Shown here piece after piece: positions 1-64,000 of a DNA stretch of 64,000 nucleotides. Source of the stretch: Gemmatirosa kalamazoonensis. Its GTDB lineage: Bacteria; Gemmatimonadota; Gemmatimonadetes; Gemmatimonadales; Gemmatimonadaceae. Under the pieces are notes generated by a model. That model was not told the DNA's origin and did no database searches. It saw only the letters and a list, made by a program, of their open reading frames with translations. Each line of letters begins with the position of its first letter. The stretch's first letter is position 1. The translations under genes and the position numbers were made by a program. Location of the stretch: assembly GCF_000522985.1 (NCBI RefSeq), contig NZ_CP007128.1, positions 5,130,220 to 5,194,219 on the forward strand, given 5' to 3'.

Positions 1-413
1 ACCGCGCCTAACGGCACCGCCAGCGGCTGCGCGCCGCCGTGCGCCGCGTGGGCCTCGGCGACCCGGCGCAGCGCGTCGCGGTCCACGCCGAGCCTGAGGG
101 CCGCAGCGCCGGCGACGAGCGCATCGGCCGACGCGCCGGCGCCGAGCACCCCGCGCGCCGTCCCCAGCTCGCCGACGAGCTTGCGCACCGCGGCGACGAT
201 CCGCGCGTCGTCGGCGCCCTTCAGCACGCCCTCCGCCGCCTTGTCGTAGAGCGGCGCGAGCGGGAGCCCGACGGCGCGCGCCGAGTCGCCGAGCGCCGCG
301 AGCGCGGCGCGTGCCGCCGGCTGCACGCGCGCCGGCCACTCGCTCGACGGTGCGGGCTGCGCCGCGGCGGTGGAGCACGCGACCAGCAGCGCGAGGCCTA
401 ACGCGCGCCTCAC
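1..413 (-). CDS. Exported hypothetical protein (3' part beyond window)
   Basis: Unrecognised protein, cut by the window edge after 137 codons. The GTG start at 413 overlaps the stop of the upstream CBM48/anti-sigma-like gene (TGA at 412-410), which suggests translational coupling and membership of the ECF sigma operon. The N-terminus (MRRALGLALLVACSTAAAQ) looks like a signal peptide, possibly with a lipobox-like LLVAC. The rest is Ala-rich and probably helical, with no motif I can name. The frame stays open to base 1. It is probably an envelope protein under the same control as the sigma factor; its function is unknown. Confidence 0.6.
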   Translation of the reverse strand, partial: MRRALGLALLVACSTAAAQPAPSSEWPARVQPAARAALAALGDSARAVGLPLAPLYDKAAEGVLKGADDARIVAAVRKLVGELGTARGVLGAGASADALVAGAAALRLGVDRDALRRVAEAHAAHGGAQPLAVPLGA

Positions 414-967
414 GACGACCCCCCGACGAGCACCACGGAGCTCGGCGCGCCGAAGTCGTCGTCGGCCGTGCGCGGCGCCGCCGGATCCGCGCGCAGCCCG
501 CCGTCGACGACGAACCCGTAGACGTGGCGGCCCGGCGACAGCGGCACGCGCACCTCCCACGTCCGCCCATCGGGGCTCGCGCGCAGCGGCGTCGCGGCAG
601 GGTCCCACCGGTTGAAGTCGCCCACGAGCGCCACCCGCGTCGCGCCGGGCGCGATCAGCGCGAAGCGCACCACCGTCGGTGCGGCGGCGGCGGCGGCCGG
701 TACGCGCGCCACGGTCGGTGCCGCGTCGCGGCGCAGCGCCCACCATGCGGCGCCCGCGCCTAACGCCATGCATGCGAGCCCCGCCGCGACCGCCGCGAGC
801 GGCGCCACGCTCCACCGGCGTGCTCGGCGCGGCGCCCGCGTCGCCACGATCTCGCGCAGCAGCGCCTCGCGCCACGCCGCGCGCACAGGCGGCGGCTCGC
901 GCAGGGCGCGCACGTGCGCGCGCAGCGCCGCGGGCAGCTCGTCGCCGTCGTCGTGCTCAGTCCACAC
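410..967 (-). CDS. Membrane anti-sigma-like protein with CBM48 glycogen-binding domain
   Basis: 185 aa. Residues 1-50 are a charged, Arg-rich cytoplasmic segment. Residues about 54-78 form one membrane helix, followed by an Ala-rich linker. Residues about 99-181 form an Ig-like AMPK/isoamylase-N (CBM48) domain with the diagnostic VALVGDFNRWDP and a GRHVYGFVVDG strand. Its start overlaps the end of the ECF sigma gene by 11 bp. The topology is that of an anti-sigma factor whose outer part is a glycan-binding module. There is no canonical zinc anti-sigma motif, so the anti-sigma role rests on position and topology only. Its stop overlaps the GTG of the next gene. Confidence 0.75.
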   Translation of the reverse strand: MWTEHDDGDELPAALRAHVRALREPPPVRAAWREALLREIVATRAPRRARRWSVAPLAAVAAGLACMALGAGAAWWALRRDAAPTVARVPAAAAAAPTVVRFALIAPGATRVALVGDFNRWDPAATPLRASPDGRTWEVRVPLSPGRHVYGFVVDGGLRADPAAPRTADDDFGAPSSVVLVGGSS

Positions 968-1496
968 CGGACACCTCCCGGAGCAACCGTTGCAGCCGCT
1001 CGCACGCCCGCTTCACGCGCATCTTCAGCGCCGACACGCCGACCCCCGTCGCTGCGGCCATCTCGTCGTAGCTCAGTTGCTCCACGTGCTTCAGCAGGAA
1101 CGCCTCGCGCTGCGCCGGCTCGAGCGCCTCGAGCGCGAGCTCCAGCTCGAGCCGCGCCTCGCTCGCGCCGGCGTCCGGCTCCACGAACGCCATGTCCATC
1201 GCCACCGCGTCGTGCACGAACCGGCGGCGTCGACGCCCGCGCCGCATCGCGGCGGTGCGGCAGCGGTTCACGAGGATCGCGAACAGCCACGCGCGGAACG
1301 TCTCGCGCGGCTCGTAGCGGTCGAGCGAACGATACGCGCGCACGAACGCCTCCTGTACCGCGTCCTCCGCGTCGGCCGTGTCGCCGAGCATCCGCGCGGC
1401 GAAGCGCAGGCACGCCGGGGAGTGTCGGTCCACCAGCGCGGTGAACGCGCGCGAGTCGCCGTCGAGCGCGCGGCGGACGAGCAGGTCGTCGGTCAT
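957..1496 (-). CDS. ECF RNA polymerase sigma factor
   Basis: 179 aa from the ATG at 1496 (MTDDLLVRRA). An ATG five codons upstream is also possible. Sigma region 2 spans about 15-60 (FTALVDRHSP, then DAEDAVQEAFVRAYR). Region 4 is a helix-turn-helix near the C-terminus (LEPAQREAFLLKHVEQLSYD and MKMRVKRA-like ALKMRVKRACERL). A basic RRGRRRRR patch links them. Length and layout are typical of group 4 sigma factors. The next gene starts inside its 3' end and encodes a one-helix membrane protein, the usual arrangement of a sigma factor and its regulator. The adjacent CBM48 proteins suggest a glycan or cell-surface signal. Confidence 0.93.
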   Translation of the reverse strand: MTDDLLVRRALDGDSRAFTALVDRHSPACLRFAARMLGDTADAEDAVQEAFVRAYRSLDRYEPRETFRAWLFAILVNRCRTAAMRRGRRRRRFVHDAVAMDMAFVEPDAGASEARLELELALEALEPAQREAFLLKHVEQLSYDEMAAATGVGVSALKMRVKRACERLQRLLREVSGVD

Positions 1497-1545
1497 GGTC
1501 CGCGCGTGCAACCCCGCGTCGGCGCGCCCGCGTCACACGGGCCGT

Positions 1546-2979
1546 TCACGGCACCACCAGCACGCCGGCGGAGCCGTCGAAGTCGTCGGCGACGCGCGCG
1601 AGCCCGGGCGGCGCCGTCCATGCGTCGCCGTCGACGCGGATGCTGACGCGGTGCGTTCCCGGCGCGATGGGCAGCACGACCTCCCACACGTCGGCGCCGC
1701 CGCGCTGCATCGACACCGGCCGCCACTTCGTGAAGTCGCCCGACAGCTCCACGACGCGCGCCGCGGGCACGCGCACGCGCAGCGTGTACTGCCCGCGCTC
1801 CGTCGCCGGCGCGAGCGCGAACGCCGCCGCCGCGGGCCGCACCGACGGCGGGAGCGCCGGCCGCTGGAACAGGCCCGACGAGAGCCGCACGCCGAGCGAC
1901 GCGTAGCGCGCGCGTCCCACCGCCGGCGACGGCGCGCCGGAGAGCAGCGCCGCGAGATCCACCGCCGGCGGACGCGTGCCGGCCCCGAACGTGACCGCCG
2001 CCGTCCTGCCTAACGCAACGGTCCCGTCGACCGTCGCCCAGGCGAGCGACGCGGTGTTGGGCCCCTGCGAGAGATGCGTCCCCGCCCATCCGGCGAGCTG
2101 CACGCCGGCCGCGCCGAGCACCGCCACCCGACCGCGCGTCCACGCGAGCCGCGCCTCCAGCTCGGACAGCCGGCGGCGGGCGCTCGCCGTGCCGCTGTCG
2201 CCGATCATCTGCGTCCGCGGCGCCCAGCGCGACAGGACGGCGATCGAGTCGGCGATGCGCAGCGTGTCGCAGCAGAAGAACACCGAGTCGCGCAGCTCCC
2301 GGAGCGACGGCGGCCGCCCCGGCACGCGCTGCATCCCCGCGCGGACGGTCAGCGCGCCGACCCAGCTGCCGAGCGACCGCCATGCGCCGAGCGACAGCGC
2401 CGTCGCGCGGTATGCCGCGGGATCGAGGACGCGCGTGTAGGCGCGCGCCGAGGTGTCAGTCATCGGAACGGTCGAGCCGTTAGGCACCGCGACGCCGCGG
2501 AACGGCTGCGCGCCGCCGACCGCGTCGACGCGCGACCCTTCGACGCCGAGCCACGCGCCGCCCGCGCCGTGGACGTACGCGAGCTGCGACGTGAGGCCGC
2601 CGCGCCACGACGCGAGCGCGCCCCACCGCGCGCTCCGCTCCACCGCGGCGCCCGTCGCGAGCCGCCATCCGCCGCCGACCGGCGCCGCGGCGAGCAGCGC
2701 GGCGCGGCCGGCCACCCCGCGCAGCGCCCCGGTGAGCGGGACGTCGCCCGACGCGCCGATCGCGAGCCGCGACAGGTCCACGCGCAGCGCCGGCGACAGC
2801 GCGCTCAGTGGGACGCTGTCCGCGCCGCCCGCGCGCGCCGGCCCCACGGACGCGTCGAGCGTCGGCGTGAGCTGGGCGCGCGCCGACACGCTCGCCAGCG
2901 CGGAGGCGAGCACGGACGCGAGCGCGGACGCGAGCGCGACGGCGACGCGGCGGAGTCGACGACCGGCGGTGTGACGCAT
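1546..2979 (-). CDS. Exported protein with C-terminal CBM48 glycogen-binding domain
   Basis: 477 aa. The start is placed at 2979 (MRHTAGRRLRR), where GGGGATCTCC precedes the ATG and a signal peptide begins immediately; an upstream ATG at 3018 lacks these. The signal peptide ends near SARAQ. The long middle is rich in alternating small and hydrophobic residues with aromatic patches, as in outer-membrane or beta-rich proteins, but I recognise no family. The last 80 or so residues are a second CBM48 module (VVELSGDFTKWRPVSM, then HRVSIRVDGD), homologous to the end of the anti-sigma-like protein 600 bp downstream. It lies 49 bp before the sigma factor on the same strand. Probably a surface protein of the same sensing system. 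Confidence 0.72.
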   Translation of the reverse strand: MRHTAGRRLRRVAVALASALASVLASALASVSARAQLTPTLDASVGPARAGGADSVPLSALSPALRVDLSRLAIGASGDVPLTGALRGVAGRAALLAAAPVGGGWRLATGAAVERSARWGALASWRGGLTSQLAYVHGAGGAWLGVEGSRVDAVGGAQPFRGVAVPNGSTVPMTDTSARAYTRVLDPAAYRATALSLGAWRSLGSWVGALTVRAGMQRVPGRPPSLRELRDSVFFCCDTLRIADSIAVLSRWAPRTQMIGDSGTASARRRLSELEARLAWTRGRVAVLGAAGVQLAGWAGTHLSQGPNTASLAWATVDGTVALGRTAAVTFGAGTRPPAVDLAALLSGAPSPAVGRARYASLGVRLSSGLFQRPALPPSVRPAAAAFALAPATERGQYTLRVRVPAARVVELSGDFTKWRPVSMQRGGADVWEVVLPIAPGTHRVSIRVDGDAWTAPPGLARVADDFDGSAGVLVVP

Positions 2980-3081
2980 GGAGATCCCCGGGCCCGAGGC
3001 AGCGGGACCGCCGGACACGGTCCCTGCTCGCGCTCTACCCTCTCTGGGCGGCGCCGCGTCACACCATCGGTCACATCGTCG

Positions 3082-3636
3082 TCAGCGCAGGTTCAGGTAG
3101 ACGATCGTCGGCTGCTGGTTGCCGCGGACGAGCTGCGCCGACGCGGACGCCGTCTTCGTGCTCCCGCCGCTCGCCCACGACGCGCGCAGCGTGTACCAGC
3201 CGTCGGCGAGCTTCGCGCTGTGGATCTGCCCGGTCGCGTCGCTCGCCAGCGTCGCCAGCAGCGTCTCCGTCGGCCGGGTCGCGCTCGTCGAGTCGGGACG
3301 CGTCGTGGCGTAGATGGCGATGCTCGCTCCCGCGACGCCGCGGAAGCCGACGCTGTCGTGCGCCACGCCCGCGGCGTCCTTCCACTGAAGCACGAAGTTC
3401 TGCACGGCGACCGCCCACAGCGTGCCCGGGCCCGGGCGCACCGAGTCCGGGGAGAGGCGGACGGAGTCGGAGTGAGTCGGCGCCGTCGCGGCGCTGTCGG
3501 CGAGCGACGCGCTCTTGCCCAGGACCGTGGACGGCGGGGTGGGCTCGACGGTGGCGTCGTCGCAGGCGGCCACGGCGGCCGCGGCGACGGCGATCGCGAG
3601 CAGAGCCGTTAGGCGTGGTGTCGGTCTCGCAGGCAT
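3082..3636 (-). CDS. Putative lipoprotein of unknown function
   Basis: 184 aa from the ATG at 3636 (MPARPTPRLTALLAI). The longer frame reaching 3744 has no signal peptide at its N-terminus, so the inner start is preferred. A lipoprotein signal with lipobox AVAAC precedes an acidic, Ser/Thr/Pro-rich stretch. The C-terminal half has beta-sandwich-like text (YATTRPDST; DGWYTLRASW), as in carboxypeptidase-regulatory or Ig-like folds. The same-strand CBM48 protein starts about 100 bp downstream. I do not recognise a family. Confidence 0.62.
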   Translation of the reverse strand: MPARPTPRLTALLAIAVAAAAVAACDDATVEPTPPSTVLGKSASLADSAATAPTHSDSVRLSPDSVRPGPGTLWAVAVQNFVLQWKDAAGVAHDSVGFRGVAGASIAIYATTRPDSTSATRPTETLLATLASDATGQIHSAKLADGWYTLRASWASGGSTKTASASAQLVRGNQQPTIVYLNLR

Positions 3637-3980
3637 GTGAGCGTCGGGTGAGAGTGACGGTTCACACCGCGTGGCCGGCCGGCTGGAGCGATGTACGCGT
3701 GCAACCCCCGGCATTCCCGTCCACGTCACACGCGAAAAGACCACGCGGCCCGCTCAGCTGTCGCCGAGCGGGCCGCGTGGTCGTTGTTGGCCGGAGGGAA
3801 GGTTGTTTTGAAGCCCCGATGGTGAATCGGTGGGTGTCCGCGCTTCCGTTTTCCGCCTTCCCCGCACTGGGGCATGACGTCCGCGAAATGAACGGCACCC
3901 GGCTTCAAAAAGTGTCGGGTCAAAACAGGAGTCTTCCCGACCGACCGACTAACGGGACTAAGTATAGGCAAATGAACGCT
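3637..3980. other. Intergenic region with locally low GC
   Basis: 344 bp between the CPBP protease stop and the lipoprotein start. The half nearer the protease (about 3790-3980) is clearly AT-richer than the rest of the window, with runs such as TTGTTTTG, TTCAAAAAG and TATAGGCAAATG. No ORF there looks real: the frame at 3726-3971 (-) has no RBS or recognisable domain. A 16-bp hairpin lies at 3739-3782. The AT-rich part may hold the promoter of the lipoprotein gene or a small RNA; neither can be shown from sequence alone. Confidence 0.4.
3739..3782 (-). terminator. Hairpin terminator candidate
   Basis: A perfect 16-bp stem (GACCACGCGGCCCGCT and its complement) has a 12-nt loop. Read on the minus strand it is followed by CTTTTCGCG, a short U-run. 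It lies about 200 bp beyond the CPBP protease stop and about 100 bp before the lipoprotein start, so it would separate the two transcripts. Confidence 0.55.
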
Positions 3981-5672
3981 TTATTCAACCTCTTGCGGAA
4001 CGCGGAACCGTCGTTCCCGTGCGCCGCCGACGACGGCCGCCACGCCGGCGACGAGCGCGGGCACCAGCGGCGCGGCCACCGTCGCGAGCGCCGCGAGCCG
4101 CACGTCGAGATGCGCGCTCGCCAGCCGCGGCCAGTTGAAGATGAACAGGTCCGACGTGAGGTGCGACGTGACGACGGTGAGCGCGTCGTAGCGCAGCAGC
4201 GCCCATCCCCACACGCAGCCCACCGCCGTCATCACCACCGCGCGCCCCCAGAACGGCTCGGCCGGCGGAAGGAAGTCGAGCCCCGTGTGCGTGAGCCCGT
4301 ACACCGCCGCCGGCAGCACGATCGCAACCCACCGCCTCCGCGTCGCCGCGAGGAGCCACGGCCCGGCGAAGAAGCGGTAGCCGAGCTCCTCGAGCAGCGC
4401 GATGTTCGCGAAGAACAGCAGCGTGGCGACCGACGGCGCGCTCGAGTTCAGCGCGTAGAAGAAGAACCCCCGCGGCTGCAGCGCGGTGAAGCCGCCGCCT
4501 AACGCCGTCACGGCGAGCACCGCCGCGGTGAGCACCGCGCCGCACACGAGCCCGATCGCGAACCCGCGCACCGACGCGAGCCCCACCGCCGGGTCGGCGA
4601 CGCCGCCGCGCCCGAGCCGCCACAGCGTGTCGCCCCGCCCTGCCCCCGCCTCGCGGTCGAGCGCGTCGCCCGCCGCGATGAGCGCGAACAGCACGACGAA
4701 CATCCACGTGAGCCCTGCCGCGAGGTCGCCGAGCCGCACGAGCGTGGCGATCCACCGCGGCCACAGCGGGTCCCAGTGCGCGAGCAGGTCGTACGCGGCG
4801 AACGCGTTCGTGAGGAACGCGCACGCGAACACGATCGCGCTCCAGTACGCCGCGCGCGCCAGCCGCGCGGTGCCGGCGCGCAGCCGCAGCAGGAACACGG
4901 CGAGCGCGCCGAGCGCCCCGGCGGCGAGCAGCGCGAAGCCGACGGTCTGCAGCGCGCGCACCGGCGCCGCGCGTGCCCGCGCCGCGCGCTCCCCCGCCGC
5001 CGGCACGACGAGGTATCGGCGCGCGCCCGTCACCAGGTCGCCGCTCACCGTGGCCACGGCGCGCTCGCGCAGCTCGGGCCGCGCCGACAGCAGCCGCTCG
5101 TACGTGAACGTGTGGTCGGTGCGCCGCGGACGCACTCGGCTCGCGGCGCCCGTCTCGTGCCACTGCGCCGGCGTGCCGTCGCCTAACGACAGGCCCAGGT
5201 CGAGCGAGAGCGCACGCTGCACCAGCACGCGCCCGCTGTCGACGGGAAGCGCGGCCCCGGGGGCGTCGTCCTGCACGCCGCGGCTCCACCCGATCGTGCG
5301 CCCGACGCCGTCGAACGTCGCCGCCAGGCCGTCGGGATCGCCCGCGCGCTTGAGCAGCACGTCGTACGTCACGAGCGGCACGCCCTGTCGCACGAGCGCC
5401 TGCGCGCGGTCGCGGCCGAGGGCGCGCTCCGCGTAGTCGAGCGCGGCCTCGTCCACGTCGAGCTGGGACGCGCGGACGTAGTCGCCGAGCGCGCGTCCCG
5501 ACGGCAGCAGCGCGCGCCGCGCGAGCACCTCCGTCGCGCGCCGGTCGAGCGTCGCGCGCGGCACGGTGAGGTCGGTGTCGGCGAGCGGCCAGAGCCTGCC
5601 TAACGACGCGAAGAACAGCAGCCCGCCGACGGCGGCGAGCGGCCACAACCAGCGGTCGCGGCCCGCCGTCAC
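3981..5672 (-). CDS. CPBP family intramembrane metalloprotease
   Basis: 563 aa, GTG start. Residue 10 onwards is a membrane anchor (LWPLAAVGGLLFFASLG). A large soluble region of about 200 aa follows, and the C-terminal half is a multi-pass membrane domain. The family motifs are present: EE followed by GYRFF (LLEELGYRFFAGPW), then GLTHTGLDF with the conserved His, and a later SHLTSDLFIFNW. CPBP (Abi/Rce1-like) proteases cleave prenylated or other membrane peptides with the Glu-Glu and His residues at the active site. The soluble N-terminal extension makes it much longer than the minimal fold of about 250 aa. No substrate can be inferred. It is separated by 118 bp from the serpin gene upstream. 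Confidence 0.85.
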   Translation of the reverse strand: MTAGRDRWLWPLAAVGGLLFFASLGRLWPLADTDLTVPRATLDRRATEVLARRALLPSGRALGDYVRASQLDVDEAALDYAERALGRDRAQALVRQGVPLVTYDVLLKRAGDPDGLAATFDGVGRTIGWSRGVQDDAPGAALPVDSGRVLVQRALSLDLGLSLGDGTPAQWHETGAASRVRPRRTDHTFTYERLLSARPELRERAVATVSGDLVTGARRYLVVPAAGERAARARAAPVRALQTVGFALLAAGALGALAVFLLRLRAGTARLARAAYWSAIVFACAFLTNAFAAYDLLAHWDPLWPRWIATLVRLGDLAAGLTWMFVVLFALIAAGDALDREAGAGRGDTLWRLGRGGVADPAVGLASVRGFAIGLVCGAVLTAAVLAVTALGGGFTALQPRGFFFYALNSSAPSVATLLFFANIALLEELGYRFFAGPWLLAATRRRWVAIVLPAAVYGLTHTGLDFLPPAEPFWGRAVVMTAVGCVWGWALLRYDALTVVTSHLTSDLFIFNWPRLASAHLDVRLAALATVAAPLVPALVAGVAAVVGGARERRFRVPQEVE

Positions 5673-5790
5673 ATCGCGAGGGCTCTGACGGTTCGACGCA
5701 TCATGTCCGTCTCGTTTCCATCATTCCCACGGGAGCGAGCAATCCATGGAGATGATGATAACGCAATGCAAATGATGCGTTCCAGACGAG

Positions 5791-7038
5791 TCAGATCGAC
5801 GCCACCTTCCCGGCGAACAGCACGGCCCCCGTCACCTTCTCGCGGATCACGACCACGAACGCGCGGTCGACGCGCACCGGCGGCGGCAGCGACACGAGCC
5901 CGATCCCCACCGTCGTCACGGCGCCCGCCTCGGTCCCCTTCTCGTTCACGGCCACGAACGTGTTCTGCTTCACGAAGTCGATGTACACCTCGCGCCCGCG
6001 CGTCGACATGCGCGTGAAGTCGGCCTGCCCCGGCGTGAACGCGACGCCCATCCCCATCGCGGTGAGCACGTCCTTCCACTCGTCCTCGTAGCGCATCGTG
6101 AAGCGCGGCAGGTAGAGCTGCATGTCCTGCGGCTTCAGCGAGTCGACCACCTGCTGCCACTTCGCGGGGCCGAGCGACGCGACGAGATCGTCCACCGAGC
6201 GGCCGGTCGCGGGCACGAGCACCACCATGGAGAACGCGCCCGTGCCGTACGGCAGCTCGACCGCGGTGAGGTCGCTCGCGCGCCAGACGGGGTGGACGCT
6301 GCGGTGCGTCATCATGTCCACCGTCTGCTTCGCGCCGTCGGCCCGCGTGAACTCCGCCGACGCCGTCTGCCGCGAGTCGAACGGCGTCGTCCAGTCGCCC
6401 TTGAAGTACACCGCGTTCAGCAGGAACATCACCTGGTCGTCGGCGCGGATCTGGTCGAGCACCTTCTCGATGCGGCCGTTCGTGCGGTCCTTCGCCCAGC
6501 CGTTGATGCGCGCGAGCGACCCCTGCTCGTCGCGGAAGTCCAACGCCTGCACCTCGGCGCCGAAGTAGCGCGCCGTCGTGTCGAAGAACGCCTGCGTGAA
6601 CGGGAACGTCTTCTCGTACCAGATCGAGTTCGCGCTCTCGAAGCGGACGGCCGTGTCGGCGCGCACGAGCCGCTGGTTCAGCGCGCGGTACGCGGCGTCG
6701 ATCTGCGGCAGCGACTGTCCGGCGAAGCCCAGCGTCGCGGCCATCGCGTCGGCGGTCGTGCCGGCGGCGCCGTTCAGCGTCATGCCGAGCGCCACCGCGG
6801 CGCTGTACGGCGAGATGAACACGTTCTGCCGGGCGCGGCGGGCGCTCACGCGCTGGAACAGGCCGAGGCCGAACGCGTTGCTTTCGGTGACCGTCAGTCG
6901 CTCGCCCGCCGAGAGCTGCGCCGGCAGCGTATCTCCGGCGCCGGGTAGCCCCGGAGCGTCGCCGGGACCGGTCGCGTCGGGCGCGCTGGAGCAGGCGGCG
7001 GCGAGCAGAACGAGCAGCGACGTACGACGCAGGGGCAT
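5791..7038 (-). CDS. Serpin family lipoprotein (protease inhibitor)
   Basis: 415 aa. The N-terminus is a lipoprotein signal with lipobox LLAAAC. A complete serpin fold follows, from NAFGLGLFQRV through FISPYSAAVALGM, the breach/shutter region, and VMFLLNAVYFKGDW to VLFAGKVASI. The reactive-loop hinge NEKGTEAGAVTTV has the small residues typical of inhibitory serpins. The loop aligns gap-free with alpha-1-antitrypsin from memory, placing P1 at Val382 and P1' at Ser383, so an elastase-like target protease is predicted. It is probably anchored in the outer membrane or periplasm. Serpins are patchy in bacteria, so this one may guard against predators or self proteases. The CPBP membrane protease is the next gene on the same strand. 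Confidence 0.93.
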   Translation of the reverse strand: MPLRRTSLLVLLAAACSSAPDATGPGDAPGLPGAGDTLPAQLSAGERLTVTESNAFGLGLFQRVSARRARQNVFISPYSAAVALGMTLNGAAGTTADAMAATLGFAGQSLPQIDAAYRALNQRLVRADTAVRFESANSIWYEKTFPFTQAFFDTTARYFGAEVQALDFRDEQGSLARINGWAKDRTNGRIEKVLDQIRADDQVMFLLNAVYFKGDWTTPFDSRQTASAEFTRADGAKQTVDMMTHRSVHPVWRASDLTAVELPYGTGAFSMVVLVPATGRSVDDLVASLGPAKWQQVVDSLKPQDMQLYLPRFTMRYEDEWKDVLTAMGMGVAFTPGQADFTRMSTRGREVYIDFVKQNTFVAVNEKGTEAGAVTTVGIGLVSLPPPVRVDRAFVVVIREKVTGAVLFAGKVASI

Positions 7039-7118
7039 GCGTACCTCCGGACGCGGACGGGGGCGCCACGCGGAGCTGCGCGGCGCCCTCAGACGTTACC
7101 CGGCCGCCCGCACGTCGG

Positions 7119-7781
7119 TCACGACCGGCCGGCGAGCTCCCGCGCGTCGTGTGACGCGAAGCGCATCCCCGAGAGCGGGCTGGGCGGCTCGCGCGTCACG
7201 CCGTCGGTCATCCAGCAGCCCTTGTACTGCCCGTCGTTCTGCAGCGACAGCGCGAACAGGTACGCCACCCGCTCGCCGCTCGACGTCGTGATCACCACGC
7301 GCACCGTCGCGCGATCGCCGGTGACGTGCGCCACACCACGCGCGGCGTGGCGATGATTGAGCAGCGGCCGGTAGGTGTCGTCGCGCACGAGGTCGGCGAA
7401 GCTCTCGATCGGACCGACGAACGCGCGGTTCGCCGGCGACGAGAACGCGAACGTGACCGAGATGCCGTGGTCCTTCACCGGCACGTCGTTGCGCGCCAGC
7501 GCGTCGAGCACGATCCCCACCACCTCGTCCGGCGTCAGCTGCGGGCTCGGCGCCAGCGACAGGTCGCCCACGCTCGGGAGCGAGTCGACGTGCCGCACCA
7601 TCTGCGATTCTTTCGGCTGCGTGGCCGCGCTCGCGCGCATCGCCGTCGCCACGAGGAAGATGAGCGTGGCCGCGGCGAGAGCGGCGATGCGGAGGAAGAC
7701 ATCGAACGCCGTGAGCTGGGCTCGCGCGACGCGCGCGGCGGCGGAGACTCGGGGCGTGGAGTGGCTGCGCAGCTGCTGCAT
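7119..7781 (-). CDS. DUF4864-like membrane-anchored protein
   Basis: 220 aa. One membrane helix spans about residues 29-49 after a basic N-terminus. The outer domain has the DUF4864 pattern: VVGIVLDALARND, GISVTFAFSSPANR, VGPIESFADLV and YRPLLNHR, ending in a CWMTDGV-type strand. The function of this family is unknown. It stands alone between the serpin and a hairpin-bearing intergenic region. The start is the ATG that gives the shortest lead before the membrane helix. Confidence 0.72.
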   Translation of the reverse strand: MQQLRSHSTPRVSAAARVARAQLTAFDVFLRIAALAAATLIFLVATAMRASAATQPKESQMVRHVDSLPSVGDLSLAPSPQLTPDEVVGIVLDALARNDVPVKDHGISVTFAFSSPANRAFVGPIESFADLVRDDTYRPLLNHRHAARGVAHVTGDRATVRVVITTSSGERVAYLFALSLQNDGQYKGCWMTDGVTREPPSPLSGMRFASHDARELAGRS

Positions 7782-7899
7782 GACTCGTCTCGTTGGGCGT
7801 CCGCGGGCCGCTCGAGCTCCGGGCGGCTCGCCCGCCGCAGCGCGCCCGCCCTTCCCCTAGTACATGGAACGGGCCACGGCGACGGCCGGAGACGGGAAG

Positions 7900-7927
7900 C
7901 CCCGCCGGCGCGCGCGGGCCGGCGGGG
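7900..7927 (-). terminator. GC-rich hairpin after mutarotase-like gene
   Basis: A 10-bp stem (CCCCGCCGGC and its complement) with an 8-nt loop lies about 40 bp beyond the mutarotase-like stop. There is no clear U-run, so it may be a transcript-end stabiliser or a weak terminator. Confidence 0.38.
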
Positions 7928-7965
7928 GCGAATTAGTTCCGACTCGGTCCGATCTCGGACGCGAA

Positions 7966-8970
7966 TCAGACGTGGCGCGGCGCCGTCGTCGCGCGCCACT
8001 CCAGCGCCCACCGACGCGACGCGCCGGGCCGGAGCCACGCCGCGCCCTGCCACGCACCGAGCGCCTCGTCGAGCTGGTCGGGCGCGCCGATGCACGGCTC
8101 GAACGCGAGGTTCATGTACGGCGTGCCGCCGTCGAACGGTGTCCAGCCGCCGTGGTTGAGCCACAGACCGAAGTGCGTCACGTGCTTCGGCGACACCGAG
8201 ACCTCGAGGCGCGATCCGTCCTGCTCCACCGCGAGCGACACGAGCGGCACGTGCGTCGGCAGGTCGAGGAACAGCTTGCACGCCCAGCCGCGCGCGCGCC
8301 CGCGCACGTCGCCGGGGCGCGAGAAGTCCACCGACGCGCCGTCGGCCTGCAGCAGCGGCCAGCGGTGCTCGGCGCCCGCGCCGCCGAGATCGATGCCGTG
8401 CTGCGCCCACACGCGCACGCGCGCGCCGGCGGGGAGATCCAGCCGTGTGTCCGCGGTGAGCGGCAGCAGCGGGTGGGACGACCAGAGGAATGGAAGCGGC
8501 GTGCCGCCGCGGTTGTTGATCGCGTAATCCATCAGCACCTCGCCGTCCTCGTCCACGCGCACGGTACGCGTGAAGTCGTACGGCAGGCGCCGTCCGGTCC
8601 AGTGCGTGATCGCCGCGATGCCGGTCACGTCGTCGTCGAAGACCTCGCTGCGCGCGTGCTGCGACCACAGCTCGCCGTGATCTGGGAGCGCGACGCCGCC
8701 GTGGCCCGGCACGTCGCGCGGCAGGCGGCACGCGCCGACGGTCGGCACGCACTCGTCGTAGCCGCCCGTGTCCGCGGTGCGCACGTACGACGCGTCGTCG
8801 TCCGCCGCGACCGCCGGTCCGACGGGGAGGCGCGGCAGCACGCCGCTCGTCCACAGCCACTCGCGCCCGCCGAGCAGCAGCGAGGTGATCTTCCCGCCCA
8901 GCGCGGGGTCGATGACGACGCGCGAGCCTCCCCCGTCGAGGCGCACGATACCGGCGATCGGCGTCTTCAT
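7966..8970 (-). CDS. Aldose 1-epimerase/mutarotase-superfamily protein
   Basis: 334 aa with the galactose-mutarotase beta-sandwich pattern: GSRVVIDPALGGKITSLLLG at the N-terminus, DECVPTVGACRLP, then HGELWSQ with the conserved His, and a late FEPCIGAPD. It probably acts on a sugar or sugar phosphate, but the substrate is not readable. It starts 9 bp after ispH on the same strand, so the two are co-transcribed; there is no obvious pathway link. The classical GalM signature is only loosely matched, so it may be one of the epimerase-like proteins of unknown specificity. Confidence 0.78.
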   Translation of the reverse strand: MKTPIAGIVRLDGGGSRVVIDPALGGKITSLLLGGREWLWTSGVLPRLPVGPAVAADDDASYVRTADTGGYDECVPTVGACRLPRDVPGHGGVALPDHGELWSQHARSEVFDDDVTGIAAITHWTGRRLPYDFTRTVRVDEDGEVLMDYAINNRGGTPLPFLWSSHPLLPLTADTRLDLPAGARVRVWAQHGIDLGGAGAEHRWPLLQADGASVDFSRPGDVRGRARGWACKLFLDLPTHVPLVSLAVEQDGSRLEVSVSPKHVTHFGLWLNHGGWTPFDGGTPYMNLAFEPCIGAPDQLDEALGAWQGAAWLRPGASRRWALEWRATTAPRHV

Positions 8971-8979
8971 GGCGGATGC

Positions 8980-10188
8980 CTAACGTTCCGTGGGCTCGAG
9001 CGCGGAGACGCCGCGCGTGGCGAACACCCGCGCCACCGTCTCGCCGATCTTGTTGTTCGGCGTGCTGGCGCCGGCGGTGAGTCCGACGCGCACCGGGCCC
9101 TCGGGGAGCCAGCCGTCGGCCTCGCGCTCCTCGGTCACCTTGCCGACCGGGCGGTAGCGCACCGTGCCACGCTCGACGTCGATCGCCGCGGGATCCTCGA
9201 CGTGATACGTGGGCACGTGCTCCGCGCACAGGGCGGCGAGCGACATCGTGTTGCTCGAGTTGTAGCCGCCGACGACGAGCATCACGTCGAGCGGCTCCGC
9301 GAGCAGCGCCTTCACCGCGTCCTGACGGTCCTGCGTCGCGGAGCAGATCGTGTCGAACGAGCGGAAGTTCGCCGCGCGGTACTCGGCGCCGTGCGCGCGC
9401 TCCATCGCGGCACCGACCTCCGCGGCGATGTCGAGCGACTCGCGCGCGAGCATCGTCGTCTGGTTCGCGACACCGACGCGCGCGAGATGCACGTCGGGAT
9501 CGAACCCGTCCGACGACGTCGCGGCGAAGCGCGCGACGAACGCGTCGCGATCCCCCCGCCCCTCGATGTAGTCGCACACCATGCGGGCTTCCGCCATGTC
9601 GCGCACGACGAGGTACGCGCCGCCCGGGTACTTCAGCGCCTGCGACGCGGTGGCGCGCGTCTCCTCGTGGTAATGCTTGCCGTGGATGAGCGAGGTGAAG
9701 CCGTCGCGCGCGTACGACTCGACGCGCTTCCACACGTTGAGCACCGAGCCGCACGTGGTGTCCACGAGCACGCAGCCGATGGCCCGCAGGCGCTCGAAGT
9801 CGCCGATCGTGACGCCGAACGCGGGGATGATCACCACGTCGTCGGGCGAGATGCGCGTGTAGTCGAAGCCCGCGCCCTCGGCCACGAGGATGTCCACGCC
9901 CATCTGCCGCAGCTTGTCGTTCACGTGCGGGTTGTGGATGATCTCGCCCAGCAGCACCACGCGACGGTCGGGGAACTTGCGCCGCGTCTGGTACGCGTAG
10001 TCCACCGCGCGCTCCACGCCGTAGCAGAACCCGAACTCGTGGGCGAGGCGCACGGTGACGCCGCCCGCGGCAAGCGTGTAGTCGTGCTCTCGGAGCAGGT
10101 CGACCAGGCGGCCGCTGTAGTCGGCGGAGAGAAGGGCCTCCACCTCGGTCTTGAGCCCGAAGCCCTTGCGGAAGTACGTCGATTCCAT
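8980..10188 (-). CDS. ispH: 4-hydroxy-3-methylbut-2-enyl diphosphate reductase
   Basis: 402 aa. It catalyses the last step of the MEP isoprenoid pathway, reducing HMBPP to IPP and DMAPP with a [4Fe-4S] cluster. The three cluster cysteines are recognisable at FGFCYGVERA (Cys55), LVDTTCGSVLNVW and FDTICSATQDRQ. Family residues NPHVNDKL, HGKHYHEE and GGYNSSNT are present. At 402 aa it is the long form seen in cyanobacteria and plants rather than the roughly 310-aa enterobacterial form. Its TAG stop lies inside a CGTTAGGC octamer. Upstream by 41 bp is a thioesterase; downstream by 9 bp is the mutarotase-like gene. Confidence 0.95.
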   Translation of the reverse strand: MESTYFRKGFGLKTEVEALLSADYSGRLVDLLREHDYTLAAGGVTVRLAHEFGFCYGVERAVDYAYQTRRKFPDRRVVLLGEIIHNPHVNDKLRQMGVDILVAEGAGFDYTRISPDDVVIIPAFGVTIGDFERLRAIGCVLVDTTCGSVLNVWKRVESYARDGFTSLIHGKHYHEETRATASQALKYPGGAYLVVRDMAEARMVCDYIEGRGDRDAFVARFAATSSDGFDPDVHLARVGVANQTTMLARESLDIAAEVGAAMERAHGAEYRAANFRSFDTICSATQDRQDAVKALLAEPLDVMLVVGGYNSSNTMSLAALCAEHVPTYHVEDPAAIDVERGTVRYRPVGKVTEEREADGWLPEGPVRVGLTAGASTPNNKIGETVARVFATRGVSALEPTER

Positions 10189-10229
10189 GAACGGAATCTA
10201 ACCGCCCAGGGCGACCCGGGCCCCGCCCG

Positions 10230-10682
10230 TCAGCCCTGGAACGGCGCGAGCGCCCGGGTGACCTCGGCCGGCACCTCGACGGCCGTCATCCCCGCCGCCT
10301 CCACGGCGACGAGCACGAGGTGCCCCGCCGCGTGCAGCCGCTCGCCGGCGTCGTCGAACACCGCCACGTGCAGGGTGAGCGACGTGCGGCCCACGCGCCC
10401 GATCCACGCCCGCAGCCGCAGCAGGTCGTCGAAGTGCGCCGGCGCGTGGTACTCGAGATGGAGCACGCGCCGCACGAGCCAGATGCCGTGCCGGTCGAGC
10501 ATCGCGGGGTGTGCCAGCCCCGCGGCGCGGAACAGCTCCGCCTCCACGACGTCGAGGAGGCGCGTGTAGGCGCTGTAGCGCACGATCGCCACGAGGTCCA
10601 CGTCCTCCCAGCGTACGCGCTCGGCGAACTCGAACGCGTGCGCGGGGACGGCGGAGGCGGGCGCGGTGGTGGACGAGGTCAT
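10230..10682 (-). CDS. Acyl-CoA thioesterase, 4HBT hotdog family
   Basis: 150 aa from the ATG at 10682 (MTSSTTAPASAVP). The open frame runs far upstream, but that part is the antisense of the CGNR gene. Hotdog-fold features: RVRWEDVDLVAIVRYSAYTR, where the Asp is the usual catalytic residue of YbgC/FadM-type enzymes, then LEYHAPAHFDDLL and RTSLTLHVAVFD. It would hydrolyse short acyl-CoA or acyl-ACP thioesters in the cytoplasm. It lies 41 bp upstream of ispH in the same direction. Confidence 0.85.
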   Translation of the reverse strand: MTSSTTAPASAVPAHAFEFAERVRWEDVDLVAIVRYSAYTRLLDVVEAELFRAAGLAHPAMLDRHGIWLVRRVLHLEYHAPAHFDDLLRLRAWIGRVGRTSLTLHVAVFDDAGERLHAAGHLVLVAVEAAGMTAVEVPAEVTRALAPFQG

Positions 10683-10757
10683 GGCCCGGAAGATAACCGC
10701 CGGCCATGCCGCTCCCGGCGCCTTGCCGAGCACCGGGTCGGGCTCCATGCTACGCCC

Positions 10758-11504
10758 ATGCTCCAGCCGAGCAGCCTCGCCCCAGTCGCATCCGTGACGT
10801 CGCCGCTCGCGCCGCCGTCGGTGACGTCTCCGTCGCGCACCGCCGGCGTCGACCTCGACGCGCCGACGTTCGTGTTCCTCGGCGATCGCCTCTGGCTCGA
10901 CTTCGTGAACACCGACGACGCGCGTCGTGCCGACGCGTCGTCGGCCGCGCGACGCGCCGACGCGCTGCGCGACTTCGACGTGTTCATCGACTGGCTGCAG
11001 TCGGCGTCGGTGCTCGACACGGAGCGCGCGACGGGCATTCGTCGGCGCGCGTTCCAGCAGCCCGCGGGCGCCGCTGCGGCGCTCGTCGACGCGCGACGCG
11101 TGCGCGCGGCGCTGCGCGCGCTGGCCGAGCGCGGGCTGCAATCGGCGAAGACGCGTGCCGACGCGCTCGCGGAGATCAATCGCATCCTCGGTCGCAGCGC
11201 GGGCACGCGACGCGTGGAGCAGCGCACGGACGGCACCTACGCGCGCACGTTCGTGAGCGTCGGCGACGCGTTCGCTGGGCTCATGCTGCCGGTGGTGGAC
11301 TCCGCCGCCGACTCGCTCATCGCGGGCGAGCTGGCGCGCGTGCGCCGCTGCTCCGACCCGCGCTGCCCGCACGTGTTCATCGACACGACGAAGAACGGCC
11401 GCCGTCGGTGGTGCGACATGGCGACGTGCGGCAACCGCGCGAAGGCGGCGCGCCATCGGCGCCGCGCGCGCGACGGCTCGAGCGGCCTAACGATCGGGCC
11501 CTGA
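10758..11504 (+). CDS. ABATE/CGNR zinc-finger transcription regulator
   Basis: 248 aa from the ATG at 10758 (MLQPSSLAPV). An N-terminal ABATE domain (FLGDRLWLDFVNTD) binds an unknown ligand in related proteins. The C-terminus holds the CGNR finger: CSDPRCPHVFID, then RRRWCDMATCGNRAKAARHR, with four cysteines and the name-giving Cys-Gly-Asn-Arg. Such proteins are thought to be stress-linked transcription regulators. The gene is divergent from the thioesterase, with 75 bp between the starts. A GNAT acetyltransferase follows 10 bp later and is probably in the same operon. Confidence 0.88.
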   Translation: MLQPSSLAPVASVTSPLAPPSVTSPSRTAGVDLDAPTFVFLGDRLWLDFVNTDDARRADASSAARRADALRDFDVFIDWLQSASVLDTERATGIRRRAFQQPAGAAAALVDARRVRAALRALAERGLQSAKTRADALAEINRILGRSAGTRRVEQRTDGTYARTFVSVGDAFAGLMLPVVDSAADSLIAGELARVRRCSDPRCPHVFIDTTKNGRRRWCDMATCGNRAKAARHRRRARDGSSGLTIGP

Positions 11505-11514
11505 GCGTGTCGGC

Positions 11515-12060
11515 ATGAGCGCGGGCGCGCCGCGCGAGGTGGTGCGCACCTACCTCGAGATGCGCGACCCGGCCGCGCACCGCGACGAGGCGTGGACGGC
11601 CATCGACGTGCGCCTCGCGCGCCTCGACCCGTGCCCGCCCGACACGTACCGCGCGCTCTACGGCATGGTGGGCGCGCGCTGGGCGTGGCGCGACCGCGAC
11701 GCGTGGAGCGACGCGCGGCTCGCCGAGTACCTCGCGCGTCCGGACGTCGCGGTGTGGGCGGTCGTGGACGCCGGGGGGGCGCCGGGCGGCTACTTCGAGC
11801 TCGCGCGCCACGACGACGGCTCGGTGGAGATTGCGTACTTCGGTCTCGCCGAGCGGTTGTTCGGGCGACGGCTCGGCGCGCAGCTCCTCTCCGCCGCCGT
11901 GCGCGAGGCGTGGGCGATGGGCGCCGCGCGCGTGTGGCTGCACACCTGCACGCTCGACTCGCCCGCCGCGCTGCCGAACTACCTCGCGCGCGGGTTCACG
12001 CCGTTCCGTACCGAGACCTACGCCGCGACCGCGCCCGCGGCGGCGTCCCTGGCGCCGTGA
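11515..12060 (+). CDS. GNAT family N-acetyltransferase
   Basis: 181 aa. The GNAT core is visible in VAVWAVVDAGGAPGGYFEL, EIAYFGLAERLFGRRLGAQL (acetyl-CoA loop) and RVWLHTCTLDSPAALPNYLA, followed by RGFTPFRTETY. The substrate is unknown. The gene sits 10 bp after the CGNR regulator on the same strand, with a short gap to the PLD gene. Confidence 0.88.
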   Translation: MSAGAPREVVRTYLEMRDPAAHRDEAWTAIDVRLARLDPCPPDTYRALYGMVGARWAWRDRDAWSDARLAEYLARPDVAVWAVVDAGGAPGGYFELARHDDGSVEIAYFGLAERLFGRRLGAQLLSAAVREAWAMGAARVWLHTCTLDSPAALPNYLARGFTPFRTETYAATAPAAASLAP

Positions 12061-12108
12061 GCGCACGGCACGCTCGGCAATTGCACGACTCCTGCACAAT
12101 GCGCTGGC

Positions 12109-13425
12109 ATGTCCTACGTCCTGATCGGCGCGCTCGGCGTGCTGGTGTTCGTCGTGCTCGTCTTCGCCCTCATCGGTGTGCTGTACGTCACACGCGGCAC
12201 GCCGGTGCGGCGCGTGCGCGCGCCGGGCGACGACGACGGACCGCCGGGTGCCCGTGAGGGGCGCTTCCCCGCGACCGTGGAGCTGCTCACGAAGACCGAG
12301 CTGCATCCCGGACACGCGGTCGAGATCATGACGTGCGGCGACGAGCTCTATCCGCGGCTCTGGGACGATCTGCGCAACGCGCGCCACTCCATCACGCTGC
12401 AGCTCTACTACTGCAACCCCGGCCGCATGGCCGACGAGTTCGCGGAGATCATCCTCGAGCGCGTGAACGCCGGGGTGCGGGTGCTGTTCCTGCGCGACGC
12501 GTTCGGCAGCGCGCCGCTGCCGGACGAGTACATCGAACGGCTGGAGAAGGGCGGCGTGAAGGTCGCCGTGTTCCGGCCGACGCGCTGGTGGGAGCTGCAC
12601 AAGGTGCAGCACCGCTCCCACATCCGCGTCGTCGTCGTCGATGGGCGCATCGGCTACACCGGCGGCTTCGGTCTCGACGACAAGTGGTACGGCGACGGGC
12701 GGCACGTGGGACAGTGGCGCGATTCCACCGCGCGATTCACTGGCCCCGCCGTGCAGCAGCTGCAGGCGACGTTCGCCTCGGGATGGGCGGAGGCGACGGG
12801 CGTGCTGCTCACGGGCGACCACTTCTTCCACATCGCGGAGGACGGCGAGCCGGCGCCGACGCGCGAGGGCGACGACGTCTGCGCGGGGCTGCTGCACTGC
12901 TCGCCCACGCTCGGCAGCACACCGGCGGAGCGGTTCATGGCGCTCTCCATCGCCGGGGCGCGCGAGCGGCTCTGGATCTCCAACTCGTACTTCGTTCCCG
13001 ACGAGCACTTCTGCGACCTGCTCGCGATCGCGGTGAAGCGCGGCGTCGACGTGCGCATCCTCACGCCCGACCGCCACAGCGACGTGCGCACGACGTACTT
13101 CGCCGGCCGCCACCGCTACCCGCGACTGCTCGGCGCGGGCGTCCGCATCTTCGAGTACTCGGCGGCGATGATGCACGCCAAGACGCTCGTCGCCGACGGC
13201 GTGTGGGCGGCGGTCGGATCGAACAACTTCGACAACCGCTCGATGGCGTTCAACGACGAGAGCGTGCTGATGGCGTACGACGAGCGCGTCGCGTCGCGCC
13301 TCGAGTCGGTGTTCCGTGAGGACCTGAAGTTCGCCGACGAGATCACGCTCGACCTGTTCCGGCGGCGGCCGTGGTTCGACCGCGTCCTCGAGCGCGGCGC
13401 CACGGCGCTGTCCCGAATCCTCTAG
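12109..13425 (+). CDS. Phospholipase D-like protein (cardiolipin synthase type)
   Basis: 438 aa. An N-terminal membrane helix (residues 4-26) is followed by two PLD domains. The second active-site motif is canonical (MHAKTLVADG, with GSNNFDNRS). The first reads HRSHIRVVVVDGRIGYTGG: the invariant Lys of HxKxxxxD is an Arg. Cardiolipin synthases of this type join two phosphatidylglycerols, or transfer phosphatidyl groups, at the inner membrane. The substitution in one half-site could alter activity. Confidence is high for the family and moderate for the substrate. It is convergent with the DEAH helicase gene. Confidence 0.85.
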   Translation: MSYVLIGALGVLVFVVLVFALIGVLYVTRGTPVRRVRAPGDDDGPPGAREGRFPATVELLTKTELHPGHAVEIMTCGDELYPRLWDDLRNARHSITLQLYYCNPGRMADEFAEIILERVNAGVRVLFLRDAFGSAPLPDEYIERLEKGGVKVAVFRPTRWWELHKVQHRSHIRVVVVDGRIGYTGGFGLDDKWYGDGRHVGQWRDSTARFTGPAVQQLQATFASGWAEATGVLLTGDHFFHIAEDGEPAPTREGDDVCAGLLHCSPTLGSTPAERFMALSIAGARERLWISNSYFVPDEHFCDLLAIAVKRGVDVRILTPDRHSDVRTTYFAGRHRYPRLLGAGVRIFEYSAAMMHAKTLVADGVWAAVGSNNFDNRSMAFNDESVLMAYDERVASRLESVFREDLKFADEITLDLFRRRPWFDRVLERGATALSRIL

Positions 13426-13436
13426 CGGCGAAGCGC

Positions 13437-16202
13437 CTAACGACGACGGCGTCGCTGGAACTTGCGGTTCCCGCCCGGCGGCCCGCCGCGCGGGCCGTGA
13501 CGCGCGCCTTCCCGTGGCCCGTGGCGGCCGACGACGTGACGCTCCGACCGCTCGCGCTCGCGGCGCGGCCGCTCGTCGTAGTCTTCGTCCGGTGACCACG
13601 GCCGGTCGAGGATCTCCTGCAGCTCGTCGAGCGTGTCCGCGCGCACCGCGCCGCGCTGCCCGCGCGTGACGACGAAGCGCACCGGGCGATCGAGCGCGGG
13701 GATCTCCGCCTCCACGATCGTGCGCGCGAGCTTCTCGGGGAGCCGCAGCCGCGCCACGCCGATCAGTCGGGACTCGGGAGACTCGGGAGACTCGGGACTC
13801 GGGACTCGGGACTCGGGACTCGGAGCTGCGGGCTCCCGAGTCCCGAGTCCCGAGTCCCGAGTCCCGACTTCCTCCACGTCGTAGTGGATCTCCACCGGCT
13901 TGCCGCGGATCTCCACGTAGTCGGGGAGCGCGAGCAGGCGCGTGCGCTCCTCCTCCGGCACCATCGCGTCGAGGTCCAGCCGCAGCGGCGCCGCGCGGAA
14001 GTCGTGCAGCGAGCCCACGCCCGAGAGCTGCGCCTCGTACAGGTCCGCCAGCTCGCGCATCCCGAGCCGCGGCGTGCGGCCGCCCGAGCGTCGCCACACC
14101 TCGCGCACCGCCTCGATCGCGTCGCGGTTGCGCTTCACCGCGACGTGCCGCGCCTCGCCGCGGGCGAGCGCCTCGGCGAGCACGCGCCGCGCCTGCGCCG
14201 CGAGCTCCGGCGGGAACGCCTCCACGTCCTCCAGCTCGTGCTCCAGCTCGAAGCCGTAGTACTCCACGCGTCGCTGCAGCACGAGCGGGTTGTGCTTGCG
14301 CCGCGGCTCGTACGTCAGCTCCGCCTCGCCGCGCGTCGCGTACTTGCGCACGAGATCGATCGGGATCTGCGTCCCCTCGATCGACGCGCGCGGCACCCCG
14401 AAACGGTCGGCGAAGTATCGCAGCGTCCCCGCGATCGGGCCCCAGCTGCCGCACACGCTCGTCTTCGACACGCGCGCTTCCTCGCCCCACGCCGTCTCCT
14501 CGTCGATCACGAGGTCGAAGGGCATGAAGCGCGCGAGCAGGTCGGCGAAGCGACGATGCACGCGCTCACCGGCCCACGGCATGTGGTCGGGCAGCGGCAC
14601 GCCTAACGAGCGATACACGCTCGCCATCGCCAGCGCGGCATCCTCCACCGCCTTCACCAGCACGCCGCGCCGCTCCGCCCAGTGCGTGATGCGCTCGGCG
14701 TCGAACAGGTGCCGCGGCAGGCCGTACACCTCGCCCATGTACCCCGCCTCGCGCCACGCCTCGGCGTACAGGTTGTACGCCGTGAGGTGATCGCTCCCCG
14801 GCACGAGCACGCCGTCCAGGTCGCGCTCCTCGCGCGTCATGCGATGCAGCGACTCCACCGCGCTCATCACGGCGAGGAACGGCACGAGGTCGTCGTCGCC
14901 GTTCACGAGCAGCTCCGCCCACGCGCGCTCCACCGGCAGCGCCTCGACCGACTTGCCGTACGGCGTGAGGCGGCCGTTCTCGTCGATCACGCCGCGTCGC
15001 TGCAGGTGCGTGAACGCGCGACGGTACGCCACGCGATCCAGCTTCACCGGTAGATCCAGCTCGTCGGCGCGCACGCCGAGGTCCGCGCAGGTGAGCGCCA
15101 CGCGCTCCGAGTCCCCCGCGAGCTGGAACTCCGGCTCGGTCGGCCGCAGCGCGTAGAAGTCGATGTCGCGGTCGCTGAGGATGTAGACGCGTCCCCCTTC
15201 CACGCGTCCGTGCACGCGCCCGCCCATCTGCAGGATCTCGTTCGCGCCGAGGTGCAGCCGCGTGAGCACGTTGCGTCCGCGCTCGACGACGTTCGTGAAG
15301 CGCGTGTCGTCGATCACCACCGTGTCGAGCCCGCGCACGTTCAGCGCGCTCTGGCCGGCCGCGGTCATGGCGAGGAAGAACGGCTTCGGCTCCTCGCCCT
15401 CGAGGAACGGCCTGATGACGCGGATCGGCTCCCCGCCGTGATAATACGCGGCGTTCACGCGCGGGTAGCGCTCCTGCACGCTCGCCGCGGCCTCCTCCAC
15501 GCCGGCGCGCGTCGGCAGGAACAAACCCACGCCGCGCTTCTGCTTCACCACGCCCTGCAGGAAGCGGTCGTCGAGGAACTCGATCGGCGCCTTGCGGATC
15601 ACCTGCACCTTCGCCGCCTTCTTCGGGTCGTACGAGTAGACCTCGAGAACGTCGGCGGAGTCGAGGTACGCGCGGTAGAAGCTCGGATCGACCGTCGCGG
15701 AGAGCCAGATGAAGCGGCATCCGACGCGCTTGCCTAACGCGAGGCACAGCTCCAGCTCCGCCGACGTCTGGTGGATCTCGTCGACGACGAGCGTGTCGCT
15801 CGGCAGGATGTCGCCGTCCTGGAACCAGCGGCGCGCGATGCCGGTGGTGACGACGACGACGTTCCACGTCGGCGTCTCCGGCGTCGCCTCGCGCTCGCGG
15901 TTCACGACGCCGACGCGCAGCGGCAGCCCCACGATCTCCTCGGCGATCGGCCGGATCGCGAGCGTCTTGCCCGTGCCCGTGCCGGCGACGATCCCGAACC
16001 CCTTGCCCGACCGTGCGAGCTCGCGCACCCGCGCGCCGTGCGTGCGCTCGAGGTACGTCTCGAGGTGCAGCCCGACCGCGATCTCGATCGTCTCGCACGC
16101 CGCGCGCGTCGGCGCGATCACGATCACGCGCCCGGTCGGCGGCTCGGCGGCGACGAACGCCTCGTGGTCGGGCGGGAGGTAGCGGTCGGTTGGCTGGCGC
16201 AT
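13437..16202 (-). CDS. DEAH-box ATP-dependent helicase, HrpA/HrpB-like
   Basis: 921 aa from the ATG at 16202 (MRQPTDRYLPPD). The open frame extends to 16382, but only because a 7-bp tandem repeat upstream happens to lack stops. Motif I is AGTGTGKT (about 73-80), motif II DEIH (141-144), motif III LSAT, and motif VI is represented by LQMGGRVHGR. A winged-helix and ratchet-like region follows. The C-terminus is very basic (RKFQRRRRR). A 9-bp GACTCGGGA repeat hairpin at 13768-13867 inserts about 35 aa of Ser/Pro/Glu-rich text between domains. The TAG stop lies in a CGTTAGGC octamer. Probably an RNA helicase in ribosome or mRNA metabolism. Confidence 0.88.
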   Translation of the reverse strand: MRQPTDRYLPPDHEAFVAAEPPTGRVIVIAPTRAACETIEIAVGLHLETYLERTHGARVRELARSGKGFGIVAGTGTGKTLAIRPIAEEIVGLPLRVGVVNREREATPETPTWNVVVVTTGIARRWFQDGDILPSDTLVVDEIHQTSAELELCLALGKRVGCRFIWLSATVDPSFYRAYLDSADVLEVYSYDPKKAAKVQVIRKAPIEFLDDRFLQGVVKQKRGVGLFLPTRAGVEEAAASVQERYPRVNAAYYHGGEPIRVIRPFLEGEEPKPFFLAMTAAGQSALNVRGLDTVVIDDTRFTNVVERGRNVLTRLHLGANEILQMGGRVHGRVEGGRVYILSDRDIDFYALRPTEPEFQLAGDSERVALTCADLGVRADELDLPVKLDRVAYRRAFTHLQRRGVIDENGRLTPYGKSVEALPVERAWAELLVNGDDDLVPFLAVMSAVESLHRMTREERDLDGVLVPGSDHLTAYNLYAEAWREAGYMGEVYGLPRHLFDAERITHWAERRGVLVKAVEDAALAMASVYRSLGVPLPDHMPWAGERVHRRFADLLARFMPFDLVIDEETAWGEEARVSKTSVCGSWGPIAGTLRYFADRFGVPRASIEGTQIPIDLVRKYATRGEAELTYEPRRKHNPLVLQRRVEYYGFELEHELEDVEAFPPELAAQARRVLAEALARGEARHVAVKRNRDAIEAVREVWRRSGGRTPRLGMRELADLYEAQLSGVGSLHDFRAAPLRLDLDAMVPEEERTRLLALPDYVEIRGKPVEIHYDVEEVGTRDSGLGTREPAAPSPESRVPSPESPESPESRLIGVARLRLPEKLARTIVEAEIPALDRPVRFVVTRGQRGAVRADTLDELQEILDRPWSPDEDYDERPRRERERSERHVVGRHGPREGARHGPRGGPPGGNRKFQRRRRR
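13768..13867. repeat. GACTCGGGA tandem-repeat hairpin inside helicase gene
   Basis: The first arm (13768-13823) has about six copies of a GACTCGGGA-type unit. The second arm (13832-13867) is the complementary series. Together they form a long stem with a short loop. The unit is 9 bp, so the reading frame is kept and the helicase gains a low-complexity segment of Glu, Ser, Arg, Pro and Gly. The same unit recurs at 20770-20906 and 41508-41530. Confidence 0.85.
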
Positions 16203-16245
16203 GGTGCGCGGAGAATGCACCCGCCGCGCCACGAGTTCTAGCGCA

Positions 16246-16408
16246 GAGCGCAGAGCATAGAGCGCAGAGCGTGGAGCGTGGAGCGTGGAGCGTGGAGCGT
16301 GGAGCGTGGAGCGTGGAGCGTGGAGCGTGGAGCGTGGAGCGTGGAGCGTGGAGCGCAGAGAGACGTCCGGTCTGCGCTCCACGCTCTACGCTCTACGCTC
16401 TGCGCTCA
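16246..16408. repeat. GTGGAGC tandem array with complementary arm
   Basis: About a dozen copies of the 7-bp unit GTGGAGC run from about 16268 to 16353, flanked by GCGCAGA variants. A complementary arm (CTCCACGCTCTACGCTC type) at 16371-16407 ends at the stop of the Asp-rich secreted protein gene. The array fills the space between that gene and the helicase start. It can fold into one long hairpin in DNA or RNA. Related arrays are at 27230-27281 and 44140-44223. Confidence 0.88.
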
Positions 16409-16409
16409 C

Positions 16410-17738
16410 TCACCGCCCGAGGATCTTCGCGACCCGCCCGTTGCGGTAGATCTCCACGCGGTCCGCGATGCCGTCACCGTCGCGGTCCGTCCAGACCTGC
16501 AGCAGCCGGCCCGTGTTCGCGTCGAGCCACATCGCGCGATACGGCGTCCCGGTGCGCTTGAGGTCCGTCGTGCGCACCATCACCTCCGCGGTGCCGAGCC
16601 AGCGGAGCGCGAGCTGCGAGCCGGCGCCGCGCTGCACGTCCATCGCGGCGCGCATCGGCGGCATCGACGACGAGTACGGCGCGGCGGCCAGGTCCGAGTA
16701 GTCGTCGCACCGGCCGTCGCCGTCGCGGTCCAGGCAGTAGCCGCTGCCGCTGCCCGTCCGCACGTCGTCGCACCAGCCGTCGCGGTCCCGGTCGAGGCAC
16801 ACGCCGTTCGACCGCGCCGGGGGCGGATAGGGCGGATAGTAGCCCGGCCCGTAGCCCGCGCCGTAACCCGCGCCGTAGCCGGGACCATAGCCGGCGCCGT
16901 ACCCCGCATCGGCACCGCGCGCGTCGCGACGGTCGGCGCCGCGGCGATCGCGCGCGTCGTCCCAGTCGTCGTCGCGGTCGTCACGCGCGTCCCGTCCGTC
17001 GCGCGCGTCCCGCGAGTCGCGCCCGCGGAGCCGATCGCGCAGCGCGCGGCGCTGCTCGGAGAGCGACGAGTCGCGGCGGCCGCGCAGATCGGGCTCGCGC
17101 CACGCGCGCTCGCGCTCGTCGAGCGTGTCGCGGCGCGCCATCGTGTCGCGCGGCGTCGCCCGGCGGGTCGTCGGCCGCTCGGTGCGACGCCGTGCCGGCG
17201 GCTGGTCGGACACGACGACGCCCGGCGCGTCGAGCGGCCGGGCGTCGAGAGCGGGATCGGTCGCGCCGGAGAGGTCCAGCGCGTCTCCGGCCTGCGGGCC
17301 GTGCACCCGCGGCGCAAGGGCGAGCGCCAGCCCGCCCCGCGGGGCCACCAGCGCGTCCATCGGCTCGGCCAGGTGCATGTCGCCGGCGTCCACGTGCGAT
17401 TCGGGCTTCTTGTCGCGGCCCTTGTCCTTGCCGCGGCTCCCCTTCTCGACGTAGTCGTCGCCGAAGATGACGCGGGCGTTGTTCGGCCGGTTTCGCACCG
17501 CGGTCACGCAGTCGGTCGACGCCGGCTGCTGCGACGGGGGCACGTTCTCGAGCCAGATGCGGCACATCCCCGGCGGCGGTCGGTACGCGGCCGGGATCGA
17601 CTGGCTGTCCGGCTCCGACTTCGCGGGACCGAGCTGCCTATACGGCGGCTGCTTTGGCAGACGCACCTGCGCGGTGGCCGACGAGAACGTCGGCTCCAGC
17701 GCGAGCGCGGCCATGAACAGCAGGAGGGAACGGATCAT
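16410..17738 (-). CDS. Secreted Asp/Arg-rich protein with calcium-binding-like repeats
   Basis: 442 aa from the ATG at 17738 (MIRSLLLFMAALAL). The signal peptide ends near SSATAQ. The middle is highly charged with repeated Arg-Asp (RDARDGRDARDDRDDD), then a Gly-Tyr-Pro block of GYGAGYGPGYG repeats. Three Asp-rich loops resemble thrombospondin type 3 or EF-hand loops: DRDRDGWCDD, DRDGDGRCDD and DRDGDGIADRVE. The first two have a paired Cys. The last 80 residues end in a beta-rich domain (YRAMWLDANTGRLLQVW). Probably a calcium-binding surface or matrix protein; the family is not known to me. Confidence 0.68.
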   Translation of the reverse strand: MIRSLLLFMAALALEPTFSSATAQVRLPKQPPYRQLGPAKSEPDSQSIPAAYRPPPGMCRIWLENVPPSQQPASTDCVTAVRNRPNNARVIFGDDYVEKGSRGKDKGRDKKPESHVDAGDMHLAEPMDALVAPRGGLALALAPRVHGPQAGDALDLSGATDPALDARPLDAPGVVVSDQPPARRRTERPTTRRATPRDTMARRDTLDERERAWREPDLRGRRDSSLSEQRRALRDRLRGRDSRDARDGRDARDDRDDDWDDARDRRGADRRDARGADAGYGAGYGPGYGAGYGAGYGPGYYPPYPPPARSNGVCLDRDRDGWCDDVRTGSGSGYCLDRDGDGRCDDYSDLAAAPYSSSMPPMRAAMDVQRGAGSQLALRWLGTAEVMVRTTDLKRTGTPYRAMWLDANTGRLLQVWTDRDGDGIADRVEIYRNGRVAKILGR

Positions 17739-18182
17739 CGAGACCTCTCGACTACGGAAGGGCGTCGGCAGACGTCGACGCACCCTCCGAGAAAGCACGC
17801 CCGGTGCCACCGACCGGCACTCGGCTCATCCTTGCAAATGCTTGAAAGACAACGTGTTCTGCGGAGGCGCGGGCGGCCGGGACGGCTGGAGTGTCCGCGA
17901 CCGGTGACGTCGCCGTCCCGACCGCAGGACGGACGAGCGGGCGGCCAGTCACGCCGCCCCGCCGCCGCCGTACCCAAGGTTGCGGCTGCCGCGTCCTCGG
18001 TCAACGCCGCCGTCGAGCCGTTGTTACCCCGCCGCGACTCGATCGTCCCTCCCACGACGAGGCTCCTCGGCAGGGTCGCGTCTCCACCGCGCGGTTCGCC
18101 GCCGGTCGGTGCAATACCCCCCAACGATACGGGCCCGGCAGCGATCGCTGCCGGGCCCGTATCGCATCCAGGGGCCTCGCCT
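17739..18182. other. Intergenic region, 444 bp
   Basis: Lies between the Asp-rich protein start and the pfkA stop. Apart from the 40-bp palindrome at 18125-18164 nothing in it looks coding: the frames crossing it have no RBS or recognisable domain. A slightly AT-richer patch near 17820-17850 (CTTGCAAATGCTTGAAAGAC) may hold the promoter of the Asp-rich protein gene on the minus strand. Confidence 0.4.
18125..18164 (-). terminator. Perfect 40-bp palindrome downstream of pfkA
   Basis: A perfect inverted repeat centred on GCGATCGC, with no unpaired loop bases beyond the turn. It begins 18 bp after the pfkA stop. As RNA it would form a very stable hairpin, followed on the minus strand by TTGGGGGG rather than a U-run. 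It fits a transcription or mRNA-end signal for pfkA. Confidence 0.6.
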
Positions 18183-19262
18183 TCAGTCGCCGAAGCTGAT
18201 CCCCGACTCGCGGGCGGTCCGCACGACGTCGCCGTCGGGGTCGACGCGCTTCTCCGACCGCAGCACGTCCTCGATCGGCACCGTCACGATGTGCGGCGAC
18301 TGGAGGGCCAGCATGTGCCCCCACTTCTGCTCCTCCACCGCACGCACCGCGGCCCCGCCGAAACGCGCCGACAGCAGCCGGTCGTAGCCGGTCGGCTGCC
18401 CACCGCGCTGCAGGTGGCCGAGGATGAGCGACCGGGTCTCCTTGCCGGTGCGCCGCTGGATCTCCTTCGCCAGCGGCTCGCAGAGGCCGCCGAGCCGCCG
18501 CGCCTGCCCCGGCAGCGACTCGCCGATGATCGACTCCGCCCCGCCGACCGCGGCGGCGCCCTCCGCCACGACGACGATGGAGAACAGCCGGCCGCCGCGA
18601 TCGCGCGCCCGGATCTTCTCGCAGACCTTCTCGATGTCGAACGAGATCTCGGGAATGAGCACGACGTCCGCGCTCGCCGCGACGCCGGCGTACAGCGCGA
18701 TGAACCCCGCCTCGCGCCCCATGACCTCGAGCACCATGACGCGGTCATGCGACTCCGCCGTCGTGTGCAGCTTGTCGATGGCGTCGATCGCGGTGCTCAC
18801 GGCGGTGTCGAACCCGAACGTGTTCACGGTGCACGGCACGTCGTTGTCGATCGTCTTCGGCACGCAGACGACCTTCATGCCGCGCGCGACGAGCTGCTGC
18901 GCGATGCGCAGCGACCCGTCGCCGCCGATCGAGATGATCGCGTCGATGCCGAGGTTGCGGGCGTTCTCGATCAGCTCGTCGGAGCGGTCGATGTACTGGT
19001 AGGTCCCGTCGGGCTGCAGCACGGGATAGTGGAACGGGCTGCCGCGATTCGTCGTGCGGAGGATGGTGCCGCCGAGGTGGCCGATGCCGCGCACGGTCTC
19101 GCGGGTCATCGGGATGACCTCGTCCTCGCCGAGCAGCCCCGCGAAGCCGCGCTTGATGCCGAGCACGTCCCACCCGCGGTGCAGCGCCGACAGCACCGCC
19201 GTCCGGATCACCGCATTCAGCCCGGGCGCGTCGCCGCCGCCGGTAGATAGAGCGATTCTCAT
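18183..19262 (-). CDS. pfkA: ATP-dependent 6-phosphofructokinase
   Basis: 359 aa from the ATG at 19262 (MRIALSTGGGDAPGLN). The frame extends further upstream only through a repeat. It phosphorylates fructose 6-phosphate in glycolysis. Motifs: GGGDAPGLNAVIR, SIGGDGSLRIAQ, PKTIDNDV and MGREAGFIALYA. The Gly of GGDGS favours ATP over pyrophosphate as donor. The Lys in PKTIDND is shared with the group III/actinobacterial and PPi-type enzymes, so donor specificity should be taken as likely ATP, not proven. A GGCAGGA repeat hairpin separates it from the M14 peptidase gene upstream. Confidence 0.94.
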   Translation of the reverse strand: MRIALSTGGGDAPGLNAVIRTAVLSALHRGWDVLGIKRGFAGLLGEDEVIPMTRETVRGIGHLGGTILRTTNRGSPFHYPVLQPDGTYQYIDRSDELIENARNLGIDAIISIGGDGSLRIAQQLVARGMKVVCVPKTIDNDVPCTVNTFGFDTAVSTAIDAIDKLHTTAESHDRVMVLEVMGREAGFIALYAGVAASADVVLIPEISFDIEKVCEKIRARDRGGRLFSIVVVAEGAAAVGGAESIIGESLPGQARRLGGLCEPLAKEIQRRTGKETRSLILGHLQRGGQPTGYDRLLSARFGGAAVRAVEEQKWGHMLALQSPHIVTVPIEDVLRSEKRVDPDGDVVRTARESGISFGD

Positions 19263-19276
19263 ATCCGAAAAGTACA

Positions 19277-19379
19277 AGGGCAGGAGGGCAAGAGGGCAGG
19301 AGGGCAAGAGGGCAGGAGGGCAGGAGGGCAGGAGGGCAGGAGAGTCCGACGCTCGCCTGCCCTCCTGCCCTCCTGCCCT
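19277..19379. repeat. GGCAGGAG tandem-repeat hairpin between M14 gene and pfkA
   Basis: The first arm (19277-19342) has about eight copies of an 8-bp GGGCAGGA/GGGCAAGA unit. A 13-nt loop and a complementary arm (CTGCCCTCCTGCCCT type, 19356-19379) follow. It occupies almost the whole gap between the M14 stop (19383) and pfkA start (19262). On the minus strand it is followed by CTTGTACTTTTCGG. It may act as a terminator or an mRNA processing or stability element. Confidence 0.85.
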
Positions 19380-19382
19380 ATG

Positions 19383-22373
19383 TCATTGCTCGTTCGTGAC
19401 CGCGCGGCGCGTCGAGTCCGCCGGCGGCGGGGTCGTCAGGTGGTTCCAGTGCGCGATCGCGTTCAGGGCGAGCGCGAACGTGCCCTGCGTCTCCTGGCGC
19501 CACAGGGGCCGGATGGCGAACGACAGCACGTGCCCGTTGCCGAGCGGCGCGTCGACCACGGCGGGGCGGCCGGCGAGCTCCGCGGGATTGTTCATCATCC
19601 CCGAGATGCCGAGCGAGTCGGCACGCTCGTGGAAGCGCAGGATGACGCGCGGCGTCATGCGGCGGCGCTGGTTCACGATCGACGTGTCGACGCCCTCGTT
19701 CGCGCTCGCATCGCCGCCGCGCCCGCCGGCCGCATCGCCGACCTGCAGCACCGGCGTCTGGTTGAAGTACACCGGGAACGACTTGCGGTCGTCGTAGCCG
19801 TAGAGCACCGGGCTCGCCGTCGTCACGCTCTGCGCGCGCACCACGGTGCCGCGGGCGCCTAACGTCCGCGTCTGCGTCTCCGTGACCTGCGGCGTGAACC
19901 CGAGCTCGATCGGCAGCCGCGCCGTCGCGCCCTCGACGAGCAGCAGCCCGCCGCGCTCCACGAAGCGGCGCAGCGCCGCCGCGCCGTCGAGGCCCATGCC
20001 CGGACGCATGTCGTCGGTCTCGTCCCACTTGCCGAGGTGCGGCGTCTCCTTCGTCGCCTTCCACGGGATCGCCGGACCGACCATCGGGCGGCCGTTGACG
20101 ATCGACATGCCGCCCTGCCCCGCGTGCGGGAACACGACGACGTCGAACCGGTCGAGCGCGCCCGGGTTCTTCAGCTTCTGGTCGGCGATGTACGTGTACG
20201 GCACGCCCATCTTGTCGAACGCGAAGCGTACCCACCCTTCGTTCTGCGTCTCCTGCCACGTGTGCACGAGCGCCACGCGCGGGATCTGCACCGTCTTCAT
20301 CGACACGCTCGGCGCCGCGGCCACCTCGACGCCGTCGAGGCCTAACGCCTTCGCCGCGTCGCGCGCCTTCGCCGCGTCGAGCACGTACGTGCCCGCCGGA
20401 TACGACACGCCGTTCGCGGTGAACGCGCTGTCGGCCACGCGCACCGGACCACCCGCCTTCCACGGCAGCACCGCCGAGCGCCAGTCGCCGAGGTGCTTCA
20501 CGAGCAGCACGGGTCCGCTGCCCGTCGACGTGCCGGTGACCACGGCGTCGGCGCGCAGCGGCTCCATCGGCTTCGTGAGCACGCTCGAGTCGGCGATCGC
20601 GTACGTCGTCACGTGCTGCAGCTCGTCGAGCGTCCACCCCGTGTCGTCGTACGGCGCGGGGTCGTCCGGCTTGTAGCGCTGGATGGCGAGGATGGTGCGC
20701 GGGTACTGCGTGTAGGGCTGGTCCATGCGAACCACCCAGTCTCCTGCGTGCACCTGAATCATGCGCGCACCGGGACTCTGGACTCGGGACTCGGGACTCG
20801 TCGTCGGGCGCGGCCTGACGTTCGAGGAGTCCATCGTCTCGCTGCCACGCGGCGTCGTCGAATCGGTCGCCGCCCGAGCCCCGAGTCCCGAGTCCCGAGC
20901 CCCGGACGTTCCGACGGGGTCCGGCCCGCGATCCTCGAGCGGCTTCGGCCCGGTGCGGACGGTGAAGTCGCTCGTCGCGACGTGGATCTCGGTCGCCATG
21001 CGGCGCATGAGGTTCACGAGCTCCGCCGCCTGCGCCGAGTGGCGCTGCGCGCGCGGGATCACGAACGCGTACGGCGCCGTGGTCTGGCCGCGCTTCAGCA
21101 TCCGCTCGCCCTTCGCCGCGAAGTTCTCGAGGAACGTCTGCCGGTGGTCGCCGACGTACTTCAGCGCGACGAGCACGCCCGACTGCTGGTAGTTCACGTT
21201 GTTGCGGATGCACCACCGCACGCCGTTCACCGCGGGGCTCGGCCGGTACCACTCCTTCGTGAGCTGCGCGGCGGGGAGGTTCACGTTCTGGCAGCCCGCG
21301 CCGCTCGACGTGTACGTCTCGTAGAACCTGCCTAACGAGTTGTGGAACTGCACGATCGACATCATGTAGTTCGCGCCCCACCCGTCGTAGAAGCCGTGCG
21401 TCCACACGCCCGGCAGGCCGCGGCGCGTGAGCTCGGTCATCTCGTTGTACGCGAGCGTGTGCCACTCGTCGATCGTGATCGGGTCGATCTCGTCGTTGTA
21501 CGGGCCCGTGCCGGTGCTGATGTAGAGGAACGGCACCGACTCGTGCAGGTCGTGCGCGATCGTCGGGCGCCAGTCGAGGAAGCCCTGCAGGTAGTTCTGC
21601 GTGATGCGCTGCGACGCCACCATGCCGTCGCGGTTGTTGTCGTGCGCCGTGTACTTGCCCCAGTACACGAGGTTGATCCCGTTGGGCCCGAGCTTGAGCG
21701 CCTTCGACTCGTTGAACACGTCCACCATCCGATCGCGCCCGTCCACCTCCTGCACGGGCGTGAGCAGCGTGACGACGTTGGCGCGGATCGACCGCGCGGA
21801 CTCGCCCTCGTCCACCGCGAGGCGGTAGGCGAGCTCCATCAGCATCTCGGGGCTGCCCGTCTCCGGCGAGTGGATGCTGCCGAGCACCCAGTAGATCGGC
21901 TTCGCCTCGCGCACCAGCCGCGCCTTCTCCTCGGCCGACAGCCCGCGCGGATCCGCGAGGCGCGCCGCCATGCGCTTGTAGTCGTCGAGCCGCGCGATCG
22001 TCGCCTCGTCGGCCACCGCGAGCAGCACCTCCTCGCGCCCCTCCTCGCTCATGCCTAACGAGAACAGCTTCGTGCGCTTCGGCGACGCGGCGGCGAGCGC
22101 CCGGAAGTACCGGTTGATGTCGGCCACGTGCGACAGCTTGCCGACGGTCCCCGGCACGTAGCCGAGCACCTGCAGCGGTGTCGGCACCGTGGACGATGCG
22201 GGCAGGTAGTCCACCAGCTCCGTGGTGAACTGGTAGCGCGCGTCCACCGGCGTGAGCTCGCGGATCTGCCGGGTGTACGCGGTGTCGATCGCCTGGCTCC
22301 CGCGTTGCGCCGCGGCGGGCGCGAGCGGAGCGACGAGCGTGGCGACGGCGACGAGACGACTGAGGCGGCGCAT
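19383..22373 (-). CDS. Secreted M14-family zinc carboxypeptidase
   Basis: 996 aa with a signal peptide (MRRLSRLVAVATLVAPL, cleavage near AAAQ). The zinc site is GSIHSPETGSPEM (His168, Glu171) with a downstream catalytic region including HDNNRDG and HDLHES. The enzyme should remove C-terminal residues or process peptides outside the cytoplasm. The C-terminal 450 residues are a separate region with a glutamine-amidotransferase-like look (VALVHTWQETQ, VVVFPHAGQGG, FVERGGLLLVEG), common in large M14 proteins of this type. About residues 486-536 are a low-complexity insert produced by a GACTCGGGA repeat hairpin. Confidence 0.9.
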   Translation of the reverse strand: MRRLSRLVAVATLVAPLAPAAAQRGSQAIDTAYTRQIRELTPVDARYQFTTELVDYLPASSTVPTPLQVLGYVPGTVGKLSHVADINRYFRALAAASPKRTKLFSLGMSEEGREEVLLAVADEATIARLDDYKRMAARLADPRGLSAEEKARLVREAKPIYWVLGSIHSPETGSPEMLMELAYRLAVDEGESARSIRANVVTLLTPVQEVDGRDRMVDVFNESKALKLGPNGINLVYWGKYTAHDNNRDGMVASQRITQNYLQGFLDWRPTIAHDLHESVPFLYISTGTGPYNDEIDPITIDEWHTLAYNEMTELTRRGLPGVWTHGFYDGWGANYMMSIVQFHNSLGRFYETYTSSGAGCQNVNLPAAQLTKEWYRPSPAVNGVRWCIRNNVNYQQSGVLVALKYVGDHRQTFLENFAAKGERMLKRGQTTAPYAFVIPRAQRHSAQAAELVNLMRRMATEIHVATSDFTVRTGPKPLEDRGPDPVGTSGARDSGLGARAATDSTTPRGSETMDSSNVRPRPTTSPESRVQSPGARMIQVHAGDWVVRMDQPYTQYPRTILAIQRYKPDDPAPYDDTGWTLDELQHVTTYAIADSSVLTKPMEPLRADAVVTGTSTGSGPVLLVKHLGDWRSAVLPWKAGGPVRVADSAFTANGVSYPAGTYVLDAAKARDAAKALGLDGVEVAAAPSVSMKTVQIPRVALVHTWQETQNEGWVRFAFDKMGVPYTYIADQKLKNPGALDRFDVVVFPHAGQGGMSIVNGRPMVGPAIPWKATKETPHLGKWDETDDMRPGMGLDGAAALRRFVERGGLLLVEGATARLPIELGFTPQVTETQTRTLGARGTVVRAQSVTTASPVLYGYDDRKSFPVYFNQTPVLQVGDAAGGRGGDASANEGVDTSIVNQRRRMTPRVILRFHERADSLGISGMMNNPAELAGRPAVVDAPLGNGHVLSFAIRPLWRQETQGTFALALNAIAHWNHLTTPPPADSTRRAVTNEQ
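20770..20906. repeat. GACTCGGGA repeat hairpin inside the M14 peptidase gene
   Basis: GGACTCTGGACTCGGGACTC-type repeats near 20770-20800 face complementary CCGAGTCCCGAGTCCCG-type repeats near 20876-20906, with about 75 bp between. They encode the linker between the peptidase and C-terminal regions. The frame is kept because the unit is 9 bp. Confidence 0.8.
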
Positions 22374-22531
22374 GAGGTCCTCGACGAGGGGGTCCGACCG
22401 GAAGTGCTGCCAGCGTTACGCATCGCCTCGGCGCGCCGCTGGTGCTGCGAATGGTGCGGGAATGCGTTCGTGCGACGCCTGTCGCGTCGCGCGGGTGCGG
22501 TCGCGCGGAGGCTACGCGGCACCGTGGTCGC

Positions 22532-22972
22532 ATGCAACGCCACGCCCCCGCCCCGCCACCCCGCGGCGCGACCCTCCCCGAGCTGGTCATGGTGCTCGGT
22601 CTGGTCGGGATCGTCGCCGCCCTCGCCGTCGCCGGCGCGGCGCGCCTCGCCGATCGCCTCGCTGCCCGCGGCGGGGCCCGCGAGCTCCGCGCGGCGCTGC
22701 TCACCACGCGCCACCTCGCCGTCCTCCGCGCGACGCGCGCCGCGCTCGCGGTGGACACCGCCCGCGCCCGGCTCGTCGTCCGTGTCGCCGCCGAGACGGC
22801 GCTCGTGCGCGACGTCGGGGCGCTGTACGGGGTCCGCCTCGCGGCCACCCGCGACTCCCTCGCCTACGCCGCGGACGGCCTGGGCTGGGGCGCCGCGAAC
22901 GCGCGCCTCGTCGTCCGGCGCGGCTCGGCCGCGGAGACGGTCACCGTGTCGCGCCTCGGCCGCGTGCGCTGA
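22532..22972 (+). CDS. Type II/IV pseudopilin (GspH/FimT-like)
   Basis: 146 aa from the ATG at 22532. The N-terminus is a class III signal: a short basic leader, then RGATLPELVMVLGLVGIVAA, where cleavage after Gly exposes ATLPELV with the conserved Glu5. A soluble C-terminal domain of about 100 aa with alternating strands follows. GspH/FimT minor pilins prime pilus or pseudopilus assembly. No other pilus gene is nearby, so it is an orphan here. The start region lies in a 158-bp divergent gap shared with the M14 peptidase gene. Confidence 0.78.
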   Translation: MQRHAPAPPPRGATLPELVMVLGLVGIVAALAVAGAARLADRLAARGGARELRAALLTTRHLAVLRATRAALAVDTARARLVVRVAAETALVRDVGALYGVRLAATRDSLAYAADGLGWGAANARLVVRRGSAAETVTVSRLGRVR

Positions 22973-23048
22973 ACGACGTCTCACAAACGGTTGCAGTCCC
23001 TGCGAACTCCGCGTGAGACGCGCCACCCCGACCAGCGACGGGGCCACA

Positions 23049-23064
23049 TCCGACCATGGTCGGA
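23049..23064. promoter_or_regulatory. 16-bp perfect palindrome upstream of cupredoxin-kinase genes
   Basis: TCCGACCATGGTCGGA is an exact palindrome about 50 bp before the cupredoxin start and just upstream of an AT-rich CAATAT (about 23089-23094) that could be a -10 box. Its position fits an operator for a dimeric repressor, but no partner is visible. Confidence 0.35.
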
Positions 23065-23115
23065 GTCGCGCAGCAGGGGGCGACCGCGCAATATGGACGC
23101 GGCAACCGCACACCC

Positions 23116-23808
23116 ATGCCCACTCCGCACGGCTTCCTCCGAGTCGCGCCGGCGATCCTCGGGCTCGCCCTCGCGACGACACCGCTCCCCGTGCTCGCCC
23201 AGGCCACCGTCGCCGGGCGCGTGACGGTGCTGGAGCGCGCCGGCGCGCGCACGGACGACCTCGAGAACGCCGTCCTGTGGCTCGAGCCGCTCGACGCGCC
23301 GCGGGCCGCCGCGCCGACGGCGACGGAGATCGTCATGGAGGCGCGCCGATTCCGGCCCGCCGTGCGCGTCGTGCCGCCGGGCAGCCAGGTGCGGTTCGCG
23401 AACTACGACCCGTTCCGCCACAACGTGTTCTCCGACGCGGGACCGGGCCGCTTCGACCTCGGCCTCTACGGCCGCGGCCAGAGCCGCTCGGCCAATGTGG
23501 ACGCGGCGGGCGTGTACCCGGTGTTCTGTAACATCCACGCCCGCATGGTCGCCTACCTCATCGCCGTGCCGAGCCGGTGGTTCGCGCAGGCCGGGGCCGA
23601 TGGCGCCTACCAGATCGCGGACGTGCCGGCCGGGCGCTACCGGCTCCACGCGTGGCACGACCGCGGCGGCGAGGCGACGCGCGAGATCGCCGTCGCCGCG
23701 GGCCACCTCGCGACCGACGTGCAGCTCGACGCGCGCGGCTGGCGCTTCGTGCCCCACAAGAACAAGTACGGGCAGGACTATCCGCCCGAGACGCGCGACC
23801 GGTACTGA
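23116..23808 (+). CDS. Exported cupredoxin-like protein
   Basis: 230 aa from the ATG at 23116 (MPTPHGFLRVAPAI); signal peptide ending near PVLAQ. Residues about 75-150 form a plastocyanin/cupredoxin fold with a full copper ligand set: RHNVFS (His), then YPVFCNIHARM (Cys, His, Met). A second small domain (YQIADVPAGRYRLHAWHD) resembles carboxypeptidase-regulatory folds. It is probably a periplasmic copper or electron-transfer protein. Only 4 bp separate its stop from the GTG of a membrane Ser/Thr kinase, so the two are almost certainly co-translated. Confidence 0.85.
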   Translation: MPTPHGFLRVAPAILGLALATTPLPVLAQATVAGRVTVLERAGARTDDLENAVLWLEPLDAPRAAAPTATEIVMEARRFRPAVRVVPPGSQVRFANYDPFRHNVFSDAGPGRFDLGLYGRGQSRSANVDAAGVYPVFCNIHARMVAYLIAVPSRWFAQAGADGAYQIADVPAGRYRLHAWHDRGGEATREIAVAAGHLATDVQLDARGWRFVPHKNKYGQDYPPETRDRY

Positions 23809-23812
23809 CGCG

Positions 23813-25927
23813 GTGACGGAGACGCTTCCCGCGCGCGCGGCCTCTCCTTCGACCGGCTACGTCCCGCCGGCGCCCGGCGGGCGCGCGCCACGCGAGCCGC
23901 GGCCGCCCGACGCGCCGCGCCCGCGCGCACGGTCGGCGCTCGTCTGGCGCATCTTCGCCGCGGCGGCCGCGGTGGTGTGCCTGCTCGTCGCCACCGTCGT
24001 CGGCACGCTCGAGGTGTTCGCGCGCCGCACCGCGGACGCCGCGATCGCGCGCGGGCTGCACGACGCGAACAACCACGTGGAGTCGCTGCTCGACGGCCGC
24101 GCGCGGGCGCTCGCCAGCGCGGCCGAGGTGTTCGCCCAGGACTCGCACATCGGCTCCCTGCTGCTGAACGACAGCGCGAGCGCCGACCTGCTCGACCAGG
24201 CGAGCGAGGCGGCACGTCGCACGGGCGCGACGTGGGTGCAGTTCACCGACGCCGACGGCGTGCGGCTCGCGAAGAGCGACGAGCCGAGCGCGCCGCGTGT
24301 GTCGTTGGGCGCGACGGCGCTCGTCGGCGGTGCGCTCGACGGACAGAGCACGACCGGCGCGGGCGTCGCCGGCGACTCGGTCGCCATCGAGGGCGTCGCG
24401 GTGCCGGTGAGCGTCGGACCGGACAGCGCGCGGCGCATCGTCGGCGTGCTCGTCGCGGCGCGCGCGCTCGACAGCGCCGTCGTGCGCGAGCTGCACGACG
24501 CGACCGATGGCGAGGTGCTGATCTACCACCTCGACGGCGCCGGACGTCCCCGCGTCTCGGCATCGTCGCTCCCGGACGCGCAGCGCACCGCCGTGCTGCA
24601 GCGCGTGTCGGAGCGCCGCGCCGCGCACGACTCGGTCTCGGGCCTCGCGCTGCACCTCGGCGGCACGACGTTCGTCGGGCAGGAGACGCCGCTGCGCTCG
24701 GCCGGCGGCAGCGTCGAGGGAGGCGTCATCACGCTGCGCTCGCGCGATCGTGAGCTCGCGCCGTTCCTCGCGCTGCGACGCCGCGTGCTGCTCGCCGGAC
24801 TCGCGGGGCTGCTGCTGACGTTCGGCGTCGCGTATCTCGTGGCGCGGCAGATCACGCGACCCATCCTCGCGCTGCGCGACGCCGCACGCCGCGTGGCCGC
24901 GGGCGACCTCTCGGCCTCCGCCGTCGGCGTCGGGTCCACCGGCGAGGTCGCGGAGCTCGCCGACGCCGTGCGCTCGGTGCTCGATCAGGTGCAGGATCGA
25001 CACGCGCTCGCCGAGGTGGTGGAGCGCGCGCGCGCCGTGCCGCATCCGGAGACGTTAGGCAGCGGCGGCGGCGCCGTCGACGGCATCCTGGCGCCGGGCA
25101 CCGTGCTCGCCCGCCGCTACGTCATCGACAAGGTGCTCGGCGTCGGCGGAAACGGCGTCGTGTACCGCGCGTCGGACTCGGAGCTCGGCGAGACGGTCGC
25201 GATCAAGACGCTGCGACAGGAGGCCGTCGTCGGTGGCGAGCTCGCGCTCGCCCGGCTGAAGGAGGAGATCCGCCTCGCGCGCCGCATCACGCACGCCGGC
25301 GTGGTGCGCATCCACGACCTCGGCGAGGCCGACGGGGCGTACTTCGTGACGATGGAGTACGTGCCCGGGCTGTCGTTGCAGGAGCTGCTGCGCCGACTCG
25401 GCCCGCTCCCGGCGCCCGTCGTCGTCGCGTTGGGCAAGCAGCTGTGCGGCGCACTCGCCGCCGCGCACGGCCAGGGCATCATCCACCGCGACGTGAAGCC
25501 GCCGAATCTCGTCGTGCAGCCCGACGGCGCGCTGAAGGTGCTCGACTTCGGCGTCGCGCGCCTGGCCGAGCGTGTGTCCGGGCTCACGCAGACGGGGCTC
25601 GTCGTCGGCACCCCCGCCTACATGGCCCCCGAGCAGCTGCTCGACGAGCACGTCGACGCGCGCGCGGACGTCTGGTCGGTCGGCGTGGTGCTGTACGAAG
25701 CCGTCACGGGCCGGCTGCCGTACGACGCGGGGACGCCGGCGGCGCTCATCGGCCGCATCCTCACCGGCGACGCCACCGCGCCGATCGAGATCCTTCCGTC
25801 GGTTCCGGCGCCGCTCTCCGACGCGATCGCGCGGGCGCTCGCGCGCGACCCGACGCAACGCCTCTCGAGCGCGGCGGCACTGCACGAGCTGCTCGCGCGG
25901 GCCGTGCGCGGGGAGGCCCAGGGTTGA
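23813..25927 (+). CDS. Membrane Ser/Thr protein kinase with extracytoplasmic sensor and HAMP domain
   Basis: 704 aa, GTG start at 23813. Layout: Pro-rich N-terminus, membrane helix at about 41-64, an extracytoplasmic domain of about 255 aa, a second helix at about 322-345 (LLAGLAGLLLTFGVAYLVA), HAMP (ITRPILALRDAARRVAAGDL), then a kinase from about residue 432. Kinase motifs: LGVGGNGVVYRA, VAIKTL, HRDVKPPN, DFGVA and PAYMAPEQ; all catalytic residues are present. A HAMP relay feeding a eukaryotic-type kinase replaces the usual histidine kinase. The preceding cupredoxin suggests a redox or copper signal. Its stop codon overlaps the -35 box of the aroF leader promoter. Confidence 0.93.
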   Translation: MTETLPARAASPSTGYVPPAPGGRAPREPRPPDAPRPRARSALVWRIFAAAAAVVCLLVATVVGTLEVFARRTADAAIARGLHDANNHVESLLDGRARALASAAEVFAQDSHIGSLLLNDSASADLLDQASEAARRTGATWVQFTDADGVRLAKSDEPSAPRVSLGATALVGGALDGQSTTGAGVAGDSVAIEGVAVPVSVGPDSARRIVGVLVAARALDSAVVRELHDATDGEVLIYHLDGAGRPRVSASSLPDAQRTAVLQRVSERRAAHDSVSGLALHLGGTTFVGQETPLRSAGGSVEGGVITLRSRDRELAPFLALRRRVLLAGLAGLLLTFGVAYLVARQITRPILALRDAARRVAAGDLSASAVGVGSTGEVAELADAVRSVLDQVQDRHALAEVVERARAVPHPETLGSGGGAVDGILAPGTVLARRYVIDKVLGVGGNGVVYRASDSELGETVAIKTLRQEAVVGGELALARLKEEIRLARRITHAGVVRIHDLGEADGAYFVTMEYVPGLSLQELLRRLGPLPAPVVVALGKQLCGALAAAHGQGIIHRDVKPPNLVVQPDGALKVLDFGVARLAERVSGLTQTGLVVGTPAYMAPEQLLDEHVDARADVWSVGVVLYEAVTGRLPYDAGTPAALIGRILTGDATAPIEILPSVPAPLSDAIARALARDPTQRLSSAAALHELLARAVRGEAQG

Positions 25928-25953
25928 CAGGTCGTCCCGGCCGGTGCTACCGT
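25924..25953 (+). promoter_or_regulatory. Sigma-70-like promoter of the aromatic leader/aroF unit
   Basis: TTGACA at 25924-25929 is a perfect -35 box overlapping the kinase stop. An 18-bp spacer separates it from TACCGT at 25948-25953 (-10-like). Counting from the -10 box, +1 falls at about 25960, the A of the leader AUG. The transcript would therefore be leaderless at its first ORF. Confidence 0.6.
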
Positions 25954-25959
25954 GGCTCC

Positions 25960-26046
25960 ATGACGCTTCGCCGCCGCTTTTACGGCTTCCGCTATTGGTT
26001 TACGACCCGCCCCGCGGGCCGTGAGCGGAAGCGTACGCGCGACTAG
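25960..26046 (+). CDS. Aromatic amino acid leader peptide of aroF (attenuator)
   Basis: 28 aa: MTLRRR, then FYGFRYWF, then a basic tail. Codons 7-14 hold three Phe, two Tyr and one Trp, partly with the AT-rich codons TTT and TAT that are unusual in this DNA. A U-tract terminator and the DAHP synthase gene follow. Established attenuation logic (trp, phe) would have the ribosome stall on scarce charged aromatic tRNAs. Two competing pairings are visible. 25985-25993 (GCTTCCGCT) pairs with 26024-26032. 26012-26021 (CCGCGGGCCG) pairs with 26085-26094, the 5' arm of the terminator. No ribosome-binding site lies upstream, consistent with a leaderless start. Regulation is inferred; sequence and pairings are directly visible. 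Confidence 0.85.
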   Translation: MTLRRRFYGFRYWFTTRPAGRERKRTRD

Positions 26047-26082
26047 GCGAGCAGAATCGCACAGCGAAGCGAACGACGACGC

Positions 26083-26119
26083 ACCGGCCCGCGGCTCCCG
26101 CCGCGGGCCGGTTTTTTTT
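26083..26119 (+). terminator. Rho-independent attenuator terminator before aroF
   Basis: A 12-bp perfect stem (ACCGGCCCGCGG and its complement) with a 6-nt loop is followed by eight T residues. It lies 36 bp after the leader peptide stop and about 40 bp before aroF. It is the most canonical terminator in the window. Its 5' arm is also complementary over 10 bp to part of the leader ORF. Confidence 0.92.
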
Positions 26120-26160
26120 CACCCGGTGTCCCCGCCGCTCCCCTCCCCGGTGTCCCAACC

Positions 26161-27225
26161 ATGATCATCGTGACTCGCCCAAACATCACCGACTCCGAGC
26201 TCGACCACATCCGCGAGCGCGTGGAGGCCGCGGGACTGCGCACGCATCTCTCGCGTGGCGAGGTTCGCACGATCATCGGCTGCATCGGCGACGAGCGCCT
26301 GCTCGAGGAGGTGCCCCTGCGGTCGCTTCCTGGCGTCGAATCGGTCACGCCGGTGCTGAAGCCGTACAAGCTCGCGTCGCGCGAGTTCTCGGTGGACCGG
26401 ACGGTGGTGCGCGTCGGCGGCCAGCTCGGCGCCGACGTCGTGGCGAGCTTCGGCGACCAGGCCGTGTCGGTGATCGCCGGCCCGTGCTCGGTGGAGAACG
26501 CGGCGATGACGCGCGACACCGCGCGCATCGTGCGCGCGTCGGGCGCCGTGGCGCTGCGCGGGGGCGCGTTCAAGCCGCGCACCTCGCCGTACAGCTTCCA
26601 GGGGCTCGGCCGCGAGGGACTGGAGATCCTCGCCGACGTGCGCGCCGAGGTGGGCCTCCCGGTCGTCACCGAGGTGCTCGACGTGCGGCACATCGACATG
26701 ATCGCCGAGCACGCGGACATGATGCAGGTCGGCGCGCGCAACATGCAGAACTTCGCGCTGCTCGCCGAGCTCGGACGCGTGAAGCGTCCCGTGCTGCTGA
26801 AGCGCGGCCTGTCGGCGACGGTCGAGGAGCTGCTGATGGCCGCCGAGTACGTGATGGCGAACGGCAACCGCGACGTCGTGCTGTGCGAGCGCGGCATCCG
26901 CACCTACGAGCGCGCGACGCGCAACACGCTGGACGTGTCCGCGATCCCGGTGCTGAAGCGCGAGACGCACCTCCCCGTGATCGTCGACCCGAGCCACGCC
27001 GGCGGCACGCAGGATCTCGTCGCGCCGCTGTCGTTCGCCGCGATCGCCGCGGGCGCCGACGGTCTGATCGTCGAGGTGCACCCCGACCCGGCGTGCGCGC
27101 TCTCCGACGGGGATCAGTCGCTTCCGCCCGACGCGTTCGCGTCGCTCATGGCGCGTCTCGCCCCGTTCGTCGCCGCCGCCGGCCGCACGCTCGCGGCGCC
27201 GCGCGCCGTCGCGGCGGCCGCCTGA
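26161..27225 (+). CDS. aroF: 3-deoxy-7-phosphoheptulonate (DAHP) synthase
   Basis: 354 aa. Condenses phosphoenolpyruvate and erythrose 4-phosphate, the first step of Phe, Tyr and Trp synthesis. Residues 1-75 are a ferredoxin/ACT-like regulatory domain ([17 protein letters not shown]), as in the Thermotoga-type enzyme, where Tyr or Phe inhibits. The barrel carries [42 protein letters not shown] and [17 protein letters not shown]. There is no clear ribosome-binding site before the ATG. Together with the upstream attenuator, expression and activity are both likely under aromatic end-product control. A repeat hairpin separates it from the convergent YdcF-like gene. Confidence 0.95.
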
Positions 27226-27229
27226 CGGT

Positions 27230-27281
27230 GAGCGTGGAGCGTGGAGCGTGGAGCGCCGATGTCGCTCCACGCTCCACGCTC
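27230..27281. repeat. GTGGAGC-repeat hairpin between convergent aroF and YdcF-like genes
   Basis: Two to three GTGGAGC/GAGCGTG units (27230-27255) face their complement (CGCTCCACGCTCCACGCTC, 27263-27281) across a short loop. It fills the whole gap between the two stops, so it probably serves as a bidirectional transcript end. Confidence 0.8.
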
Positions 27282-27282
27282 G

Positions 27283-28116
27283 CTAGATCCACCCCCGCGC
27301 CCGGTACGTCCACGCGCCGATGCGCTCGTAGAGCCAGTCGCCGAACGCGTGCGCGCGCTCCTCGCCGCCGGGCAGCGCATCCGGTCCGTCGAGCACCATG
27401 TCGCGCGGCTGCGCGGGCGTGCAGACGACGCGCACGCCCGCATGCTCGAACGTCGCGCACGCACGGCGCGAGTGGAGCGGCGACGTCACGAGCGCGACGC
27501 GGCGCCACCGCTGGCGGGCGACGAGCCGCGCGACGCCTAACGCCTCGTCGTGCGTCGAGTGCACGCTGTCCACGGAGAACAGCGTCGCGACGCCGGCGAG
27601 CGTGGCGAGCGCGCGCTGGTCGGGAAGGCTCGACGCGTCGGGGCGGCCGCGCGGATGGATCACCGTGACGACGACCGGCTTCCCCGCCGCGCCGGCGAGG
27701 CGCAGGCCGTCGAGCAGCCGGTCGAGACCCTGCTTGATCACGAGACCGTTCCCGAGCTGCCCGCCCGACAGCACGACCACCGCGTCGACGTCCGGCGGCA
27801 GCGGCGCGTTCGCCGCGAGGTCGCGCCGCACGAGCCCGCGCGCGAGCGGCGCCATCATCGGCGTCGCCGTGACGAGCAGCACGAGCGCCACGGCGCCGCC
27901 GGCGAGCCCCCACAGCACTCGCCGCCCCATCCGCCCGCCTAACGCACCGAGCACCGCGCCGAGGAGCGCCGCGGGCGCGAGCCACCGGGCAAACGACAGG
28001 TCGCCGAGGTGCCACAGCCCCACCAGCTCCAGCGCCAGGTAGGCGAGCGCCGCGAGCACGGCGCCCTCGAGCGCGGCGCCCGACGCGACGCGACCTCGCG
28101 CGAGTCGCGGCGGCAC
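27283..28116 (-). CDS. YdcF/DUF218 membrane protein
   Basis: 277 aa, GTG start. Three membrane segments occupy about residues 14-95. A DUF218 (SanA/ElyC/YdcF) domain follows: VDAVVVLSGGQLGNG, VVVTVIHP, HDEALGVARLVA and RVALVTSPLHSRRACATFEH. ElyC-type members affect envelope polysaccharide assembly, while YdcF binds S-adenosylmethionine; the exact role is open. It starts 7 bp after the DEAD helicase stop, so the two form an operon. Confidence 0.83.
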   Translation of the reverse strand: MPPRLARGRVASGAALEGAVLAALAYLALELVGLWHLGDLSFARWLAPAALLGAVLGALGGRMGRRVLWGLAGGAVALVLLVTATPMMAPLARGLVRRDLAANAPLPPDVDAVVVLSGGQLGNGLVIKQGLDRLLDGLRLAGAAGKPVVVTVIHPRGRPDASSLPDQRALATLAGVATLFSVDSVHSTHDEALGVARLVARQRWRRVALVTSPLHSRRACATFEHAGVRVVCTPAQPRDMVLDGPDALPGGEERAHAFGDWLYERIGAWTYRARGWI

Positions 28117-28123
28117 GGCGTCG

Positions 28124-29287
28124 TCAGTCGGCGGCCAGCGTCCCGAAGTCGTACCCCGGCACCGAGATGCGCGGGATCTCCTGCCCCGTCACGCGCTCGA
28201 TGAGCCGCACCATCGCGATCTCGTCGGGCGCCATGAACGTGTACGCGTCGCCGGTGGCCGCCGCACGCCCCGTGCGCCCGATGCGGTGCACGTAGTCCTC
28301 GGCCTGCTCCGGCACGTCGTAGTTGATGACGTGCGTGATGCCGCTGATGTCGAGCCCGCGCTGCGCGATGTCGGTCGCCACGAGCACCCGCACGGCGCCG
28401 CTGCGGAACTGCTCGAGCGCGTCCATGCGCTGTGCCTGCGTCTTGTCGCCGTGCATCGCGACCGCCGTGATCCCCTCGCGCTCGAGGTGCCTCACGACGC
28501 GATCGGCGCCCGGCTTCGTGCGCGTGAACACCAGCACCGTGTCCATCTCCGGCTTGCGCAGCAGCTCGGCGAGCAGGGAGCTCTTGCGGTCGCGCGGCAC
28601 CGGGTAGACCGCGTGCGTCACCGTGGACGTGTTCTCGTTGCGGCGCCCCACCTGCACGACGACCGGACGGCGCAGGTACTTCCGCGCGAGCGCTTCCACC
28701 TCGGGCGGCATCGTCGCGCTGAACAGGAGCGTCTGGCGATACGTGCAGATCTGCTCGACGATGCGATTGATCTGCGGCGCGAAGCCCATGTCGAGCATCC
28801 GGTCCGCCTCGTCGAGCACGAGCGCCTCCAGCAGCTCGACGTCCGCGTTCCCCTTCTCGAGATGGTCGAGCAGCCGTCCTGGCGTCGCCACGACGACGTC
28901 CACTCCCGCGCGAAGCGCCGCCTCCTGCGGCTCGTACGGCACGCCGCCGAACACCGCGACGACGTCGAGGCCGGCGACCGCGGCGTAGCGCCGGAAGTTC
29001 TCCTCCACCTGCATGCACAGCTCGCGCGTCGGCGTGAGCACGAGCACGCGCGTGCGGCGCGGGCCGTCGAGCAGGCGGTGGAGGATCGGCAGGGCGAACG
29101 CCGCCGTCTTGCCGGTGCCCGTCTGCGCCAGCCCCATGACGTCGCGCCCCTTCAGCACAAGCGGGATGGCCTGCGCCTGGATCGGCGTGGGGGTGTCGTA
29201 CCCGGCCGCCTCGACCGTGGCGAGGATCGGCGCGGCAAGACCGAGCTCGGCGAACGTGGGCGTCGCCGGGTTCTCTATCGATTCCAT
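28124..29287 (-). CDS. DEAD-box RNA helicase, RhlE-like
   Basis: 387 aa. All DEAD motifs are present: Q motif [13 protein letters not shown], motif [53 protein letters not shown] and HRIGRTGRA. There is no long basic C-terminal tail, so it is the compact RhlE type. Such helicases remodel rRNA precursors or structured mRNA. Leads an operon with the YdcF-like gene. Confidence 0.93.
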
Positions 29288-29472
29288 GAATGGCTCTGAG
29301 AGCGCCGGGGCTGCGTGCCGGGCAGACGCCCGGGCCGGCGCGTAGACGGGTCGACGCGCCAGGAGGGCGCGATCGAGGAGGGGACGCCGCGCACGTCGCG
29401 GCGATCAGAGCGGCGGGACGTGTCCGTCGGACACCCGGCCCAGAGGGGGCCGGCCGCGCTCCTCGAATGAAC

Positions 29473-30417
29473 CTAACCCATTGCCACGCTTGGCGCTACC
29501 GAACTCGACGCGAGCTCGCGGAGGGTCCGGAGCACGGCCTCGTTCACGAGCCCCGGCGCCTCCTCGGCCAGCGTGTGCCCGGCCTGCGGCTCGACCTTCA
29601 CTTCGGCGTGCGGCAGGCAGCGCACGAACGGCCGACACGAGTCGTGCTTCACGAGGTGGTCGCGCCCCGCGAACAGCACCGTCGTCGGACAGCGGACGCG
29701 GCCGAGCTCCGCGGGATCGCCGGCCGTCCACGTGAACGCGCGCGACAGGCGGCAGAGGATGCGCAGGAACGCCGGGAACTGCGTCGGCGCGTAGTACTCG
29801 TCCACGTCGCGCGCGGAGGCGTGGCCGAGCCGCCCGTACGCCCGCCAGAGCCCGACCCGAAACCACCAGCGCTGCGCGATGTACGGCAGGATCGCCTCGA
29901 CCGGCGGCGGCGTGATCGCCGCGAGGTACCGCATCAGGCTGATCGCGCCGAAGCCGACCGGCGCGGCGAGCACGAGTCCCGCCACGCGCTCCGGCGTGTC
30001 GATCGCCAGCCGCAGCGAGATCGCGGCGCCCATCGAGTGCCCCACGAGCAGCACGCGATCGAGCCCCAGCCCGTCCAGCACCTCGCGAAGCTGCTGCGCC
30101 TGCGCGGGCACCGAGTACCACCGGTAGTCGAGCGGCTTGTCGCTGAGCCCGTGCCCGGTGAGATCGAACGCGAACACGCGCGCCCCGGCGTCGGCGACCG
30201 CGCGCAGGTTGCGGCGCCACGTGTAGATGGAGCACGCCCACCCGTGGACGAATACCACTGGGGGGGCGTCCGGCAGCTCCGTCCCGGGCTCTGGCTCGCA
30301 CGCCACGGCGCGCAGCCGGAGCCCACTCGGCAAGGTCAGCCAGCGAACCTCGTGTCCGGCCCGCCCCGCCGGGAACATCTCCGCGGGCGGCAGCCGCCCG
30401 CCCAGCGTCCGCGTCAC
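29473..30417 (-). CDS. Alpha/beta hydrolase
   Basis: 314 aa from a GTG at 30417 that overlaps the upstream gene's stop (GTGA), implying coupling. A downstream ATG at 30378 (MFPAGRAGHE) is the alternative start. Fold motifs: VVFVHGWACSIYTW (oxyanion loop), LVGHSMGAAIS with the Ser nucleophile, LFAGRDHLVKHD with the acid, and QAGHTLAEEAP with the His. Complete triad; the substrate is unknown. The partner gene upstream encodes an unrecognised helical protein. Confidence 0.87.
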   Translation of the reverse strand: MTRTLGGRLPPAEMFPAGRAGHEVRWLTLPSGLRLRAVACEPEPGTELPDAPPVVFVHGWACSIYTWRRNLRAVADAGARVFAFDLTGHGLSDKPLDYRWYSVPAQAQQLREVLDGLGLDRVLLVGHSMGAAISLRLAIDTPERVAGLVLAAPVGFGAISLMRYLAAITPPPVEAILPYIAQRWWFRVGLWRAYGRLGHASARDVDEYYAPTQFPAFLRILCRLSRAFTWTAGDPAELGRVRCPTTVLFAGRDHLVKHDSCRPFVRCLPHAEVKVEPQAGHTLAEEAPGLVNEAVLRTLRELASSSVAPSVAMG

Positions 30418-31526
30418 GCCGGCTCGAGCGTACGTCCGGCGAGTCGGGCGATCATGGCGAGCCGGAACGTCATGTCGGCCACCAGGCTCTCGCGCGCGGC
30501 CGCTGGGTCGCCCAGCGGGAACGTCGGCCAGTCCCATGCACGCTCCGGCGGGGCGAGCGCCGTCGTGCGCCCCTGCCAGACGCCCTTGGCGTCGCGCTCG
30601 TTCAGCAGGCGATCGAGCAGCGCGCTCCACGCCGGATTCCGGCGCAGGAAGCCGAGTCGCGCCATCACCTCCAGCCACGCGAGCATCGACGGCAGCCCCG
30701 TCGTCTCCGACACGCCGGCGAGCGGGTCGCCGAGCACGACCTGCGGCTGCCCGAGGTCCCGGCGCGCGGCGCCGCCGCGCGGCTTGTCGCCGGCCGCAGG
30801 GGCCGAGAGGAACGCCAGCAGGCGCGTCATCTCGTCCTGATGCTCGCTCCGGAAGCGCGGCATGTAGGCGAGCATGACGAGGAAGTGCGGCGTCGGGGGC
30901 GCCGCGTTCGCCGGCAGTGGCGGCGCGGTCTCCGCCCCGGCTGCCGACGCCGTCGCGCGCACGAACGCCATCACGCGGTCGAGCAGCCGGACGGCGGCCC
31001 CGCGGAGGCGCGGGTCGGCCTCGCAGCCGAGCTGGGCGAGCGTCGCGGCGGCGGCCTCGCGCAGCAGCGCGCGACCGCGGCGGATGAGGTACTCGTCCGT
31101 CCCCGCGTCGGCCCGCAGCTCGTACAGGTAGTACGGGTCGAGGTCCTCGGCCAGCAGCCGGAAGAGGACCTTCCGGGCGGCGTGGAACGTCGGGGCGTCC
31201 TGCTCCCAGCCGTACTCCAGCAGTCGGCGGACGGCGGGTATGGTGCCGATCCCCTCGAACGACGCGTCACCGGCGCGCGCCACGGAGAGCATCTGCCCGC
31301 CCCACGTGCCGTCCCGCCTCTGCTGGAGGGCGAGCCGCACCGCCGGCGGGTGCGCATAGGCGCCGCCGAGCGCGGCGCGCGTGTCGTCGGCTGGCCCGAC
31401 GAGCTCGGTGAGCGCGCGGACCTGCACCGGCAGGCTGCCGTGCTCCAGGAGCCACGCGAGCGGCACGCGTACCGCTGTGGGCGGCTCGACGGCCAGAGGG
31501 ATTGTCGGCGAGAGAGGAACGGTCAC
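30414..31526 (-). CDS. Unrecognised helical protein, alpha/alpha-toroid-like
   Basis: 370 aa, soluble, no signal peptide. The text is mostly amphipathic helices with recurrent motifs such as QQRRDGTWGGQ and ERDAKGVWQGR. These resemble the QW-type repeats of squalene-cyclase or prenyltransferase toroids, but no catalytic motif is seen. Translationally coupled to an alpha/beta hydrolase. It is divergent from a Spy-like gene across a 240-bp gap. I would not assign a function. Confidence 0.65.
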   Translation of the reverse strand: MTVPLSPTIPLAVEPPTAVRVPLAWLLEHGSLPVQVRALTELVGPADDTRAALGGAYAHPPAVRLALQQRRDGTWGGQMLSVARAGDASFEGIGTIPAVRRLLEYGWEQDAPTFHAARKVLFRLLAEDLDPYYLYELRADAGTDEYLIRRGRALLREAAAATLAQLGCEADPRLRGAAVRLLDRVMAFVRATASAAGAETAPPLPANAAPPTPHFLVMLAYMPRFRSEHQDEMTRLLAFLSAPAAGDKPRGGAARRDLGQPQVVLGDPLAGVSETTGLPSMLAWLEVMARLGFLRRNPAWSALLDRLLNERDAKGVWQGRTTALAPPERAWDWPTFPLGDPAAARESLVADMTFRLAMIARLAGRTLEPA

Positions 31527-31766
31527 GAGCGATCGGGCGCGCGGGAAGCACTCGGCGGATCGCGCCGCGGCGCATGCCGGGTAGGCGACCCCGACGGCGG
31601 GCAGAACTTACTGTCTTTTCCGTGCCGCGCTAGCGCGTGCAAACCCGAAGCCGTCGCAGCCTGGCAGATGTTTGTGCCCGACCTTAACGGCGCGGCGACC
31701 CGGACGTCTCATGTGCCGACGGGTCGCGCGTGGTGCGCGGCCAGACGGATAGAGGAGACTCAGCAG

Positions 31767-32267
31767 ATGAAGGCACTTCGGCTTGCGGCCCTCGGTGCCG
31801 CGATCCTGTTCGGCGTGTCCGCGACGGCGACGGCGCAGCGTCCGATGCGCGGCACGGACCGCGCGCCCGCGAACGACACTACGCGCGTGCGCCATCGCGA
31901 CGGCGCGGTGGGCGCGGCGCGACAGCACGCGCGGCGCGGGTTCGGCCGCGCGCTCCTGCGCGGTGTCAGCCTGACGGACGCGCAGAAGCAGCAGGTGAAG
32001 GCGATTCAGCAGAAGTACGCCGGTGAGCGTCGCACGCTCGCCGAGCAGCTCCGTCCGGCTGGCGCCACCGCCGGCCAGCGCGTTCGTCCGGACAGCGCGC
32101 AGCGGGCGGCGTTCCAGACGCAGGTGCGGTCGCTGAGGGAGAAGCAGCTCGCCGAGGTGCGTGGCGTGCTGACGTCGGAGCAGCAGAAGACGTTCGACGC
32201 GAACGTGGCGTCGTTCCGCGACCGCGCGAAGGCGCATCGCGGCAAGGGCGTGCGTCGCGGCGCTTGA
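31767..32267 (+). CDS. Spy/CpxP-like periplasmic protein
   Basis: 166 aa from the ATG at 31767, with GAGGAG 10-15 bp upstream. Signal peptide MKALRLAALGAAILFGVSAT, cleavage near ATAQ. Helical and basic, with two LTxxQ motifs (VSLTDAQKQQV and VLTSEQQKTF), the mark of the Spy/CpxP chaperone family. It probably prevents aggregation of periplasmic proteins or senses envelope stress. A REP-like hairpin follows immediately. Confidence 0.85.
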   Translation: MKALRLAALGAAILFGVSATATAQRPMRGTDRAPANDTTRVRHRDGAVGAARQHARRGFGRALLRGVSLTDAQKQQVKAIQQKYAGERRTLAEQLRPAGATAGQRVRPDSAQRAAFQTQVRSLREKQLAEVRGVLTSEQQKTFDANVASFRDRAKAHRGKGVRRGA

Positions 32268-32281
32268 TCGGCACAGGGGGA

Positions 32282-32329
32282 GGCAATGGGTCAGAGCCGA
32301 TCGAACCGATCGACTCTGACCCCATTGCC
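32282..32329 (+). terminator. REP-like hairpin after the Spy-like gene
   Basis: GGCAATGGGTCAGAG (32282-32296) pairs with CTCTGACCCCATTGCC (32314-32329) with one bulge. The loop contains a nested CGATCG/CGATCG pairing. It lies 15 bp after the stop. I associate the GGGTCAGAGTCGA core with dispersed palindromic elements in environmental genomes. It may work as a terminator. Confidence 0.65.
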
Positions 32330-32417
32330 GTTCGGGCCCGGCTTGTCCCTCATCGGTCGCCCGACGATCTTCCGCGCGTGATCCCGAGGCCGACCTCCTC
32401 AGTCTCCGCCTAGCCGC

Positions 32418-33242
32418 GTGCGCGGCGAGTTCGTCGACGTCGGCGGCGCGCGGCTGTACTACTACGCGGCCGGCACACGCGGCGCGGGCGAGCCGCTCGT
32501 GCTCCTGCACGGCTTCCCGACCTCGTCGCACCTCTGGAGCAAGCTCGTTCCGCTCCTCCCGGCCGGCCATCGCGTGGTCGTCGTCGACCTGCTCGGCTAC
32601 GGCCGGAGCGACCGCCCGGGCGATCGCCCACTCGGCGTGCGCGCCCACGCGGAGCGCATCGTCGAGCTCCTCGACGTGCTCGGGATCAACTACGCGTGCG
32701 TCGTCGGCCACGACATCGGCGGCGGCGTGGCGCAGGTGATGGCCGTGCGCTGGCCGCAGCGCGTGTCGCGCCTCTGCCTCGTGTCGTCCGTGGCGTACGA
32801 CTGCTGGCCCGCACGCGAGCTGCGGCTGATCCGCGCCATGCTCCCGCTCACGCGGCATCTGCCGCCGACGTGGCTGCTCGGCTTCCTCCGCAAGGAGATG
32901 CTCTCGGGCTACACCGACCGCGAGCTGGGCACGCACTCCATCGAGCGGTACGTGAAGCCGTTCGGCACCGCGGAAGGTCGCGACGCGCTCGTCGCGCACC
33001 TGCTCGCGCTCGACCCGGCGGAGACCGCGGCGCTCGCGCCGCGGCTGAAGGACCTCGTGATGCCGTGCGCGATCGTCGCCGGCGCGCACGATCCATTCAT
33101 CGCGCTGCCGGTGGCCGAGCGACTGAAGCAGGACATTCCGGAGGCGACGCTCGACGTGCTGCCGGACAGTCGCCACTTCCTGCCGGAGGAGTCGCCGGAA
33201 GCGGTCTCCGACGTGATCTCGAAGCTCCTGGCCCGCGAATGA
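32418..33242 (+). CDS. Alpha/beta hydrolase with Asp nucleophile (dehalogenase/epoxide hydrolase type)
   Basis: 274 aa, GTG start. HGFPTSSHLWSKL gives the oxyanion loop. The nucleophile elbow is VGHDIGGGVAQ, with Asp where lipases have Ser, as in haloalkane dehalogenases and epoxide hydrolases. GAHDPFI supplies the acid and SRHFLPEESP the His. It would form an ester intermediate with a halide or epoxide substrate. Substrate is not readable. Its stop overlaps the ATG of a small TPR protein (ATGA). Confidence 0.87.
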   Translation: MRGEFVDVGGARLYYYAAGTRGAGEPLVLLHGFPTSSHLWSKLVPLLPAGHRVVVVDLLGYGRSDRPGDRPLGVRAHAERIVELLDVLGINYACVVGHDIGGGVAQVMAVRWPQRVSRLCLVSSVAYDCWPARELRLIRAMLPLTRHLPPTWLLGFLRKEMLSGYTDRELGTHSIERYVKPFGTAEGRDALVAHLLALDPAETAALAPRLKDLVMPCAIVAGAHDPFIALPVAERLKQDIPEATLDVLPDSRHFLPEESPEAVSDVISKLLARE

Positions 33243-33553
33243 CGCCGCCGTCGCGCATCGATGCCTTCCGCGAGATGGTGCGGAAGAACCCCGAGAACCA
33301 CCTCGCGCACTTCGGCCTCGCGAACGAGGCGCAGAAGCTCGGCCTGCACGCCGAGGCGGCGGAGCACCTGCGCGCGTACCTCGCGCGCTACGACGACGAG
33401 GGCAACGGGTGGGGACGCCTCGCCGACGCGCTGCTCGCGTTAGGCGACACCGACGGGGCGCGCGACGCGTTTCGGAAGGGCATCGAGTCGAGCCACCGTT
33501 TCGGCCACCCGAGCATGGCGGCCGAGTTCGAGGCGCGGCTCGAGGAGCTCTGA
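33239..33553 (+). CDS. Small TPR protein
   Basis: 104 aa starting in the ATGA overlap with the hydrolase stop. Tetratricopeptide-like helices: NHLAHFGLANEAQKLG, EAAEHLRAYLARYDD and ADALLALGDTDGARDAF. Probably a protein-interaction module; coupled translation suggests a partnership with the hydrolase. Convergent with the kinase gene, 8 bp away. Confidence 0.8.
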   Translation: MTPPSRIDAFREMVRKNPENHLAHFGLANEAQKLGLHAEAAEHLRAYLARYDDEGNGWGRLADALLALGDTDGARDAFRKGIESSHRFGHPSMAAEFEARLEEL

Positions 33554-33561
33554 CGCAGCGC

Positions 33562-35889
33562 TCACAGTCCTCGCACTTCCGCGGCGGCCTCCAGGGCGTG
33601 CGCGATGTCGCGCGACAGCACACGGGCCTCCTGCGTCGCCGTCGACACCTCGCCGATCGCCGCGCCGACGCCCTTGGAGCGGAGCTTGATGAGGTCGAGC
33701 TTGAGGTTCTGCAGCACGAGCTGCGCGCTCTCCATCTGCGCGGCCAGCGTCTCGCGCTTGGACGACAGCTCGACGATCGACGCGCGCTGACGACGCAGGA
33801 GCTGCAGCTTGCGCTCGCGGTCGGGAGCGGTCGCCGGCTCGGCCTCCACCGCGCGCAGCCGCGCCTCGATCTGCGGCAGCTGCGACGGCGAGATGTCGCC
33901 GTCGAGGCGGTGCAGCGACTGCGCGAGCTCGGCGACGCGCTGCACGAGCGCGTCGATCGTCGGCATCACGTCGGGGAGCAGCGCGCGGTCGGCCGGCGAG
34001 AGCTTCGCGAGCGTCTCGCGAACCGTTAGGCGGTCGTCGACGGCGCCGCGCACCGCACGCGCATACGGTCCGCCAAGCACCTCGGCGCTCGCGAGCCTCG
34101 CGACCTGCTCGGAGAGGATCACCTCGCGCGGCCGCCGGTCCGCGGCCGCCAGCGCGTCGCGCCAGCTGCTCCCGAGCGCGTCGCGCACGCTGATGCCGGT
34201 GCGTCGCACGCGGATCGCGGTCACGCCGAACGACAGCGCGCTCAGCCCGGCCAGTATCATGAAGCCGGCGAACGGCACGAGCATCGGCTCCGCGTGGAGC
34301 GACGCGCCGATGATGAACGACACGACGGCGCCGACGACGCCGATGATGAACGTCGTCACGCGCCGCTGCAGCCGCCGCACGAGCCGCTCCGCGCGCCCCG
34401 TGTCGTGCGCGCGCGCCGATGCGGCGACCGCCTGCTCGCCGCCGCCGAACATGACCTCGGAGAACGACAGTCCCTCGCGCGCGAGCGGACGCCAGCGGCG
34501 CCGCAGCCCTCGAATGATCCCGATCGCCGGGAACATCACCCACGGAAACGGCACCTGCGACGCGGCGATCGTCACGAGGTTCACGCACGTGAGGAACGCG
34601 AGCAGCGCGACGGAGCGGATGACCTTTCGGCGGAACCACTCGGCGCGCTGATCCAGCGCCACGGGCGGATAGCCGCGCTCCACCCCGCCCTGCCACGGCT
34701 GGGCGAGCGCCGATTCCGGGAGCGGGAGCGGCTGCATGGGCATCGCCGACCGGGCGACGCTCCAGTTGGCGTTCGCGTACCCCTTCACCGCGTCGCGCAC
34801 GGCGTCCCGCTGGTCGCGGTGCCGCTCGCGCCACGCGCGCCGCTGCTCGCGGAGCTGGTCGCGCGCACGCTCGATCTGCTCGCGGGCGTTGTCGATCTGC
34901 TCCTGCGCCGCGTCGCGGTGCGCGCGCCACTCGAGCGGCGCGGTCGGCTCGGGAGCCGCCGGCCGCGGCGGCCGCGGCACACTCTGGGGGGGAGCGACGG
35001 CGCGGGACGGGACCGCCGGCACGGCGGCCATCGGCGCCGCGGCGAGCAGCGCGCGCTGGAACTCGGCGGCGTCGGCCCATCGGTCCTCCGGCTTCTTCGC
35101 CAGCGCGCGGTCGATCGCGGCGGCGAGGCCGAGCGGCACGTCGGGGCGGAGATGCGCGATCGGGACGGGGCGCTCGCCGACGTGCTTCATCAGCAGCGCC
35201 GCCGCGCTCGTGGCGGTGAACGGCGGGGCGCCGGCGAGCATCTGGTAGCCGACGACGGCGAGCGAGTAGAGGTCGCTCCGCCCGTCGAGCTCGCGCTCGC
35301 CGAGCGCCTGCTCCGGGCTCATGTAGGTCGGCGTGCCGACGGCGATCCCGGTGAGCGTGAGCCGCGTATCCGCCTCGGCGGCGCGCGCGATCCCGAAGTC
35401 GGTGACGAGCGCATGCCCCGAGTCGCGGTCGAGCAGGATGTTGTCCGGCTTGATGTCGCGGTGGACCACCCCGCGGGCGTGCGCGTAGGCGAGCGCGCCG
35501 GCCACCTCGGCGAGGATGCGCCGCGTCTCCTCGACCGGCAGCCGCGGAGCCCGCGTCATGCGCGCGCCGAGCGTCTCCCCTTCCACGAGCGCCATCGCCA
35601 GCCAGGCGACGCCGTTGGTCTCGTCCGCCGCGTAGATGGGGACGACGTGCGGGTGCGAGAGCTGGGCGGCGGTCTCCGCCTCGCGGAGGAAGCGGGCCCG
35701 GACTCCCTCGCGGAACGCGAGGTCCGGCGGTAGCACCTTCAGCGCGACCGGCCGGCGGAGGCGGACGTCGCGCGCCCGATAGACCACCGCCATCCCGCCC
35801 CGCCCGAGCTCCCCCTCGACGTCGTACCGGTCGCCGATGGCGGCGACGACGCGATCCTGGAGGAGATCAGGCATCTGGGGCAAAGCCAT
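33562..35889 (-). CDS. Ser/Thr protein kinase with 2TM and coiled-coil C-terminus
   Basis: 775 aa. The kinase domain lies at the N-terminus: glycine loop GELGRGGMAVVY, Lys51 in VALKVLPPD, HRDIKPDN (143-150), DFG (164-166) and TYMSPEQ. A Pro-rich linker, an Arg/Gln/Glu-rich coiled coil (about 325-365) and four membrane helices in two pairs follow. The last 200 residues are helical and charged with heptads, as in a coiled coil. It is a soluble-headed kinase anchored by a membrane hairpin and has no extracytoplasmic sensor of any size. The next gene upstream is a clear paralogue. Confidence 0.93.
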   Translation of the reverse strand: MALPQMPDLLQDRVVAAIGDRYDVEGELGRGGMAVVYRARDVRLRRPVALKVLPPDLAFREGVRARFLREAETAAQLSHPHVVPIYAADETNGVAWLAMALVEGETLGARMTRAPRLPVEETRRILAEVAGALAYAHARGVVHRDIKPDNILLDRDSGHALVTDFGIARAAEADTRLTLTGIAVGTPTYMSPEQALGERELDGRSDLYSLAVVGYQMLAGAPPFTATSAAALLMKHVGERPVPIAHLRPDVPLGLAAAIDRALAKKPEDRWADAAEFQRALLAAAPMAAVPAVPSRAVAPPQSVPRPPRPAAPEPTAPLEWRAHRDAAQEQIDNAREQIERARDQLREQRRAWRERHRDQRDAVRDAVKGYANANWSVARSAMPMQPLPLPESALAQPWQGGVERGYPPVALDQRAEWFRRKVIRSVALLAFLTCVNLVTIAASQVPFPWVMFPAIGIIRGLRRRWRPLAREGLSFSEVMFGGGEQAVAASARAHDTGRAERLVRRLQRRVTTFIIGVVGAVVSFIIGASLHAEPMLVPFAGFMILAGLSALSFGVTAIRVRRTGISVRDALGSSWRDALAAADRRPREVILSEQVARLASAEVLGGPYARAVRGAVDDRLTVRETLAKLSPADRALLPDVMPTIDALVQRVAELAQSLHRLDGDISPSQLPQIEARLRAVEAEPATAPDRERKLQLLRRQRASIVELSSKRETLAAQMESAQLVLQNLKLDLIKLRSKGVGAAIGEVSTATQEARVLSRDIAHALEAAAEVRGL

Positions 35890-35904
35890 GGGGGCGCGGA
35901 GCGG

Positions 35905-35938
35905 GGGCGGGACGTGGAGAGAGGATGTTTCTCCACGT
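35905..35938 (-). repeat. Short hairpin between the two kinase genes
   Basis: GACGTGGAGA and TCTCCACGTG flank a loop of about ten bases (GAGGATGTTT). Adjacent CTCCGCTCTACGCTCGACGC is a degenerate GTGGAGC-family arm. It lies between the stop of the upstream kinase and the start of the downstream one. Confidence 0.55.
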
Positions 35939-35965
35939 GCTCCGCTCTACGCTCGACGCTGGGCG

Positions 35966-37981
35966 CTAGATTCGGCGCACTTCGTCGGCCGCCTGCACCA
36001 CCGCGTCCACCTCGCGCGCGAGCGCCATCGCCCGGTCGGCGACGGTCGTCATCTGCACGTAGGAGCCGCCGGCGCCGGTCCGGAGCCGGACGAGGTCCAG
36101 GCGCATGTTCTGGAGCAGCAGGCGGCACTGCTCGAGGTTCGACGCGGCCTCGTCGCGTCGACGGGACATGTCGCGGAGCGCGCGGCGCTGGCGCTTCAGG
36201 TAGGCGAGGCGCTTCACCCGCTCCTCGCTCGCCACGCGGTCGAGCGGATTCGCCTCCGCTTCCAGACGCGTGATCTCGCGCTCAAGCGGCTCCACGGCGC
36301 CGACGCTGTTGTTGCGGTCCAGCTCCGCCACCGTGGCAGCCAGCGCCTGCACCTTCAGCGCGAGCTTCTCGGCGGACGGGAGGACGTCGGGGATGCGATC
36401 GCGGTCGCCCTTCGGCATGGTGGCGAGCAGGCGCGCGATCTCGTCGCGGTCGGCCATCGCGCCGCGGACGATCTCGTGGTGCGACCCATAGGCGCCATCC
36501 ACCGGTAGGCGGGGGCGCGCGGGCGACGGCAGCGGCTCCGTCGGCGGGAGCGACGCGGCGGGCTGCTGCCACTCCCGGGTGACGCGCTCGCGGCGGACCT
36601 TCTCCCGGAGGTTGGCGCGCTTCTCCTTGTCGAACAGCGCGCCCACCGAGTCGGCCTGCTCGGCCACGACGTCGACGAACAGCCGGTCGCGCGGCTGCTT
36701 CAGGACGTCGCGCCAGTCGTAGTTGTCCGACCAGAGCTGGGCGTACTTGAACGCCATGAAGATCGTCCAGAACGCCGTGATCCACGTCAGCTCGACGTTC
36801 GTGACGAGCGACAGGATGAGGATGGCGGCGTTGACGATGACGTAGGTGCCGAGCTTCTTCCGGAACGCGACGACGGGCTTGGCGTCCCACCGTGGATCCT
36901 GGCCGCCGACGGCGACGTCCATGCCGAACGCGGAGGACTCGGCGCGCATCGGATAGCCGGCGGCGGCCGGCGGCATCCCTGCCTGAGCGCCGCCGAGCGG
37001 TCGCGTCGGCGCCGACGGGCCGGCGGCGTAGCCCGGGAAGCCGAGGTCCGAGGTGACGCCCTGCCGATTCGGCTCGGCGGAGCGCACGGAGTACGTCGGG
37101 GGCGGCGGCGCGATGGTGCCGCGGAGCATGCCCTCCAGCTCCTCCGCGCCGGAGAAGCGGTTCGCGGGGTCCTTCTCCAGCAGCCGCATGACGATCGCGG
37201 ACAGGTCCGGCGGCACGTCCGGGCGCCGCTGCTCGATCGGCAACGGGCGCTCCGAGAGGTGCTTCACGAGCATGGCCGGCGTGCTCGACGCCTGGAACGG
37301 CAGCTCGCCGGCGAGCATCTGATAGGCGACGACGCCGAGCGAGTACAGGTCGCTGCGGCCGTCGATCTCGCGGTCGCCGGCGCTCTGCTCGGGGCTCATG
37401 TAGGCCGGCGTGCCGATGGCCATGCCGGTCGCCGTGAGGCGCGAGTCGCTCCCCTCGATGATCGCGCGCGCGATGCCGAAGTCGGTGACGAGCGCGTGCC
37501 CGTCGGCGGCATCGAGCAGGATGTTGTCCGGCTTGATGTCGCGGTGCACGACGCCGCGCGAGTGCGCGTACGCCAGCGCGTCGGCGACTTCGGCGAGGAT
37601 GCGCCGCGTGTCGTCGATCGGCAGCGGGCCGCGATCGTGGATCCGCTTGCCGAGGTTGTCCCCGTCGACGATCGCCATGACGAAGTACACCAACCCGTCA
37701 TGCTCGTCGACGCTGTAGATCGGGACGATGTGCGGGTGGTTCAGCTGCGCCGCGGTCTCCGCCTCGCGAAGGAAGCGCGTGCGGATCTCGGAGCGGAACG
37801 CGAGCTCCGGCGGGAGCAGCTTGATGGCGACCGGCCGCTTGAGGCGGCGATCCTTCGCGCGGTAGACGATGCCCATGCCGCCGCGGCCGATCTCCCGATC
37901 CAACTCGTACGACGCCGAGAGCGCGCGCTCGACGATCGGTCGGAGTTCGGTTTCGGAGGTAGTGACTGCGGGATCGGGCAC
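35966..37981 (-). CDS. Ser/Thr protein kinase with 2TM and coiled-coil C-terminus (paralogue)
   Basis: 671 aa, GTG start. Same plan as the downstream kinase: EIGRGGMGIVYRAKD, Lys54 in VAIKLLPPE, HRDIKPDN (146-153), DFG (167-169), YMSPEQ, then a linker. One membrane hairpin (VIVNAAILILSLVTNVEL with TAFWTIFMAFKYAQLW) matches the 2TM domain. A helical tail of about 200 aa is rich in heptads. Tandem duplication followed by divergence is likely. The divergent neighbour upstream is lon. Confidence 0.93.
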   Translation of the reverse strand: MPDPAVTTSETELRPIVERALSASYELDREIGRGGMGIVYRAKDRRLKRPVAIKLLPPELAFRSEIRTRFLREAETAAQLNHPHIVPIYSVDEHDGLVYFVMAIVDGDNLGKRIHDRGPLPIDDTRRILAEVADALAYAHSRGVVHRDIKPDNILLDAADGHALVTDFGIARAIIEGSDSRLTATGMAIGTPAYMSPEQSAGDREIDGRSDLYSLGVVAYQMLAGELPFQASSTPAMLVKHLSERPLPIEQRRPDVPPDLSAIVMRLLEKDPANRFSGAEELEGMLRGTIAPPPPTYSVRSAEPNRQGVTSDLGFPGYAAGPSAPTRPLGGAQAGMPPAAAGYPMRAESSAFGMDVAVGGQDPRWDAKPVVAFRKKLGTYVIVNAAILILSLVTNVELTWITAFWTIFMAFKYAQLWSDNYDWRDVLKQPRDRLFVDVVAEQADSVGALFDKEKRANLREKVRRERVTREWQQPAASLPPTEPLPSPARPRLPVDGAYGSHHEIVRGAMADRDEIARLLATMPKGDRDRIPDVLPSAEKLALKVQALAATVAELDRNNSVGAVEPLEREITRLEAEANPLDRVASEERVKRLAYLKRQRRALRDMSRRRDEAASNLEQCRLLLQNMRLDLVRLRTGAGGSYVQMTTVADRAMALAREVDAVVQAADEVRRI

Positions 37982-38257
37982 TCGAGGTTCCGCTGCGGGG
38001 GCCAGACGGGGGCAACCCTAGTGTATCACCAGGGGTCGGTCCAGAACAGGGACGCACGGACCGGCCGCGAGGTCTCCGCGCCGATCCGGCAGCCCCGCGA
38101 ACGCCCTACGACACGAGCGCATGTAGAAGTTGCAACCCCCGGCCGCGATGGCGGGGCCGGTGAGTGCGGAACGTGCAATTCGGAGGCGCGGCACCGGAAC
38201 GACCCGGAACGAAGTGTGCGGCTCGCACCGCACCACATACCACACGGAACGGAACGC

Positions 38258-40852
<2,595 letters not shown>

Positions 40853-40872
40853 CGGCCGCTGCAAGCTGCGTG

Positions 40873-40922
40873 GCGGCGTGGCTGCGTCACTGCGATCACA
40901 CGCAGCGACGCAGCCACGCCGC
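40873..40922. terminator. Bidirectional terminator hairpin between lon and deaminase
   Basis: A perfect 16-bp stem (GCGGCGTGGCTGCGTC and its complement) with an 18-nt loop, itself containing CTGCG/CGCAG. It starts 20 bp after the lon stop and ends 3 bp before the convergent deaminase stop. There is no long U-run on either strand. Confidence 0.7.
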
Positions 40923-40925
40923 GTT

Positions 40926-41537
40926 TCAGCCGTTGTAGATCTCGCCGCCCTTCTGCCGGTACAAGTCGAACACCGCGACCGCTTCCTCGCGCAACAGCCC
41001 TCGGCGGATCTCGAGGCCGCGGTGCGACAGGTAGCGCCACGACGAGGCGAAGACGGGGCCTTCCTCGAAGCGCAGCAGCATGGCGTCGTCGCGGGTGGCG
41101 CCGCAGAGGACGCGCCTAACGCCGCTCCACAGCGTGGCGCCGAGGCACATGGCGCACGGGTCGCAGGATGTCGCCAGCTCGTGCACCGGCATGCCCGCCG
41201 CGGCGAGCGTGAACGTGCCGACGGCCGCCTGCGCGAGCTGGAACGCGACCATCTCCGCGTGGAGCGTGCAGTTCCCCAGCCGCACGACGCTGTTCACGCC
41301 GACGGCGACGAGGCGACCCGTGCCCTGCTCCGTGATGGCCGCGCCGAACGGGCCGCCGGTGCCGCGCTGCACGTTCTCGCGGGAGAGCGCGATGGCGAGG
41401 CGCATCTTGTCCTCGTCGGTCGCGTACGGGCGCTCCCAGTCGACGACGGCGTCGACCCAGTCGGGGAGGGCGACGGTGAGCTCGCGCGGATGCGATGTTC
41501 GGGACTCGGGACTCGGGACTCGGGACTCGGAGGCCAT
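40926..41537 (-). CDS. Nucleoside/guanine deaminase-family zinc enzyme
   Basis: 203 aa. Zinc and catalytic motifs of the cytidine-deaminase superfamily: NCTLHAEMVAFQLA (His, Glu) and TSCDPCAMCLGA (two Cys). Most like GuaD/TadA-type nucleoside deaminases; the substrate is not certain. The first 17 codons are built from the GACTCGGGA repeat, giving SESRVPSPESR, so they may be a late addition. No other in-frame ATG precedes the domain, but a GTG start inside it is possible. Confidence 0.85.
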   Translation of the reverse strand: MASESRVPSPESRTSHPRELTVALPDWVDAVVDWERPYATDEDKMRLAIALSRENVQRGTGGPFGAAITEQGTGRLVAVGVNSVVRLGNCTLHAEMVAFQLAQAAVGTFTLAAAGMPVHELATSCDPCAMCLGATLWSGVRRVLCGATRDDAMLLRFEEGPVFASSWRYLSHRGLEIRRGLLREEAVAVFDLYRQKGGEIYNG

Positions 41538-41572
41538 CCGCCGTTTCCGTCGTTTCAGTCGTCTCGCGCGTC
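41508..41572. repeat. GACTCGGGA and CGTTTC repeats at deaminase start
   Basis: Four GACTCGG-type units (about 41508-41530) form the 5' end of the deaminase gene and are followed directly by CGTTTCCGT/CGTTTCAGT/CGTCTC 9-bp units (41542-41565) that abut the stop of the PBP gene. Two different repeat families are thus joined. No complementary arm is present here. Confidence 0.7.
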
Positions 41573-43619
41573 AGCGCGCCCCGGGATGCCGGAAGATCGA
41601 CCACGCGTCGAACTTCTGCGCGCCGGGCTGCGTGCCGTCGATGAAGTACTCGGTGTAGCGGCGCTCGGGGGGCGTCGCGGCGTCGGCGGGGAGGCCCGTC
41701 TGGCGGTCGAGCTCCATCGTCACGAGGCCGGCGGGCGGCGACCACGTGGCGGGCTCGCGTCCGGCGTACCAGCGGCCGAGCGCCTGTGCCACGACGGGCG
41801 CGGCGAGCGTGCCGCCGACGGCGCCGGCGGTGATCGTCTTCGGCTTGTCGAAGCCGAGCCACGCGCCCATCACGAGATCGGGCGTGACGCCGACGAACCA
41901 CACGTCGGCGTTGTCGTTCGTCGTGCCCGTCTTGCCGGCGATCGGCACGCGCGCGGGCAGCCACTTGCGCACGCTGGTCGCCGTGCCGCGGTCGACGACG
42001 TCGCGCATCATGTCGCGCACGATGAACGCGACCCGCGGGTCGAGCGCGAGCTGCGGCGGCGGGCTCGCGGGCGCCCACACCACCTTACCCGCGCGGTCCT
42101 CGACCTTCGTGACGAAGCGCGGCTCGACGGCGACGCCGAGGTTCGCGAACGTCGCGTACGCGGTGACGAAGTCGAGCGGCTGCACGACCGACGCCCCGAT
42201 CGCGCTCGACGGATACGGCGCGATGGGCGAGCGGATCCCCATGCGGCGCGCGAGCGCGATGACGGAATCGGGACCGAGCTGCGTCCAGAGCTGCACGGCG
42301 ACCGGGTTGCGCGAGCGAGCGAGCGCCTCGCGCAGCGGGATGATGCCGAGGTACGAGTCGTCCGAGTTCTCCGGCCGGTACAGCTGCCCGTTGGGGAGCG
42401 GCACCGCGATGGCCGTGTCGCCGACCGGCGCGTTAGGCGGGAGCCCCGCGGCGACGGCGGCCGCGTAGACGATCGGCTTGAACGACGACCCCGGCTGCCG
42501 CTGCGCGTCGATCGCGCGATCGAACGGCGAATCCTCGTAGTCTCGTCCACCGACGAGCGCCCGCACCTCGCCGGTCGACGGCTCGATCGCGACGACGGCG
42601 CCCTGCAGGTACGACGTCTCGCGCGCGCCGGCGCTCGTGTTCTTCGCCTTGGCCTGCGCGTACGTTGCGTGCCGGTACCCGGGGCGCTTCTCGATCGCCG
42701 CAGTCTGCTCGGCGAGCGCGTCGACGGCGGCCTGCTGCAGCTTGGGATCGATCGTGGTGACGATACGGTAGCCGCCCTCGCGCACGGGGACGCCGGCACG
42801 CTCCGCCTGGATGCGCACGACGTCGAGCACCCACGGCGCGGTCGCTGCCATGCCGCCGTTAGGCGCGGTCCGGAGCGGCTCGGCCATCGCCGCGTCGGCC
42901 TGCGCGCGGGTGATCATCCCCTGCTCCGCCATGAGCGCGAGCACCGTGTTGCGCCGCTCGCGGTTGCGGTCGGGATGCCGGCTCGGGTCGTAGAGCACGG
43001 GGCTCTTCGGCATCGACGCGAGCGACGCCGCCTCGGCGAGCGTGAGCTGCGCGGCGGGGTGGCCAAAGTAGTGGCGCGCCGCGGCGTCGATGCCGAACCA
43101 GCCGTGCCCGAAGTCGAGCGTGTTGAGGAACGCCTCGAGGATCTGCTCCTTGTTGTAGTGGCGCTCCATCTCCAGCGCGGCCTTCTGCTCGCGCAGCTTG
43201 CGGGCGGGCGAGCGGTCGCGGCGGTCGATGGCGTCGGGGTGCATGTTCCCGACGAGCAGCTGCGTGATGGTGCTCGCGCCGCGCACGTCGCCGGTGACGG
43301 CATCCTTCAACGCTCCGGCGATGCCGACGACGTCGACGCCGTTGTGCTGGTAGAAGCGCTTGTCCTCCACCGCGATGAACGCGTTGGGCACGTAGCGCGG
43401 GATGGTGCGCAGCGACACGCTCGTGCGCACCTGGCGGCCGATCTCGCCGAGCATCGCACCGTCGCGCGCGTACACGACGGTGGACTGCGTGAGCGGGACG
43501 ATGCGCCACGGCTCGCCGGTGGAGGCCTGCGGCGGCTGCGCGCCGAGCGACCCGGCGGCGAGAAGGAGGAGCAGCGCCGCGCGCGTGAAGGCAGGGCGGC
43601 GCGTGAGAGTGGCTGACAT
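41571..43619 (-). CDS. Class A penicillin-binding protein (PBP1A-like)
   Basis: 682 aa from the ATG at 43619 (MSATLTRRPAFTRA); hydrophobic signal-anchor ending near LGAQ. The glycosyltransferase domain has VEDKRFYQHNGVD, GASTITQLLVGNM and FLNTLDFGHGWFGID. The transpeptidase domain has SSFKPIVY (Ser nucleophile in SxxK), SRN and KTGTTNDNADVW. It polymerises and cross-links peptidoglycan in the periplasm. The divergent neighbour is NAD synthetase. Confidence 0.94.
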   Translation of the reverse strand: MSATLTRRPAFTRAALLLLLAAGSLGAQPPQASTGEPWRIVPLTQSTVVYARDGAMLGEIGRQVRTSVSLRTIPRYVPNAFIAVEDKRFYQHNGVDVVGIAGALKDAVTGDVRGASTITQLLVGNMHPDAIDRRDRSPARKLREQKAALEMERHYNKEQILEAFLNTLDFGHGWFGIDAAARHYFGHPAAQLTLAEAASLASMPKSPVLYDPSRHPDRNRERRNTVLALMAEQGMITRAQADAAMAEPLRTAPNGGMAATAPWVLDVVRIQAERAGVPVREGGYRIVTTIDPKLQQAAVDALAEQTAAIEKRPGYRHATYAQAKAKNTSAGARETSYLQGAVVAIEPSTGEVRALVGGRDYEDSPFDRAIDAQRQPGSSFKPIVYAAAVAAGLPPNAPVGDTAIAVPLPNGQLYRPENSDDSYLGIIPLREALARSRNPVAVQLWTQLGPDSVIALARRMGIRSPIAPYPSSAIGASVVQPLDFVTAYATFANLGVAVEPRFVTKVEDRAGKVVWAPASPPPQLALDPRVAFIVRDMMRDVVDRGTATSVRKWLPARVPIAGKTGTTNDNADVWFVGVTPDLVMGAWLGFDKPKTITAGAVGGTLAAPVVAQALGRWYAGREPATWSPPAGLVTMELDRQTGLPADAATPPERRYTEYFIDGTQPGAQKFDAWSIFRHPGAR

Positions 43620-43785
43620 GACGAGAGCGATGGTCCTCGAGCGTCCGGGCGGAAGATACACCGGCCCGGTCGATAGGATGCGCGAGCGGGACCGCATGAG
43701 TGCGCCTGCTCTGCGACGACGCGCGGTGACCGTCGTCACGCCGTCAACCGTTGATACGAGCGGGACGGGTGATCACGTTTCGCAC

Positions 43786-45876
43786 ATGCTCCGACCGCTG
43801 ACGATCGCGCTCGTGCAGTTCAAGCCGAGCAAGGGCGACTACGACGCGAACCTCGCGCGCATCGCCGAGCTGTTGGCCGAGTGCGCGACGCTCGAGCCGC
43901 GCCCCGACGTGGTGCACCTGCCGGAGACGGCGCTCACCGGGTACTTCGTGGAAGGTGGGGTGCGCGACCTCGCCGTCACGTCCGGCACGGTGGCCGCCGA
44001 CCTCGACACCGCCTACCGAGCCGCCGCCGCCCGCCGCGGCCACGCCGCCGACCCGCTCGACGTCGTGGTCGGGTTCTACGAGGTGTGGCGGAACACGCTG
44101 CACAACGCAGCGATGTACGTCACCGTCGGTGACGGTCCCGCTCCGCGCTCCACGCTCCACGCTCCACGCTCGGCATCCCCGAACGACGACGCGAGCGTGG
44201 AGCGTGGAGCGCGGAGCGTGGAGGGCGGTCCGGTCATTCACCACGTCCATCGCAAGCATTTCCTCCCCACCTACGGGTTGTTCGACGAGGAGCGGTTCGT
44301 CGAGCGTGGGTTCGACTTGCGCGCGTTCGACGCGCCGTGGGGGCGGGCGGCGATCCTCGTCTGCGAGGACGCGTGGCACTCGCTCACGGGGACGATCGTG
44401 GCGCTCGACGGCGCGCAGCTCGTGTTCGTCTGCTCGGCGGCGCCGGCGCGCGGGATCTGGCCGCGCGACGACGGCCTGCCGGGCCCGGCGAGCGTGAGCC
44501 GGTGGGAGCGGCTCGTGCGCGACATCGCCGAGGAGCATGGCGTGTACGTGTCGTACGTGAACCTCGTCGGCAGCGAGGGGGGCAAAGGGTTCTTCGGGGC
44601 GTCGAGCGTGATCGGGCCGCGCGGCGACGTGCGGTGCCGGCTGCCGGTGTGGGACGAGGCGATCCTGTCGATCACGATCGACCTGGAGGATCTCACGCGC
44701 GCACGGGCGGACGCGCCGCTGCTGAACGACCTGCGCGTGACCCTGCCCCATCTGCTCGCGAACCTCGACCGCGCGGAGCGCGGCGAGCCAGCGCGGCTGG
44801 AGTACGATCCGGCGTCGACGGAGCACGCGCATGGCCTGGTGTCGGCCGACGAGCGCGGCGACGGTGCGGCCGGCGCGGGGACGCCGGAAGTCGGCTCGCC
44901 CGGGGCGGCGGTGTCGCCGTCGCCGTCGGACCCGGCGCAGGGACTAGGTACTGGGGGGCCCCCCCCCCACCCGCAACAGGCCACGTCCGGTCCCGCGGCA
45001 CATAACGGAAAGCTCGCCTGCGGGATCCCGGTGACGCACGTGCGCCTCGTCGACAACGGCACGCCGCCCCCGCTCGACGTCGACGGCCCGATGACCGAGC
45101 GGTGGCTCGTCACGTTCCTGCAGGACGAGTTCGCCCGGCGCGGCTTCAACAAGGCGGTCGTGGGGCTGTCCGGCGGCGTGGACTCCGCCGTGACGGCGTT
45201 CCTCTGCGCGCGGGCGCTCGGCCCGGAGAACGTGATCGGCGTGCGGATGCCGTACCGCACGTCGAGCCCCGAGAGCCTGGAGCACGCCCAGCTCGTCGGC
45301 GACGCGCTCGGCATGGAGCTCCGGACGATCGAGATCACGAACGCGGTGGACGGCTATCTCGCGTTCGAGCCGGATGCGGACCCGGCGCGCCGAGGCAACG
45401 TCATGGCGCGCATGCGGATGATCATCCTGTTCGACCTCTCGTCGCGGTACCGGGCGCTGCCGGTGGGCACCGGGAACAAGACGGAGCGGCTGTTCGGCTA
45501 CTTCACGTGGCACGCCGACGACTCACCGCCGATCAACCCGCTGGGCGATCTGTACAAGAGCCAGGTGTGGGCACTGGCGCGTCAGCTCGGTGTACCGGAC
45601 ATCGTGATCTCCAAGCCGGCCTCGGCCGATCTCATCAAGGGGCAGACGGACGAGGGGGACTTCGGGATCAGCTACGCGCGGGCGGACGTGCTGCTGAACT
45701 GGCTGCTGAACGGCCACTCGCCGGAGGATCTCGTGGCCCGCGGCTTCGATCCTGCAGAGGTCGAGCTCGTCCGACGTCGACTGTCGGGGACGCACTGGAA
45801 GCGGCGGCTGCCGGCCGTCGCGATGGTGAGCCCCACGGCGATCGGCGAGGCGTACCTGCGGCCGGTGGACTACTGA
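43786..45876 (+). CDS. nadE: Glutamine-dependent NAD(+) synthetase
   Basis: 696 aa from the ATG at 43786 (MLRPLTIALVQFKPS). The N-terminal nitrilase-type glutaminase has the full triad: Glu47 (HLPETALTGY), Lys in HRKHFLPTYGLFDEERF, and Cys in ILVCEDAW. The C-terminal synthetase has the P-loop SGGVDSAV and GTGNKTE. It amidates NaAD to NAD with ammonia from glutamine. Two insertions are odd: about residues 118-147 come from a GTGGAGC repeat hairpin inside the glutaminase domain, and a low-complexity Gly/Pro/Ser linker (with a G6C9 run near 44951-44967) lies between the domains. Confidence 0.94.
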   Translation: MLRPLTIALVQFKPSKGDYDANLARIAELLAECATLEPRPDVVHLPETALTGYFVEGGVRDLAVTSGTVAADLDTAYRAAAARRGHAADPLDVVVGFYEVWRNTLHNAAMYVTVGDGPAPRSTLHAPRSASPNDDASVERGARSVEGGPVIHHVHRKHFLPTYGLFDEERFVERGFDLRAFDAPWGRAAILVCEDAWHSLTGTIVALDGAQLVFVCSAAPARGIWPRDDGLPGPASVSRWERLVRDIAEEHGVYVSYVNLVGSEGGKGFFGASSVIGPRGDVRCRLPVWDEAILSITIDLEDLTRARADAPLLNDLRVTLPHLLANLDRAERGEPARLEYDPASTEHAHGLVSADERGDGAAGAGTPEVGSPGAAVSPSPSDPAQGLGTGGPPPHPQQATSGPAAHNGKLACGIPVTHVRLVDNGTPPPLDVDGPMTERWLVTFLQDEFARRGFNKAVVGLSGGVDSAVTAFLCARALGPENVIGVRMPYRTSSPESLEHAQLVGDALGMELRTIEITNAVDGYLAFEPDADPARRGNVMARMRMIILFDLSSRYRALPVGTGNKTERLFGYFTWHADDSPPINPLGDLYKSQVWALARQLGVPDIVISKPASADLIKGQTDEGDFGISYARADVLLNWLLNGHSPEDLVARGFDPAEVELVRRRLSGTHWKRRLPAVAMVSPTAIGEAYLRPVDY
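44140..44223. repeat. GTGGAGC-repeat hairpin inside nadE
   Basis: CGCTCCACGCTCCACGCTC-type arm at 44140-44171 and GAGCGTGGAGCGTGGAGCG-type arm at 44193-44223 with a 21-nt loop. The insertion length keeps the frame and adds about 29 residues to the glutaminase domain, between YVTVGDG and GGPVIHHVHRK. Confidence 0.88.
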
Positions 45877-45941
45877 CCGACCGGCGGACGGTAGCGCCCG
45901 GTAACGTTCAGCCAGACAACGACATAGAGCGTCACGTGGCC

Positions 45942-45969
45942 TTGCGGCGTGCGTAACGCGCGCTAGGTT
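45942..45969 (+). promoter_or_regulatory. Promoter candidate for the L,D-transpeptidase
   Basis: TTGCGG (45942-45947), a 16-bp spacer and TAGGTT (45964-45969) lie about 95 bp before the transpeptidase start in a comparatively AT-rich patch. A weak match, given for want of a better candidate. Confidence 0.3.
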
Positions 45970-46062
45970 ACATCGTCCTACCACAAGTGTTCCCGCCGCG
46001 GACGCGACTCGCTCAGTCGTGCCCGCCAAAATCCTCTGTCGTCCCCGGGTCGCACACCGTCG

Positions 46063-46866
46063 ATGACGTTCCTGCCGCTCGCGCGCGTCCTCCTCAGCGC
46101 GTTCGCCCCGCTGCTGTCCCCCAGTGACAGCGGCACGATCGTCCGTCCGACCCCCTCCCCCGCGCCGACCCCGGTCGTCGCGCCGTTCACCGTCCCGGTG
46201 ATCTCGCCGAAGGCCGACACGTCGGCCGCCGCCTCGCTGCCGCTGCCGACCGTGACGCCGGTCGTCGACGCCGCGGCCGTTCCGGCGGTGGAGACGGCCC
46301 TGGTCGCCGCGCCGACGCCGGTGAGCCCCGCTCCGGCCGCGTTCGCGGCACCGACGCTCGCCGCCGGCGGCTGGGCATTCGCGCCCGGGATGGTCGCGAT
46401 GCCGTCGTGGGTCAGCGGCACGCGCACGGGACTCCGCCATGCGGGGCGAGCGGACAGCATCGTCGTCGAGAAGGGCGAGCACCGGATGACGCTCTACGCG
46501 GGCACCGAGGTGCTCGGCGTCTATCAGGTGGCGATCGGAAAGCGCGACGGGAAGAAGGAGCGCATCGGCGACCTGAAGACGCCGGAGGGGCTCTACCACG
46601 TCGACGCGCGCAACCCGACGAGCCGCTTCCACCTCGCGCTCCACATCTCGTACCCCAACGCGGACGACCTCGCGCGCGCCCGCACGCTCGGCGTCGCGAC
46701 GGGCGGCGACGTCATGATCCATGGCCTGCCTAACGGCCAGGGGACGGCGGGCGTCGCGCACCGCAACTACGACTGGACCAACGGCTGCGTCGCGGTCACG
46801 GACCAGGAGATCGAGGAGATCTGGAGCGCGGTGCCGGTGGGCACGGTGGTGCGCATCAAGCCCTGA
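46063..46866 (+). CDS. L,D-transpeptidase (YkuD domain)
   Basis: 267 aa. Signal peptide-like N-terminus followed by a long Pro/Ala/Val-rich spacer (residues 25-100), probably spanning the envelope. The YkuD domain has IVVEKGEHRMTLYAG, IGDLKTPEGLYHV, VMIHGLPNG and NYDWTNGCVAVTDQEI with catalytic Cys near residue 242. It would form 3-3 cross-links in peptidoglycan or attach proteins to it. A strong terminator follows. Confidence 0.92.
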   Translation: MTFLPLARVLLSAFAPLLSPSDSGTIVRPTPSPAPTPVVAPFTVPVISPKADTSAAASLPLPTVTPVVDAAAVPAVETALVAAPTPVSPAPAAFAAPTLAAGGWAFAPGMVAMPSWVSGTRTGLRHAGRADSIVVEKGEHRMTLYAGTEVLGVYQVAIGKRDGKKERIGDLKTPEGLYHVDARNPTSRFHLALHISYPNADDLARARTLGVATGGDVMIHGLPNGQGTAGVAHRNYDWTNGCVAVTDQEIEEIWSAVPVGTVVRIKP

Positions 46867-46870
46867 GCGG

Positions 46871-46966
46871 GAAACGGCGGAGACGTCCGAAACGGCGGAT
46901 GGCCTCAGGTGGGAGCTCGGCGCTTCCCCTGAGGCCATCCGCTTTTTCAGCAGTTTCCGCCGTTTC
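46871..46966 (+). terminator. Nested terminator hairpin with CGGCGGA/CGTTTC repeats
   Basis: Inner stem of 15 bp (46895-46909 with 46928-46942), 18-nt loop, then TTTTT. Outer stem GAAACGGCGG (46871-46880) with CCGCCGTTTC (46957-46966). The 9-bp CGTTTC-type unit is the family seen at 41542-41565. It ends the L,D-transpeptidase transcript. Confidence 0.85.
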
Positions 46967-47010
46967 TGCGTTCGCGAGATAGCTTCCTGCGTCTCCAACC
47001 GAACGCTTCA

Positions 47011-50000
47011 ATGCGCATACGTCGCCTCCTCCCGCTCGCCGCGCTCGCGCTCGCGGCGCTCCCTCTCCCCGCGCAGCAGGTCGACCCCGCACTGTACGCG
47101 GGACTCCGCTATCGCATGATCGGTCCCGGCCGCGGCGGCCGAGTGACCGCGGTGGCCGGCGTGCCGAGCCAGCTGCACACGTTCTACATGGGCACCGTCG
47201 GCGGCGGCGTGTGGAAGACGGAGGACGCCGGCCAGACGTGGCGCAACGTCACCGACCGCTTCGTCGGCGAGGGGTCGATCGGCGCGGTGGAGGTCGCGCA
47301 GAGCGACGCGAACGTGGTGTACGTCGGCACCGGCTCGGACGACATCCGCAGCAACGTCTCGACGGGACGCGGGGTGTACAAGTCGACCGACGCGGGTCGC
47401 ACGTGGACGTTCATCGGGCTGCGCGACGCGGGGCAGATCGGCGGCATCCGCGTCGACCCGCGCGACGCGAACGTCGTGTACGTCGCGGTGGCGGGCAACG
47501 CGTTCAAGCCGAACGCCGCGCGCGGGCTCTATCGCTCGCGGGACGGCGGGCGCACGTGGGAGAAGGTGCTGTTCGTCTCCGACAGCACGGGCGCCGTGGA
47601 CGTGGAGCTCAAGCCCGACAACCCGAGCGTGCTGTTCGTCTCCATGTGGCGCGGCGAGCGCAAGCCGTGGACGATCATCAGCGGCGCGCGCGAGGGCGGG
47701 ATCTACAAGAGCACCGACGGCGGCACGACGTGGAAGAAGCTCGGCGGCGGGCTGCCTAACGGACTGTTCGGCAAGAGCAACATCGCCGTCACGGCGGCGA
47801 ACCCGAACCGCGTCTACGCGCTGATCGAGGCGAAGCCGGGGATGGGCCTCTACCGCTCCGAGGACGCCGGCGAGTCGTGGACGATGGTGAACCCGGCGGC
47901 GCAGCTGCTCACTCGGCCGTTCTACTACACGACGCTCGCCGCCGACCCGACGAACGCGGACGTGATCTACGGCGGCGCCGAAGGGTTCTTCAAGTCGACG
48001 GACGGCGGGCGCACGTTCGCGACGTTCCGCACGCCGCACGGGGACAACCACGACATGTGGATCAACCCGCGCGACGGCAACGTCATGATCCAGGCGAACG
48101 ACGGCGGCGCGAACGTGTCGCTGAACGGCGGGCGCACCTGGTCGACGCAGATGAACCAGCCGACGGCGGAGATCTACAACGTCGCGGTGGACTCGCAGTG
48201 GCCCTACCGCGTGTACGGCGCGCAGCAGGACGAGGGCGGCACGGTGATGCTGCCGTCGCTGCCCACGAGCACGCTCGCCGTCGACGATCCGATCCAGAGC
48301 TGGCGGCAGGCGCCGGGGTGCGAGACGGGCCCCGTGATGCCGCATCCGACGAACCCCGACACGGTCTACGGGTCGTGCAAGGGACAGTTCAGCCGCATCT
48401 CCCTGCGCACCGGCCAGGAGCAGCAGTACTGGATCGGCGCGCAGTCGCTGTACGGGATGCCTAACGAGAATCTCATCTACCGCTTCCAGCGCGTCAGCCC
48501 GATGGCGACGAGCCCGCACGATGCGCGCGTCGTCTACTACGGCTCGCAGTACCTGCACAAGTCGGTCGACGGCGGCCAGACGTGGACGCGGATCTCGCCC
48601 GACCTCACGGCGAACGATCCACGGTACCGCAAGACGATCTCCGGCGAGCCGATCACGATCGACGTGACGGGCGAGGAGATGTACGCGACGCTCTACACGA
48701 TCAAGGAGTCGTCGATCGCGCGCGGCGTGATCTGGACGGGGGCGAACGACGGCCCGGTGTACGTGACGCGCGACAACGGCGCGACGTGGACGAACGTGAC
48801 GCCGAAGGATCTGCCGCCCGGTGGACGGGTGCAGACGGTGGAGCCGTCGCCGCACCGCCCGGGGGCGCGTACGTCGCGGTGCTGCGCTACCAGCTCGGCG
48901 ACTTCAGGCCGTACATCTACGCGACGAACGACTACGGCAAGACGTGGCGCCTGCTCACGCCGGGCGACAACGGCATCCCCGCCGACCACCCGACGCGCGT
49001 CGTGCGCGAGGACCCGAAGCGTCCGGGGCTGCTGTACGCGGGCACGGAGTTCGGGATGTTCGTGTCGTTCGACGACGGGCGGCACTGGCAGACGCTCCAG
49101 CAGAACCTCCCGGCGACGCCGGTGACGGACTTCGTGCTGCACCGCGACGACCTGGTGATCTCGACGCAGGGACGCGCGTTCTGGATCCTGGACGACGTGA
49201 CGCCGCTGCAGCAGCTCGCCGACTCGGTGCAGCGCGCGCGGTTCGCGTCGGCACCCGCGCACCTGTTCGCGCCGCGCGAGGCGACGCGCTTCCGCTACCG
49301 TGCGGCGTTCGGCGGCGAAGAGAGCGACCGCGTGAGCCCGGTGGACCCGCAGTACCCGCCGGCCGGCGCGATGCTCGACTACTGGATCCGCGAGCGCCCG
49401 GAGGGGACGCTGTCCCTCGACATCGTCGACTCGGCGGGCGCGGTGCTGCGCACGCTGTCGAGCGCGGCGGCGGCGCCTAACGAGGGCGCCCGCGGCGGCG
49501 GCCGCTTCGCGCGGCGCGAGACGGCGCTCGACGTGACGCCCGGGATGCACCGCGTGATCTGGGACTTCGCCGTGCCGGGCGCGAACGGCGCGGCGGGCGG
49601 CGGGCCGCTCGTGCCGCCGGGTCGGTACACGGTGCGGCTGTCGCTGCGCGGCCCGGGGACGAGCGCGTCGCAGTGGCAGACGTCGCAGCCGCTCGTCGTG
49701 CGCGCGGACCCGCGCCTGGCGCGCGACGGCGTCACGACGGCGATGCTGCGCGAGCAGTACCTGCACAACCTGCGCGTGCGCGACCTCGTGTCGGAGACGA
49801 ACCGGCTGGTGCAGCGCGTCTCGTCGACGCGGGCGCGGCTCGCCGGCGCGAACGCCGCGTCGGACACGCTCGCCGCGCTCTCGGCGCTCGAGGCGAAGCT
49901 CGTCACGCCGCCGGTGCGCTACAGCGAGCCGGGGCTGCAGGCGCAGGTGCAGTACCTCTACGGCCTGACGACGCAGGCGGACCAGAAGATCGGCCGCGAC

Positions 50001-50099
50001 GCGGTGGAGCGGTACCAGCAGCTCCGCAAGGAAGTGGACGCGGCACAGGCCGAGGCCCGTCGGTGGTTAGGCACGGACGCGCGGTCGGCGGAGCGGTGA
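47011..50099 (+). CDS. Secreted Asp-box (BNR/sortilin-like) beta-propeller protein, frameshifted
   Basis: Signal peptide MRIRRLLPLAALALAALPLPAQ, then at least nine Asp-box repeats (for example KTEDAGQTW, KSTDAGRTW, RSRDGGRTW, KSTDGGTTW, KSVDGGQTW, RDNGATW, NDYGKTW), as in VPS10/sialidase-type propellers. The C-terminal 200 residues form a separate helical region. The frame breaks once at the CCCGGGGG run near 48858-48865. The first part reads into SPHRPGARTS; restoring one G gives PGGAYVAVLRYQLGD and continues to the stop at 50099. About 1,030 aa in total. It could be a sequencing error, a recent pseudogene or programmed slippage. The propeller probably binds glycans or proteins outside the cell. 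Confidence 0.82.
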
Positions 50100-50155
50100 G
50101 GTCGGCGTCGGCGCACCATCTCACGACTCCTCCCGAGAGACAGTTCGTCGCGGTT

Positions 50156-50199
50156 GGGTAGCGGATCGGCCGATCCGCGGATTCGTCGATCCGCTATCC
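50156..50199 (+). terminator. Hairpin after the Asp-box protein gene
   Basis: TAGCGGATCG (50159-50168) pairs with CGATCCGCTA (50187-50196), extended by a few more pairs including one G-U. Between them GGCCGATCCGCGGATTCGT can form alternative pairings with the same 9-bp unit. There is no U-run. Confidence 0.5.
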
Positions 50200-50230
50200 A
50201 AGCACGAGGGGTTCTCTTTCAGCGAGAGTC

Positions 50231-52168
50231 GTGAGACGTCACACTGCCGACGCACTGCCGCCGCGCCGCCGACGCCTTCTGTTAGGCATCACGGTGGCGC
50301 TCCCGTGGGTCCTGCTCGCGCTCGTCGAGCTCGGGCTGCGCGTCGCGGGGTTCGGCGGATCGTATCCGCTGTTCGTGCCGTACCGCGACGCGCCGGGGTT
50401 CCTGTTCCAGAACGACAGCGTCGGGCGCCGGTACTTCCACGGCGCGTTCGTGCCGTCGCCGCACCTCGACTTCTTCCACGCGACGAAGCCGGCCGGCGGG
50501 CTGCGCGTGGTGTTCCAGGGCGAGTCGTCGGCCGCGGGGTTTCCGTACGGCCACGGCGGCGCGCCGTCGCGCATGCTGGAGCAGCGGCTCCAGACGGCGT
50601 TCCCGGGACGCAGCGTCGAGGTGATCAACACCGCGCTCACCGCGGTCAGCTCGTACGTGCTGCTCGACCAGGCGCGCGAGATCGCGGCGCTGCACCCGGA
50701 CGCGGTGCTGATCTACACGGGGCACAACGAGTACTACGGCGTGCTCGGGGCCGCGTCGGCGGGCGCGTTCGGCCACTCGCGTGCGGCGGTGCTGGCGTAT
50801 CTCGCGGTGCGGCGGCTGCGTCTCGCGCAGCTCGTGGAGCGGCTCGTCGCGGCGGGCGCCAGCTCGCTCCGCGGCCGCGTAGCGACGGACGACCCGGGCA
50901 CGGTGATGGAGCTGATGGCCGGCGACCGTCTCGTGCCGCTCGGCTCGCGCCGATTCGACGACGGCGTGGCGCAGTTCCGCGCGAACCTCGATGCGCTGCT
51001 CGCACGCTACCAGGCGGCCCACATCCCGGTGTTCGTCGGCACGCTCGTGAGCGACGAGCGCGACCAGCCGCCGCTCGGCGGCGGATCCGACGCGAACGCG
51101 GCGTACGCGGCGGCGCGCGACCGCGAGGCGCACGGCGACACGGCCGCGGCGCGCGCGCTCTACCGCGAGGCGAAGGAGCGCGACGCGCTGCGGTTCCGCG
51201 CCCCCGAAGCGTTGAACGCGGTGATCCGCGACGTCGCGCGGCGGCGCGGCGCGACGGTGGTGGAGACCCAGCAGGCGGTGGAGCGCGCGTCGCCGGGCGG
51301 CATACCGGGGCACTCGCTCATCCTCGAGCACCTGCACCCGAACGTCGACGGCTACTTCGTGATCGCCGACGCGTTCTACGAGGCGCTGCGCGCCGTGCGC
51401 GCGTTCGGTCCGTGGCCAGCGCCGCCGGCGGCCGAGCGTGCCGCGGCGCGCGCGGCGGTGCCGGTGACGCCGCTCGACTCGCTCGCCGCGCTCTATCGCA
51501 CCGACCGGCTCACGTCGGGGTGGCCGTTCCGGCCGCACGGCGTGCGCGTGCCGGCCATCGTGGACACGCTGCACCCGCGCACGCCGCTGGAGGCGCTCGC
51601 CCAACGGCTGGTGAACGGCCAGCTCTCGTGGGCGGAAGCCACCGACCGGCTGCGCGCCGAGTACGAGCGGGCCGGTGACGCCGACGACGCGATCCGCGTG
51701 GCGCGGGCGCTCGCGAGCGAGTACCGCTACGCCGCGCAGCCGTACCTGGACGCGGCGCGCGTCGCGCTCGCGGCGGGGCGGCCGGCCGACGCGCTCGGCT
51801 TCGCGCGCGCGGCGTACGCGCGGCGCGAGACGGCGGAGAGCGCGAAGCTGGTGGCGACGCTGACGCTGCGCACGGGCGACGTGTCCGCCGCGGTGCCGTA
51901 TCTGGAGCGCGCCGAGGCGCTCGCGCCGCAGGACCGCGACGTGCGCGGCGCGCTCGCGGCGGCACGCATGCTGCCCCGACTCGAGGCGGATCGGCAGCGC
52001 ACGCCGCGCGACACGGCGGTGCTGCACCGGCTCGCGCTCGCGTACGCGCTCGCGCAGCAGTACGCCGGCGCGCGCGACGCGCTCGCGGCGCTGCTCGCGG
52101 TGGCGCCGGGCGCGACCGACGCGCAGGCGCTGCTGCGCGAGCTTCCACCGCGTGAGCTGCCACGATGA
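50231..52168 (+). CDS. SGNH/GDSL-type esterase fused to TPR region
   Basis: 645 aa, GTG start. Membrane anchor at about residues 19-40. SGNH domain: FQGESSAAGFPYG (block I, Ser), TGHNEYYG (Asn block) and LEHLHPNVDGYFV (Asp/His-type block). Residues from about 430 are TPR-like helices (EALAQRLVNGQLSWAEA; VARALASEYRYAA; VLHRLALAYALAQQYAGARD). It probably deacetylates extracellular glycans or modifies the envelope, with TPRs recruiting partners. Adjacent to a run of glycoside hydrolase genes. Confidence 0.83.
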   Translation: MRRHTADALPPRRRRLLLGITVALPWVLLALVELGLRVAGFGGSYPLFVPYRDAPGFLFQNDSVGRRYFHGAFVPSPHLDFFHATKPAGGLRVVFQGESSAAGFPYGHGGAPSRMLEQRLQTAFPGRSVEVINTALTAVSSYVLLDQAREIAALHPDAVLIYTGHNEYYGVLGAASAGAFGHSRAAVLAYLAVRRLRLAQLVERLVAAGASSLRGRVATDDPGTVMELMAGDRLVPLGSRRFDDGVAQFRANLDALLARYQAAHIPVFVGTLVSDERDQPPLGGGSDANAAYAAARDREAHGDTAAARALYREAKERDALRFRAPEALNAVIRDVARRRGATVVETQQAVERASPGGIPGHSLILEHLHPNVDGYFVIADAFYEALRAVRAFGPWPAPPAAERAAARAAVPVTPLDSLAALYRTDRLTSGWPFRPHGVRVPAIVDTLHPRTPLEALAQRLVNGQLSWAEATDRLRAEYERAGDADDAIRVARALASEYRYAAQPYLDAARVALAAGRPADALGFARAAYARRETAESAKLVATLTLRTGDVSAAVPYLERAEALAPQDRDVRGALAAARMLPRLEADRQRTPRDTAVLHRLALAYALAQQYAGARDALAALLAVAPGATDAQALLRELPPRELPR

Positions 52169-52199
52169 CTCGGCAGGAGGCGATATTGCGAGCGTGACG

Positions 52200-53318
52200 A
52201 TGCGATACGCGATGACGATGCTGCCGGCGCTGCGGGCGCTGCGGGCGCTCCCCGCACTCGCGCTGCTGGCGTGCGGCGGTGGCGGCGGCGGTGCCGGCGG
52301 CGGGGTGGTGACGCCGCCGCCGCCGGTCACGCCCACGGCGCAGCAGTACGTGAACCCGGTGCTCGACGTCGACTTCCCCGACCCCGCGGTGACGAAGTCG
52401 AGCGACGGCTTCTACTACGCGTACGCGACGCAGACGACGGGGCTCCGCATCCAGGTCGCGCGGTCGCGCGATCTCGTGCAGTGGACCACGCTCGGCGAGG
52501 CGCTGCCTAACCGCCCGTCGTGGGCGAGCGAGTCGCAGAACTTCTGGGCGCCCGACGTGAACGAGCGCGAGGGCCGCTTCGTGATGTACTACTCGGCGCA
52601 GATCGACGCGTCGAAGCGCACGAACCCGAGCGACGGCTTCTGCGTCGGGATGGCGACGGCGACGACCGCCGCGGGACCGTTCACCGACGTCGGACACCCG
52701 GTGGTGTGCGGCCCGACGTTCACGACGATCGACCCGATGGGGTTCGACGACCCGCAGAGCGGAAAGCGCTACTTGTACTGGGGCTCGGCCGGCGCGCCGA
52801 TCGTCGTGCAGGAGCTCGCGGCCGACCGCGCGTCGTTCACCGCCGGGAGCACGCCGGTGTCGCTCGTGTCGCCGCGCGCGGGGAACGACCCGAGCGCGTA
52901 CGACGTCGGGCTGATCGAGGGGCCGTGGGTGACGTTCCACGCGCCGAACTACTACCTGTTCTTCTCCGGCAACGCGTGCTGCGGCGCCGCGGCGCACTAC
53001 GCCGTGATGGTGGCGCGCGCCACGTCGCCGACGGGGCCATACGACGTGCTGCGCAACGGCGCCGCCGCGCAGCCGGTGCTCACGGGAGCGGGGACGTGGA
53101 CCGCGCCCGGTCACAACGCGGTGATCACCGATGCGGCGGGCGTGGACTGGATGCTGTACCACGCGATCAACACGGCGAACCCGTTCCTCATCCCCGGGCG
53201 CACGGACATCTCGCGGCGGCCGATGCTGCTGGATCGGATCACGTGGACGAACGGCTGGCCGGTGGTCGGCACGGCGGGCAATCCGACGGCGACGCCGCAG
53301 ACGCGGCCGACGCCTTGA
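52200..53318 (+). CDS. GH43-family lipoprotein glycosidase
   Basis: 372 aa from the ATG at 52200; upstream ATG/GTG codons are possible. Lipobox LALLAC at Cys25, then a poly-Gly/Pro linker. The five-bladed GH43 propeller has DVDFPDPAV (catalytic Asp), TIDPMGFDD (Asp) and LIEGPWVTF (Glu). Typical activities are arabinanase, arabinofuranosidase or xylosidase; specificity is not readable. About 55% of the text matches the GH43 gene at 56511, so they are paralogues. It is the only glycosidase here on the plus strand. Confidence 0.9.
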   Translation: MRYAMTMLPALRALRALPALALLACGGGGGGAGGGVVTPPPPVTPTAQQYVNPVLDVDFPDPAVTKSSDGFYYAYATQTTGLRIQVARSRDLVQWTTLGEALPNRPSWASESQNFWAPDVNEREGRFVMYYSAQIDASKRTNPSDGFCVGMATATTAAGPFTDVGHPVVCGPTFTTIDPMGFDDPQSGKRYLYWGSAGAPIVVQELAADRASFTAGSTPVSLVSPRAGNDPSAYDVGLIEGPWVTFHAPNYYLFFSGNACCGAAAHYAVMVARATSPTGPYDVLRNGAAAQPVLTGAGTWTAPGHNAVITDAAGVDWMLYHAINTANPFLIPGRTDISRRPMLLDRITWTNGWPVVGTAGNPTATPQTRPTP

Positions 53319-53368
53319 GGGAGCGCCGGCTCACGATTGCCCTCCCGGGGACGCTCCTCGTGTGTTGG

Positions 53369-53439
53369 ACGCGGATCGCGCGGATCGCGCCGATAGACTT
53401 GAGCCGTTAGTCTATCGGCGCGATCCGCGCGATCCGCGT
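53369..53439. terminator. Perfect 31-bp stem-loop of GGATCGCGC repeats
   Basis: Arms 53369-53399 and 53409-53439 are perfectly complementary over 31 bp with a 9-nt loop. Each arm holds two copies of the 9-bp unit GGATCGCGC followed by CGATAGACT. It sits about 50 bp after the GH43 stop, so it is probably a bidirectional transcript end. Confidence 0.8.
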
Positions 53440-53494
53440 TCCAGTCTCGATGCGCCTTCAGCGCGAACGCCGGTGCGGCGCGTCGCCGCACGCC

Positions 53495-53666
53495 TCACGC
53501 CTCGCCCATGACGAGCCCCTCGATCGTGTGGGCCTGCACGATCGGCTCGAGCCGGTCGACGATGCGGGCGTTCAGACGGCGGCGCGTCTGCTCCGGCAGC
53601 GACTCGAAGTAGGCACGCGTCGAACGTCCTCGCGGTCGGCGTCTCGGGCGCGGTCATCGTCGTCAT
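53495..53666 (-). pseudogene. Small ORF with apparent frameshift
   Basis: An ATG at 53666 with GGAGG 5 bp upstream opens MTTMTAPETPTARTFDA. A single-base shift near 53617 then gives a plausible protein-like text (YFESLPEQTRRRLNARIV, then DRLEPIVQAHTIEGLVMGEA) to a stop at 53495. Without the shift the frame becomes Arg-rich and is not protein-like. About 56 aa if repaired. No family recognised. It may be a broken regulator or antitoxin-like gene, or a sequencing error. Confidence 0.4.
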
Positions 53667-53680
53667 GGAGACCTCCAGGT

Positions 53681-56497
53681 TCAGCGCGGCGTCGCGGCCG
53701 GTCGCGCATCGCGGAGCAGGAAGAGGACCGTCGGGTCGACGGGATACCGACCGAACCGCGAGCCGTAGATCGCGAGCCCCCCCGGCAGCGCATCGTCGAC
53801 CTCGAGCCTAACGAGGACCTGGCCGGTGCGCGCGGCGGCGGCGAGCGCCGCGGCGGGGATCGGGACGCGCACGAGCTGTCCGTACGAGCCGGCCTCGCGC
53901 AGCTTGCGGTCGCGCAGCTGCGAGTGCCAGCTCAGGATGCCGCGGCTGTCGGCCGGATCGTCGGCGAGCTCCCAGCGGCCGGCGAGCTCGCCGTTCACGC
54001 GCACGGTCACCGCGCTCGGGAACTTCGTGTCGCCGGTCATCGGATAGCTGTTCGGGTTCGCGCTCGGGTCGTGGAAGCCGCCGCCGCGCATGTAGTCGCC
54101 GGCCTGCTTCATCGTCGAGTCGCGGTCCTTGCCGTTCAGCCGCTTCGCGGACGCCTCGACGAGGAACGTGGCGCCGGCCACCTGGCGCGCATCGAGCCCG
54201 TCAGGCCACGGGATGCGGTACTCGAAGAAGCCGCTCCCCGCCCCGTCCATCTTGAGCCCGTCGAGGATGGACCACTGCTTCAGCGACCAGCGCGAGTCGG
54301 CGACGCGCGCCGCGGGGACGCGCGCCACGCGCACGCGCTCGCCCGTCGCGAGCGTCGCGTCGGCCGGCGGCTCGCCCTCGACGATGAACGTCGTGAAGTT
54401 GCGCTGCAGCACCGTGCCGCCGGCGTCCTCGAGCCGCACCGCGAGCACGGCGACGGCGGGCTCGTTAGGCATCGTGACGGGGAGCGGCGCCAGCGCCTGC
54501 GACAGGTACGGCCGGTACGGCACGCGCCGAGTGGTGGTCGCGTAGCTCTTGCGCTCGCCGAGCGCGTTCCAGCCGTACAGCTCCGCGCGCAGCAGGAGCG
54601 AGTCGCCGTACGCCGTGCTGCTGGTGAGGAACGACGCGTACAGCGGCACGTCGACGCGCGTGCCGGGCCGTACGGCGGTGCTGAGATCGGGCGCGCCGAC
54701 CGCGAGGTAGAGCGGCGCGTGGAGATCGTTCAGCGTCATCCCCGACACGAGGTCGCCGAAGCCGGTCTCCTTGTTCGACCGGTCGAAGCGCCAGTAGCCG
54801 TTCCACTCGTTGATGACGTCGTGGTGCTCGGTGTACAGCCAGCCCGAGAGCTTCGGGTGGCGGCGGAACGCGTCGACGGCGCGGTGATAGTCCCAGCTCC
54901 AATCGACGTCTCCGGTGCTGCCCTCGTAGCCCCACACGTTGCCGAACTCCGAGTTCAGCATCGGCTGCCGCCCCTGCGTCCACGGCCGCTCGAAGTTCCA
55001 CGGCGAGCCGGCGAACGTGCTGTCGCTGAAGCGGTCGAGCAGACGCTCCCACTCCCAGCCGGGCTGGTACTCGTGCCACGAGTTGAGGTCCGTCTCGGTG
55101 TGGCCGCGGCGGCAGCACACGGAGTTGTCCTCGACGAGGCGCGTGGAGTCGAGCGACTTCGCGAGCCGGTACACGCTCGCGACTTTCCGCTGCGTCTCCG
55201 GCAGATAGCGGTCGCGCCCGTCGACCTTCGTGAGCAGCCCCCACGTCTCGTTGAACGTGATCCACGAGAACACCGCGGGGTGGTTGTAGTCGCGGTCGAT
55301 CATGCCGCGCAGCGCGACCTCGTGCTCGCGGAAGCCCAGCGAATCCGGCTGGCCCCACCAGTTCGGCACGTCGGCCATGATGAGGACCCCGAGCTTGTCG
55401 GCCCAGTACAGCTTGCGCGGCGCCTCGACCTTGATGTGCTCGCGCAGCCCGTTCAGCCCGATGCGGCGCGCGCGCAGGATCTCGTCGCGCAGGATGCTGT
55501 CGGTGGGGAACGTGTAGAAGCCGGTCGGGTGGTAGGCCTGGTCGAGCGCGAGCTCCAGGAACACCGGCTTGCCGTTGATCGCCACGTACGGGTACGTCGT
55601 GCCCGGCAGGTTCGCGACGGAGATGGTGCGCATGCCGAAGTACGTGCGCACGCGGTCCTCGACGATCCCCTCCCCGGTCACGCTCGCCGTCACCTCGTGC
55701 AGGAACGGGTCGTCGAGCGACCAGCGGTGCGCGTTCGGCAGCGGCACGTCGAGGCGCGCCGTGGTGGCGCCGCGCGGGATGCGCGCCGTGACGGTCGGCT
55801 GTCCGTCGCGGTTCGTGAACGTGAGGCGCAGCGTGAGGTCGCGCGGCGCCGGCTCGCGCAGCCGCGCGTCGACGCGCACGCCGGCGAGGTCGGTGCGCGG
55901 CGTGAAGTGCACCGCCTCGAGCGGATCGCCGCCGCGCGCCTCGAGGTACACGGTCTGCCACATGCCGCGCGCCTTCCCGTAGCCCTGCTTCCCCTCGAGC
56001 TTGAAGTCGTGCGGCGTGTCGTCGACGCGGACGACGAGGCGGTGCGCGGTGCCTAACGACACGTCGCGCGGGAGCTCGAGCGAGAACGGCGTGTAGCCGC
56101 CCTGGTACTCGCCGAGCTTCACGCCGTCGAGCCACGCCGAGGTGCGCCAGTCGGACGCGCCGAAGACGAGGAAGACGCGCCGGCCGCGCCACGCCTCGGG
56201 CACCGTGACCTCGCGCGCGTACCACCCGATGTCGGCGCTGTCCGGCACGCCCGACGCCGGCGCGCCCCACGAGAACGGCACGAGGATGCGGTGCGCGAAC
56301 GTGGCGGTTCCGCTCGGCCAGCCGAGCCGCTCGCCCTCGTCGCGCGCGTCGAACGCGAAGCGCCACCGTCCGTTCAGGTTCAGCCACTCGGCCCGCTCGA
56401 AGTCGGGGCGCGGGTGCTCGGGGAGCGGGATGGAGTCGCTCGGCTGAGCCGACGCGGCGGTGCCTAACAGGAGCGCGAGGGCGGCGAGAAGGCGCAT
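53681..56497 (-). CDS. Secreted GH2-family glycoside hydrolase
   Basis: 938 aa, signal peptide (MRLLAALALLLGTAASAQ). Sugar-binding jelly roll, Ig-like domain and TIM barrel in the GH2 order: LNLNGRWRFAFDAR, ADIGWYAREVTVP, GLNGLREHIKVEAP, acid/base Glu in SWITFNETWG and nucleophile Glu in LNSEFGNVWGYEG. Family activities include beta-galactosidase and beta-glucuronidase. A C-terminal domain of about 250 aa is less typical. It ends the minus-strand series SusC, SusD, GH43, GH43, GH2, which fits removal of side chains from a complex plant glycan. Confidence 0.92.
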   Translation of the reverse strand: MRLLAALALLLGTAASAQPSDSIPLPEHPRPDFERAEWLNLNGRWRFAFDARDEGERLGWPSGTATFAHRILVPFSWGAPASGVPDSADIGWYAREVTVPEAWRGRRVFLVFGASDWRTSAWLDGVKLGEYQGGYTPFSLELPRDVSLGTAHRLVVRVDDTPHDFKLEGKQGYGKARGMWQTVYLEARGGDPLEAVHFTPRTDLAGVRVDARLREPAPRDLTLRLTFTNRDGQPTVTARIPRGATTARLDVPLPNAHRWSLDDPFLHEVTASVTGEGIVEDRVRTYFGMRTISVANLPGTTYPYVAINGKPVFLELALDQAYHPTGFYTFPTDSILRDEILRARRIGLNGLREHIKVEAPRKLYWADKLGVLIMADVPNWWGQPDSLGFREHEVALRGMIDRDYNHPAVFSWITFNETWGLLTKVDGRDRYLPETQRKVASVYRLAKSLDSTRLVEDNSVCCRRGHTETDLNSWHEYQPGWEWERLLDRFSDSTFAGSPWNFERPWTQGRQPMLNSEFGNVWGYEGSTGDVDWSWDYHRAVDAFRRHPKLSGWLYTEHHDVINEWNGYWRFDRSNKETGFGDLVSGMTLNDLHAPLYLAVGAPDLSTAVRPGTRVDVPLYASFLTSSTAYGDSLLLRAELYGWNALGERKSYATTTRRVPYRPYLSQALAPLPVTMPNEPAVAVLAVRLEDAGGTVLQRNFTTFIVEGEPPADATLATGERVRVARVPAARVADSRWSLKQWSILDGLKMDGAGSGFFEYRIPWPDGLDARQVAGATFLVEASAKRLNGKDRDSTMKQAGDYMRGGGFHDPSANPNSYPMTGDTKFPSAVTVRVNGELAGRWELADDPADSRGILSWHSQLRDRKLREAGSYGQLVRVPIPAAALAAAARTGQVLVRLEVDDALPGGLAIYGSRFGRYPVDPTVLFLLRDARPAATPR

Positions 56498-56510
56498 GAC
56501 GTCGAGGTTG

Positions 56511-57584
56511 TTATCGTGGTACGGCGGGCGCCGGCCGGCTGCCGGTCGACGGATGGCCGCGGTCGATCGTGGGCCAGCCGTCGCGGTAGACGATCGGATC
56601 CATCAGCAGCACGCGGCGCGTGTTCGGCGCATCCGAGGCGCCGCGCGACCGCAGCGTGTCGACGGCGTGGTACAGCATCCAGTCGACGCCGGCCGCGTCG
56701 CGGATGACGGAGTTGTGTCCCGGCGCGCGCCACCCCGCCCCGCTCTCGAGGATCACGCTCTGCGGCCGCGCGGTCGCCGCGGCGAGCGTCTCGAACGGCC
56801 CCGTGGCGGCGCGGCTGCGCGCGACCATCACGCCGTAGTGCGCGTGCGGGCCGCAGCAGTTGTCGCCGGAGTAGAACAGATAGTACCACGGCGCCCGATA
56901 CGTCACCCACGCCCCCTCGACGAGCCGCTGGTAGCGCGTGCTGTCGTCGCTGCGCTCGATGCCCACGAGCGGCATGGGCGCGCTCCCCGCCGCGAACGAC
57001 ACGCGGTCGTCGGCGAGGCGCTGCACGCGGATCGGCCCGAAGCCGGAGCCCCAGTACAGCAGCGGCGCGCCGGTGGCGGGGTCGTCGAACTGCATCGGGT
57101 CGATGTTCAGGAACGCGGGGCCGCACTGCAGCGGATGCCCGACGTCGGTGAACGGCCCGGCCGCGGTGCGCGCCGTCGCGACGGCGAGGCAGAGGCCGCG
57201 CGTGCTGTCGGTGAGCGCCGCGTCCGGCTTGGCCGAGTAGTACAGGAAGAACGTGCCCCCGTGCTCGGCGACGTGCGGCGCCCAGAAGTCCTGGGTGCGA
57301 CGCGCCCACGTCGGCTTCGTGGGGAGCGCGTCGCCGAGCCGCTCCCAGTGCACGAGGTCGCGCGAGCGGGCGGCCTGGATGTTGACCCACTCGACGCTGG
57401 TCGCCGTGCGGCGGTCGGTCTGCGTGCCGTAGACGTAGTACCAGCCGTCGGACGCGCGGAGCACCGCGGGATCGGGGAAATCCGCGTCGAGCACCGGGTT
57501 CGCGTACGTCGCGGGTGCTTGCTGCCTAACGGGCGTGCACGCGACGGCCGCGGCCAGGGCGGCGCCTAACGCGATACGGCTCAC
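56511..57584 (-). CDS. GH43-family lipoprotein glycosidase
   Basis: 357 aa from a GTG at 57584 (MSRIALGAALAAAVAC) that overlaps the stop of the upstream GH43 gene (GTGA). Lipobox AAAVAC. GH43 motifs DADFPDPAV, NIDPMQFDD and LVEGAWVTY give the two Asp and the Glu. Close paralogue of the plus-strand GH43 at 52200. Coupled translation with the next GH43 suggests they act on the same polymer, probably arabinose- or xylose-containing. Confidence 0.91.
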   Translation of the reverse strand: MSRIALGAALAAAVACTPVRQQAPATYANPVLDADFPDPAVLRASDGWYYVYGTQTDRRTATSVEWVNIQAARSRDLVHWERLGDALPTKPTWARRTQDFWAPHVAEHGGTFFLYYSAKPDAALTDSTRGLCLAVATARTAAGPFTDVGHPLQCGPAFLNIDPMQFDDPATGAPLLYWGSGFGPIRVQRLADDRVSFAAGSAPMPLVGIERSDDSTRYQRLVEGAWVTYRAPWYYLFYSGDNCCGPHAHYGVMVARSRAATGPFETLAAATARPQSVILESGAGWRAPGHNSVIRDAAGVDWMLYHAVDTLRSRGASDAPNTRRVLLMDPIVYRDGWPTIDRGHPSTGSRPAPAVPR

Positions 57585-58627
57585 CGGCACGTCCCCGACG
57601 GCGCCGGCAACGGCTCCCGATCGGGAACCGGCGTGCCGAAGTCCGGCGCGCCGTCGGGCTTCCAGCCGAACCGCTGCAGCCGGACGACGCGGTTCCAGCC
57701 CGGCGTGGTGGAGACCTTCGCGTGGTACGCGATCCAGTCCTCGCGCCCGTCGGGCGACGTCGTGAAGCTCGCGTGGCCGACGCCGAAGACGGTGTCGGTG
57801 CCCTCGAACACGGGCCCCGACTTCGCCCAGCTCGCGGAGTCGAGGGGATCCGCGTCGGCGGCGCGGAGGCGGAGCTGGCCGAGCCGGTAGGCGCGCAGCC
57901 ACGACTCGCGCGTGGAGTAGACGAGGAACGTCGCGCCGTCGTGCGCCAGCAGCTCGGGCCCCTCCTGCAGATCGAGCTCGGTGCCGCGCTCCCACGCCGC
58001 GGTGGGCGACGAGATGCGCGCGCGGTTCGTGGCGACGGTGTACGGGTTCGTCATGCGCGCCGCGTAGAGGTGCTGCGGCGTCTTGTCGGTCGCCGCGTCG
58101 CCGGTCCAGCCGGACCAGAACGCGTAGAGCTGCCCGTTCACGCGCCCGACCGTGAGGTCGATCGCCCAGTACGGGTGCGCGCCGGTGGCGACGGAGTCGC
58201 CGGTGTAGAGCATGCCGCGGTCGACGTACGCGCCCTGCGGGTCGTCGGTCGCCGACTCGAGCACGCCGGCGCGCTGCGACAGGTACGGCGGCCCGGAGCG
58301 GCCGGCAGCGTAGTACACGTACCAGCGTCCGTCGATGAAGTGGAGCTCGGGCGCCCACACGTTGCTGCGGTTCCATCCCGTATCCGGCGCGGACCAGATC
58401 CGCACGCTGTCGCGCGCCGGGTGCGTGAGGTCGCGCGAGCGGTATACCCAGATCGCGCGCCCGTGCGACTGCACGAGGTAGTACGTGTCGCCGCGCCTGA
58501 CGATCCACGGATCCGCGCCGGGCATGACGGGGTTCGTGAACGTGCACGCCGCGACCGCCGGTGCGCGCGCGACGGTGGGCGCGCAGCCGAGGAGCAGGAT
58601 CGTGGGAAGAAGCGGTCGGGTCGACAC
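57581..58627 (-). CDS. GH43-family lipoprotein, endo-arabinanase-like
   Basis: 348 aa from a GTG at 58627 (MSTRPLLPTILLLGC). The open frame to 58723 runs through the CACAGAGGA repeat and is rejected. Lipobox LLLGC. Motifs: MPGADPWIVRRGDTYYL (Asp), WAIDLTVG (Asp) and DLQEGPELL (Glu). This GADPW subclass differs from the two DFPDPAV paralogues and resembles arabinan endo-hydrolases. It lies between the nested hairpin after SusD and the coupled second GH43. Confidence 0.9.
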   Translation of the reverse strand: MSTRPLLPTILLLGCAPTVARAPAVAACTFTNPVMPGADPWIVRRGDTYYLVQSHGRAIWVYRSRDLTHPARDSVRIWSAPDTGWNRSNVWAPELHFIDGRWYVYYAAGRSGPPYLSQRAGVLESATDDPQGAYVDRGMLYTGDSVATGAHPYWAIDLTVGRVNGQLYAFWSGWTGDAATDKTPQHLYAARMTNPYTVATNRARISSPTAAWERGTELDLQEGPELLAHDGATFLVYSTRESWLRAYRLGQLRLRAADADPLDSASWAKSGPVFEGTDTVFGVGHASFTTSPDGREDWIAYHAKVSTTPGWNRVVRLQRFGWKPDGAPDFGTPVPDREPLPAPSGTCR

Positions 58628-58642
58628 GTGGCTGTTTGAATT

Positions 58643-58817
58643 GAACCGCAGAGGACGCAGAGGGCCGCAGAGAACGTCGACTTCTTCAACCACAGAGGAC
58701 ACGGAGGACACGGAGGAAACCAAACCTCTTGAAGGGTTTTCCTCTGTGTCCTCTGTGTCCTCTGTGGTTCAAACGAAGAGGGCAGTCCTCTACGGTCCTC
58801 CGCGTCCTCTGCGGTTC
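58643..58817. repeat. Nested CACAGAGGA-repeat double hairpin between SusD and GH43 genes
   Basis: Outer arms GAACCGCAGAGGACGC (58643-58658) and GCGTCCTCTGCGGTTC (58802-58817). Inner arms start at AACCACAGAGGACAC (58688) and end at GTCCTCTGTGGTT (58769), with a loop around 58719-58737. Inner pairing includes G-U steps. It fills the gap between the SusD stop and the GH43 start, so it could terminate or attenuate the susCD message or protect its 3' end. Confidence 0.85.
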
Positions 58818-58832
58818 AGATCGAAACGGTCC

Positions 58833-60344
58833 TCACCACCCCGGATTCTGCTTCACGTTCGGGTTGAGGTTCCGTTCTCGCTGCGGTATCGGCAGCACCT
58901 GCGATTGTCCGGGCACGAACGTGTTGAAGTCCGTGTCGTGTGATCGCAGCGTCGCGATGTCGGTGAACAGATTCTGACGTCCGAGGTCGAGCCACCGCTG
59001 CCCCTCGAGGCCGAACTCGAGCAGGCGCTCCTTCAGGATCGCGGCGCGCGCCGCGGCCTGCGACAGCGACGTCGCGAGCGGCGCGAGGCCGACGCGAGCG
59101 CGCACCTGGTTCACGAGCGGGATCGCCTGCGCCGTCTGCCCCTGCTCGTTCAGCGCCTCGGCCTGCATGAGCAGCACGTCGGCGTAGCGCAGCACCTTGA
59201 AGTTGATCTGCGCCTCCCACGTCTGGTCGTTCGAGCCCGTGTAGTACTCGCCGTACTTCTTGAAGTAGAGGCGCGTCGTGTCGCCGTAGTTGCCCGGGTC
59301 GTCGCGCGCCCACTGCGCCCAGCTCTTCGCGTACACCGGCGTGCTGGGCCCCTTGTAGTAGAAGATCGTCGCGTCGAGACGCGGGTCGACCTGCTTCGTC
59401 GTCGTGGAATCGAGGAAGAACTGCTGGAAGTACCAGCGCGTCGGCCGCCCGTCGCAGTAGCCCGGCCCGCACGCGCCGGCCATCTTCGCGATGTTCAGCC
59501 CGCAGAGCCCCTGGCCGCAGAGGTCCACGTTGCCCATCTGCACCTCGAAGAGGCTCTCCGGCCCGTTGTTCCCCTCACGACGGAACAGCGTCGCGTAGTC
59601 GGGCACGAGCGAGTAGCTACCGAACTGCCCCGCGATGATCGGCGCCAGCGCCGCCGAGGCCTGCGCCCACTTCCGCTCCTGGAGCAGCGTCTTGCCGAGC
59701 ATGCCCTGCGCAGCGCCCGCCGTCGCGGCGCCGCCGGACTGCGACATGAGCTGCTTCGGCAGCGCGGCCGCCGCCTCCGTGAAGTCCTTCTCGATCTGCG
59801 CCCACACCGTCGCGCTGTCCGAGCTCGCCGGGCGGTCGGTCGCCGTCGGCGGCGTCGTGATGAGCGGGATGTTCGCGCCGTAGAGCGTCATGAGGTGGAA
59901 GTACCCGAGCCCGCGCAGGAACTTGCCCTCGGCGACGTTCTTCGACTTCTGGGCGGCGTCCATGTTGATGTTCGGCACGTTCGCGATCACCAGGTTCGCC
60001 CGGTTGATCAGCGTGTACGTGTCGTTCCACGTGTCGCGGCTGACGTCGAAGTCGTAGCCCGACGGGAACTGGAACTTCGAGAACGAGTTCAGCTCCGGCC
60101 ACGGGCTCGTGTTCGTGGTGCCGATGTCCGAGCGCGTGTCGTACGAGAACGCCTGCCAGCGCTGGAACGTGCCGAGGCGCAGCAGCGTGTTGTACGTCGC
60201 GGTGACGCCGGCCTGCGCGTCCGCCGCGGTCTGCCAGAAGTTGCCGGAGCTCGGCGCGTTCGGGTCGGTGATGTCCACGTCGTTGCGGCACGCCGCGAGG
60301 GCGGCGGCGCCGGCGAGCGCCGTGAGAAATGTGCGAAGTCGCAT
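58833..60344 (-). CDS. SusD/RagB-family nutrient-binding lipoprotein
   Basis: 503 aa. Lipobox LAAC (MRLRTFLTALAGAAALAAC). SusD pattern: NFWQTAADAQAGVTATYNTL, INRANLVIANVPNI, KFLRGLGYFHLMTLYGANIP, YADVLLMQAEALNEQG and ILKERLLEFGLEGQRWLDL, with the closing INPNPNLKQNPGW-type end (LNPNVKQNPGW). It binds glycan at the cell surface and lids the SusC channel. Immediately downstream of SusC, 19 bp apart. Confidence 0.96.
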   Translation of the reverse strand: MRLRTFLTALAGAAALAACRNDVDITDPNAPSSGNFWQTAADAQAGVTATYNTLLRLGTFQRWQAFSYDTRSDIGTTNTSPWPELNSFSKFQFPSGYDFDVSRDTWNDTYTLINRANLVIANVPNINMDAAQKSKNVAEGKFLRGLGYFHLMTLYGANIPLITTPPTATDRPASSDSATVWAQIEKDFTEAAAALPKQLMSQSGGAATAGAAQGMLGKTLLQERKWAQASAALAPIIAGQFGSYSLVPDYATLFRREGNNGPESLFEVQMGNVDLCGQGLCGLNIAKMAGACGPGYCDGRPTRWYFQQFFLDSTTTKQVDPRLDATIFYYKGPSTPVYAKSWAQWARDDPGNYGDTTRLYFKKYGEYYTGSNDQTWEAQINFKVLRYADVLLMQAEALNEQGQTAQAIPLVNQVRARVGLAPLATSLSQAAARAAILKERLLEFGLEGQRWLDLGRQNLFTDIATLRSHDTDFNTFVPGQSQVLPIPQRERNLNPNVKQNPGW

Positions 60345-60363
60345 GGCGGTGTGTGTTAGGCGC

Positions 60364-63300
60364 TCAGAAGCGGACGTCGAGGCCGAGCGTGATCGTGCGC
60401 GGGTTGGGATAGATCAGGCCATCGTCCACGCCGCGCGCGAGCGGGTCGCCGAAGCCGAGCACCTCGGGATCGTAGCCGGAGTACTTCGTGAACGTGTAGA
60501 GGTTCTGGAGGTTCACGTACACGCGCGGCCGCTCGGTGCCCGAGATGCGCATGCTCGAGAGCAGCCGCTGCGGGATGCTGTAGCCGAGCACCACGTTCTG
60601 GATGCGCACGAAGTTGCCGCTCTCCAGCCAGCGGTCGCTCGCCGGGTCGCCGTTCACCGCGTCGCCGAACACCGCGCGCGGGGTCGACGTGTTCGTGTTG
60701 CTCGTCGTCCACGGGTTGTAGCCCGCGCGCAGGTTGCTGAGCCCCGTCGTGCGCTCCGTCGCGAACTTGATCGCGTTGAAGATCTTGTTGCCGAACGAGC
60801 CGCGGAAGTTCAGGCCGAGGTCGATCGACTTCCAGTGCGAGTCGAAGAACAGGCCGCCGGTGACCTTCGGGATCGGGTTGTCGAAGAAGACGCGATCCTG
60901 GTCGTTGATCGTGCCGTCGGCGTTCTGATCGACGAAGCACAGGTCGCCCGGCTGCGCGCGCGGCTGCGCCTTGTGCGCCGTGACGTCCGCAGCCGTCTGG
61001 AAGATGCCGCACGTCTCCTTCAGGTAGAACGCGCCGATCGGGTGACCGACCGCCGTGCGCGCGACGCCCACGTCGCCGAAGCCCGACGAGATCGGCTGGC
61101 CGCCGTTGCCGAGCGACACGACGCGGTTCGCCGTCGTCGTCAGGTTCAGCGTCGTGTTCAGGTCGAAGTCGCCGCGGTCGAGGCGGTGCGTCAGCCCGAG
61201 CTCGAAACCCGCGTTGCGCACCTTACCGGCGTTCACGAACGGGTTGCGGTCCGACGCGAGCGAGCCGGGAAGCGGCAGCTGCACGAGCAGCTGGTCGGCG
61301 ATGTTGACGTAGTAGTCCGCCGTGAGCGACAGACGGTTGTCGAACAGCCCGAGGTCGAAGCCGACGTCCGTGGAGCGGTTGCGCTGCCACTTCAGGTCGG
61401 TGTTCGCGAGCACCGTCTGTGTCGCGCCGCCGGAGATCACCGTCGCGCCGCTCGGCCCGTTGCTCACGTAGTTGATGTTCTGCGAGACCGGCGAGAAGTA
61501 CGCGAGGTCGCCGATGTTCTGATCGCCGAGCACGCCGGTGCTCGCGCGCAGCTTGAAGAAGTCGGCGCTGCCGAGCATCGGGACACCCTTCCAGAAGCCC
61601 TCCTCGCTCACCACCCACCCGATCGAGCCGGCGCCGAACTGGCCGCAGCGATTGCCGGGGCTGAAGCGCGACGAGCAGTCGCGGCGCACGCTCCCGGTGA
61701 GGAGATAGCGGTCCTTGAACGAGTACGTCGCGCGGCCGAGCACCGAGTTCGTGCGGAACGGCGTGTAGAAGCCGCCGTTCGTGAAGCCGGTCGTCGAGCC
61801 GGCGTTCAGCTGCTGCAGCTGCTCGTTCGAGAAGCCCTGCCGGAACGCGGAGAGCTGCTGGTAGCTGTTGTTCTGCGACGTCTGGCCGGCGACGGCGGAG
61901 AGGCGATGGTTGCCGCCGCCGAACGTGCCGTCGTAGTTCAGCAGGTTCTCGTACAGGAGCTGCTGCGTGTTCGGCTGCTCCTGGAACAGCGACGCGCCGG
62001 TGAGCACGGGCGTCAGGTAGCGCACCTGCGCGGAGCTCGTCCACACGCGGTGCAGCAGGTCGTTGTAGTCGAGACCGAGGTTGAGGCGGTAGCGCAGGTT
62101 GCCGACGATCTTCACCTCGCCGAACGCGGTGCCGATGACCTGGTTGGAGCGCGTGCGGTTGGAGTTGTTCGTCAGCACCGCGACCGGGTTCACGCCGTAG
62201 TTCGGGTTCGCGTCGCTGCCGTAGCCCCAGCCGCCCGGGTTGTTCGGATCGCGGATCGGGATCGTCGGCAGCAGGCTCACGACGTCGATGAGCGGCAGCG
62301 CCTGACCGCCGAAGATGCCGTTCGGGTACGCGCGCTGGTTCGACTGCGAGATGGCGAGCGCCTCACCGACGGTGATGCGGCCGCGCGTCGCGTCGGAGTT
62401 CACGCGCACGCTGTAGCGGCGGAAGTCGGTGTTGATGACCGTGCCCTTCTGGTCGAGCACCGAGCCGCTCAGCAGGTAGCTCGCGCTCGTCGTGCCGCCG
62501 GACGCGGTGAGGTTGTAGTTCTGGATCGCGCCCCGCTGGAACAGCGCGTCCTGCCAGTCGGTGTTGATCGACGCGCCGCCCGACACGCCCGCCGGCGGCG
62601 TCTGCCCCGCGGCGGCGTACGCAGCCTTGAACACGTTCTGGAACTCGGCGGCGTTCATGAGCGGGATCCGCTTCGGGATCTGCTGGAAGCCGTAGTACGT
62701 GTTCAGCGCGAAGCGGCTCGGCCCGTTCGCGCCGCGCTTCGTCGTGATGACGATGACGCCGTTCGACGCCTGCGCGCCGTACTGCGCGGCAGCGGAGGCG
62801 TCCTTCAGGATGTTGATCGACGCGATGTCGTCGGGGTTGATGTTCGGGTTCTGCTGCCCGACGTACATGCCGTCGACGACGTAGAGCGGCGACGGGTTGC
62901 CGAAGCCGTTCTGCCCGCGCACGACGATCGACGCGGGGCGACCGGGCTGGCCGCTCGCGGCGATCTGCACGCCGGGCGCGCGGCCGCGCAGCGCCTCCTC
63001 CACCGTGGCCACCTTCTGGTCCTGGATGTCGGAGGAGGTGACGGTGGAGACGGCGCCGGAGATGTCGCGGCGCTGCTCGTTCGTGTAGCCGACGACCGAC
63101 ACCGCGGTGAGCGTGGTGGCCGACGCGGTGAGCGTGACGTCGACGGTGAGCGTCTGGCCGTCGCCGACGGTGACCTGCTGGGTGACGGGCGTGTAGCCGA
63201 TGCGCGCGGCGCGCAGCGTGTACGTGCCGGCGGGGACGCCGCTGATGGAGTAGCGGCCGTCGTCGCCGGCCACCGCGCCGTAGCCGGTGCCGGTGAGCGC

Positions 63301-63495
63301 GACCTGTGCGCCGACGAGCGGCTGGCCGTTGTCGCCGCGCACGGTGCCGGTGACGCGTGCCGTACCGCGCGGCTGCTGCGCACCCGCCGCGGGGGCGAGC
63401 GCGGTGGTGGCCAGCGCAGCCGGCGCCCACGCGAGCCCGAGGGCGGTCAGCAGCCCTGCGGTCGCCCGCGCCGAGCGGTAGAAGGGGTAGATCAC
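60364..63495 (-). CDS. SusC/RagA-family TonB-dependent outer-membrane receptor
   Basis: 1043 aa, GTG start, long signal peptide ending near AAGAQ. An N-terminal carboxypeptidase-like domain (TARVTGTVRGDNGQPLVGAQ; GDDGRYSISGVPAGTYTL) is followed by the plug (EEALRGRAPGVQIAASG; NPSPLYVVDGMYVG) and the 22-strand barrel, ending GLDVRF. It imports oligosaccharides with its SusD partner using TonB energy. No canonical TonB box is assigned with confidence. A LacI-type regulator lies just upstream. Confidence 0.96.
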   Translation of the reverse strand: MIYPFYRSARATAGLLTALGLAWAPAALATTALAPAAGAQQPRGTARVTGTVRGDNGQPLVGAQVALTGTGYGAVAGDDGRYSISGVPAGTYTLRAARIGYTPVTQQVTVGDGQTLTVDVTLTASATTLTAVSVVGYTNEQRRDISGAVSTVTSSDIQDQKVATVEEALRGRAPGVQIAASGQPGRPASIVVRGQNGFGNPSPLYVVDGMYVGQQNPNINPDDIASINILKDASAAAQYGAQASNGVIVITTKRGANGPSRFALNTYYGFQQIPKRIPLMNAAEFQNVFKAAYAAAGQTPPAGVSGGASINTDWQDALFQRGAIQNYNLTASGGTTSASYLLSGSVLDQKGTVINTDFRRYSVRVNSDATRGRITVGEALAISQSNQRAYPNGIFGGQALPLIDVVSLLPTIPIRDPNNPGGWGYGSDANPNYGVNPVAVLTNNSNRTRSNQVIGTAFGEVKIVGNLRYRLNLGLDYNDLLHRVWTSSAQVRYLTPVLTGASLFQEQPNTQQLLYENLLNYDGTFGGGNHRLSAVAGQTSQNNSYQQLSAFRQGFSNEQLQQLNAGSTTGFTNGGFYTPFRTNSVLGRATYSFKDRYLLTGSVRRDCSSRFSPGNRCGQFGAGSIGWVVSEEGFWKGVPMLGSADFFKLRASTGVLGDQNIGDLAYFSPVSQNINYVSNGPSGATVISGGATQTVLANTDLKWQRNRSTDVGFDLGLFDNRLSLTADYYVNIADQLLVQLPLPGSLASDRNPFVNAGKVRNAGFELGLTHRLDRGDFDLNTTLNLTTTANRVVSLGNGGQPISSGFGDVGVARTAVGHPIGAFYLKETCGIFQTAADVTAHKAQPRAQPGDLCFVDQNADGTINDQDRVFFDNPIPKVTGGLFFDSHWKSIDLGLNFRGSFGNKIFNAIKFATERTTGLSNLRAGYNPWTTSNTNTSTPRAVFGDAVNGDPASDRWLESGNFVRIQNVVLGYSIPQRLLSSMRISGTERPRVYVNLQNLYTFTKYSGYDPEVLGFGDPLARGVDDGLIYPNPRTITLGLDVRF

Positions 63496-63598
63496 GAGAC
63501 GATCCTCCGCGAGAAACGGGGTGAACGAGCCCGCCTAACGGCGCGGGTCTGAGAGAGACGAGGCGTGATGGTGTGCATGGTCCGCACGGCGCTCGGCG

Positions 63599-64000
63599 TC
63601 AGGCCCGCGCCGCGGTGCCGCGGCGGGGACGTGGAAGGGCGGCGGGAAGCGCGGCCGCCGGCGCCGCCGTGGAGCCGCGCACGACGAGCTCCGCGTCGAG
63701 GTAGACCTTCTCGGGCGCGAGCTGCTGCTGCGACTCGATCTGTCGGATGAGCATGCGCGCGGCGCGGTCGCCCATCTCGTGCTTCGGGACGTGCAGCGAC
63801 GTGAGCGGCACGGCGAGGTACTCGCACAGCGGCACGTCGTCGTAGCCGACCACCGAGACGTCCTCCGGCACGCGCAGCCCGAGCTCGCGCAGCGCGCGAC
63901 AGAGCCCGATGGCGACGAGGTCGTTGTAGCAGGTGACGCCGGTGGGACGCGGCCGCGCGTCGTCGCCGAACAGCGCGAGGCCGGCGCGGTAGCCGTCGGC
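63599..64000 (-). CDS. LacI-family transcription regulator (5' part beyond window)
   Basis: The last 133 residues of a LacI/GalR protein, open to the window edge. The sugar-binding domain shows ALFGDDARPRPTGVTCYNDL, AIGLCRALRELGLRVPEDV, SVVGYDDVPLCEYLAVPLTS and HEMGDRAARMLI, all standard. The DNA-binding N-terminus lies outside. It is 104 bp upstream of SusC in the same direction, so it is the likely sugar-responsive regulator of the glycan-utilisation locus, as in other glycan loci. Confidence 0.92.
   Translation of the reverse strand, partial: ADGYRAGLALFGDDARPRPTGVTCYNDLVAIGLCRALRELGLRVPEDVSVVGYDDVPLCEYLAVPLTSLHVPKHEMGDRAARMLIRQIESQQQLAPEKVYLDAELVVRGSTAAPAAALPAALPRPRRGTAARA

Follow-up and report, generated by a model that had tools for sequence, protein, structure and literature searches.

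The aroF gene of Gemmatirosa kalamazoonensis is predicted to be under ribosome-mediated attenuation driven by an aromatic-rich leader peptide that is leaderless, its AUG at position 25960 being the probable 5' end of the mRNA, and we put the probability of this reading at about 88%. It is built on the geometry of the promoter relative to the leader ATG, the aromatic leader itself, an intrinsic terminator and a covarying antiterminator, all of which come from the sequence and its comparison with homologues. The arrangement is compact, about 100 bp spanning the promoter, the AUG, the sensor codons and the antiterminator arm. The genome analysed (7.48 Mb) belongs to the Gemmatimonadota, and coordinates refer to the window, that is, the whole stretch of 64,000 nt under analysis (C2:5130220-5194219).

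The aroF locus and its predicted promoter

The elements of the locus upstream of the terminator region, together with the two genes that flank it, are the following:

23495-25927, forward strand: receptor-like Ser/Thr kinase gene, upstream of aroF
25924-25929, forward strand: -35 element TTGACA, read from the sequence; TTGAC is kept 35-36 nt before the leader ATG in homologues
25948-25953, forward strand: -10 element TACCGT (TAnnnT type), read from the sequence; TAnnnT is kept 12-13 nt before the ATG in homologues
25960, forward strand: predicted transcription start at the A of the leader AUG, from the position of the -10 element and the comparative spacing
25960-26046, forward strand: leader ORF MTLRRRFYGFRYWFTTRPAGRERKRTRD followed by a stop, 28 codons, without Shine-Dalgarno (SD) sequence; homologous aromatic-rich leaders occur in 53 distinct regions
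25978-26001, forward strand: sensor codons F-Y-G-F-R-Y-W-F, from the translation; the aromatic cluster is kept in position, not in letters
26161-27225, forward strand: aroF, DAHP (3-deoxy-7-phosphoheptulonate) synthase, type I-beta, by NCBIfam NF006421 (PRK08673) and TIGR01361

The product of aroF, the first enzyme of aromatic amino acid synthesis, scores 470.6 bits against NF006421 (cut-off 335) and also matches TIGR01361. Directly after the gene, GTGGAGC repeats (gtgagcgtggagcgtggagcgtggagcg ... cgctccacgctccacgctc) at 27231-27282 form an inverted repeat between aroF and a convergent gene, which is possibly terminator-like or mobile.

The two promoter hexamers are separated by a spacer of 18 nt (25930-25947), and six nucleotides (GGCTCC, 25954-25959) lie between the -10 element and the leader ATG (25960-25962). 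Counting with the last base of the -10 element set at -7 places +1 at 25960, so that the hexamers and the start proposed in the preliminary description proved exact in their coordinates. Between the -10 element and the aromatic codons ATG 25960 is the only in-frame start, so that transcription from this promoter could only give a leaderless leader. An in-frame TTG at 25924 was considered as an alternative start and rejected, since these bases belong to the -35 element and the region before the ATG encodes no conserved peptide. None of the SD-like motifs AGGA, GGAG, GAGG and AGGT is found at positions -18 to -4 before the leader ATG, and the start of aroF in the window has no obvious SD sequence either.

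A generic promoter scan of the window gave no site at the leader, because TACCGT shares only three of six positions with TATAAT and the scan demands 9 of 12 for TTGACA/TATAAT. Over the 7.48 Mb of the genome the strict pattern TTGAC-N18/19-TAnnnT-N6-ATG is matched five times, and the reversed control pattern not once. Elsewhere in this genome, the stretch C2:2401334-2401371 (L131) holds a leaderless promoter whose ATG opens the gene for a predicted HTH-type transcriptional regulator, an ordinary leaderless gene.

Conservation of the promoter geometry among homologues

Relatives of aroF came from two sources, 298 Gemmatimonadota genomes, which gave 30 loci, and genome_contigs, which gave 80 loci, other phyla being represented among the latter. 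The removal of duplicates left 53 distinct Gemmatimonadota upstream regions carrying an aromatic-rich short ORF, in which the leader starts were picked blind to the promoter. A recognisable leader is missing before some aroF genes of the phylum. In the 53 regions TTGAC begins 36 nt before the ATG in 16 and 35 nt before it in 8 (24 together, against a background of 0.34 per position), and TAnnnT begins 12 nt before it in 20 and 13 nt before it in 11 (31 together; background 0.48 per position). Once the leaders are aligned on the ATG, information peaks at -36/-35 (the TT of TTGAC), at -12/-11 and -7 (TAnnnT) and at -2/-1 (a pyrimidine, mostly C), with nothing SD-like among the conserved positions. 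C occupies position -1 in 39 of 52 leaders, which gives a pyrimidine at -1 and A at +1.

The promoter was also scored over the whole 450 nt upstream of aroF with a generic, untrained sigma-70 score, which placed +1 at the A of the ATG in 21 of the 53 loci and one base before it in another 16. Against these 37 loci, block-shuffled controls gave 0.61 on average and never more than 3; in 12 loci the predicted +1 was not within 2 nt of the ATG. The distance from the leader ATG to aroF varies from about 150 to 250 nt while the promoter-to-ATG geometry is kept, and the promoter thus moves with the ATG. This conserved geometry is the strongest support for a leaderless start short of transcript mapping, and by it the leader ORF of aroF is almost certainly leaderless, as the preliminary description had suggested.

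Chance coincidence of promoter and ATG, with no leader peptide made, might be suspected from the single-window view, in which the generic scan finds no site and the -10 element is a TAnnnT variant. A chance promoter is ruled out by the conservation among homologues and the shuffles, and the 53 conserved loci, the terminators, the covariation of the antiterminator and the absence of any match to reversed patterns in 298 genomes (see below) make this explanation as a whole vanishingly improbable.

A very short 5' UTR of 1-3 nt in place of a strictly bare AUG, which functionally would still be leaderless-like, is unlikely but deserves more weight. The predicted +1 lies one base before the A in 16 of the 53 loci and two or three bases before it in nine more, and several leaders (L021, L023, L025, L028 and L030) have TTGAC 2-5 nt further upstream, so that a short 5' UTR is possible there. 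The best site in the window predicts an offset of exactly 0, and the pyrimidine C at 25959 disfavours a start at that base.

The absence of a ribosome-binding site claimed in the preliminary description is supported by the homologues, where SD-like motifs are rarer than chance before the leader (3 of 53 loci; 6.7 in shuffles) and commoner than chance before aroF itself in the same loci (30 of 53; 10.8 in shuffles). For genome-wide figures, genes were called with a home-made program in stretches totalling 1.264 Mb (916 predicted gene starts). TAnnnT peaks 12 and 13 nt upstream of the start, in 25 and 18 of the 916 genes against a background of 2.4 per position, from which roughly 5% of the sampled genes would carry the leaderless -10 signature. 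In the same 1.264 Mb SD-like motifs are in excess about 9-14 nt upstream in roughly 20% of genes, and an earlier, weaker gene caller gave the same trend. This lies close to the SD use of 22% of genes published for the Gemmatimonadetes class (PMC10783764).

As few genes in this class use an SD sequence, its absence is no proof of a leaderless start, and this leaves room for a real attenuator whose main transcript comes from an upstream promoter or from read-through of the kinase gene, with a 5' UTR and SD-independent 30S initiation. The kinase gene ends right at the promoter, its stop codon (25925-25927) lying inside the -35 element, and read-through could add leadered transcripts. Against such an origin, the one promoter geometry that is both strong and conserved keeps to the ATG (0/-1) in 37 of 53 loci, and the conserved upstream bases are those of hexamers and a free spacer, not of codons or of an RNA structure. 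We regard an upstream origin as distinctly unlikely, less probable than the short 5' UTR, and retain the leaderless start as the preferred reading.

Terminator and antiterminator

Between the sensor codons and aroF the RNA may adopt two structures that share one arm:

26012-26021, forward strand: antiterminator 5' strand CCGCGGGCCG, within the leader (P-A-G-R codons), from its duplex with 26085-26094 and partial folds
26083-26119, forward strand: intrinsic terminator, a 13-bp GC stem (26083-26112) followed by a T run to 26119, -31.4 kcal/mol
26085-26094, forward strand: antiterminator 3' strand, which is the 5' arm of the terminator, CGGCCCGCGG, from duplex energies and folds

Of the 53 loci, 45 have an intrinsic terminator in the interval from the leader to aroF. 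The duplex between 26012-26021 and 26085-26094 has a calculated energy of -24.8 kcal/mol, and its 5' strand begins 10 nt past the last aromatic codon; across loci the antiterminator typically starts 10-13 nt past this codon (median 12). The front edge of a ribosome stalled at the last aromatic codon stands at about that distance. The T-G-R or S-G-x-P-G that recurs after the sensor may simply be what the antiterminator arm happens to encode.

Pairing of each leader arm with its own terminator arm averages -18.4 kcal/mol and drops to -15.7 kcal/mol when arms are swapped between loci (permutation p = 2e-4), while codon-shuffled leader tails (-13.8 kcal/mol) and an upstream control (-11.1 kcal/mol) pair more weakly still; the swap and shuffle probabilities overstate independence, since the loci share ancestry. 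The arms occur in 31 distinct combinations, in which 7.6 of 8 positions are paired, as in the examples CACGGGCC/GGCCCGTG, CGGGAGTC/GGCTCCCG, CCGCGGGC/GCCCGCGG and CCGGAGGC/GCCTCCGG.

Folds of the RNA exposed from 26008-26014 onwards give the antiterminator once the 5' arm has been made and the 3' arm of the terminator has not. The whole leader without a ribosome forms the terminator along with a self-contained hairpin. Once the terminator is complete, it is favoured at equilibrium in every fold, and the antiterminator must therefore act kinetically, as in classical models. An end-product-rich leader ORF, an intrinsic terminator and a mutually exclusive antiterminator, the features of a class I attenuator, are thus found together in sequence and folds, alongside those of a leaderless mRNA, namely a promoter geometry placing +1 at the start codon and no Shine-Dalgarno sequence. 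With terminators in 45 of 53 loci and the covarying antiterminator, the view in the preliminary description that the leader peptide belongs to an attenuator is supported, the leader probably being its sensor. None of the 4227 Rfam models, amino acid leader families included, was matched at its gathering threshold, the best sub-threshold match scoring 28.6 bits versus 112.

Actinobacterial cys leaders have no conserved terminator and Rho has been suggested for them (PMC1262725), which lends some plausibility to a switch acting through aroF translation or Rho-dependent termination instead of intrinsic termination. The 13-bp GC stem and T run found here, and terminators in most homologous loci that compete with a covarying antiterminator, make such a switch very improbable, and intrinsic termination is kept in what follows.

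Proposed mechanism

In the mechanism that we propose, transcription from the promoter with +1 at 25960 would yield an mRNA opening with the leader ORF, and a ribosome would take the bare 5' AUG as the RNA leaves RNA polymerase and translate the leader. When charged Phe, Tyr or Trp tRNAs are scarce, it would stall on FYGFRYWF with its front edge near 26011; the strand 26012-26021 would then be open to pairing with 26085-26094 as the antiterminator, and aroF would be transcribed. When aromatic amino acids are plentiful, the ribosome would continue over 26012-26046, no antiterminator would form, and the terminator at 26083-26112 would stop transcription before aroF. A leader left untranslated would fold on its own RNA, with the terminator again predicted; a productive start at the bare AUG would thus be needed for induction. 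What we infer here from the arrangement of these elements is where exactly the mRNA begins, that the leader is translated and ribosomes stall on it, in which direction regulation runs and how ribosomes are loaded.

As to ribosome loading, the dependence on 70S ribosomes put forward in the preliminary description would follow from the general literature on leaderless mRNAs, which discusses more than one route. Leaderless initiation is carried out mostly by 70S ribosomes, with initiation-factor effects that differ between mRNAs (review, PMC9031893), and a 30S/fMet-tRNA/IF2 route has also been described (PMC10783764).

Comparison with known attenuators

In the pheA and trp attenuators of E. coli the choice between terminator and antiterminator is set by stalling at codons for the end product, and their leaders have a 5' UTR and an SD sequence. 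The aroF leader differs from them in having its antiterminator arm inside the leader ORF and its AUG at the predicted +1.

A leaderless start was thought unusual for an attenuator in the preliminary description, a view that several precedents do not support. The trp attenuator RNA of Sinorhizobium meliloti starts with the ATG of trpL (PMC7298713), and trpL/rnTrpL resembles the aroF leader as a ribosome-mediated attenuator whose RNA opens at the leader ATG, with a terminator before the biosynthetic gene; it is an alphaproteobacterial tryptophan sensor before trpE(G), whereas the aroF leader, from the Gemmatimonadota, is a mixed Phe/Tyr/Trp sensor. In Streptomyces lividans leuL, trpL, ilvL, metL and thrL are leaderless leader peptides (PMC8079986), and trpL, leuL and ilvL likewise have a TAnnnT -10 and a TTGACn -35 immediately upstream of a short leaderless ORF in which the regulated amino acid is frequent; the amino acids sensed and the genes controlled are others, a clear terminator is missing from some of these leaders, and their 5' ends are mapped, whereas that of the aroF leader is predicted. 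The mycobacterial poly-Cys ORFs, leaderless according to the citations of Canestrari 2020 in PMC9031893 and PMC13236596, are also short ORFs sensing an amino acid, and the cysteine genes are described as being under translation attenuation (PMC13236596); unlike the aroF leader with its intrinsic terminator, they have no conserved terminator (PMC1262725).

The DAHP-synthase leaders of cyanobacteria (L100-L110: MFATNSYFYFWHPQVRPE and similar), with the conserved sequence M-F-x-x-N-S-Y-F-Y-F-W..., are also aromatic-rich short ORFs before the same enzyme family, but their -10-like sites lie, by eye, tens of nucleotides upstream of the ATG, so that they look leadered. They are possibly an independent attenuator for the same enzyme.

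Leaderless ribosome-mediated transcription attenuators are thus already known, and what is new is the gene, the phylum and the phylum-wide spread over several pathways. Searches of open papers, with a minority of subscription journals covered, turned up nothing on attenuators, leaderless transcripts or mapped 5' ends in Gemmatimonadota, and no ribosome profiling or reporter study for Gemmatirosa kalamazoonensis.

Predicted leaderless leaders before other biosynthetic genes

Upstream of hisG in relatives, all four His-run leaders picked by composition alone have a -10 element at the leaderless spacing. Scans of 298 genomes for the promoter-N6-ATG arrangement followed by His or Phe/Tyr runs matched 24 and 22 genomes, respectively, and reversed patterns matched none. 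Most matches are short leaders followed by a T run and a few are ordinary leaderless genes; the next genes after the leaders include hisG, hisC-like and hisN-like genes, prephenate dehydratase and phenylalanine-4-monooxygenase. Having been chosen for leaderless geometry, these matches attest the existence of such leaders but not the absence of leadered ones. No convincing leaderless leader was seen before trpE, ilvB or leuA in 25 relatives.

The composition of the leaders follows the product of the pathway, with Tyr before phenylalanine hydroxylase, which makes tyrosine, and His before hisG. The aroF leaders are Tyr-rich (166 Y, 63 F and 29 W among their aromatic residues) and the pheA leaders Phe-rich (28 F, 6 W, 6 Y). 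The terminator-swap test for hisG (own -16.6, swapped -17.0, p = 0.85) is uninformative, because nearly all hisG leaders share one terminator core.

The individual leaders observed were as follows. His-rich leaders predicted to be leaderless, with terminators, precede hisG in L230, L231, L232, L239, L266-L274, L276-L280, L282, L283 and L287, an example being MRSTLQHHHHVHHGHGPTGRGLAYVLAGA; L284 is followed by a hisC-like gene and L265 by a hisN-like gene. Phe-rich leaders, also predicted to be leaderless, precede prephenate dehydratase (pheA) in L295-L301, with terminators that were not found in L300. Tyr-rich attenuator leaders of the same predicted kind precede phenylalanine-4-hydroxylase genes in L313 and L314 (family model run on L313 only), which suggests that phenylalanine-4-hydroxylase is there a tyrosine-biosynthetic step under Tyr control.

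From these sequences leaderless entry looks like the usual design for such attenuators in the Gemmatimonadota. More tentatively, and with rather low confidence, it may be standard for those of aroF, pheA, phenylalanine-4-hydroxylase, hisG and the hisC/hisN-like genes, which would make the loading of leaderless mRNA a global input beside tRNA charging.

Biological meaning

The analysis documents amino acid attenuators on predicted leaderless leader peptides in a widespread, little-studied soil phylum and corrects the view of leaderless sensing as odd for attenuators. Whether the basal level of attenuation is set by the way ribosomes load onto a leaderless mRNA is a question for which the aroF leader offers a clean case. 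If leaderless entry is indeed standard for these attenuators, altered loading of leaderless mRNA would act on all those pathways together.
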